From positions 1 through 24,746 of IMG/VR virus record IMGVR_UViG_3300036823_000231: DNA of 24,746 nt; one strand, given 5' to 3'. Source of the stretch: a virus. The notes beneath the pieces were generated by a model that was given only the letters and a program-made list of their open reading frames with translations, made no database searches and was not told the DNA's origin. Of the stretch, positions 1 through 24,746 are shown in pieces. Within the stretch, counting starts at the first letter, position 1, and every line of letters starts with the position of its first letter. The position numbers were made by a program, and so were the translations under genes.

Positions 1-103
1 GGACGAATGCTGGTTCGATGTGAGCTCTGTTGGCTGGTTATGTGACGCAACGAGGGAGGTGCCGCTACGTAAACTTCAATGGCTTCTCGCCGGGCATGCC
101 CCA

Positions 104-1057
104 TTAAGGTTTGATGGTTGCTTCAATGTGGGCTTGTTCGTCAGCCGTCAGACCGAAATGATCGTAGAGTTCGTTATCCAGCCATGGCCGGGTGAAATCC
201 ATCTTTGGGACCCAGGCGAATTTTTCTTTTGACAAATGTTGTGTGACTTTTCGAAGACCAAGCAAAAATCGAGCAAATTTAGTTTTCAAATAGCCTGTGC
301 AGTTTCGAGCTTCATCTTCTAAATCGGTCGCCATTACAACAAGATACGTTTGAAGGCAAACATGACTTGGTGGAATAGTGTCGATGATTGTAAGCACCCG
401 TTTCTTTCCGTCGAGATCAATGCGGTTGGCTGCGCCATCAGCATTTGAGCAAATGGTCTTCCATTGTGGTATCATTTGCTCGCCAGTCGTCACGTATTTT
501 CGATCAATATAAACAAGACCATTCTTTGTTAAACATGGCAGTGTGGTTGCACTCTGTTCCGTAAAACTCCGAAAATTTGTTCGCATCCCGAATGGGACAC
601 CCCCAGATACGCTGCTGTCCATGAATATCGTATGTTGTGATAGCACTTTCGATATTATCGTGTGAGCACACAGATCACGAATAACGATGTCATACTTTGA
701 CAGATTGACCGAATGGACCTGCCCATTTACATCGGTGAAACTACAGTCTCCAGCGTGTGTATTGGAAACGTGTAAGAAACAAACGCCTCCCTCGATCTCG
801 ACGGAGGGGAAGACATTCGAGGCAATTGGAAAGTCAACCATTTGTCTCACTTTCCTACTACTGACCATATGAATGCGAAAATCATCAAGTCCGCGCCCGG
901 CAGCATACCATCTCGCTGGTATTACCAACAAAGCCTCGCCACCATGGTCAAGTGCGCGCTCGACAAAATTTTGATAAATTGAGATTGGAGATGATCCAAA
1001 TGCTCCCTCAAAATCATGATAAGGTGGATTCCCCACAAACACGATCCGGTGTGACAT
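104..1057 (-). CDS. Catalytic/target-recognition half of an Eco57I-type N6-adenine DNA methylase (copy A)
   Basis: The protein (317 aa) begins only nine residues before the adenine-methylase motif IV, NPPY (residues 10-13). It continues with features typical of the C-terminal part of Eco57I-type enzymes: IPARWYAAGRG (46-56), VEIEGGVCFLH (86-96) and PFGMRTNF (155-162), then a divergent region likely to be the target-recognition domain, and an acidic helical tail ending in HIEATIK. The SAM-binding motif I is absent, so it cannot be a complete methylase alone; a candidate for the missing half lies at 8321-8893. Its ATG sits two bases after the stop of its upstream paralogue (1060-2022), with a weak AGG about five bases upstream, which suggests coupling. 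The two copies look about half identical by eye, best at both ends and worst around residues 145-260. Seen: motifs and truncation. Known: family motif order. Inferred: DNA adenine methylation, perhaps as protection against host restriction. Confidence 0.8.
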   Translation of the reverse strand: MSHRIVFVGNPPYHDFEGAFGSSPISIYQNFVERALDHGGEALLVIPARWYAAGRGLDDFRIHMVSSRKVRQMVDFPIASNVFPSVEIEGGVCFLHVSNTHAGDCSFTDVNGQVHSVNLSKYDIVIRDLCAHTIISKVLSQHTIFMDSSVSGGVPFGMRTNFRSFTEQSATTLPCLTKNGLVYIDRKYVTTGEQMIPQWKTICSNADGAANRIDLDGKKRVLTIIDTIPPSHVCLQTYLVVMATDLEDEARNCTGYLKTKFARFLLGLRKVTQHLSKEKFAWVPKMDFTRPWLDNELYDHFGLTADEQAHIEATIKP

Positions 1058-1078
1058 ACCTACCTGATAGATTTGATG
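1017..1078. repeat. 62-bp direct repeat, copy 1 (gene junction)
   Basis: Near-identical to 1982-2043, with one mismatch in 62 positions by eye. On the minus strand it spans the last codons and stop of the 1060-2022 gene, the intergenic bases, and the start codon through NPPY of the 104-1057 gene. The two genes are much more diverged elsewhere. Confidence 0.9.
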
Positions 1079-2022
1079 GTTGCTTCGATGTGGGATCGTT
1101 CGTCAGCGGTCAGATCGAAATGATCGTAGAGTTCTTGATCAGTCCATATCCGAGTAAAGTCCATCCTCGGCGCCCAACTCCATGCTTGAGGAGGCAAATC
1201 TTGAGATATAGCTCGCTGAGCGATCAGGTAACGAGGCAATTTTAATGCCAAATATGCGACGCAATTTTCTGCATCTTTTTGATTGTCGAAGGTTGCGACG
1301 ATAATGTATGTTTGCAGACATACATGTTTTGGAGGGAGCACTTTCGTGATGCTTAGAACAGTTCTCCTACCGTGTTTGTCGGCTCGTCCGCTTGCCGGAC
1401 CAGCCTTTGATGTAATGACTTTCCATTTATCGATGATATCGTGACGACGTGTCACAAACTCAGCCTCTACTTGTTTTATTCCGTCTTTGGTTTCGCAGCC
1501 ATAGGTGCTTGCGGAAGGCACAGGTGCGAAGTTTCTGAAAGATGTAATCAAAATTAGACCGAAAGCGTTTTGCGGGGTGACAGTTTGACTTAAAAATATT
1601 TCATGCTGTGCCACTACTTTGTTGATAATGCTCAATGCTTTTGGCTCGCGGACCAGAATATCGAATTTGGATAGGTCGGTATCGTGATGATTACCATCTC
1701 CATCGATCAATGTGCAATTACCATTATGAGCGTTTGATACGTGCAGGAAACATATTCCACTAGCGATATCAACGGTCGTAAATACTGAACGTGAATTTGG
1801 AAAATCGATGATCTGTTTTACTTTACCACCGGTAAGCAGACTGGCACGAAAATCATCCATTCCGCGTCCAGTCGCATACCAGCGCGCTGGTATCACAAAT
1901 AACCCTTCCTCTCCATGCACAAGAGCATGGTCAACAAAAAGATTGTAAATTCCTACTGCTGAGGAATCACCAGAATCTCGTTGATAAGGTGGATTCCCCA
2001 CAAACACGATCCGGTGTGACAT
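1060..2022 (-). CDS. Catalytic/target-recognition half of an Eco57I-type N6-adenine DNA methylase (copy B)
   Basis: This 320-aa paralogue of 104-1057 again starts MSHRIVFVG with NPPY at residues 10-13, IPARWYATGRG from about 44, a divergent middle, and the same kind of acidic C-terminus (MDFTR, ELYDHF, LTADE, HIEATIK). Motif I is missing. I chose the ATG at 2022 because it has the same AGG-TAG spacing as copy A, and because the frame upstream of it reads across what matches the 3' tail of a sister gene (repeat 1982-2043). The open frame does continue to an ATG at 2169, adding 49 residues with no recognisable domain; that ATG has AGAGG directly abutting it, which is poor spacing. The gene lies directly upstream of copy A with a two-base gap, so the pair is probably one operon. 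Function is inferred as an alternative specificity subunit of a split methylase. Confidence 0.78.
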   Translation of the reverse strand: MSHRIVFVGNPPYQRDSGDSSAVGIYNLFVDHALVHGEEGLFVIPARWYATGRGMDDFRASLLTGGKVKQIIDFPNSRSVFTTVDIASGICFLHVSNAHNGNCTLIDGDGNHHDTDLSKFDILVREPKALSIINKVVAQHEIFLSQTVTPQNAFGLILITSFRNFAPVPSASTYGCETKDGIKQVEAEFVTRRHDIIDKWKVITSKAGPASGRADKHGRRTVLSITKVLPPKHVCLQTYIIVATFDNQKDAENCVAYLALKLPRYLIAQRAISQDLPPQAWSWAPRMDFTRIWTDQELYDHFDLTADERSHIEATIKSIR

Positions 2023-2043
2023 ATCTACCTGATAGATTTGATG
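1982..2043. repeat. 62-bp direct repeat, copy 2
   Basis: Offset by 965 bases from copy 1. It again contains, in the same register, an ATCAAATCTATCAGGTAG stretch (which in copy 1 encodes a gene's last codons and stop) followed by ATGTCACACCGG and the NPPY codons. This looks like the 3' tail of a lost third paralogue placed before the 1060-2022 gene. Confidence 0.85.
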
Positions 2044-2354
2044 CAAGAGTTCATAAAAGCTGAGTGGCATAGCAGGTGCGCGAGAGTCGCCATACAATTT
2101 GGCAGGCATTTCCGCTTTACAGTGATCGCTATCATGCGGTAAACAGGGGGCGGTCAGTGAGGTTTGCATCCTCTTCGGGTCGGGCGGCTTCGGCTTCTCG
2201 GCCCGTTTTTATGTGTAAATTTTCCTAGTCGGACAGACTTCCCGATAATCATCCCACTCCTGGCGGTAGCGGTCTCCAGCACCATCATAAATGTGCTGCG
2301 GGTCGGGCGGCTTCTTCCTTCATGTCTCTCCACGTGCATGGTTGGCCGTTTTGC
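2023..2354. other. No clear gene: possible coding remnant with 16-bp direct repeats
   Basis: Between the two methylase loci there is no convincing gene. On the minus strand the frame of the 1060-2022 gene stays protein-like upstream to about 2320 but is broken by a TAA at 2209-2211. Two identical 16-bp direct repeats (2176-2191 and 2299-2314) each encode a KPPDP peptide in that frame. A 61-codon minus-strand frame (2154-2339) is rich in Arg and Ser and has no ribosome-binding site. The stretch is best read as a decayed gene or the remains of a lost methylase paralogue; weak. Confidence 0.35.
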
Positions 2355-2921
2355 TCACTTTTCAACGTGATAATTCAAGACAGGCTCCCCTGTCCATCGA
2401 TGATCCCAAAGAAACCAACTGTAGTTGTGCCGTGGTGCCACTGTCGTTCCAGGTATCCATCTTGGGCGACGTGTAAGGACTATTTTCCTTGCGAATGGTG
2501 GCTTATTGAACAGATCGATGCGGCCGACAGCGCTGTCATATTCATTGCGCAGCAACATCGCCACAATCCCATGCTTATTTTCCGTTAACTTCAACGCGTG
2601 ACGGATGAAAATCTCGGCACCGTTATACGGTGGGTTCGTCACGATGACAGAGGCTGGTTCTCCGGATTTCAGGAAATCACAGATGCCATTACTGTAACCG
2701 TAGTCGGCAATGTCGGTAGCGATCACAGTGTGATCTCGCCTGAGAACCTCAGCCATGCAGCCGGTGCCACAGGCTGGCTCCCAAATGCTGGATGCTGTTT
2801 TTAAATGTCTGGAAAGATAGGGTAATATAGCCGCGCTGACCCAGTCGGGAGTGGGGTAGTGGTCCAGATCCCGACGCACGAAACTAGGTGAACCTAGCAT
2901 CGTGCTGTCGGTCGAAATCAA
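2355..2921 (-). CDS. Phage N6-adenine DNA methyltransferase
   Basis: A complete small adenine methyltransferase of up to 188 aa. The visible motifs, in order, are motif X-like YPTPDW (22-27), motif I EPACGTG (48-54) for SAM binding, an acidic motif II residue at D70, and catalytic motif IV TNPPY (95-99). The order X-I-IV with no separate recognition domain is usual for compact phage enzymes. The first possible start is a TTG at 2921 that overlaps the stop of the upstream gene (TTGA), implying translational coupling. An ATG at 2900 is the alternative; it lies inside a nested hairpin (2876-2905: two 6-bp stems separated by two mismatched bases). Neither start has a good Shine-Dalgarno. The likely role is marking phage DNA or evading restriction. 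Function is well supported by motifs; the recognition sequence cannot be read from the protein. Confidence 0.85.
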   Translation of the reverse strand: MISTDSTMLGSPSFVRRDLDHYPTPDWVSAAILPYLSRHLKTASSIWEPACGTGCMAEVLRRDHTVIATDIADYGYSNGICDFLKSGEPASVIVTNPPYNGAEIFIRHALKLTENKHGIVAMLLRNEYDSAVGRIDLFNKPPFARKIVLTRRPRWIPGTTVAPRHNYSWFLWDHRWTGEPVLNYHVEK

Positions 2922-3208
2922 GCGGCGATATGGTGGTGCGGGGCCACGGCCTCGACAGGGGGGGCAGCGGGTTGCTCCCCCTCTGGCTCCAACGGAGCCC
3001 GACGAGCGATGTCAGAGAGCACGTTGATGAGCGTCCAGCTACCAGCCACGAGATAGTCGCGAATCTCGGTGGCATCGAGCGCGTCGGAATCGGCAAACCA
3101 TGCAACAATCAGCTTGTCCAGGCTGAGCTGGGCTTCATGTGACTTCGCCAATTTGCTTGATGGGAATTGTTGCCCATCGGATGTTTTGAAATACGTTACG
3201 CGTTGCAT
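2918..3208 (-). CDS. Small hypothetical protein (96 aa)
   Basis: An unrecognised protein starting MQRVTYFKTSDGQQF. It has a predicted helical centre (KLAKSHEAQLSLDKLI) and a low-complexity Pro/Ala/Glu tail ending in a short His run. Such N-termini, with a beta-strand followed by a phrase like 'FxTSDGxxF', occur in small phage proteins of unknown role. A GGGA lies seven bases before the ATG. A perfect 14-bp hairpin (3219-3260) lies just upstream of that ribosome-binding site. Its stop overlaps the TTG of the downstream methyltransferase. It is probably co-transcribed with the methylases. Confidence 0.6.
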   Translation of the reverse strand: MQRVTYFKTSDGQQFPSSKLAKSHEAQLSLDKLIVAWFADSDALDATEIRDYLVAGSWTLINVLSDIARRAPLEPEGEQPAAPPVEAVAPHHHIAA

Positions 3209-3218
3209 GTGTAAATCC

Positions 3219-3260
3219 CATGTTTAGAGCGGCCCAAATGGTGTGACCGCTCTAAACATG
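3219..3260. promoter_or_regulatory. Perfect 14-bp inverted repeat in the intergenic gap
   Basis: The arms CATGTTTAGAGCGG (3219-3232) and CCGCTCTAAACATG (3247-3260) enclose a 14-base loop. It lies between two minus-strand genes, ending ten bases before the start codon at 3208. There is no T-tract on either side, so a classical intrinsic terminator is unlikely. An operator, an RNA-processing hairpin or a translation-modulating leader are the options. Confidence 0.7.
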
Positions 3261-3288
3261 TAGCTAGCTGCAAACGATGTTGCCAGCA

Positions 3289-4251
3289 TTAGTTTTCATC
3301 TTCTTCTGTTGGCACCAGCATGTCCAACGTGGCAGGTGGTTTTGGTGGAGTGCTCTTCGGTTTCTGGTCGATTCCAACAGCTTTGTCATAACAGGTGACC
3401 ATCAGATCGCGCCAGAAAGTCTGGTCTTTATCGAGCTCGATCAGAGAATCATCCTTGATGACGTCACGTAAGGCTTCCCGGAGGGCCTCACCACCGATCC
3501 TGGCTTCGAGCAGAGGGAGTGAGCGGGTAACAGGGGGTAACCCCTCCAGACGCTCCTGGAAGCTGCGTGAGGCAGCTTCCTTGGTGTAGAAGGCACGTTC
3601 GCCTTCCGCGTTACGGCGCTTGAAAATGCTGCCTAGTTTGATCAAACGATGCACAGCGGTGGTAGCCTTCGCCTTCGCCGCCAGCTGTGCCGGCGGCGTC
3701 CATTGGTCGTAACCGTCGCGGTATACCTTATCAACGAGCATATCCACGGTGATGCCGGGATTGGCGTCAATCACGTCCAGGACGGTGTCCAGGGGGACGC
3801 GCTTGATAGACCAGTTAATGGTCGTGTCGGTGCTCTGACGGGCTTCCTGCGGGCTCCTTACGCCATCCCAGGGCTTACTACAGAGGGTGAGGCCGAGCCT
3901 GCGGGCTTCGATCGTGATCTGGTCAAAGGCACTCTTCCGTTCGCGTAGCTCGTGACCCTCGGAAGTCAGGGGGGCCACCCCATCATAGCGCATGCCACGC
4001 AGGCACTCTTCTCCAGTGATCCAGAAGACGATCGGCTTCCAGCTGTTGTGCTCGATGCTCAGCTTGGTCTGCTCCGACACGCTGCCACTGAAGCCATTGA
4101 TGCCAACTGCGTCAGGCAGTGGCCCACGTGTCGAGAAGCCACCCTTCTGCCGGCGCCAGTAGGCTCGTGCCGAGTCCTTTAACGGATTATCGGGCTGATT
4201 TGGCTCGACGTCATATGGGTTGTTCCGCCAAGGTGCTGATTTTCCAGGCAT
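3289..4251 (-). CDS. Hypothetical protein with probable winged-helix domain (320 aa)
   Basis: First gene of the leftward unit and unrecognised overall. Residues about 152-224 read like a winged helix-turn-helix: helix (PLDTVLDVIDANPG), second helix (TVDMLVDKVYRDG), recognition-type helix (AKATTAVHRLIKLGSI), then a basic wing (FKRRNAEGERAFYT). The N-terminal 150 residues contain WKPIVFWITGEE and no known motif. The C-terminus is Pro/Lys-rich and acidic at the very end. The start is supported by GGGAG ten bases before the ATG. The mirrored promoter at 4356-4383 would transcribe it with a leader of about 100 nt. Position and a DNA-binding domain suggest an early regulator or replication-associated protein; this is inference. 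Confidence 0.65.
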   Translation of the reverse strand: MPGKSAPWRNNPYDVEPNQPDNPLKDSARAYWRRQKGGFSTRGPLPDAVGINGFSGSVSEQTKLSIEHNSWKPIVFWITGEECLRGMRYDGVAPLTSEGHELRERKSAFDQITIEARRLGLTLCSKPWDGVRSPQEARQSTDTTINWSIKRVPLDTVLDVIDANPGITVDMLVDKVYRDGYDQWTPPAQLAAKAKATTAVHRLIKLGSIFKRRNAEGERAFYTKEAASRSFQERLEGLPPVTRSLPLLEARIGGEALREALRDVIKDDSLIELDKDQTFWRDLMVTCYDKAVGIDQKPKSTPPKPPATLDMLVPTEEDEN

Positions 4252-4272
4252 TTTCGCGATTCTCCCGACCAG

Positions 4273-4290
4273 AATTGAACATAATTGAAC
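4273..4290. promoter_or_regulatory. Tandem AATTGAAC direct repeats in the leader of the leftward unit
   Basis: Two AATTGAAC copies (4273-4280 and 4283-4290) lie ten bases apart, one helical turn. They sit between the predicted leftward start of transcription (about 4349) and the ATG at 4251. The spacing would suit a protein binding one DNA face, but the motif is short. Confidence 0.3.
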
Positions 4291-4355
4291 GTTTTCAATG
4301 GGTTAGCATCTCCCTAAGAAGACCGACCGTGTGCCAGTTTGAAACTACCATACCC

Positions 4356-4383
4356 ATGCTAAGTTATAGTTCTTATGTGTCAA
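4356..4383 (-). promoter_or_regulatory. Leftward promoter in the left arm (TTGACA-16-TAGCAT)
   Basis: On the minus strand TTGACA (4383-4378) matches the sigma70 -35 consensus perfectly. A 16-base spacer leads to TAGCAT (4361-4356), four of six matches to the -10. Transcription would begin near 4349 and read the 4251-to-104 block. The identical element occurs in the other arm. Confidence 0.6.
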
Positions 4384-4405
4384 AAGCTGAGATTCGTAAC
4401 CAAAA

Positions 4406-4427
4406 ATGGCACATTAGTATGTGCCAT
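4406..4427. promoter_or_regulatory. 22-bp palindromic operator-like site, left arm
   Basis: ATGGCACAT and ATGTGCCAT flank a four-base TAGT centre. The site lies upstream of the -35 of the leftward promoter, centred near -67. That position is more typical of an activator or a looping repressor than of direct promoter occlusion. Confidence 0.55.
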
Positions 4428-4582
4428 GAGACACATTGCTTGAGGGTCGGGGGATTTACGCCATCTCCCCCTGTCGTCTCAGGGTATTAGACAGAATCTC
4501 AACTCTAAGACATAACTAAAATAACTTATCCGTCAAATGACGTAAATCCCCCGACCTAAATTAACATCAAGCAATGTGTCTC

Positions 4583-4604
4583 ATGGCACATACTAATGTG
4601 CCAT
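4583..4604. promoter_or_regulatory. 22-bp palindromic operator-like site, right arm
   Basis: Mirror copy of the left-arm palindrome. The two sites are about 177 bp centre to centre, so one dimeric regulator could bind both and loop the intervening DNA. The Rha-like regulator (4996) and the winged-helix protein (3289-4251) are the nearest candidates; this is inference. Confidence 0.55.
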
Positions 4605-4626
4605 TTTTGGTTACGAATCTCAGCTT

Positions 4627-4654
4627 TTGACACATAAGAACTATAACTTAGCAT
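4627..4654 (+). promoter_or_regulatory. Rightward promoter in the right arm (TTGACA-16-TAGCAT)
   Basis: TTGACA at 4627-4632, 16-base spacer, TAGCAT at 4649-4654, predicted start near 4661. It reads towards the Rha-like gene at 4996, but an intrinsic terminator (4823-4873) intervenes. The primary product could therefore be a short RNA of about 210 nt, or a leader subject to attenuation or antitermination. Confidence 0.6.
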
Positions 4655-4770
4655 GGGTATGGTAGTTTGAAACCGGCACACGGTCGGTCTTCTTATGCGA
4701 CCGCTAACCCATTGATTTATTCTGCAAGTCGTTGATATCACTACATTTTTTGGTCGGGAAGTTTTTGTCG

Positions 4771-4786
4771 CGAATCCCGGGATTCG
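4771..4786. promoter_or_regulatory. 16-bp perfect palindrome
   Basis: CGAATCCCGGGATTCG is fully self-complementary with no loop. It lies in the rightward leader between the promoter and the terminator, and is most simply read as a protein-binding site. Confidence 0.5.
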
Positions 4787-4822
4787 ATTCTAGTGCTCAG
4801 GATGTCCTGACCACATGGTCAA

Positions 4823-4873
4823 GCGAGCTCGAATTTTTGGCGGATTTCAGCCAAAAATTCGAGCTCGCTTTTT
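4823..4873 (+). terminator. Intrinsic terminator or attenuator upstream of the Rha-like gene
   Basis: A perfect 19-bp stem (4823-4841 with 4850-4868) with an 8-base loop is followed immediately by TTTTT on the plus strand. It stands about 120 bases upstream of the gene start and downstream of the mirrored promoter, so it can cut transcription before the gene. It is preceded by TGACCA-CA-TGGTCA (4807-4820), another dyad. Confidence 0.8.
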
Positions 4874-4909
4874 GCCTTGCGCCGGATTCGAGATCGAATG
4901 TAGGGTTGG

Positions 4910-4940
4910 GGAGCAGGGACACGTGGTGTGTCCCTGCTCC
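4910..4940. promoter_or_regulatory. 13-bp perfect hairpin in the leader
   Basis: GGAGCAGGGACAC (4910-4922) pairs with GTGTCCCTGCTCC (4928-4940) across a 5-base loop. No T-tract follows. Directly downstream, TGACCA-G-TGGTC (4942-4953) repeats the dyad seen before the terminator. Together these make a highly structured leader. Confidence 0.6.
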
Positions 4941-4978
4941 GTGACCAGTGGTCGCCAGACCCCTGGTCAGCAACCTCT

Positions 4979-4994
4979 AGACAGGAGCGTGTCT
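4979..4994 (+). promoter_or_regulatory. Shine-Dalgarno presented in a small hairpin loop
   Basis: AGACA (4979-4983) and TGTCT (4990-4994) form a 5-bp stem ending one base before the ATG at 4996. AGGAG, the ribosome-binding site, lies at the stem-loop junction (4983-4987). This sets the start of the Rha-like gene and may modulate its translation. Confidence 0.45.
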
Positions 4995-4995
4995 A

Positions 4996-5904
4996 ATGGC
5001 TATCGACAGACTATACGAATTAGTGGAGGCATCCAAGAGTCCTCGAACGGAGGGCATGCCCCTGTTCGAGGGTGTCGGTGAACTGTGGGTCAACACGCGC
5101 GATCTGGCGAAGAAGTTCAATCGAAAGCATGTTGCTGTGCTTCGTGACGTAGGGGTGCTTCAATCGCACCATGAAGGTATTGTCGCTGAAGTGGCGGATA
5201 CGCCATACGACGGACCCGTTGATCGGTTTCGTATTCGTTCTAGGATCTACCAGGACTCTCAGAATAGGGCGAAATCCAGTTACGACCTCAATTTTGACGC
5301 CGCTTTCGAGCTGGTGATGCCGTGGCGTGGTAAATATGCCGAAGCGTTTCGCGCGGCATTCTTAGAAATGTTTAAGAATCGTCGGGCTGACGTCGGACTG
5401 TTTCAGTATGGCGGTGCGCCGAAGGACGGTCCTGGACAGGATCGCTGGAAGCCGCGTAAGCGTCCGAACCCATTCGACGTGCCCGGTGCGGTGGGTGATA
5501 TCCCTTACGACGCCAATCACCAAGAGCTCTATCGGTCGCCGCAGCGCATCATGCTGCCGCTTGAGGATGCCGTATTAGAGGCTGAGATTCAGAAAACCTG
5601 CCGTGGCAGATCGCGTGACCGGAATGGGAATCTCCCGAAAGGGGTTGAGCAAAGCCAGGAATATTTACTCATGGCTGGCTGGATGCGTGTTATTGCATGG
5701 GTTAACAAGTACAAGGACGAGGAATATTGGCATGCTATACGCAACGATATAGATTTAGGGCGGCCTCGGCGTGATTGGATCGCTTATTATGACACGGATG
5801 GGTATCACCCAGACGCCTACACGGATGCAAGTGGCCAGCTAGTTCTGCCACCGAAGTATACGATTCCCATCGCAGGCGATGAGCCCCTCCTGAAACTTAG
5901 TTAG
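4996..5904 (+). CDS. Rha-family phage regulatory protein
   Basis: The N-terminal part resembles the phage Rha regulator domain (pRha family). It has a VNTRDLAKKF helix-turn-helix-like stretch (32-41) and KHVAVLRDV (44-52), which corresponds to the family's 'H-NVLRDI' phrase. These are followed by YQDSQNRAKSSYDLNFDAAF (85-104), matching the 'Y-x-NSQNKxxPxYxMTRDGF' phrase, and by an amphipathic helix (KYAEAFRAAFLEMFKNR) matching its end. Residues 140-302 are an unrelated extension with no motif I recognise. The start has AGGAG eight bases upstream. The gene is alone on its strand, preceded by a structured leader with a terminator and followed by a bidirectional hairpin. It probably controls the phage developmental switch; its DNA target is unknown. 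Family call fairly firm; the extended C-terminus is unusual. Confidence 0.75.
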   Translation: MAIDRLYELVEASKSPRTEGMPLFEGVGELWVNTRDLAKKFNRKHVAVLRDVGVLQSHHEGIVAEVADTPYDGPVDRFRIRSRIYQDSQNRAKSSYDLNFDAAFELVMPWRGKYAEAFRAAFLEMFKNRRADVGLFQYGGAPKDGPGQDRWKPRKRPNPFDVPGAVGDIPYDANHQELYRSPQRIMLPLEDAVLEAEIQKTCRGRSRDRNGNLPKGVEQSQEYLLMAGWMRVIAWVNKYKDEEYWHAIRNDIDLGRPRRDWIAYYDTDGYHPDAYTDASGQLVLPPKYTIPIAGDEPLLKLS

Positions 5905-5910
5905 TCAAAC

Positions 5911-5944
5911 CAACGCAGTCGGAGTCGTGACTCCGACTGCGTTG
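5911..5944. terminator. Bidirectional hairpin between convergent genes
   Basis: A perfect 16-bp inverted repeat (5911-5926 with 5929-5944) lies between the stop of the Rha-like gene and the stop of the leftward glycosidase. The position fits a shared terminator, although neither flank has a strong U-tract. Confidence 0.65.
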
Positions 5945-5952
5945 CAAGATCG

Positions 5953-7716
5953 TCAACTTCTTGGCGCGGTATAGGTGATGGTCAATGAAAATGATGAACC
6001 ATCATTTTCTGGCAGCGTAGATACGGGCAAACTCACTCCAGTCAGCCAAATTGTGTACCAACCGCTTATCGTGGTCAGAGTATCGATTGTGGTGGAAGTC
6101 CCCCCTGCCAACAACGAGCCATTGCAAATCGGATTTTGATTCGGATCGGTGATCTGCCAGACGATCTGACTTTGGCCGGTCCAGCCGGTCTGATCCACGA
6201 TCAGGCTCGCCTTGAGCGGACTCTTGGCCGCGACCCAGATCCTACCGACCTGTTGTTTCAGGTTCTTGGCCTGCGGGATGTCGAGATCATAGGCACCGAA
6301 GAAGGTCTGGCTCGTGGGGTTGGTCGGCACCACGACTTTGACATCAAGCCCAGCCCGGCTCCAGCAGGAGTATCCCCGCCCATTGGCACCCGGTGGAACC
6401 CAGATCGTCACCCGGCCGCTCGCATCGGTCCAATAGTCCTGATCGTTATGGCCTGTATAGTCATGTATCTGCACAAACGGACCAAACCCGGTCTGCACGG
6501 TCACGATGTGCCAGTTTGGGTTCCAGACATCATTGTTGAGGGCCACCAAAAGGTTTGGATAGCCGGTGCGCTCATAGACGTAGACCTTGGCATCCCCGTA
6601 ACGCACGGTGGTGCCACCGTTGGCTAGACAGTTGTGAATCCAGCACAGATTGTCGATCGCCGGTTGCAGGCCATAGCAGGCCGGCTCCGGTAGATAATCG
6701 CGGACATAAATCTGTGGAAAGCCTTCACAAGTCAGCAACAGGGCGTAGCCAAGTTCTTTGTTGTTGACGACGGTGGCGAAGCCATTGGTATCGGAATCCA
6801 TCGATTCCACGAAGGTCACCGACTTCATTGGATCGATCGCCATCATGCCGCGACCGGTCATCCAATTCATCTGGTAGTTATCGTTACCAGCATCGTTACA
6901 CATCGGCATGATGACATTGTAATGCAAATCAAAGTCGGACGCTGATGACAAGCGATCAACTTGATTGACCCACCACTCAGTATCGTTGCGATTGCCGCTG
7001 GCATATTCACCGAAATAGAACTTGCCATTCATGGCCTTGCTGGTCATGAATGCTTTCATGAACTCAACAGCGATGCCCTTCATGTCATCAAGACGGGCGC
7101 CTTGGGCATCGGTGGTGCGGAACAACCAATCGTTTTGCGCGATCAAGCCATCCCAGACGTAGTTTTTCGGCAGCGCGTTGACTGGGCAAAGTTCATCACC
7201 AAACGAGAAATCATCGGGCGAATCGGGCACCGGGTCTTCCGGCACGCGTGGCGGATCGCCACGAAAGCATGACGGGTGCTTTGGGAACCGACCGTTTTTG
7301 GTTTTGCCATCGGCGCCCAGATAGGCGTAGGTGCCATTATGGCCGCCCATCAGTTGGTGCAGCACGATATCGAGATGCACGTGCAATCCGTTAGCGTGAC
7401 AGATTGCGATCGCCCGACGCAATTGCTCGGCTGAGCCAAATCGCGTTTCGGCCGCGCCGCTGTACATTTTCGAACCGATGTCATAGTCACCGGTCGGGCC
7501 GTAGCCGTCACCGGTCCTGAAATCGCCTGACTGGGTCTTCATAGGATTCGGAAACAGAACATCAGTGATGCCGACCGAGGCCCAGTGTGCGGCCAGCATG
7601 CTGATCCGATCATACCACCAATATTCAGACGAATGGTCGTCGGTTGGTCCTGGAACTGAGAGTGATGGACCGCGTCGATAATTCGCCCACATCATAATAC
7701 GTGAATTGTTTGCCAT
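5953..7716 (-). CDS. GH13 alpha-amylase-family glycoside hydrolase
   Basis: A 587-aa protein with a (beta/alpha)8 GH13 catalytic domain followed by beta-rich C-terminal domains. Visible motifs (numbering from the ATG at 7716): GPTGDYDIGSK (74-84), region I DIVLHQ (D116), region II ARLDDMKG with nucleophile D210, region III FGEYASG with acid/base E237, and region IV FVESMDSD with D307. The catalytic triad is present, but the usual His residues of region I (NH) and region IV (NHD) read HQ and SMD, so substrate or mechanism may differ from classic amylases. Residues from about 463 form an extra beta-sandwich-like module. There is no signal peptide. The ATG at 7716 is chosen because AGGAG lies five bases upstream; a GTG at 7737 has no such site. 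It is a lone leftward gene between a regulator and terminase genes, like a moron. It could degrade host storage or surface alpha-glucan. Confidence 0.85.
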   Translation of the reverse strand: MANNSRIMMWANYRRGPSLSVPGPTDDHSSEYWWYDRISMLAAHWASVGITDVLFPNPMKTQSGDFRTGDGYGPTGDYDIGSKMYSGAAETRFGSAEQLRRAIAICHANGLHVHLDIVLHQLMGGHNGTYAYLGADGKTKNGRFPKHPSCFRGDPPRVPEDPVPDSPDDFSFGDELCPVNALPKNYVWDGLIAQNDWLFRTTDAQGARLDDMKGIAVEFMKAFMTSKAMNGKFYFGEYASGNRNDTEWWVNQVDRLSSASDFDLHYNVIMPMCNDAGNDNYQMNWMTGRGMMAIDPMKSVTFVESMDSDTNGFATVVNNKELGYALLLTCEGFPQIYVRDYLPEPACYGLQPAIDNLCWIHNCLANGGTTVRYGDAKVYVYERTGYPNLLVALNNDVWNPNWHIVTVQTGFGPFVQIHDYTGHNDQDYWTDASGRVTIWVPPGANGRGYSCWSRAGLDVKVVVPTNPTSQTFFGAYDLDIPQAKNLKQQVGRIWVAAKSPLKASLIVDQTGWTGQSQIVWQITDPNQNPICNGSLLAGGTSTTIDTLTTISGWYTIWLTGVSLPVSTLPENDGSSFSLTITYTAPRS

Positions 7717-7799
7717 TCGGTCTCCTGGTGGATTCACTTAGAATGTTGCTGTTCCCCCTGACCATAGACTAAAGCAGGCGGTTTCTCGCGGAGCCACAA

Positions 7800-8324
7800 A
7801 TGAGCGACCATGAATTTTTCCAAATTCCGCACAACCCACGCGATGCCACACGTAAAGATCCGACTTACAGCGTAGATCATTGCCTCATGGCCAAGCGCAT
7901 GGCGCTGCTTGGGTTGAAGGATGCTGAGCTGGCGAAGGTGTTCGGGATCTCGCTGAACCGTTTTTTTGAGTGGCAGATGGACCACCCAGAGCTCGCCAGC
8001 GCCGTCGCGACTGGCCGGGACATAGCCGACAGTCGCGTTGCCGAAGCGCTTTACAAGCGCGCTACAGGCTACCAGCAGGCTGCTGTGAAAGTGCTCAAGA
8101 TCAAGACCACCGATGGCGAAGAGGTCGTTGATCACAGCTATGTTGAGGAAGTCCCCCCTGACCCCGCCGCTGCTAAGTTCTGGCTGACGGCCCGCCGTCC
8201 AGACCTGTGGCGCGACCAGACTCATAGCAATCTATCAGGATCAGTTGAGGTGACGGGGTCTGGAATTTCGGGCCTGTTGCAAGCGGCACGCGCCGCCGCA
8301 GCCAAGCCCGAGCTTGATAGCTAG
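7800..8324 (+). CDS. Terminase small subunit-like DNA-packaging protein
   Basis: A 174-aa protein with a helix-turn-helix near the N-terminus (GLKDAELAKVFGISLNRFFE), then the phrase 'HPELxxAVxxGRDIADSRVAEALYKRATGY', a short beta section, and PPDPAAAKFWLTARRPDLWR. This arrangement is characteristic of small terminase subunits that recognise packaging sites in phages with DUF1073-type portals. GGAG lies six bases before the ATG. It is separated from terL (10208) by nearly 1.9 kb of genes on both strands, whereas the pair is usually adjacent. It overlaps the opposite-strand methylase half by four bases at its 3' end. Role inferred from family. Confidence 0.75.
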   Translation: MSDHEFFQIPHNPRDATRKDPTYSVDHCLMAKRMALLGLKDAELAKVFGISLNRFFEWQMDHPELASAVATGRDIADSRVAEALYKRATGYQQAAVKVLKIKTTDGEEVVDHSYVEEVPPDPAAAKFWLTARRPDLWRDQTHSNLSGSVEVTGSGISGLLQAARAAAAKPELDS

Positions 8325-8893
8325 CCGAGCGACACTACAACACCTAGCCAGGAATCCACAGGTTTGCCAGCCTTGATGGTTTCCAAGGTTGTGAGGCAAG
8401 CCGCAGCTCGATCCCCCTGTTCGTCGCTAGGGAGCATTAGAAACGGGGTCTCGTCTCTCGGTATAAATTTCAGGCCGTCGCCGTGGCGAATTTGCCATTC
8501 AACAGCAGCGGCAAAGGCTGCAATCATTGCCAGATCATCGGTACCTAGAAAGGCTAGGATGAGGCGCATGGCGTTTGCCCTGCAAGAGCTGACATTGTCT
8601 GTCTGGAGTTCAACGCCCCACACAGAGCCTATTGCAAGCCCGGCAATGGCCACCTTGGAGCGAATACCATCATCAAGCCCAGCGAATCTCCGGCGTAGAA
8701 TCTCGATAACGAAGATTCCGTCCCCACAACTGTTTTCAACCAAACAGGTTGCCGGGTCGCTCCAAACATCTGGATCTAGTAAATCAAGCATTTGATTGAC
8801 GGTGACGACAGGGGTAAAAATTTCCCCGTGTGATTTGGATCGTGCAGCGTCCGTCGTCTGCCGGAACTTAGGCATGATGTCGAATTCAAGCAT
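8321..8893 (-). CDS. SAM-binding half of an Eco57I-type N6-adenine DNA methylase
   Basis: A 190-aa protein carrying the N-terminal methylase motifs but no catalytic one: motif X region GEIFTP (23-28) followed by the helix VNQMLDLLD, motif I ENSCGDGIF (53-61), acidic motif II GVE (E95) with DNVSSCRANA, and motif III-like HGDGLKF (137-143). It ends about 47 residues after motif III without NPPY. NPPY is where the two proteins at 104-1057 and 1060-2022 begin, so the breakpoint is complementary. I chose the ATG at 8893 because AAGGA precedes it by ten bases; the frame continues upstream to 8947 through a perfect hairpin (8902-8959) that includes that ribosome-binding site. It converges on terS with a 4-bp overlap. 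It could instead be a decayed methylase, but there is no frameshift and no trace of the second half downstream. Confidence 0.78.
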   Translation of the reverse strand: MLEFDIMPKFRQTTDAARSKSHGEIFTPVVTVNQMLDLLDPDVWSDPATCLVENSCGDGIFVIEILRRRFAGLDDGIRSKVAIAGLAIGSVWGVELQTDNVSSCRANAMRLILAFLGTDDLAMIAAFAAAVEWQIRHGDGLKFIPRDETPFLMLPSDEQGDRAAACLTTLETIKAGKPVDSWLGVVVSLG

Positions 8894-8901
8894 ACTGAAA
8901 A

Positions 8902-8959
8902 TTTCCTTGCGGCATGTTTGCCTTTGGTATAACCCAAAGGCAAACATGCCGCAAGGAAA
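8902..8959. promoter_or_regulatory. 26-bp perfect inverted repeat with outward ribosome-binding sites
   Basis: The arms 8902-8927 and 8934-8959 are perfectly complementary around a 6-base TATAAC centre. On both strands the repeat ends in CCGCAAGGAAA, and on both strands an ATG follows, then GAATTCGA. The leftward ATG is the methylase half; the rightward ATG opens a 7-codon frame. The stem contains the Shine-Dalgarno on each strand, so folding would occlude it. Confidence 0.9.
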
Positions 8960-8969
8960 GGAAAATCAC

Positions 8970-8993
8970 ATGACAGAATTCGAGGGTGTTTAA
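8970..8993 (+). CDS. Possible 7-codon leader peptide (MTEFEGV)
   Basis: An ATG with AAGGAAAGG a few bases upstream is followed by six codons and TAA. The peptide MTEFE mirrors the MLEFD start of the opposite-strand methylase half, so it may simply be an inverted duplication of that start. A strong ribosome-binding site with an almost immediate stop is typical of leader peptides, but nothing confirms translation. Confidence 0.25.
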   Translation: MTEFEGV

Positions 8994-9303
8994 CCCACTA
9001 ATCAGGCCGACTCGTTGGTTGATGGCTTATAATCCGTGACCTATGAAGAACTTGACGTTGTCACTTACGTCATTAAACCAGGCTCAACCGTAGGTGCGCG
9101 AGCATTGTCCACTGATACCCATCGAGGCGAACGGGGGGTCGCTTTTAGGTTATCCTAGCACTGCTCGCGCACCGTGTGTATAGCAGAGGATAACGGAGCC
9201 GCCAAGCGACAATCTGAGGGGGAGCAACGTTATCTGTTAAACGTTGCTCCCCCTGGCGCCCTTGGTTTAAGGTCTACCATCGTCAGGAACGGAACGCCAC
9301 AAC
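8994..9303. other. Structured non-coding stretch
   Basis: No convincing gene. A TATAAT (9028-9033) occurs without a matching -35. Two inverted repeats dominate: GGTGCGCGAGCA (9093-9104) with its complement at 9162-9173 around a 57-base interior, and a 15-bp perfect hairpin (9217-9231 with 9240-9254) whose right arm includes a CCCCCTG heptamer. A 40-codon GTG frame (9036-9158) overlaps the first structure but lacks a ribosome-binding site. The stretch may encode a structured RNA or be the leader of the 9304 gene. Confidence 0.5.
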
Positions 9304-9594
9304 ATGCCGGATGCCGAATATCAGAGAAAATGGCGTGAAAAACATCCAACGTATAGGCGCGAACATAAAAAACGTCAAAGCGATATTAAAGCTGGTAAAA
9401 TTGCAGCAGACGTCAAGACACCATTCGATCGTGCTGCTTACATGCGAGAATACCGTAAACTAAGCAAAGACCCTGAACCAGTTGAAGTAGACAACACGTT
9501 GGATGATGTTGTATCACGCGGAAAAATTTTGAGTTTGATGATGAGCACGCCACCATCGATGTGGCGCCCGGAATGGACTGCGGATCTTGATTAA
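9304..9594 (+). CDS. Small basic phage protein (96 aa)
   Basis: Unrecognised by name. The N-terminus is highly basic and aromatic (YQRKWREKHPTYRREHKKRQ), and the YxRxYRK pattern recurs as YMREYRK near residue 43-49. Such 'YQRxWRxxHP' segments are common in phage DNA-associated proteins and near HNH or homing nucleases, and suggest nucleic-acid binding. The C-terminal half is acidic then neutral (MSTPPSMWRPEW). A GGA stands ten bases before the ATG. The stop lies just before the ribosome-binding site of the next gene, so the two are probably co-translated. Confidence 0.6.
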   Translation: MPDAEYQRKWREKHPTYRREHKKRQSDIKAGKIAADVKTPFDRAAYMREYRKLSKDPEPVEVDNTLDDVVSRGKILSLMMSTPPSMWRPEWTADLD

Positions 9595-9607
9595 TAGGAA
9601 ATATTTA

Positions 9608-9868
9608 GTGTCATTTTGGAAACCAAATCGTTTTACCGAATATTCAGTTTTGCTTGAATCGCTATCGTGTTGTGTGATTGTACCGGATCTGTCTGGATGT
9701 TTTTCCGCAGAGGATTCGGTGGATAAGGTTATTGTGATCACGCATGACGCGATCACACGCTGGATCGATGTTATGCGTGATCTTGGTGGCGAGGTGCCTC
9801 CACCACCATGCTTTAACGCAATATTATATGCTGAATTAATGATAGGAGAAGTTGAAATTGAAATATAA
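9608..9868 (+). CDS. HicB-like antitoxin-fold protein
   Basis: An 86-aa protein whose order of features matches HicB antitoxins: N-terminal strand (EYSVLLE), a second strand (CCVIVPDLSGCF, compare the family's 'VxxPDLPGC'), SAEDSVDKVIVITHDAITRW (compare 'ESLEEALxNAxEAI') and VPPPP after a short helix. It lacks a C-terminal ribbon-helix-helix. I see no HicA toxin next to it, so it may act alone, for example as an anti-toxin or repressor. The start is taken as the GTG at 9608, with AGGA eight bases upstream; a TTG at 9587 overlapping the previous stop is the alternative. The sequence is more AT-rich than its neighbours. Confidence 0.6.
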   Translation: MSFWKPNRFTEYSVLLESLSCCVIVPDLSGCFSAEDSVDKVIVITHDAITRWIDVMRDLGGEVPPPPCFNAILYAELMIGEVEIEI

Positions 9869-9909
9869 TGGACCGCCAGCTAAAGCCTTCCGCAAGCTGG
9901 CGGTCCATT
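9867..9909. terminator. Bidirectional hairpin between convergent genes
   Basis: A 15-bp perfect stem (9867-9881 with 9895-9909) with a 13-base loop. It begins at the stop of the HicB-like gene and lies just before the stop of the leftward gene at 9919. A/T pairs at its base are the only U-tract-like feature. Confidence 0.65.
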
Positions 9910-9918
9910 GCGTGAGCC

Positions 9919-10158
9919 TCAATGTCGGATGATTTTCTCGATGGTGCCTTGCGGTTTAGACCACATTGGGTTGTTAGTAGATGGCATCCAAGCCTTTTCC
10001 GAATATACGTGGTAGTATCCGTTATGCTTGACGATAACCATGTCGAACTTCCATCCTTTTTTTGCAGTCTGCGCTTGCCGCTTCAGTGCCACCAGCGCCA
10101 CTTTTTCGGCATGAGCCAGCAGCTCTATATCTGTGTTCACAGGAATTGTCCTTCGCAT
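9919..10158 (-). CDS. Small hypothetical protein (79 aa)
   Basis: Not recognised. The sequence is charged, with a helical N-terminal half (LLAHAEKVALVALKRQAQTAKKG) and a beta-like second half (FDMVIVKHNGYYHVY). It is a lone leftward gene divergent from terL, ending at a bidirectional hairpin. The start has at best GAG four bases upstream. An overlapping plus-strand frame is less protein-like. The short divergent gap (10159-10207) may hold promoters for both, but I see no clear consensus in it. Confidence 0.5.
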   Translation of the reverse strand: MRRTIPVNTDIELLAHAEKVALVALKRQAQTAKKGWKFDMVIVKHNGYYHVYSEKAWMPSTNNPMWSKPQGTIEKIIRH

Positions 10159-10207
10159 CTGACTCGATCAATATGAACGATTATCGGTCATTTGTAAAGG
10201 ATAAAAT

Positions 10208-11773
10208 GTGTTAAACACCAGCCTTATTCACACCCGCGATTCTCAAGGTGCCATCTCATCGGAGATGCTGGATCAGTATCAGACGCTACGTGGAATCTGG
10301 CGTGAAGATCCGGTGCTTTATGCGCGTCAGCGTTTAGGGCTCAACCCGACGAGACAGCAGCAAATGCTGCTTGAAGCTGTTGCACCATACAGTTCAAGAG
10401 TTTCTGTTCGTGCCGGGCACGGCGTCGGCAAAAGCTCTGCCGTAGCGACGACATTATGGTGGCATTTGGAATGCTTTGACTATTCGCGTGCCCCCTGTAC
10501 AGCGCCAACGGCTTCTCAGCTCTATGTTGTGTTATGGGCGGAGCTGGCAAAATGGTCGCGTCGGTCTGATGAAGAATCTATGAAAAATGGAATTCCGAAA
10601 CAACTATGGATAAGCTCGCTTTTTAAACTTGTACAAGATCGCATATTTGATATTGGCGCTCCGAATGAGTGGTTTGCTGTGGCGCGAACAGCGAGGAAAG
10701 AAAACCCTGACGCTCTTCAAGGATTTCACGCAACTGATTTGACGATTTCCGATGATGATAAAGCTGTTCAACGCAGTGACGCGGGCGGTTCAATTTTATA
10801 CATCATCGAGGAAGCTAGTGGTGTTCCAGATGAAATATTAGAAGTAATTGAAGGTGCCCTTGCGTCCAGACGTACGCGGTTATTGATGGTCGGCAATCCG
10901 ACACGTAATACCGGATTCTTTGCACGTAGTCACCAACAAGATAGATCGTTTTATAGAACGCTACACTTCAAGGCGTCAGATTCGCCACTGCCTGCCCCTG
11001 ATTACCGCGAAATCCTCGAAAAGAAATATGGCGTTGATTCGAACGTCGTTCGGGTGCGCGCTGATGGCGAATTTCCGAAACAGGATGACGATGTGCTCAT
11101 CTCACTTGAGCATGCTGAAGCTGCGCTCATGCGTGATCCGGTCGAAAGCGATTTAACAGGGGGAATCCTGGGGGTTGACGTGGCGCGTTTTGGTGATGAC
11201 CGAACTGTGGTGATCCTTCGCAAAGGTCGCCAAATTGGATTGATCGAAATCTATGCCCGGCAGGACACGATGGCAACAGTCGGTCAGATTATGCGTTACT
11301 CTGAAATCTACAAACCATCGGCGATTATGGTGGACGTTGACGGCCTCGGCGGTGGCGTGGTCGATCGGCTGAAGGAGCTTAAGGCCCCTGTCCGGGGCGT
11401 CCATGCGCTGGAAACGGCAACGCTACCCGCCAGGGTCAAAGGCAAGATTGCTAGTCGTGCCCCTGTCGGACGCTATACCCGCCAGGAAGCGACCCCTCGT
11501 GCTATGAAAGATTATATGTGGCTTGAAATGGCTGACTGGTTTGCGCTCGAAGAACCCAGTCTGCTGATGTCTGGGGTTGATAAGTCGCAGGCTGAGGATC
11601 TTGTCGGAGAATGCGCCACAGTTACATATGGGTTTGATTCATCTGGACGGCTCATCGTTGAGTCAAAAGATGAATTAAAGAAGCGGGGCCTCCGTTCCCC
11701 TGACATCGCCGACGCTCTTGCTCTCACGTTTGCCCCCAACAGCCGCCGTATTTGGGAACTTCTCGCCGCATGA
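10208..11773 (+). CDS. terL: Terminase large subunit
   Basis: This 521-aa protein is the ATP-driven DNA-packaging motor. The N-terminal ATPase shows Walker A RAGHGVGKS (68-76) and Walker B SILYIIEE (195-202) with the catalytic Glu at its end, followed by the coupling-type segment LLMVGNPT. The C-terminal nuclease fold shows DVARFGDD (D324 region), IMVDVDG (374-379) and RSPDIADALAL (496-505), the three acidic clusters of the RNase H-like headful or site-specific nuclease. It starts at a GTG with AAGGA six bases upstream (the overlapping ATG two bases earlier stops after two codons). It opens the long rightward head operon, and its stop overlaps the next gene by ATGA. Full length; no sign of damage. 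Confidence 0.95.
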   Translation: MLNTSLIHTRDSQGAISSEMLDQYQTLRGIWREDPVLYARQRLGLNPTRQQQMLLEAVAPYSSRVSVRAGHGVGKSSAVATTLWWHLECFDYSRAPCTAPTASQLYVVLWAELAKWSRRSDEESMKNGIPKQLWISSLFKLVQDRIFDIGAPNEWFAVARTARKENPDALQGFHATDLTISDDDKAVQRSDAGGSILYIIEEASGVPDEILEVIEGALASRRTRLLMVGNPTRNTGFFARSHQQDRSFYRTLHFKASDSPLPAPDYREILEKKYGVDSNVVRVRADGEFPKQDDDVLISLEHAEAALMRDPVESDLTGGILGVDVARFGDDRTVVILRKGRQIGLIEIYARQDTMATVGQIMRYSEIYKPSAIMVDVDGLGGGVVDRLKELKAPVRGVHALETATLPARVKGKIASRAPVGRYTRQEATPRAMKDYMWLEMADWFALEEPSLLMSGVDKSQAEDLVGECATVTYGFDSSGRLIVESKDELKKRGLRSPDIADALALTFAPNSRRIWELLAA

Positions 11774-12396
11774 GCTCGTTAACCACATATCCAATTGATC
11801 AATTTGTGCTACGTATGCGGGACAAATACAATATCAAAGTGCTCATAGAAACGGGTACATTCCATGGTCGATCGTCAGCATGGGCCGCGGACTTTTTTGA
11901 TGCAGTCTATACTATAGAAGTACGTGAAGATTGGTATTATCGTGCACAACAATTTCACAAAACTAAAAAGAATTTGAAATTCTGGCTTGGTGATTCTAAA
12001 ACCAAACTACCTGAAATCATCGCGGATATTTACGAGCCTGCCATTTATTGGCTGGATGCGCACAATGCAGGACAGATTTTCGGAAACACGCCAGATGACT
12101 GCCCGATTCTATTCGAATTAGAGGCAATTTTTCAGCGCCAGCAGAAGGACATCATACTGATTGATGATGCGTGTTGTTTCGTTCCGCCACTACCGTATGA
12201 TGAGTCCATCTGGCCCGAGCTCTGGCAGATTAAAGCTCTGGCGGCTAATGCAGGCTATCTATCTGTTGTCGCGCACGACGTCATTGTCCTGATGCCGGCA
12301 GATTCGTTTGATGACTTGGCGTGGTTCTGCGCGCAGGTGAGCGGAGGCGAAGGTCGAGCCAGTGTCGAGGCCATAGTTCTGAAGGCAATTGCTTGA
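11770..12396 (+). CDS. SAM-dependent methyltransferase-like protein
   Basis: A 208-aa protein with a Rossmann-type methyltransferase outline: VLIETGTFHGRSS (glycine-rich motif I), VYTIEVREDW (acidic motif II), NLKFWLGDS (motif III-like), YWLDAH and IILIDDA. This order resembles TylF/FkbM-like small-molecule or sugar methyltransferases rather than DNA methylases; there is no NPPY. The ATG overlaps the terL stop (ATGA), so translation is coupled to a packaging gene. A TTG 18 bases earlier would add six residues. It may methylate a surface sugar or virion component; substrate unknown. It is an accessory gene sitting inside the otherwise ordinary terL-portal interval. Confidence 0.65.
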   Translation: MSSLTTYPIDQFVLRMRDKYNIKVLIETGTFHGRSSAWAADFFDAVYTIEVREDWYYRAQQFHKTKKNLKFWLGDSKTKLPEIIADIYEPAIYWLDAHNAGQIFGNTPDDCPILFELEAIFQRQQKDIILIDDACCFVPPLPYDESIWPELWQIKALAANAGYLSVVAHDVIVLMPADSFDDLAWFCAQVSGGEGRASVEAIVLKAIA

Positions 12397-12822
12397 ATGC
12401 TTATTGCAGTTCGTGAGCTGGCAGATGCCAGTTACTCTAATCGCCGTATTGCCCAGGCTTTACGGATATCGCGCGGCCGGGTCGCTGACCTATTACACGG
12501 TTATACCCGTCCCGACTGCGGTTGTGGGCGGCCTGCTAATCACAGTGGCTGGTGTGTCATCAAGATGCAGCTACGTGGTGATAAGAGTCTGTTTCGGCAT
12601 ACGGAAGGTGGTTACCGTCGCACGCTGCGACGACCCTTCCGGTTCGGGGGAGCAGGGGGTGTCGGTGTCGATGCTGTCGTCATCAAAGCGCCGCCGCGTA
12701 CGGATAAAAATAAGCCGCAGAAGCCGCCGGAGCCTAAAAAACCCTATAGCTTGCTGGCTAGGCTGGCACCAGTGCGACGTAGTGCATCAGTGTTTGTAGC
12801 GAATCATCGCGCAAGGATTTGA
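12397..12822 (+). CDS. Small HTH / Cys-cluster protein (141 aa)
   Basis: It starts immediately after the previous stop. Residues 14-33 (SNRRIAQALRISRGRVADLL) form a plausible helix-turn-helix of the resolvase/sigma-like type, followed by CGCGRPANHSGWC (41-53), a Cys/His cluster that could hold zinc. The rest is basic and proline-rich (KAPPRTDKNKPQKPPEPKKP) with no fold apparent. Similar HTH plus 'CxCGxxxxHxGWC' proteins occur in phages near the packaging genes. A role in DNA binding is inferred. A hydrophobic frame running through the same bases (12389-12799) is probably only a shadow. Confidence 0.55.
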   Translation: MLIAVRELADASYSNRRIAQALRISRGRVADLLHGYTRPDCGCGRPANHSGWCVIKMQLRGDKSLFRHTEGGYRRTLRRPFRFGGAGGVGVDAVVIKAPPRTDKNKPQKPPEPKKPYSLLARLAPVRRSASVFVANHRARI

Positions 12823-12828
12823 GCACGA

Positions 12829-12987
12829 ATGACACACCTTAGTCTGGTTTCGGATTTTCCATTCGGTACTACGCCGCACAACGAATACCTGAAACTGCTT
12901 GTAGGCTGGCAAATCGTTTGGGTTGTTGGCAGCTTAATGGTAGCTTCGGCGGCTTTCGGAGCGGCTTGCGCGTGTATCGTCGCGTAA
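12829..12987 (+). CDS. Small single-helix membrane protein (52 aa)
   Basis: ATG with AAGGA eleven bases upstream, located within the end of the previous gene. The product begins MTHLSLVSDFPFGTTPHNEY and ends in one long hydrophobic segment (VGWQIVWVVGSLMVASAAFG and onward) that would span the inner membrane, with a short Cys-containing end. The gene fills the gap between its neighbours and overlaps the next start. Function unknown; holin-like or superinfection-related roles are possible but unsupported. Confidence 0.5.
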   Translation: MTHLSLVSDFPFGTTPHNEYLKLLVGWQIVWVVGSLMVASAAFGAACACIVA

Positions 12988-13199
12988 AAATTGAAAAACG
13001 ACTACGCGAAGAAATTATCACGACTTATTTGTATGATGGCTATAAACGTTCGACTGCGGAACGTCTAGCTGACGATTTCATCGTTTTGGAAATTGCACAA
13101 CAACATTTAGATAGTGGTTTCGCTTTATTGGTAAGCGAGACAGTTGATAGCGGTAGGGTAGTTTTTTCGAATGGCATCCAAACCTCGCGTAAGAGTTAA
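12972..13199 (+). CDS. Small hypothetical protein (75 aa)
   Basis: An unrecognised, mostly helical, charged protein (KIEKRLREEIITTYLYDGYK, AERLADDFIVLEIAQQHLD). The frame is open from a TTG at 12918, but the GTG at 12972, with GGAG about eleven bases upstream, gives a better N-terminus and only a small overlap with the membrane-protein gene. It overlaps the portal gene by 29 bases at its end. Probably a minor accessory protein co-translated with the portal. Confidence 0.45.
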   Translation: MYRRVKIEKRLREEIITTYLYDGYKRSTAERLADDFIVLEIAQQHLDSGFALLVSETVDSGRVVFSNGIQTSRKS

Positions 13200-14880
13200 G
13201 GCTAAGGGTGAGATCCGGAATGAACATCAGTTCACAACGGATAATTTCACAAATTTCAGTGCGCAGCTCGGTTATGGCACACAGAATTTGTCGTCTGGTT
13301 CGACTTATGGCTTTAATCCCATAAGTCGGAATAAAAACCTACTTGAATGGATGTATCGTGGTAGCTGGTTAGTCAAAAAAGTTGTCGATTGCCCTGCTGA
13401 TGATATGACACGCGAGGGCATGCAGATTGAATCTGACATGCCACCAGATCAAATTGACGCGCTGACGAACTATTGGACCGATCTACAAATCTGGCAGAAG
13501 TTGAACGAAACCATTAAGTGGGCACGCCTCTATGGTGGCTGTTTAGCTGTGATCATGATCGACGGCCAAGATATGGAAACACCTCTGCGTATTGATACTA
13601 TTCGTAAAGGACAATTCAAGGGTGTAATTGTTTATGACAAGTGGATGGTTTGGCCTACGATGGACCAAGTTGTCACGGATTTCGGTCCAGATTTTGGTCT
13701 GCCAAAATATTATGATACAGTAGCGGACGCAAAAGCTGTTCCGAATATGCGGATACATCATACGCGATGCATCCGCATCGATGGTGTGACGCTGCCCTAT
13801 TGGCAGAGAGTATCTGAAAACATGTGGGGCTTGAGCGTCATCGAACCCTTGTGGGATCGGATGATTGCATTTGATTCAGCTACCACAGGTGCGGCGCAGT
13901 TGATCTACAAAGCACATCTGCGCGTCATGAAGATCGAGGATTATCGTGAAATTGTTGCTGCTGGCGGCAAAATGTATGAGGGATTACGTAAGCAAATTGA
14001 AATGATGCGGTTGATGCAGACTAATGAAGGTATCACCATTATTGACAAAGAAGATGAATTTATTGCCAATACCTACAGCTTCGCCGGGCTGTCGGATATG
14101 ATGATGCAGTTTTCGCAGCAGCTTTCGGGTGCTGCGGATGTACCGGAGACGCGCCTGTTTGGTCAAGCGCCGGCTGGTATGAACAGCACCGGTGAATCTG
14201 ATCTACGGAACTATTATGATGGGATCAAATCCCAACAGGAAACCCGGCTGCGGCGTTACATCACTAAGCTGCTCGATATCACCCACCGCAGTTTGACAGG
14301 TTTGCCGCTGCCAGGGGGCTTCAATTATTCTTTCCGGCCGCTGTGGCAATTGACGCCGGAACAGCAAGCGGACATCGCGACCAAGCTCGCGACAGCCACC
14401 AGCACGTTGTTTCAGGACGGTGTTATTTCTCAGAAGACCGCTATGAAGGAGATTCGTCAATCGAGCCGGATCACTGGGTTTGGCAGCAACATCACCGACG
14501 AGGACATCAATGCGGTACCTGATGGACCGCCAGATCCGTTTGCTGGTGAGCAGGTGGAGGCAGAAGCCAAGGCTGCGTCCCGTCCGGTGGGGGCAGGGGG
14601 GCTTGCAGCCACGCCGGGTGCTGGTGGCACTCCACAGATGCCCCCCGCTGCCCAGCCCGCTTCTCTGGCCTCGCCGCCAGAGGACGATGGATTGACCATC
14701 CCGAAGCCACCCCCGTCTTGGCAGGTGTCGGCCGAAACACAGGGGCTAGCCATCGAGCATCAAGCAGCGCAATTGGAGCGGCAGGCAGAAGTTGTCGAAA
14801 AGGCGGCTGAAACCCTGGAGCAACAAGCGGCTGCGATGGAGCAGCGGGTGGAAAAACCTGAACACTTGAACGGACGCTAA
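13171..14880 (+). CDS. Portal protein, DUF1073 family
   Basis: This 569-aa protein forms the dodecameric portal ring through which DNA is packaged. It matches the DUF1073 portal family in order: an early GFNPISRNKNLLEWMYRGSW segment, VVDCPADDMTREGM, a WARLYGGCLAVIMIDGQD strand-helix, FIANTYSFAGLSDMMMQFSQ, AADVPETRLFGQAPAGMNST, and LRRYITKLLDI. The C-terminal 120 residues are a Pro/Ala linker followed by a heptad-like coiled coil rich in EHQAAQLERQ and AAETLEQQAA, longer than usual. Databases also attach an 'Acb1' name to this family by history; I see no reason to assign that activity here. The ATG overlaps the upstream gene; its Shine-Dalgarno is weak. Confidence 0.9.
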   Translation: MASKPRVRVKAKGEIRNEHQFTTDNFTNFSAQLGYGTQNLSSGSTYGFNPISRNKNLLEWMYRGSWLVKKVVDCPADDMTREGMQIESDMPPDQIDALTNYWTDLQIWQKLNETIKWARLYGGCLAVIMIDGQDMETPLRIDTIRKGQFKGVIVYDKWMVWPTMDQVVTDFGPDFGLPKYYDTVADAKAVPNMRIHHTRCIRIDGVTLPYWQRVSENMWGLSVIEPLWDRMIAFDSATTGAAQLIYKAHLRVMKIEDYREIVAAGGKMYEGLRKQIEMMRLMQTNEGITIIDKEDEFIANTYSFAGLSDMMMQFSQQLSGAADVPETRLFGQAPAGMNSTGESDLRNYYDGIKSQQETRLRRYITKLLDITHRSLTGLPLPGGFNYSFRPLWQLTPEQQADIATKLATATSTLFQDGVISQKTAMKEIRQSSRITGFGSNITDEDINAVPDGPPDPFAGEQVEAEAKAASRPVGAGGLAATPGAGGTPQMPPAAQPASLASPPEDDGLTIPKPPPSWQVSAETQGLAIEHQAAQLERQAEVVEKAAETLEQQAAAMEQRVEKPEHLNGR

Positions 14881-14904
14881 CTACCAAAACGGAGCATTAC
14901 ACCA

Positions 14905-16791
14905 GTGACCACTGCAACAATTGCATCGATTCTGGCCGAACTTGCCGCGCTTAAAACAACGGTTGACACGACGATCACGCAGATTGCAGGTGATGTCAGC
15001 TCGCTGATTCAGGTTTCAACGCCGGTTGTGTTGACTGGTATGACGCTCTCGGGTCTCCAATCCATCAAAGCAGGATTGCCGGCTGGTACAGTCGTTGGAG
15101 GGATTGCGGTGACCGTGACAGGGGGGGCCTTCACCGGCACTCTTGTAACGCTCCCGAGCTCCAATTTTGTTATTAGCGGGAACAGTCTGGTGACGGCGGC
15201 ATCCCTTGCCGCAGGCACCTACGTTGTGATGGTCACAGCGACGCAGGCCGGAGCCACGAATTCCCCCCTGTCACAAAGCTTTACGGTTTCCGTTAGCGCG
15301 CCAGCCGAATCCGTGGATGGCACGAGCATTCCCGTTGGATCAGCCAACGTCATCGTGGATGCCGCCGGTAACACCTGGGGTGTCAACGCCGCTGGACAGG
15401 TCGTGCGTAATGGCACCGTTGATACGGCAACGGCCAGCGTCACCGAGCTCTATTACAAGGCTCACTTGGTCTATCAGGAGGCAGCTAACGCAAGCAACCT
15501 TGGAACGCCCGGCTGGTGGAGTTGGAGCGGTAACACATGGGTTGATGCGGCTAGCCCGCTGAGTGTGGTTGTAACGCCGCCACCGCCTGTTTCAACAGGC
15601 ACCGTGGCTGTTGATCTGACGAAGCCTCTCGGGAGCATCAGCCCATTTGTATGGGGCGTTGGCACTGAAGGGCTCGGTGATCCTGGTACCGATACGTTCT
15701 ATGCAGCGGCGAATGCGGGGTGGCAGGCTGCTTACAAGACGCAGAATTGGCGTTTGTTCCGGTTCAACACGGAAGGTGATCAACTCACGTGGTTTACCGG
15801 TGGCTCAACGCAGAGCACGAATATCCAAAATTTCGTAAAGTTCTGGAAGAACGTCACTTCGCCAACTGATACGACTGGAAATCGTTTTGTATTCACCGTT
15901 GGCTCGGACAAGAACGCTGGTACGCCCGCGCAGGCTGTCGCCATTGCCAAGTGGTTCAAATCCATTGGTCTGGAAATATTCTTTTGGGAATACTGGAATG
16001 AGCCAGGGGATAGCGAAGCGTCCACCTATTGCACCGGCTTCAATGCGCTATCGACCGCACTGAAAGCGTTCAACCCCTTGTACCAAGTCGGTGGACCGAC
16101 GACGGCTTGGAGTGATGGCTCATTTTATACAACTTTTTCCAAGTCTTGTAAGCCCGATTTCATTTCCTATCACATGTATCTGACGGGATCATATACAGAC
16201 GAGGCGTCACTCTATCAGGCGACGATTAAGCGGGCTGTAGGTGATGTTGCTTTTGTCCGTAATGTGTTTCCGACGTTGCCAATTTTTCTCGGCGAATGGA
16301 ATATTGATTACAATGGCACCGAATCAATGATGCAGACCATTGTCGGTGGCGTGTTCGCATCTCTGTATACGTATTCGTCGTTGACGGCTCCGAATGCGAA
16401 CGTGCAGATGGGAGCGGATTGGACGATCGGTCAGAATTCCAATTTCACATTCATCAATAATGATGGGACAAATCTACGGCCTCATGGCGCTGTACTGGCG
16501 GCGTTGGGTCGTAAGATGCTTGGCACGCGCGCGACGTTGTCTATCGGTTCTGCATTCCCACACCTCGTCGGAATGTCCAGCATGTCTGGAACGTCCTGGA
16601 CGGTGTGGTTAACGAATTATGACCTGTCAGCAGCTTACACTATTGATCTAACCGGCCTTCCAAGCGCTGGTTACACTTATTGGGAATGCAGTCCAGCGAA
16701 TCTGACAGGGACATCTTCGAGCAAGGCAGCAAGCACACTACCTGCTTTGACGATCCCAGCACGGTCTGTGGTTATTTTGTCGAGCAGCTAA
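14905..16791 (+). CDS. Multidomain clan-A glycoside hydrolase (GH39-like)
   Basis: A 628-aa protein with four parts. (1) A short coiled coil (1-35). (2) An Ig/cadherin-like beta domain (about 40-131) rich in Thr, Val and Gly. (3) A module at 140-220 containing GNTWGVNAAGQVVRNGTVDT and WWSWSGNTW, resembling linkers in bacterial glycosidases. (4) A (beta/alpha)8 hydrolase from about 235 with acid/base E366 in WEYWNEP and nucleophile E464 in FLGEWN, followed by a small beta domain. The Glu pair and the WNEP context point to clan GH-A. There is no signal peptide, and it starts at a GTG with GGAG ten bases upstream. It lies between portal and head-morphogenesis genes, an odd place for an enzyme, suggesting a virion-borne depolymerase. 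The substrate is unknown. Confidence 0.82.
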   Translation: MTTATIASILAELAALKTTVDTTITQIAGDVSSLIQVSTPVVLTGMTLSGLQSIKAGLPAGTVVGGIAVTVTGGAFTGTLVTLPSSNFVISGNSLVTAASLAAGTYVVMVTATQAGATNSPLSQSFTVSVSAPAESVDGTSIPVGSANVIVDAAGNTWGVNAAGQVVRNGTVDTATASVTELYYKAHLVYQEAANASNLGTPGWWSWSGNTWVDAASPLSVVVTPPPPVSTGTVAVDLTKPLGSISPFVWGVGTEGLGDPGTDTFYAAANAGWQAAYKTQNWRLFRFNTEGDQLTWFTGGSTQSTNIQNFVKFWKNVTSPTDTTGNRFVFTVGSDKNAGTPAQAVAIAKWFKSIGLEIFFWEYWNEPGDSEASTYCTGFNALSTALKAFNPLYQVGGPTTAWSDGSFYTTFSKSCKPDFISYHMYLTGSYTDEASLYQATIKRAVGDVAFVRNVFPTLPIFLGEWNIDYNGTESMMQTIVGGVFASLYTYSSLTAPNANVQMGADWTIGQNSNFTFINNDGTNLRPHGAVLAALGRKMLGTRATLSIGSAFPHLVGMSSMSGTSWTVWLTNYDLSAAYTIDLTGLPSAGYTYWECSPANLTGTSSSKAASTLPALTIPARSVVILSSS

Positions 16792-16901
16792 AGTTGTCCT
16801 TGACGAGATCCTATGTCCGGTTGTTAAACCAGCGTGCAGATTGATCCTTCTCAGACGATCTGCATTCTTGGACGTTTCCTCTCTAATAACCTAGGGGCGG
16901 T

Positions 16902-17234
16902 GTGTTCTGGCCGAAGGCTACGAGCCTACGAGATCATGACCGCTCCACCTTTTTTGGAATTTTGCATTTGAAATTAAGTTTGAATCTTGCCGGACACGAA
17001 TGGCTAGACCAGAAATTAGATAGTCAGTGTGTTAAAGTTAAAGTAGGTGACGAATTCTGTGGCATGACACGATCGGCGTTATTTGATACCAAAGAGTCCG
17101 ATGTGAACACCCACGGTATCGCCCATTATGGTCATTTGTCTCGCGGTGAGTATGATGAAGTTTCTCGTGCGCGAGACGATTACAAGAAACACTGCGAAAA
17201 TCTAATGGCACAGATTCGAGCTGTGTGCGGGTAA
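16902..17234 (+). CDS. Hypothetical protein (up to 110 aa)
   Basis: An open frame that ends three bases before the head-morphogenesis gene, as expected for an operon member. It is not recognised. The part from about residue 28 (LNLAGHEWLDQKLDS, then VKVGDEFCGMTRSALFD) to the charged helical end (EYDEVSRARDDYKKHCENLM) looks like real protein. The first codons look less so, so the start is unsure: GTG at 16902, or the ATG at 17064 giving 56 aa. Local AT content is higher than in the flanking genes. The preceding 110 bases carry only a 7-bp hairpin (16835-16841 with 16858-16864). Confidence 0.45.
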   Translation: MFWPKATSLRDHDRSTFFGILHLKLSLNLAGHEWLDQKLDSQCVKVKVGDEFCGMTRSALFDTKESDVNTHGIAHYGHLSRGEYDEVSRARDDYKKHCENLMAQIRAVCG

Positions 17235-17237
17235 CAA

Positions 17238-18032
17238 ATGCCGGAAGGTTCTGTTTTTGTTCAGGACCGTATAGGACGAGCCCAGTCACGGGCTCAGCGA
17301 GAAGCTTTCTCTCGTGTTCGCAACGCCGAATATCAATACGCGATAAAACTTCGTGCGGTTGCACGCCATATTGCTGATATGGTTAAGGTATTCGCGGTCA
17401 CTGATGAAAATTCACTGGAACTTCCGCAGCTTGATGTGTTGATGCGTGTGCTCGAACGATACCAGGAAATTCTGCGGCCGTGGGCGCGGAAGGTTGCCGA
17501 ATTCATGTTGCATGACGTCCGTCGCCGGGATGCCAAGGCATGGACTCAATACGCCCGTTTCATGGGTGTTGAAATTAAGCGGGAATTAGAAAGTCCAGTT
17601 ACACGCGAGATGTTTGATCGGCTGCTCGATGAGCAGGTAGATCTGATTACATCATTGCCTGTGCAAGCGCGGCAACGAATTATGCGTTTGGCACAAGAGC
17701 ATCTATATACAGGGGCACGCGCATCCGAGATCGTGAAAGAGATCCAGCGCACTGGTGAGGTTACCAAGCATCGCGCCGAAACCATCGCACGGACGGAGAC
17801 AAGCCGGGCAGCCACTAATTTCACAATGATTCGTGCAGACCAGGTGGGGTCAAAGGGTTATATCTGGCGAACATCGCGAGATTATAACGTGCGTCCCCTT
17901 CATAAGGAACTTGAAGGCACGTATCATCGTTGGGATGATCCACCAATAGCGGCTGAAAATGGTATCAGGTCACACCCTGGTGCAATCTTCAATTGTCGAT
18001 GTTACCCTGAAGTTGTTCTTCCGGATTATTAA
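17238..18032 (+). CDS. Phage head morphogenesis protein (Mu gpF / SPP1 gp7 family)
   Basis: 264 aa. The C-terminal third carries the family signature: RTGEVTKHRAETIARTETSR, GYIWRTSRDYNVRPLHKELE, and the terminal FNCRCYPEVVLP, with Cys residues in NCRC and the HPGAIFNCRC context. The N-terminal two thirds are helical. Members are minor head proteins encoded after the portal and injected or used in capsid assembly. The position in the operon fits, apart from the glycosidase and small gene that separate it from the portal. The ATG follows the previous stop by three bases. Confidence 0.9.
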   Translation: MPEGSVFVQDRIGRAQSRAQREAFSRVRNAEYQYAIKLRAVARHIADMVKVFAVTDENSLELPQLDVLMRVLERYQEILRPWARKVAEFMLHDVRRRDAKAWTQYARFMGVEIKRELESPVTREMFDRLLDEQVDLITSLPVQARQRIMRLAQEHLYTGARASEIVKEIQRTGEVTKHRAETIARTETSRAATNFTMIRADQVGSKGYIWRTSRDYNVRPLHKELEGTYHRWDDPPIAAENGIRSHPGAIFNCRCYPEVVLPDY

Positions 18033-18055
18033 CCGCGAGCAAAGGAATAAGTCCG

Positions 18056-18457
18056 ATGCCCGAAGAAGCGGGTCACCCGTGGCGTCCAACGGGAGATACC
18101 CAGGCGATTTTGGACGCAATACGTATAGTAAGTGATAAGTTTGATCTCTTCTATACGAGGATGAGTGCCCAATTGGGCAAAGTTTCAACAACGGAGATAA
18201 GAATCATGGCTTCTTTGGCTGATATCCAAGCGGCTGTTGCTGCTGAACAAACTGTTGAGGCATCAGTTGTTACGTTGCTCGGTCAGCTGAGCGCTGACCT
18301 TCAGGCAGCGCTGGCGAGCAACGACCCGACTGCCATGCAGGCTGTGGTTGATCAACTGAATCAGAACGCACAGTCGCTTGCAGCAGCTGTGACGGCCAAT
18401 ACTCCTGCTGCCCCTGCCACGGGTCCATCAGGGCCGACGGGTCCAACCGGCCCGTAA
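18056..18457 (+). CDS. Small helical protein with collagen-like tip and two possible starts
   Basis: The full frame encodes 133 aa from an ATG with AAGGA nine bases upstream. An in-frame ATG at 18206 also has GGAG nine bases upstream and gives an 83-aa form starting MASLADIQAAVAAEQTVEAS. The shorter form resembles small phage virion proteins ('ADLQAAL', 'DPTAMQAVVDQLNQ') that precede capsid genes. The C-terminus is [11 protein letters not shown], the same Gly-Pro-Thr repeat type as the fibre at 23940. The N-terminal 50 residues (GDTQAILDAIRIVSDKFDLF) could be a separate helical domain in the long form. Both starts look usable, so two nested products are likely. Virion role inferred. Confidence 0.6.
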   Translation: MPEEAGHPWRPTGDTQAILDAIRIVSDKFDLFYTRMSAQLGKVSTTEIRIMASLADIQAAVAAEQTVEASVVTLLGQLSADLQAALASNDPTAMQAVVDQLNQNAQSLAAAVTANTPAAPATGPSGPTGPTGP

Positions 18458-18472
18458 TTTAGCAAAAATGAT

Positions 18473-18512
18473 GCATCAAGCTGACGATTCGATTAAATAG
18501 TCAGCTTGATGC
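18473..18512 (+). terminator. 13-bp hairpin before the exported-protein genes
   Basis: GCATCAAGCTGAC (18473-18485) pairs perfectly with GTCAGCTTGATGC (18500-18512) across a 14-base loop. It is followed by CTTGCTATTTT, a weak U-rich run. It may be an attenuator or an mRNA-stability element in the middle of the late operon. Confidence 0.55.
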
Positions 18513-18547
18513 CTTGCTATTTTCGCCCGCAAAAGGAGCGACGCTTG

Positions 18548-19015
18548 ATGAATAAGATTTTGGCCAGCCTATTGGCCTCGGCCTTCTTGCTGGCGATGCT
18601 TGCCCCGGCGCTGGCGCAGAGTGCCGGCACGATTCCGAACGCCCCCCTGATCACGCTGACTGCGACCGCGAATAACGCGACGCCTGTGCGGTCAGCTACG
18701 TATACCAACCTTCAGAGCGGCCTTGCTTGCTCATTTCTTCAGACCGCGCACACGAGCTCACCATCGACCACCATGACTGTTGATCAATATGATCCAGGTA
18801 CAGGGGGTTATATTATTCTTGGTACCACGACTGCGGTTACGACTACGGATAATGCGATGCAGGTCATCGAGGTTTATCCGATCACTGCGCCGGGATCTCC
18901 ACCGACTGGAATGGTTGCGGTTGGTCTGCATTCGCCAGCACAGTTTCGTGTGTCTGTTACCGTGGGTGGTACCGGGTCAACGACTGCGAAGGTAGGCTGC
19001 GTCGGCCTGCGGTAA
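18548..19015 (+). CDS. Exported beta-rich protein with Sec signal peptide
   Basis: A 155-aa protein. The first 23 residues are a classic signal peptide: basic n-region (MNK), hydrophobic core (ILASLLASAFLLAMLAPA) and ALA cleavage before QS. The mature part is rich in Thr, Ser and Gly with alternating strands (TMTVDQYDPGTGGYIILG, then FRVSVTVGG), and its strand pattern resembles the next two genes. AAGGAG lies nine bases before the ATG at 18548. Upstream in-frame codons to 18506 overlap the hairpin and are unlikely. An exported protein within a head operon may end up in the periplasm or on the outside. Unknown function; capsid-fibre or host-surface roles are guesses. Confidence 0.65.
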   Translation: MNKILASLLASAFLLAMLAPALAQSAGTIPNAPLITLTATANNATPVRSATYTNLQSGLACSFLQTAHTSSPSTTMTVDQYDPGTGGYIILGTTTAVTTTDNAMQVIEVYPITAPGSPPTGMVAVGLHSPAQFRVSVTVGGTGSTTAKVGCVGLR

Positions 19016-19017
19016 TA

Positions 19018-19410
19018 ATGTACACGAATCAGCAGACAGTCACGGCGCCGGTAACGATTCTTGCCGGAGCAACTTGGACGTCCTCAGTGATGCCAGCTTA
19101 CGCATTGGCACGCCTTCAGGTTGTGGTGTCGTTGACACAGGCTGGTTCCTTGTCTGTGCAGCCGTATCTTGACGGACAGGGTCACATTCCTACGACACCC
19201 GCTGCAACGGTTCCGCTGTCAGCGAATACAACCGCTTTGGCTGATTTTGTTCCAGGGGCTATTTTTCAAAGTTTTAAGGTTTCGCTTCATAATTCTAGCG
19301 GGTCATCCGCAACATCGAATACTGTTGTGGCAATTTCGTCAACTTATACCACTAAGACTTTCGCTTTTGCCAATGTCAATATTTCAGCTCAAGGTCTGGT
19401 GCATTTCTGA
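19018..19410 (+). CDS. Beta-rich protein, paralogue 2 of 3
   Basis: A 130-aa Thr/Ala/Ser-rich protein with strands LQVVVSLTQAGSLSVQPYLD and FKVSLHNSSG. It shares with its downstream neighbour the phrase 'PYLD-x2-G-x-I', a following Ala/Thr run and a late strand with NSSG / NGSA. There is no signal peptide. It starts two bases after the previous stop; its own stop shares a base with the next ATG (TGATG). Likely beta-sandwich virion or surface protein; not recognised. Confidence 0.6.
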   Translation: MYTNQQTVTAPVTILAGATWTSSVMPAYALARLQVVVSLTQAGSLSVQPYLDGQGHIPTTPAATVPLSANTTALADFVPGAIFQSFKVSLHNSSGSSATSNTVVAISSTYTTKTFAFANVNISAQGLVHF

Positions 19411-19841
19411 TGGTTGAGCGGAATATATACGGTCAAACTTACGACGTCGTTATGACGGGTCCAGTGGTCCCGACGCAATACAACGTCGGATCGGCAGCGA
19501 CTGCTGCAAGCAATGGTGTCGCTTGGCCTACGACGCTCGCAACCGCCGGTACATTCAACAATGGTGGCGTCCCAATCGGGTTGCAGGGGAATGTGCACTA
19601 TGCGATCGGTGGTATATTGAGCCGCACCGGTACCGTCGTCGTCACACCATACCTGGATCTCGCTGGTAATATCGCTGTTGGCACAGCCAGTTCGGCTGCC
19701 ATCGCGGCGGGTACGGCTTTTGTGCTTGACGGTAATGTCGGCACCGGCATTGTCCAGAGTATTGGTATAAAAATTATCAACGGTAGTGCGTCACTGACAG
19801 CGACGTTGACCAATCCAATTCTTGTCCTGCAATCATCGTAA
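19410..19841 (+). CDS. Beta-rich protein, paralogue 3 of 3
   Basis: 143 aa. VVVTPYLDLAGNIAVGTA and IGIKIINGSASLTATLTN align with the corresponding strands of 19018-19410. The N-terminal part (VERNIYGQTYDVVMTGPVVP) is distinct. Starts by TGATG overlap, so it is translationally coupled. The tandem arrangement suggests duplication and divergence of a single beta domain, perhaps forming a hetero-oligomer. No known motif. Confidence 0.6.
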   Translation: MVERNIYGQTYDVVMTGPVVPTQYNVGSAATAASNGVAWPTTLATAGTFNNGGVPIGLQGNVHYAIGGILSRTGTVVVTPYLDLAGNIAVGTASSAAIAAGTAFVLDGNVGTGIVQSIGIKIINGSASLTATLTNPILVLQSS

Positions 19842-19853
19842 GGGAATCATCGG

Positions 19854-20315
19854 ATGTTACGGCGTCAATTTTTGCCGCTCCCCCTGTTTCTCGCGGTTAC
19901 AGCCTGTTCGACAGGGGGAGCGGCGTCACAGATCACTCTTGTTCAGGTGCAGGCGTATTCGGATGATTTGATTAACGCATTAGCAGCCGCCGCGCAGGCT
20001 TATGGGGCAGACCCGAACGCGACTCAGGTTGTTTTGGTCGATCAAATTGTCGAAGATCTTCAGCAGGCCAAGCTTGCTATTGACTCAGCACAATCCGAGA
20101 CGGATGCTCGGGCTATTGCGCTAGAGGTTGTTTCATTCGTGCAGCAGTTGCTGCCAATTGTAACCCCATTTCTTGGTGCGGCAGGCCCTTACGTTCCTCT
20201 TGCCGTGGCCGTCTTGCAAGCGTTCGTCACGTCCCTTCCCGTGCCACCTAACACGCCAGTCCAGCCACCGGCTGAACTACATAGATTGGCGTTGAAATAT
20301 CATGCAAGAAAATGA
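19854..20315 (+). CDS. Phage lipoprotein
   Basis: 153 aa with a lipoprotein signal: MLRRQF basic start, short hydrophobic core PLPLFLAVTA and lipobox Cys at about residue 18 followed by STGG. The mature part is Ala-rich and helical (LINALAAAAQAYG, QIVEDLQQAKLAIDSAQ), with one strongly hydrophobic stretch (LLPIVTPFLGAAGPYVPLAV) and a Pro-rich, basic end. AAGGGA precedes the ATG. Such small lipoproteins are common in phages of Gram-negatives; superinfection exclusion and lysis (outer-membrane spanin-like) are candidates, neither provable here. The signal-peptide codons carry a 14-bp inverted repeat. The stop overlaps the next gene by ATGA. Confidence 0.7.
   Translation: MLRRQFLPLPLFLAVTACSTGGAASQITLVQVQAYSDDLINALAAAAQAYGADPNATQVVLVDQIVEDLQQAKLAIDSAQSETDARAIALEVVSFVQQLLPIVTPFLGAAGPYVPLAVAVLQAFVTSLPVPPNTPVQPPAELHRLALKYHARK
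19874..19924. repeat. 14-bp inverted repeat inside the lipoprotein signal-peptide codons
   Basis: GCCGCTCCCCCTGT (19874-19887) is the exact complement of 19911-19924, with a 23-base interior. Each arm contains one CCCCCTG/CAGGGGG heptamer in opposite orientation. In the mRNA this would form a stable hairpin about 20 nt after the start codon. Confidence 0.85.
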
Positions 20316-21868
20316 AAACTACGCACGTTCCGGGGGCAGTTTTTACATCTGAGACGCTCAGCGCCAATCGGTCGTTGACGCCGGAAGGATTCTTGCATAT
20401 CTCGGATGTGCCGATCGCGCGTGTTGGCCAGCAAATCTATGCTGCGCATGAACTTCCAAGGGTGCGTCCATCAGCTGATGGTTTGATTATTGTCGAACGT
20501 CATCCAAAAGATGTATTCAGGCCAGAGACGCTAGGTAGTTTTAACGGTAAGCCATTTACTGATGATCACCCTCACGTCGGAATGGTTACACCGGATTCTT
20601 GGCGCACGTTTGCGAAAGGATCTGTGTTTAATGTTCGTCAGGGTGATGGCCTCAAGCTTGATAATGATTTTATGTTTGCAGATGTGCTAGTCACGGATGC
20701 AGATACTATTAAGTCCATCGAGTCTGGCAAAAAAGAGGTTTCGGCTGGCTACGACGCTGACTACGAAGAGATCGTACCGGGTCGAGCACGTTGTATGAAT
20801 ATTATCGGCAACCACGTTGCATTGGTCGATCGAGGCAGGTGTGGTCCGCATTGCGCTGTAGGAGATTCGGAAATGGCGGCTAAGTCGAGCAATCGCTCGC
20901 GGTTTATGGATCGGTTCCGGTCTGCTGTAAAGCGCGGCTCGACGCGTGATGCGTTGGAAGCCGTTAGCGAAGTCCAGCATGATCCCGAGCTGCTTGGTGA
21001 AATCATTTCCGATGAAATCGGTGATTTGCCAGAGCGTGGTGGCGATGGTGATGACAAGAAACATCATATCGAGACCCATGTGCATCTCAATGGTATGCCA
21101 CAGCAGGGACAAGTAGAAGCAGTGACGAAAGATGATCCTACGAGTGCATCGGGCCAACCAGCGGCTGGTGGAGATCTAGCGTCTGCTGTGCAAGCATTGA
21201 CTGAGCGCGTCGGCAATATTGAAAATATGTTGATGCAGTTGGCTGATGAAGGTGATGGTCAAGAGGCAGGTGGTATGGACCGTCGCGCCTCCAAGGATGA
21301 AAATGAGGGCGGCGAAGGCATCAATAGTAAGAGCGCCGAAGGTCCGAAGTATCGTGACGAGGGTCAGGGGGAAGGCTATCACGAAGAAAAGGGAGCCCCA
21401 GAGCTTCCCCGTGATGCCCCTGGCACGCAGGATCGCAGACGTGTTACGGCGGACAGCGCCAGTATGCGTGAGGCGTTCATCGCCACCTTGTCCAAGGCAG
21501 AGACTCTCTGCCCTGGTATCCGTTTGCCGACGTTTGACGCAGCGCTCCCGGCTACCGAGACATTTGACGCGCTATGTTCATTCCGTCGTAAGACGCTCGA
21601 TGCCGCCTACAAGACGGATAATGGTCATAGGGCCATTGAGGCAGTGATTGAAGGCCGGAAAGCACAGTTTTTCGACAAAACCTGGACGTGTGACGCTGTC
21701 GCGATCACCTTCAACAGTGCGGCGGCTTTGATCTCGAAGGAGAACGCCCATAGAGCGGTCAATCCCCGTGTCGGGGGGACAGGGGGGTCGAATGGTTTCG
21801 GTGCCAAGCCGCCTACCATCGCAGAAATGAACGCGCGGGCGCGGAAGTTCTACGGACAGGACGCATAA
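20312..21868 (+). CDS. DUF2213 prohead protease/scaffold-type protein
   Basis: 518 aa. Residues 1-185 match the DUF2213 phage domain: SANRSLTPEGFLHISDVPIA, GQQIYAAHELP, FNGKPFTDDHPH, VLVTDADTIKSIESGKKEVS, AGYDADYEE and IIGNHVALVDRGRCGP. These are probable maturation-protease elements, with the conserved DDHP and NHVALV stretches. Residues 186-518 are charged, partly helical and low-complexity (KKHHIETHVHLN, AVQALTERVGNIENMLMQL, many Glu/Gly), as expected for an attached scaffold. The C-terminus (PTIAEMNARARKFYGQDA) is again conserved in this gene family. ATGA overlap with the lipoprotein gene. The location just before decoration and capsid genes is standard. Confidence 0.88.
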   Translation: MKTTHVPGAVFTSETLSANRSLTPEGFLHISDVPIARVGQQIYAAHELPRVRPSADGLIIVERHPKDVFRPETLGSFNGKPFTDDHPHVGMVTPDSWRTFAKGSVFNVRQGDGLKLDNDFMFADVLVTDADTIKSIESGKKEVSAGYDADYEEIVPGRARCMNIIGNHVALVDRGRCGPHCAVGDSEMAAKSSNRSRFMDRFRSAVKRGSTRDALEAVSEVQHDPELLGEIISDEIGDLPERGGDGDDKKHHIETHVHLNGMPQQGQVEAVTKDDPTSASGQPAAGGDLASAVQALTERVGNIENMLMQLADEGDGQEAGGMDRRASKDENEGGEGINSKSAEGPKYRDEGQGEGYHEEKGAPELPRDAPGTQDRRRVTADSASMREAFIATLSKAETLCPGIRLPTFDAALPATETFDALCSFRRKTLDAAYKTDNGHRAIEAVIEGRKAQFFDKTWTCDAVAITFNSAAALISKENAHRAVNPRVGGTGGSNGFGAKPPTIAEMNARARKFYGQDA

Positions 21869-21896
21869 AAATCCCGAGCGGGTGAAAGGTTAAATT

Positions 21897-22430
21897 ATGG
21901 TCGCGTATATTACTCGTATGCCCGCCGGTATCCCTGGCGATGTAAACCGGGCGTGGCATGCCGTGATTGAAGCGCAAGTGGTCACGCCAAATGGCACGAC
22001 TGGAGCGCCGACTGCTTATGGTCTGCCAATGGTTGTCGATGCCACCGCAGGCAACGTCGGCAATATGCGTACGGTTGGCGGAAGCGATGCAGTTGCAAAC
22101 GTTTACGGCTTCCTGGTGCGCCCCTTTCCTACTAATTCGTCGCAGGATGGGCTCGGCACTAGTACTCCGCCGGCATCTGGGGTCTGCAACATTTGTCGCG
22201 TTGGTTACATGACCATTCTGTTGAATGGTACTGTTGCTGCTACGAAGGGTGGACGGGTCTATATCTGGACTTCTGCTTCGAGCGGCACGCATGTCCTGGG
22301 CGGTGTTGAGGCTGACTCGTCTCTTCCAGGTGGCAGCAATGGGTTCGCCCTAACGGGGGCCACGTTCATGGGTCCAGCTGACAGCAGCGGCAACGTCGAA
22401 ATCAGCTTTGACTGCCGGATTGCTGACTAA
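21897..22430 (+). CDS. Head decoration / structural cement protein
   Basis: 177 aa, beginning ITRMPAGIPGDVNRAWHAVI followed by EAQVVTPNG and YGLPMVVD, the typical opening of small capsid-stabilising proteins in this head type (PGDVNRA-xx-xxEA, then 'yG-P-v-D'). The rest is beta-rich with paired Cys residues (GVCNICRVGYMTILLNGT). AAAGG lies seven bases before the ATG. It sits between the protease/scaffold and the major capsid gene. Its 3' end runs to 23 bases before the capsid start. Function by position and sequence style. Confidence 0.75.
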   Translation: MVAYITRMPAGIPGDVNRAWHAVIEAQVVTPNGTTGAPTAYGLPMVVDATAGNVGNMRTVGGSDAVANVYGFLVRPFPTNSSQDGLGTSTPPASGVCNICRVGYMTILLNGTVAATKGGRVYIWTSASSGTHVLGGVEADSSLPGGSNGFALTGATFMGPADSSGNVEISFDCRIAD

Positions 22431-22452
22431 CTCTTTTGAAGGAGCGTGGGCG

Positions 22453-23523
22453 ATGCATTCTCGCCGGATTGATTATGAGGCTTCGACTATGCTGTCGCCG
22501 GCTGGACCGCGTCGTGTGCGCCAATTCACGACTGATGGCATGATGACTTTTGATTCTGTCAGTCAGTTCACAATTGACAGCACCGGTTCGTTTCTAATTG
22601 GTGAGTTGGAGCGGCTTGATCAGTCGCTGCATGAGCCACTGGTTTCGGTGACATGGGCACGCGATATCGACCTACGTGAAGACGTCACCATTGCCGATGA
22701 GGTGTCGTCATACACTGTCTCCAGTTACGCTGCGCCGGGCGGTATCAATCCGACAGGCAAGAACTGGATCGCCACGAACTCCAATGCCATAACAGGGATT
22801 GCGTTGGATATCGGCAAGCTGACGAACCCCCTGATCCCCTGGGGCACAGAGCTCAAGTACTCCATGTTCGAGCTGGAATCTGCCGCGAAGGTAGGACGTC
22901 CGGTTGACCAGCAAAAATATGCTGGTATGAAAATGAAGTGGCAGATGGATATCGACCAGATGGTTTATACTGGCGATACTGACTTTAACAAGACGGGCCT
23001 TTTCAATTCACCATTGGTGACTCCGTCCAACGCACCGAACGGCGCGAGCGGTGTGTCCACCTGGGTTAGTGCCAACGGTGCGTTGACGAAGACTCCTGAT
23101 GAGATCCTGGCCGACGTCAATAATTTGTTGACCACAACCTGGACCAATTCCGGTTATGCCGTTGTGCCAACGGAGCTGCGGCTTCCACCGCTGCATTTTT
23201 CCACACTTTCTTCACAGAAGGTGTCCAACGCCGGTAACGTCAGCATCATTGAGTTTCTACGCAATAACTCTCTGACGAATGCGACGTATGGGCGTCCGCT
23301 CAACATTCAGTCAGTTAAGTGGCTTCCAGGTCTTGGTGCTGGCGGCACCAATCGGATGGTGGCTTATACGAAGGACCGTGATCGGGTCCGTTTCCCGCTG
23401 GTCCCCCTGCAACGGACGCCGCTTGAATATCGTTCGATTTTTCAAATTGTGACGTATTTCGGTCGTATTGGTGTGGTGGAAGTTGTTTACCCCGAGCTAA
23501 TCGGATTTTTGGACGCCATCTAA
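22453..23523 (+). CDS. Major capsid protein, DUF2184 family
   Basis: 356 aa. The opening RRIDYEASTMLSPAGPRRVR, the DLREDVTIADEVSSYTVSSY segment, the central MKWQMDIDQMVYTGDTDFNK and LFNSP, the PTELRLPP and SIIEFLRNNS pieces, and the end (DRVRFPLVPLQRTPLEYRS then VEVVYPELIGFLDAI) correspond to HK97-fold DUF2184 capsid proteins. The ATG at 22453 has GAAGGAG eight bases upstream; an open frame back to 22408 overlaps the previous gene and is not needed. A hairpin (23549-23586) follows. Confidence 0.9.
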   Translation: MHSRRIDYEASTMLSPAGPRRVRQFTTDGMMTFDSVSQFTIDSTGSFLIGELERLDQSLHEPLVSVTWARDIDLREDVTIADEVSSYTVSSYAAPGGINPTGKNWIATNSNAITGIALDIGKLTNPLIPWGTELKYSMFELESAAKVGRPVDQQKYAGMKMKWQMDIDQMVYTGDTDFNKTGLFNSPLVTPSNAPNGASGVSTWVSANGALTKTPDEILADVNNLLTTTWTNSGYAVVPTELRLPPLHFSTLSSQKVSNAGNVSIIEFLRNNSLTNATYGRPLNIQSVKWLPGLGAGGTNRMVAYTKDRDRVRFPLVPLQRTPLEYRSIFQIVTYFGRIGVVEVVYPELIGFLDAI

Positions 23524-23548
23524 CAACGATTTTACGACATCTTCATAT

Positions 23549-23586
23549 TAGACCCCAGTTCGACACAAATGACGAACTGGGGTCTA
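23549..23586. terminator. 14-bp hairpin after the capsid gene
   Basis: TAGACCCCAGTTCG (23549-23562) pairs with 23573-23586 across a 10-base loop. There is no U-tract, and the Shine-Dalgarno (AGGG) of the following gene begins at the 3' foot of the stem. It could limit read-through or protect the abundant capsid mRNA, and could also tune translation of 23595. Confidence 0.6.
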
Positions 23587-23594
23587 GGGCATTA

Positions 23595-23936
23595 ATGATG
23601 ACTCCGCAAGAATTTCGTGCGTGGTTTGATGGCTACTGCGAAAACATTGAAAACAAGCCATCCCAAAAACAGTGGGATCGTATTAAAAGTCGTGTAGGTG
23701 AGATGGATGGTCAGTCCACATCTTATTTGGTATTTTTAAATCATTATTGGCGTCCGTATTGGACTTGGCCGAGCGGTCCAGCTTATCCGTTTACTGCCAG
23801 CACTGCGCAGAGTAGCATTACATCTGATCAAGCTATACCGATGCAAGATTGTGCACTTGGTATCCATGATCAGCCAATGTCCTCGACTGCCGTGTTTGCT
23901 ATGCTCGGACAGGTGGACGCTCAATCTGATGGGTGA
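23595..23936 (+). CDS. Small phage protein, probable head-tail region (113 aa)
   Basis: The start MMTPQEFRAWFDGYCENIEN, followed by KPSQKQWDRIKSRVGEMDG, is a widely seen opening of small unnamed phage proteins encoded just after the capsid gene ('TPxEFRxWFxGFxExI-xx-Px-xQWxRIK'). The remainder is aromatic and uncharged (HYWRPYWTWPSGPAYPFTAS). Role unknown. AGGG lies just upstream of the ATG. The stop TGA is in the same frame as the next gene, with only ACA between stop and GTG. Confidence 0.7.
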   Translation: MMTPQEFRAWFDGYCENIENKPSQKQWDRIKSRVGEMDGQSTSYLVFLNHYWRPYWTWPSGPAYPFTASTAQSSITSDQAIPMQDCALGIHDQPMSSTAVFAMLGQVDAQSDG

Positions 23937-23939
23937 ACA

Positions 23940-24746
23940 GTGTCGAATTTCCCACGATTTGTACCCGGTTCGGAACTATTTGCCGCTCAGTTAGACTTTG
24001 CCTTTGATACCAAGGCTGATCTCACACTTCTCGAAGGCACTTACGCCCCCCTGTCATCACCGGTTTTCTCCGGCAATCCGCAGGCACCGACTCCGAATTC
24101 CAATGATGTATCCAATGCGATCGCTACCACGGCTTACGTGCAGGAGTCCGTTGGCAACATCGTCGGGCCGACAGGCCCTATGGGTGCGACAGGTCCGACC
24201 GGATCAATTGGGCCGACTGGCCCTGGTGTCGGTTCAACTGGCCCAACTGGGCCTACGGGACCTACGGGGCCAACAAATGGGCCGACTGGTGCCTTGGGGC
24301 CAACAGGTCCGCAAGGTTTGCAGGGTATTCAGGGGCCAACCGGTCCGACAGGCACGCAGGGGCCAACAGGTCCGGGAACTGGTTCGACTGGGCCAACGGG
24401 ACCGACTGGTCCACAAGGCCCCGCAGCTGGCCCGACAGGCAGTATCGGACCAACCGGTCCGCAAGGGCCAACCGGCTCGCAAGGGCCAACTGGTCCACAG
24501 GGACCAACTGGTTCGCAAGGTGCGCTTGGTAGCGTGGGGCCAACCGGTCCTATTGGTCCTACAGGTCCTGGTGTGGGTGGTACAGGTCCGACAGGTCCCA
24601 CTGGGCCTGCGGGCGCTAACAGCGGTACTACTGGTCCTACAGGTCCCCAAGGGGCGCAGGGCATCCAAGGCAACACCGGTAATCAGGGGGCGGCAGGTCC
24701 GCAAGGGTCCACAGGTAATCAGGGGGCGATTGGTCCGACCGGCCCT
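23940..24746 (+). CDS. Collagen-like fibre protein, 3' end outside the window
   Basis: An open frame of 269 codons that does not end before the window does. The N-terminus (about residues 1-75) contains [19 protein letters not shown] and AIATTAYVQ, the usual anchor segment of tail-fibre-like proteins. From about residue 77 (nt 24168) it is almost pure Gly-X-Y, dominated by GPTGP, with occasional breaks ([19 protein letters not shown]). Such repeats form collagen-type triple helices in phage fibres. The start is the GTG at 23940, the first start after the preceding in-frame TGA. Placement after the capsid gene suggests a head or tail fibre that binds the host. Confidence 0.85.

What the first reader, a model, noticed from the sequence alone, without database searches (positions are those of the whole stretch)
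104..8893. Split N6-adenine methylase with one SAM-binding half and two alternative catalytic/recognition halves
The protein at 8321-8893 carries motif X (GEIFTP), motif I (ENSCGDGIF) and motif III-like GDGL, and stops before NPPY. The proteins at 104-1057 and 1060-2022 begin at NPPY and contain the rest of an Eco57I-type enzyme but no motif I. The breaks are complementary. The two NPPY proteins differ most in the presumed recognition region, so a single SAM-binding subunit could pair with either and methylate two target sequences. Eco57I-type methylases are normally one chain. The 6-kb separation and opposite neighbours argue against a single recent frameshift. The alternative is independent decay of methylases.
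Basis: partly seen in the sequence, partly recalled or inferred. Interest (0 to 1): 0.78.

Follow-up and report, generated by a model that had tools for sequence, protein, structure and literature searches.

The report
Phage split methylase, two recognition halves
This phage carries a DNA-adenine methylase as separate pieces, one part that should hold the methyl donor and two alternative parts that should hold the chemistry and choose the DNA site; it is a stripped-down relative of a little-described bacterial "split methylase", and its relatives show the two parts free, or fused in either order.

Summary
D (8321-8893) is a SAM-binding half (motifs X, I, III; no NPPY). A (104-1057) and B (1060-2022) are catalytic/recognition halves that start at NPPY. 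The breaks are complementary and no lost half is detectable elsewhere in the window. The split itself is known: D is homologous to the small gene and A/B to the C-terminal 330 aa of the large gene of the operon on pDrdVI, whose M1-2.DrdVI pair was cloned and methylates GCAGCC (PMC6430315), a family called "split methylase" (PMC10113651). New here: the phage form lacks the nuclease/translocase and the N-terminal half of M2. That half has Lys in place of the SAM-site Gly in all 108 relatives read, while the D family keeps Gly. One D serves two NPPY halves, as in a 300-kb phage (NP-NP-D, overlapping genes) and a 4-6:1 array. D and A/B track the same partners in separate trees. Relatives are fused in both orders, and the permuted fusion folds confidently (pTM 0.84) onto beta-class methylases, its halves onto complementary parts of TaqI and EcoKI. 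Activity, the D-A and D-B complexes and two specificities are untested. Solo D proteins and D-less NPPY proteins also exist. Verdict: new variant of a known kind.

The parts
8321..8893 (-). D: SAM-binding half (M1 type), 190 aa, motifs X, I, II, III, no NPPY
   Evidence: D-family HMM 163 bits; phrog_21201 and the C-terminal part of phrog_11371; nearest relative is the D of L098
1060..2022 (-). B: NPPY-first catalytic and recognition half (M2 C-terminal type), 320 aa
   Evidence: Pfam Eco57I from position 78; NP HMM 402 bits
104..1057 (-). A: second NPPY-first half, 317 aa, 50% identical to B
   Evidence: Pfam Eco57I from position 78; NP HMM 420 bits; identity lowest in the middle
1982..2043 (-). 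62-nt direct repeat over ribosome site and first 13 codons of B
   Evidence: 98% identical to 1017-1078
1017..1078 (-). 62-nt direct repeat: end of B, ribosome site and first 13 codons of A; likely junction of the tandem
   Evidence: 98% identical to 1982-2043
2023..2061 (-). possible remnant (FYELLHQIYQVD) of the lost N-terminal half of M2, in frame upstream of B; weak
   Evidence: aligns with YAYELLH just before NPPY in full-length M2 proteins; no further LN match
8902..8959 (-). 26-bp perfect inverted repeat just upstream of D; its 3' arm holds D's AAGGAA site
   Evidence: RNA fold -50.8 kcal/mol, z -10.6

Best explanation
The phage encodes an orphan two-subunit N6-adenine DNA methyltransferase derived from DrdVI-type split methylases. 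D folds as the SAM-binding half (beta1-beta3, motifs X, I, III). A and B each supply the NPPY strand, the rest of the catalytic half, a target-recognition domain and a conserved C-terminal tail. D+A and D+B each make one active enzyme, so one SAM subunit gives two site specificities, most likely to mark phage DNA against host restriction. Shown here: homology, complementary breaks, purifying selection on A and B, shared ancestry of the pair, fusions in both orders and a confident fold of one fused relative. Inferred: physical pairing in this phage, adenine as target, two specificities, anti-restriction role.
For: Breaks match: NP aligns with M.TaqI 97-411, D with M.EcoKI 150-285 or BsaXI 347-540 in the model of a fused relative. 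Fused D-NP: L030, L110, L136; fused NP-D: Aeromonas phages PX29, Aeh1 and L094. PX29's single chain matches both window A (E 6e-11) and window D (E 1e-7); its model has pLDDT 83.6 and pTM 0.84 with only the linker disordered. Mirror trees: D clade {window, L098, L178, L015, L248} support .96, NP clade {A, B, L096, L098, L015, L178, L248} .89; Mantel r .52, 0 of 500 permutations. L098, a 300-kb phage: NP-NP-D with D's GTG overlapping the NP stop. L172: 4-6 such halves and one D. Motif I Gly in the D family, Lys at that place in M2's own N-half. M1-2.DrdVI and M1-M2.MaeIV, cloned pairs, give m6A at one-strand sites (PMC6430315, PMC10113651). L096, another phage, starts with the same MSHRIVFVGNPPYH, so this start is conserved.
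Against: D is 6 kb from A/B and not in one operon. D relatives without any NPPY half are common in phages (20 of 20 records), three of them (L081, L085, L092) inside the window D clade. Some NPPY-first genes have no D in reach (L301-L305, L321, L140, L203). The nearest NP relative, L096, has no D in its 74-kb record, which begins at the gene. No D-A or D-B co-fold was possible, and the L030 model was spoiled by misalignment. A/B are lower in G+C than D, though this is usual in the family (mean -0.054, n=160).
Confidence: 0.68

Rival explanations
1. A and B are a store of recognition cassettes: only one (or a third copy beyond the contig edge) acts, and the tandem serves recombination, not two simultaneous specificities.
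For: 62-nt near-identical repeat at both starts and 81% identical DNA at the ends; other phages show arrays with constant ends and variable middles (L098, L131, L161).
Against: Both frames are intact, constrained and begin with NPPY behind a ribosome-site-like AGG; B's stop and A's start are 2 nt apart.
Confidence: 0.12
2. D and A/B do not pair with each other: D is a solo SAM-binding protein as in many phages, and A/B pair with a host-encoded or unsequenced phage subunit.
For: Solo D proteins in 20 of 20 records examined and within the window D clade; 6-kb separation; the window is a fragment.
Against: Window D's nearest relative of 219 is the D that overlaps a tandem of NPPY-first genes in L098; D and A/B share their nearest partners L098, L178 and L248.
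Confidence: 0.12
3. Independent decay: fragments of former full-length methylases with no function.
For: Upstream of B lies a possible remnant of the lost N-half.
Against: Purifying pattern in A versus B; the same NPPY-first start in L096; similar codon-position pattern .46/.59/.31 for D versus the L098 D; stand-alone NPPY-first halves with D elsewhere.
Confidence: 0.05

Closest known systems
DrdVI (pDrdVI of Deinococcus wulumuqiensis NEB 479: M1.DrdVI, M2.DrdVI, DrdVI) and MaeIV, 'split methylase/RM' Type IIG
   Same: Two methylase genes; small M1 homologous to D, M2 whose C-terminal 330 aa is homologous to A/B; cloned pairs give m6A (PMC6430315, PMC10113651). That RS18915 and RS18920 are M1 and M2 is inferred from being the only methylase genes annotated on the plasmid.
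   Different: The window lacks the translocase/GIY-YIG gene and M2's N-half, has two M2-type halves per D, and D is unlinked.
phrog_11371, fused protein of Aeromonas phages PX29, Aeh1, Ah1
   Same: Same two halves (window A and D both match it).
   Different: One chain in permuted order, NPPY half first.
PADLOC PDLC03375 MTase_II (348 aa)
   Same: B matches from profile position 14 to the end (E 1e-23): an NPPY-first family.
   Different: Listed as a methylase without a named SAM-binding partner.
M.TaqI / CamA / Eco57I-type (gamma class) N6-adenine methylases
   Same: Same fold and motifs across D plus A/B.
   Different: One chain.
M.AquI and M.EcoHK31I, natural two-chain m5C methylases (PMC3404938)
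   Same: Enzyme split over two genes.
   Different: Unrelated m5C family; motif I and the catalytic motifs stay on the same chain (I-VIII).

Membership tests
DrdVI-like split methylase | M1: small SAM-half protein | tested here: met
   D HMM 163 bits; the pDrdVI small gene is in the model
DrdVI-like split methylase | M2: NPPY half with recognition domain | tested here: met
   NP HMM 420 and 402 bits
DrdVI-like split methylase | M2 N-terminal half with Lys-type motif I | tested here: not met
   absent from all six frames
DrdVI-like split methylase | adjacent translocase/nuclease gene | tested here: not met
   none among the window ORFs; the contig is a fragment
DrdVI-like split methylase | m6A at a short asymmetric site | not testable with these tools
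   needs methylation data
Pfam Eco57I (PF07669) | match over the curated cut-off | tested here: met
   A and B 40.6 and 42 bits against 25.3, profile 78-171 only; D has no Pfam match
gamma-class N6-adenine methylase | motifs X-I-III-IV-TRD in one chain | tested here: not met
   two chains
beta-class methylase | NPPY half then SAM half in one chain | tested here: not met
   two chains here; met only by the fused relatives

The most novel reading that the evidence does not exclude
D and NPPY halves form a natural two-module system in which one SAM-binding subunit serves several interchangeable catalytic/recognition subunits, giving combinatorial methylation; and the free halves are the intermediates through which gamma-order and beta-order methylases interconvert by fission and fusion, a route usually ranked behind permutation by duplication.
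Probability: 0.4. Interest if true: 0.8.

Novelty: new variant of a known kind. Interest (0 to 1): 0.62.

Why it matters
A shared SAM subunit with swappable NPPY/recognition subunits would be a cheap way for a phage to hold several methylation specificities, somewhat like HsdM/HsdS but with the catalytic motif on the swapped part. The family shows both halves free and fused in both orders, the evidence that PMC3320104 asks for to show a fission-fusion origin of a circular permutation; for DNA methylases permutation by duplication has been the favoured model (PMC3320104, PMC5944983). It also gives a testable mechanism for DrdVI-type split methylases: M1 binds SAM, M2 has the NPPY and a Lys-blocked SAM site.

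Tried and rejected
Frameshift or decay: no N-half remnant beyond a weak ELLH stretch. Foreign origin of A/B judged by G+C: the difference from D is usual in the family. Fold of L030 (D-NP): the NP half failed because the aligner laid NP-only rows on the D region, so its matches are not used; a second alignment of that fusion failed the same way. Single-protein scans of viral contigs found almost nothing. Closer relatives in 385 genomes of the class of the Paracoccus locus L180: three distant NP matches only. Rfam: none. Pfam, PHROGs and NCBIfam give no functional name for the pair.

Full report
What is there. The window is a 24,746-base linear fragment of a tailed phage (terminase, portal and capsid genes). 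On the minus strand lie A (104-1057), B (1060-2022), a small self-contained methylase C (2355-2921, phrog_799) and, 6 kb away, D (8321-8893). A and B start MSHRIVFVGNPPY and match Pfam Eco57I only from profile position 78. D has motif X, motif I and a motif III-like GDGL and no NPPY. Nothing like the missing N-half of A/B is found in any frame apart from D itself. A and B are 50% identical, least in the middle, and constrained. Their starts share a 62-nt repeat that is 98% identical, and the end of B joins the upstream sequence of A at CATCAAA. I infer that two alleles of one locus were joined in tandem.

The family. Searches with D and with the NPPY half in viral and bacterial genomes show that most bacterial relatives are a three-gene operon: a small D protein, a roughly 530-aa protein with an N-half (LN) followed by the NPPY half (NP), and a helicase/GIY-YIG protein. 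On pDrdVI this is the only methylase operon annotated, and M1-2.DrdVI from this plasmid, cloned and expressed in E. coli, methylates GCAGCC (PMC6430315). GCAGCC has a single A and its complement has none, so two methylase genes for one methylated base fit one two-part enzyme (inference). [quoted passage not shown] A Bibersteinia gene resembles M1 at its N-terminus and M2 at its C-terminus (PMC4996451).

Division of labour. At the first Gly of the SAM-site GxG, D proteins have Gly (139 of 141 parsed; by eye the other two as well), while the LN half of M2 has Lys (107 of 108 parsed; by eye the last as well). D proteins have no NPPY, except where fused to an NP half. So M1 should bind SAM and M2 should do the chemistry, its own SAM site being blocked. 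The phage A/B lack LN altogether, which leaves D as the only SAM-binding candidate among these three proteins. This is inference from sequence.

Does D belong with A/B? Window D's best match among 219 D sequences is that of L098, a 300-kb phage record, whose D gene overlaps the stop of the second of two tandem NPPY-first genes. In separate trees of 121 loci, D groups with L098, L178, L015 and L248 (support .96) and A/B group with the same four plus L096 (.89); the distance matrices correlate (r .52, 0 of 500 permutations). Three of the five nearest partners are shared, against a family mean of 0.76 and a chance probability of 3e-4. L096, from another phage, begins with the same MSHRIVFVGNPPYH, so the NPPY start is conserved.

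One D, several NPPY halves. L098 has two, L131 two plus a fused one, and L172 at least four (two more begin GNIPF) with a single D. In L156 and L161 arrays of methylases that keep their own short N-half also end in one D, so D may have a role beyond replacing a missing half.

Fusions and fold. D and NP occur fused as D-NP (L030, L110, L136) and as NP-D (PX29, Aeh1, L094). The PX29 protein matches stand-alone NP and D proteins of L172 and L147, and also window A and D. Its AlphaFold2 model has pLDDT 83.6 and pTM 0.84, with a disordered linker between two packed halves. It aligns in chain order with beta-class methylases (2zig Z 10.1, MboIIA Z 10.0, RsrI Z 9.1); its NP half alone aligns with M.TaqI 97-411 (Z 9.1) and its D half with BsaXI 347-540 (Z 8.8) and M.EcoKI 150-285 (Z 8.4). 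The split therefore falls just before the NPPY strand. Z values of 8-10 are moderate, but the best matches are nearly all DNA methylases and the ranges complementary. The model is of a relative, not of the window proteins.

Limits. D-like proteins without NPPY partners are common, some of them in the window's D clade, and some NPPY-first genes lack a D in reach. No complex of D with A or B could be predicted and no methylation data exist. Conclusion: an orphan, minimal, one-to-two form of the known split methylases; a new variant of a known kind.

Noticed in passing
L021, L023, L025, L040, L043, L060, L063 and others (20 records): Short SAM-binding-half proteins (about 131-234 aa) with intact motif I and no NPPY partner in the whole record; perhaps they pair with a host M2. 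Unexplained.
   Followed up: partly
window 8902-8959: 26-bp perfect inverted repeat just upstream of D that covers its ribosome site (-50.8 kcal/mol, z -10.6); could be a translational switch or an operator.
   Followed up: partly
window 2355-2921: Separate small methylase (phrog_799) with its own motif I and NPPY, apparently without a recognition domain.
   Followed up: no
L172:11976-13667: Two tandem genes starting GNIPF in place of GNPPY, in the array with one D.
   Followed up: no
L136:6839-8758: D-NPPY fusion followed by two alternative C-terminal recognition pieces in separate frames.
   Followed up: no
L142:11015-14362: The LN half sits at the C-terminus of the helicase while NP is a free NPPY-first protein: the LN/NP boundary is a natural break point.
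   Followed up: partly
L161:3311-9817: Five methylases in tandem with near-identical N-halves and different recognition parts, then one D.
   Followed up: partly
L098:3007-5179: Second short D next to a 590-aa protein whose C-terminus resembles the NP tail but which has no NPPY.
   Followed up: no
window 5953-7737, 14905-16791, 23940-24746: Alpha-amylase-like, glycosyl hydrolase 39-like and collagen-repeat proteins in the phage.
   Followed up: no
window 3219-3260 and 9217-9254: Further perfect inverted repeats (14 and 15 bp) between genes.
   Followed up: no

Follow-up and report, generated by a model that had tools for sequence, protein, structure and literature searches.

In the switches of phages lambda and TP901-1, the two promoters are unlike in sequence and both regulators are known. 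In the early/late switch of phage phi29, the p4 sites at promoters A2c, A2b, and A3 are imperfect inverted repeats, and with the regulator the DNA forms a folded nucleoprotein hairpin, according to the accessible part of PMC3100819. In Cluster O mycobacteriophages, a palindromic site recurs many times per phage genome, with 34 sites in Corndog, as the available text of PMC4351075 describes. Template switching has been described as a process that homogenises the arms of inverted repeats (PMC8604942, in its accessible part). Searches of an open-access library yielded no description of a long inverted repeat in a phage with the same promoter mirrored in both arms. One paper on "outward-facing promoters" (PMC2784084) was set aside as a parallel, its accessible part being concerned with insertion sequences.

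The locus described here lies in a viral record of 24,746 bases (IMGVR_UViG_3300036823_000231, positions 1 to 24,746), hereafter the window. Its structural and packaging genes encode a portal (PF06381), a Mu F-like protein, a major capsid protein (PF09950), and the large and small terminases. Other products include several DNA methylases and carbohydrate enzymes, among them an alpha-amylase-like protein. TerL relatives were found at seven loci in Gluconobacter, Novosphingobium, Pararhodospirillum, Rhodospirillum, and Rhodoferax genomes; five of the seven are alphaproteobacterial, which makes a host from the Alphaproteobacteria probable. In the two nearest viral relatives, L003 and L004 (TerL identity 74% and 73%), homologues of the methylase at 2355-2921 and of the small terminase at 7800-8324 are adjacent and divergent. 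The corresponding gap in the window measures 4.9 kb and holds a 96-aa ORF, a 320-aa ORF, the repeat, a Rha-like gene, and the amylase-like gene; this whole stretch is therefore either extra in the window or lost in the relatives.

Several other features of these genomes were observed. The amylase-like protein (5953-7737, minus strand) gives a PRK09441-type NCBIfam match (E 1e-64) below the curated cut-off, and has relatives of 52-56% identity in four viral loci (L032, L033, L034, and L039) among 109 examined, with a fifth (L035) matching over 35 residues only. Two tandem Eco57I-type methylase-like ORFs (104-1057 and 1060-2169, minus strand) share repeated DNA (204 bp at 75% and 108 bp at 81%), an apparent tandem duplication. 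A 628-aa protein (14905-16791, plus strand) encoded amid the structural genes matches glycosyl hydrolase family 39. Strong hairpins with stems of 26, 16, and 15 bp at 8902-8959, 5911-5944, and 9217-9254, respectively, are probably terminators or other intergenic structures. Upstream of the methylase, L003 (3068-3592) and L004 (1386-1913) carry products of NusG/RfaH-like look, as judged by eye on the sequence; none was noticed in the window.

Table 1. Coordinates of the inverted repeat, its putative control elements, and the adjoining genes.
Feature	Position	Strand	Basis
Left arm, reading outward	4294..4464	-	alignment
Right arm, reading outward	4537..4716	+	alignment
Unpaired centre of 72 nt, outside the repeat	4465..4536	.	
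Left-arm core of 102 bp, with a perfect inverted copy at 4567-4668	4342..4443	.	
Right-arm core of 102 bp	4567..4668	.	
Promoter-like TTGACA-16-TAGCAT, leftward, start expected near 4349	4356..4383	-	consensus only
Promoter-like TTGACA-16-TAGCAT, rightward, start expected near 4661	4627..4654	+	consensus only
Palindrome of 22 bp (ATGGCACAT-N4-ATGTGCCAT), left arm, candidate operator; terminator-like on the minus strand	4406..4427	.	
Palindrome of 22 bp, right arm, candidate operator	4583..4604	.	
Four GRCACAT half-sites, left arm; starts 4375-, 4408+, 4419-, 4430+; steps 33, 11, 11	4375..4436		
Four GRCACAT half-sites, right arm; starts 4574-, 4585+, 4596-, 4629+; steps 11, 11, 33	4574..4635		
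Orphan 320-aa ORF, first gene leftward, methylases beyond	3289..4251	-	
302-aa protein with an N-terminal Rha (Phage_pRha) domain	4996..5904	+	
Intrinsic terminator-like hairpin with T-tract, between right promoter and Rha-like gene	4822..4869	+	
Hairpin with 13-bp stem, in the leader of the Rha-like gene	4910..4940	+	

In a self-comparison, a 421-base stretch (4295-4715) matches its own reverse complement with an E value of 1e-116. An ungapped search gives arms of 149 nt (4295-4443 and 4567-4715) that are 95% complementary; another 20 nt on each side also pair (4445-4464 and 4537-4556). In the gapped alignment of the arms, 163 of 180 columns are identical, the remainder amounting to 10 difference events, and the right arm carries 9 extra nt on its inner side relative to the left. 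The folding energy of the repeat as RNA is -301 kcal/mol vs -102 +/- 6 for 100 shuffles (z -33). The inverted repeat is thus confirmed as real and far beyond chance, and an earlier sequence-only reading, which had described a perfect repeat of 102 bp within an imperfect one of more than 150 bp, is borne out by the self-comparison and the gapped alignment. Both sides of the repeat finish in sharp, perfect 13-bp ends (TCAATGGGTTAGC). An extension of the homology past 4294/4716 (GGTCGGGA ... TCGCGAA on both sides) was dropped, 29 of 500 shuffles scoring as high. At the Rfam gathering score, the window gave no match to a described structured RNA.

The repeat sits exactly between one leftward and one rightward gene, a position that favours a role as a promoter/operator region. 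We read it as one phage promoter/operator unit duplicated in inverted orientation between divergent gene blocks, with a core that would have been homogenised, and give this reading a probability of about one half; the best description of the repeat is then a variant of the known divergent phage control regions and switches. Followed outward, the right arm presents ATGTGTC (4574), the palindrome GGCACAT-N4-ATGTGCC (4585 and 4596), a T-run, and TTGACACAT; within the latter, the -35 element overlaps the half-site GACACAT (4629), and TAGCAT lies 16 bp past TTGACA. The left arm mirrors this order, so that one half-site overlaps each -35. The identical promoter-like sequence and palindrome that the sequence-only reading had assigned to each arm, facing outward at a divergent junction, are indeed present in both. 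Judged by consensus, the two promoter-like sites would fire in opposite directions between divergent genes, as in a divergent phage promoter region. They are also two of the five sites that score at least 10/12 in a scan of the whole window with spacers of 15-19, which speaks for the promoter/operator reading; their -10 hexamers, with 4/6 matches, and their spacer of 16 speak against it.

The half-sites add to this picture. GRCACAT occurs 10 times in the 24.7-kb window, and eight of these occurrences lie within the repeat, four to each arm, which supports the promoter/operator reading; the other two are single GGCACAT sites. The starts at 4574, 4585, 4596, and 4629 differ by multiples of 11 and fit alternating orientation. 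The motif was noticed after the fact, and 11 of 1000 dinucleotide shuffles of an arm hold some transition-degenerate 7-mer family with at least four members, which makes the array no more than modestly unusual. It is suggestive of a candidate operator array for a predicted regulator. The two palindromes are 177 bp apart. Each, together with the T's that follow, is terminator-like for transcription leaving the centre, and hence might act as an operator or as an upstream insulator. The arms are identical over the 102 bp that hold promoter, palindrome, and half-sites and differ outside, again in favour of the promoter/operator reading. No homologue in which conservation of the motifs could be followed was found, which counts against it.

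In the mechanism proposed here, each arm would contribute an outward sigma-70-type promoter with a GRCACAT array, including the full palindrome, just upstream. A dimeric regulator would occupy the half-sites and the palindrome in both arms, possibly bridging the two palindromes by a DNA loop. Because one half-site overlaps the -35, occupancy would act on both promoters together, either repressing or setting them jointly. The left promoter would read directly into the 320-aa gene, and the right promoter into a structured leader stopped by the terminator near 4875. Copying from arm to arm, by template switching or gene conversion, may maintain the identity of the core.

The flanks of the two putative promoters are not alike. 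Leftward, 98 nt separate the expected start from the 320-aa ORF, and the leader is short and of unremarkable structure (z +0.5). Rightward, the distance from the expected start to the Rha-like ORF is 335 nt and the leader is highly structured vs shuffles (z -7.9). It includes the terminator, a 20-bp stem followed by T's, and no promoter-like site of at least 9/12 was found between this hairpin and the Rha-like gene. The right arm probably yields a leader RNA of ~210 nt unless termination is relieved, and the Rha-like gene would depend for its expression on read-through, on antitermination, or on a weak promoter distinct from that of the arm. Since terminator and structured leader exist on the right side only, the two directions would not be equivalent after initiation. 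The earlier proposal that a shared regulator controls both directions equally accordingly divides: sharing is plausible, given four half-sites in the same register in each arm, and equality is not supported, the terminator being rightward only. Likewise, the outward orientation of the two sites towards the methylases and the Rha-like gene holds, with the 320-aa ORF preceding the methylases on the left and the terminator preceding the Rha-like gene on the right.

Neither neighbour could be identified as the regulator of the arm half-sites, a point against the promoter/operator reading. The 320-aa protein has no relatives in viral contigs, plasmids, phages, or the 109 loci, and gives a sub-threshold MarR-like profile match (E 0.12); its PDB matches (best E 0.006, to HIV protease constructs) were judged spurious. 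The Rha domain of the other neighbour is weak, at 34.2 bits vs the Pfam cut-off of 29.9, and falls below the NCBIfam cut-off. The only relatives of this protein are in Staphylococcus phage SpaA1 (two records, 24% over 104 aa), with none in viral contigs or the 109 loci and no match in the PDB. Structure models of the 320-aa and Rha-like proteins, computed with no alignment, have a mean pLDDT of about 35 and 32, respectively, too low for the models to be used.

During DNA replication, long inverted repeats are as a rule unstable; a perfect one of 102 bp that holds both promoter-like sites of the junction therefore suggests either that the arms are actively homogenised or that their symmetry serves a function. 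The differences between the arms fall in an outer block (about 4307-4341 in the left arm) and an inner block (the 9 extra nt of the right arm and one substitution). A perfect run of 102 among 180 columns has a permutation p of 0.002 when the 10 events are taken singly; when events at most 6 columns apart are merged into four, p rises to 0.16, which counts against the promoter/operator reading. Uneven divergence is thus suggested and not proven. The recent duplication or gene conversion postulated by the sequence-only reading is compatible with these data, without the clustering of differences being established. It is unlikely that the repeat is a neutral inverted duplication made by template switching, homogenised by quasi-palindrome correction, with one promoter in use. 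Arm homogenisation of this kind is described (PMC8604942, accessible part), the identity extends even to the promoter spacers, more than promoter function needs, and the terminator would block rightward use. On the other side, both promoter copies face genes in the correct orientation, and the outer arm ends become identical again beyond the diverged block. Rather doubtful, too, is a more elaborate switch made of mirrored promoter/operator units kept identical through arm-to-arm copying, one direction being gated by the terminator. The outward promoters would then be coupled both by their regulation and by their sequence, and pairing of the arms, as a cruciform or as an RNA hairpin on read-through, may be part of the control.

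The same differences bear on the possibility of an assembly artefact, an inverted chimera of amplified DNA. The record is of the IMG/VR type and hence probably an assembled contig, and a perfect inverted repeat of 102 bp can confuse short k-mer assembly, so that the orientation of the centre may be ambiguous. A chimera from one molecule would, however, show no differences, whereas 10 events flank the core, and the inner 20 nt pair separately from the outer part; an artefact is very improbable.

The repeat is single-copy in the window, and blastn found no homologues in phages or plasmids. Exact searches were empty as well, for a 27-mer, the palindrome-plus-T-run, and the triple half-site patterns in IMG/VR, and for a 24-mer in GTDB genomes. 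The repeat, the 320-aa protein, and the Rha-like protein were not found in 397 Gluconobacter-family genomes, nor the repeat in 317 genomes of the order of the Rhodospirillum MAG; with no positive control in these genome searches, their empty answers are weak. Among 12 TerL-relative genomes or records, a 28-bp match of 83% in L031 was put down to chance and seems to lie within a long reading frame. The 109 loci, which were gathered via relatives of the window's proteins (1.68 Mb) and include overlapping records, e.g., L003 and L037, show no similarity to the intergenic region and, outside the window, no comparable inverted repeat at word size 11; they also hold no relatives of the 96-aa ORF. 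A word-7 scan of L003-L023 returned one self-complementary stretch of 68 bp (L008, 6285-6352), which the word-11 scan had missed, the latter being thus less sensitive to short hairpins. Single-arm versions, which the sequence-only reading had proposed to look for in other phage genomes, were not found in the collections searched, from which records very close to the window may be missing.

These searches also weigh on the idea that the repeat is a small non-coding mobile element of ~421 bp, MITE-like or a remnant resembling the mobile elements of mycobacteriophages, whose long terminal repeats carry outward promoters by chance. Its sharp, perfect ends would suit such an element, as would the stretch between methylase and small terminase that is extra relative to L003/L004, or lost there. 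Yet no second copy exists in the window or was found in the phages, plasmids, and 714 genomes searched; a target duplication is unconvincing (by eye, at best TTT on each side); no transposase or recombinase was seen among the window proteins scanned; and there was no empty site for comparison. The multiplication at unrelated loci with target-site duplications by which the earlier reading would have recognised a mobile element did not appear, and such an element is a rather unlikely source of the repeat.

The region could also serve as a replication origin or DNA-processing site, in which the long hairpin and the hairpins at 4771-4786, 4822-4869, and 4910-4940 would act as folded DNA. Five of the 14 palindromes of the window with arms of at least 8 bp fall between 4406 and 4940, and the 744 bp from 4252 to 4995 contain no convincing gene. 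Against this, no replication gene was recognised nearby, there is no array of direct-repeat iterons, no sharp GC-skew turn occurs at the repeat, and the 72 unpaired bases of the centre interrupt the palindrome and do not fit the continuous one expected for telomere resolution by a protelomerase. An origin is accordingly quite unlikely.

Should both promoters of the preferred promoter/operator duplication prove active, the locus would offer a naturally occurring pair of promoters kept identical; should only one be active, it would illustrate a neutral quasi-palindrome in clean form.

The repeat would share with the lambda switch (OR/OL) the arrangement of divergent promoters and shared operators between two regulator genes. 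The CI/MOR switch of TP901-1 offers the same likeness (PMC7250872, in its accessible part). In both cases the difference is that the promoters found here are identical copies and that no repressor is recognised. Cluster O mycobacteriophages resemble the locus in their repeated 17-bp palindromic site with 7-bp half-sites and a short spacer, but the accessible part of PMC4351075 mentions no long mirrored arms, and the sites found here are confined to one locus plus the two single GGCACAT. Template-switched quasi-palindromes are similar in being imperfect inverted repeats with a perfect core, in which homogenisation of the arms is expected; the cases described in the available text of PMC8604942 are short and in yeast genes, whereas the present repeat is long and bears promoter-like sites. 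In phage phi29, a phage intergenic control region likewise holds several inverted-repeat sites, two of them overlapping -35 elements, although these sites are short (CTTTTT-15-AAAATG) in the accessible part of PMC3100819, in contrast with the 170-bp mirrored duplication and the two identical promoters seen here, and no relative of p4 was identified in the window. By analogy, the p4 region of phi29 (PMC3100819, accessible part) would be the closest working parallel to this locus among the systems compared here.
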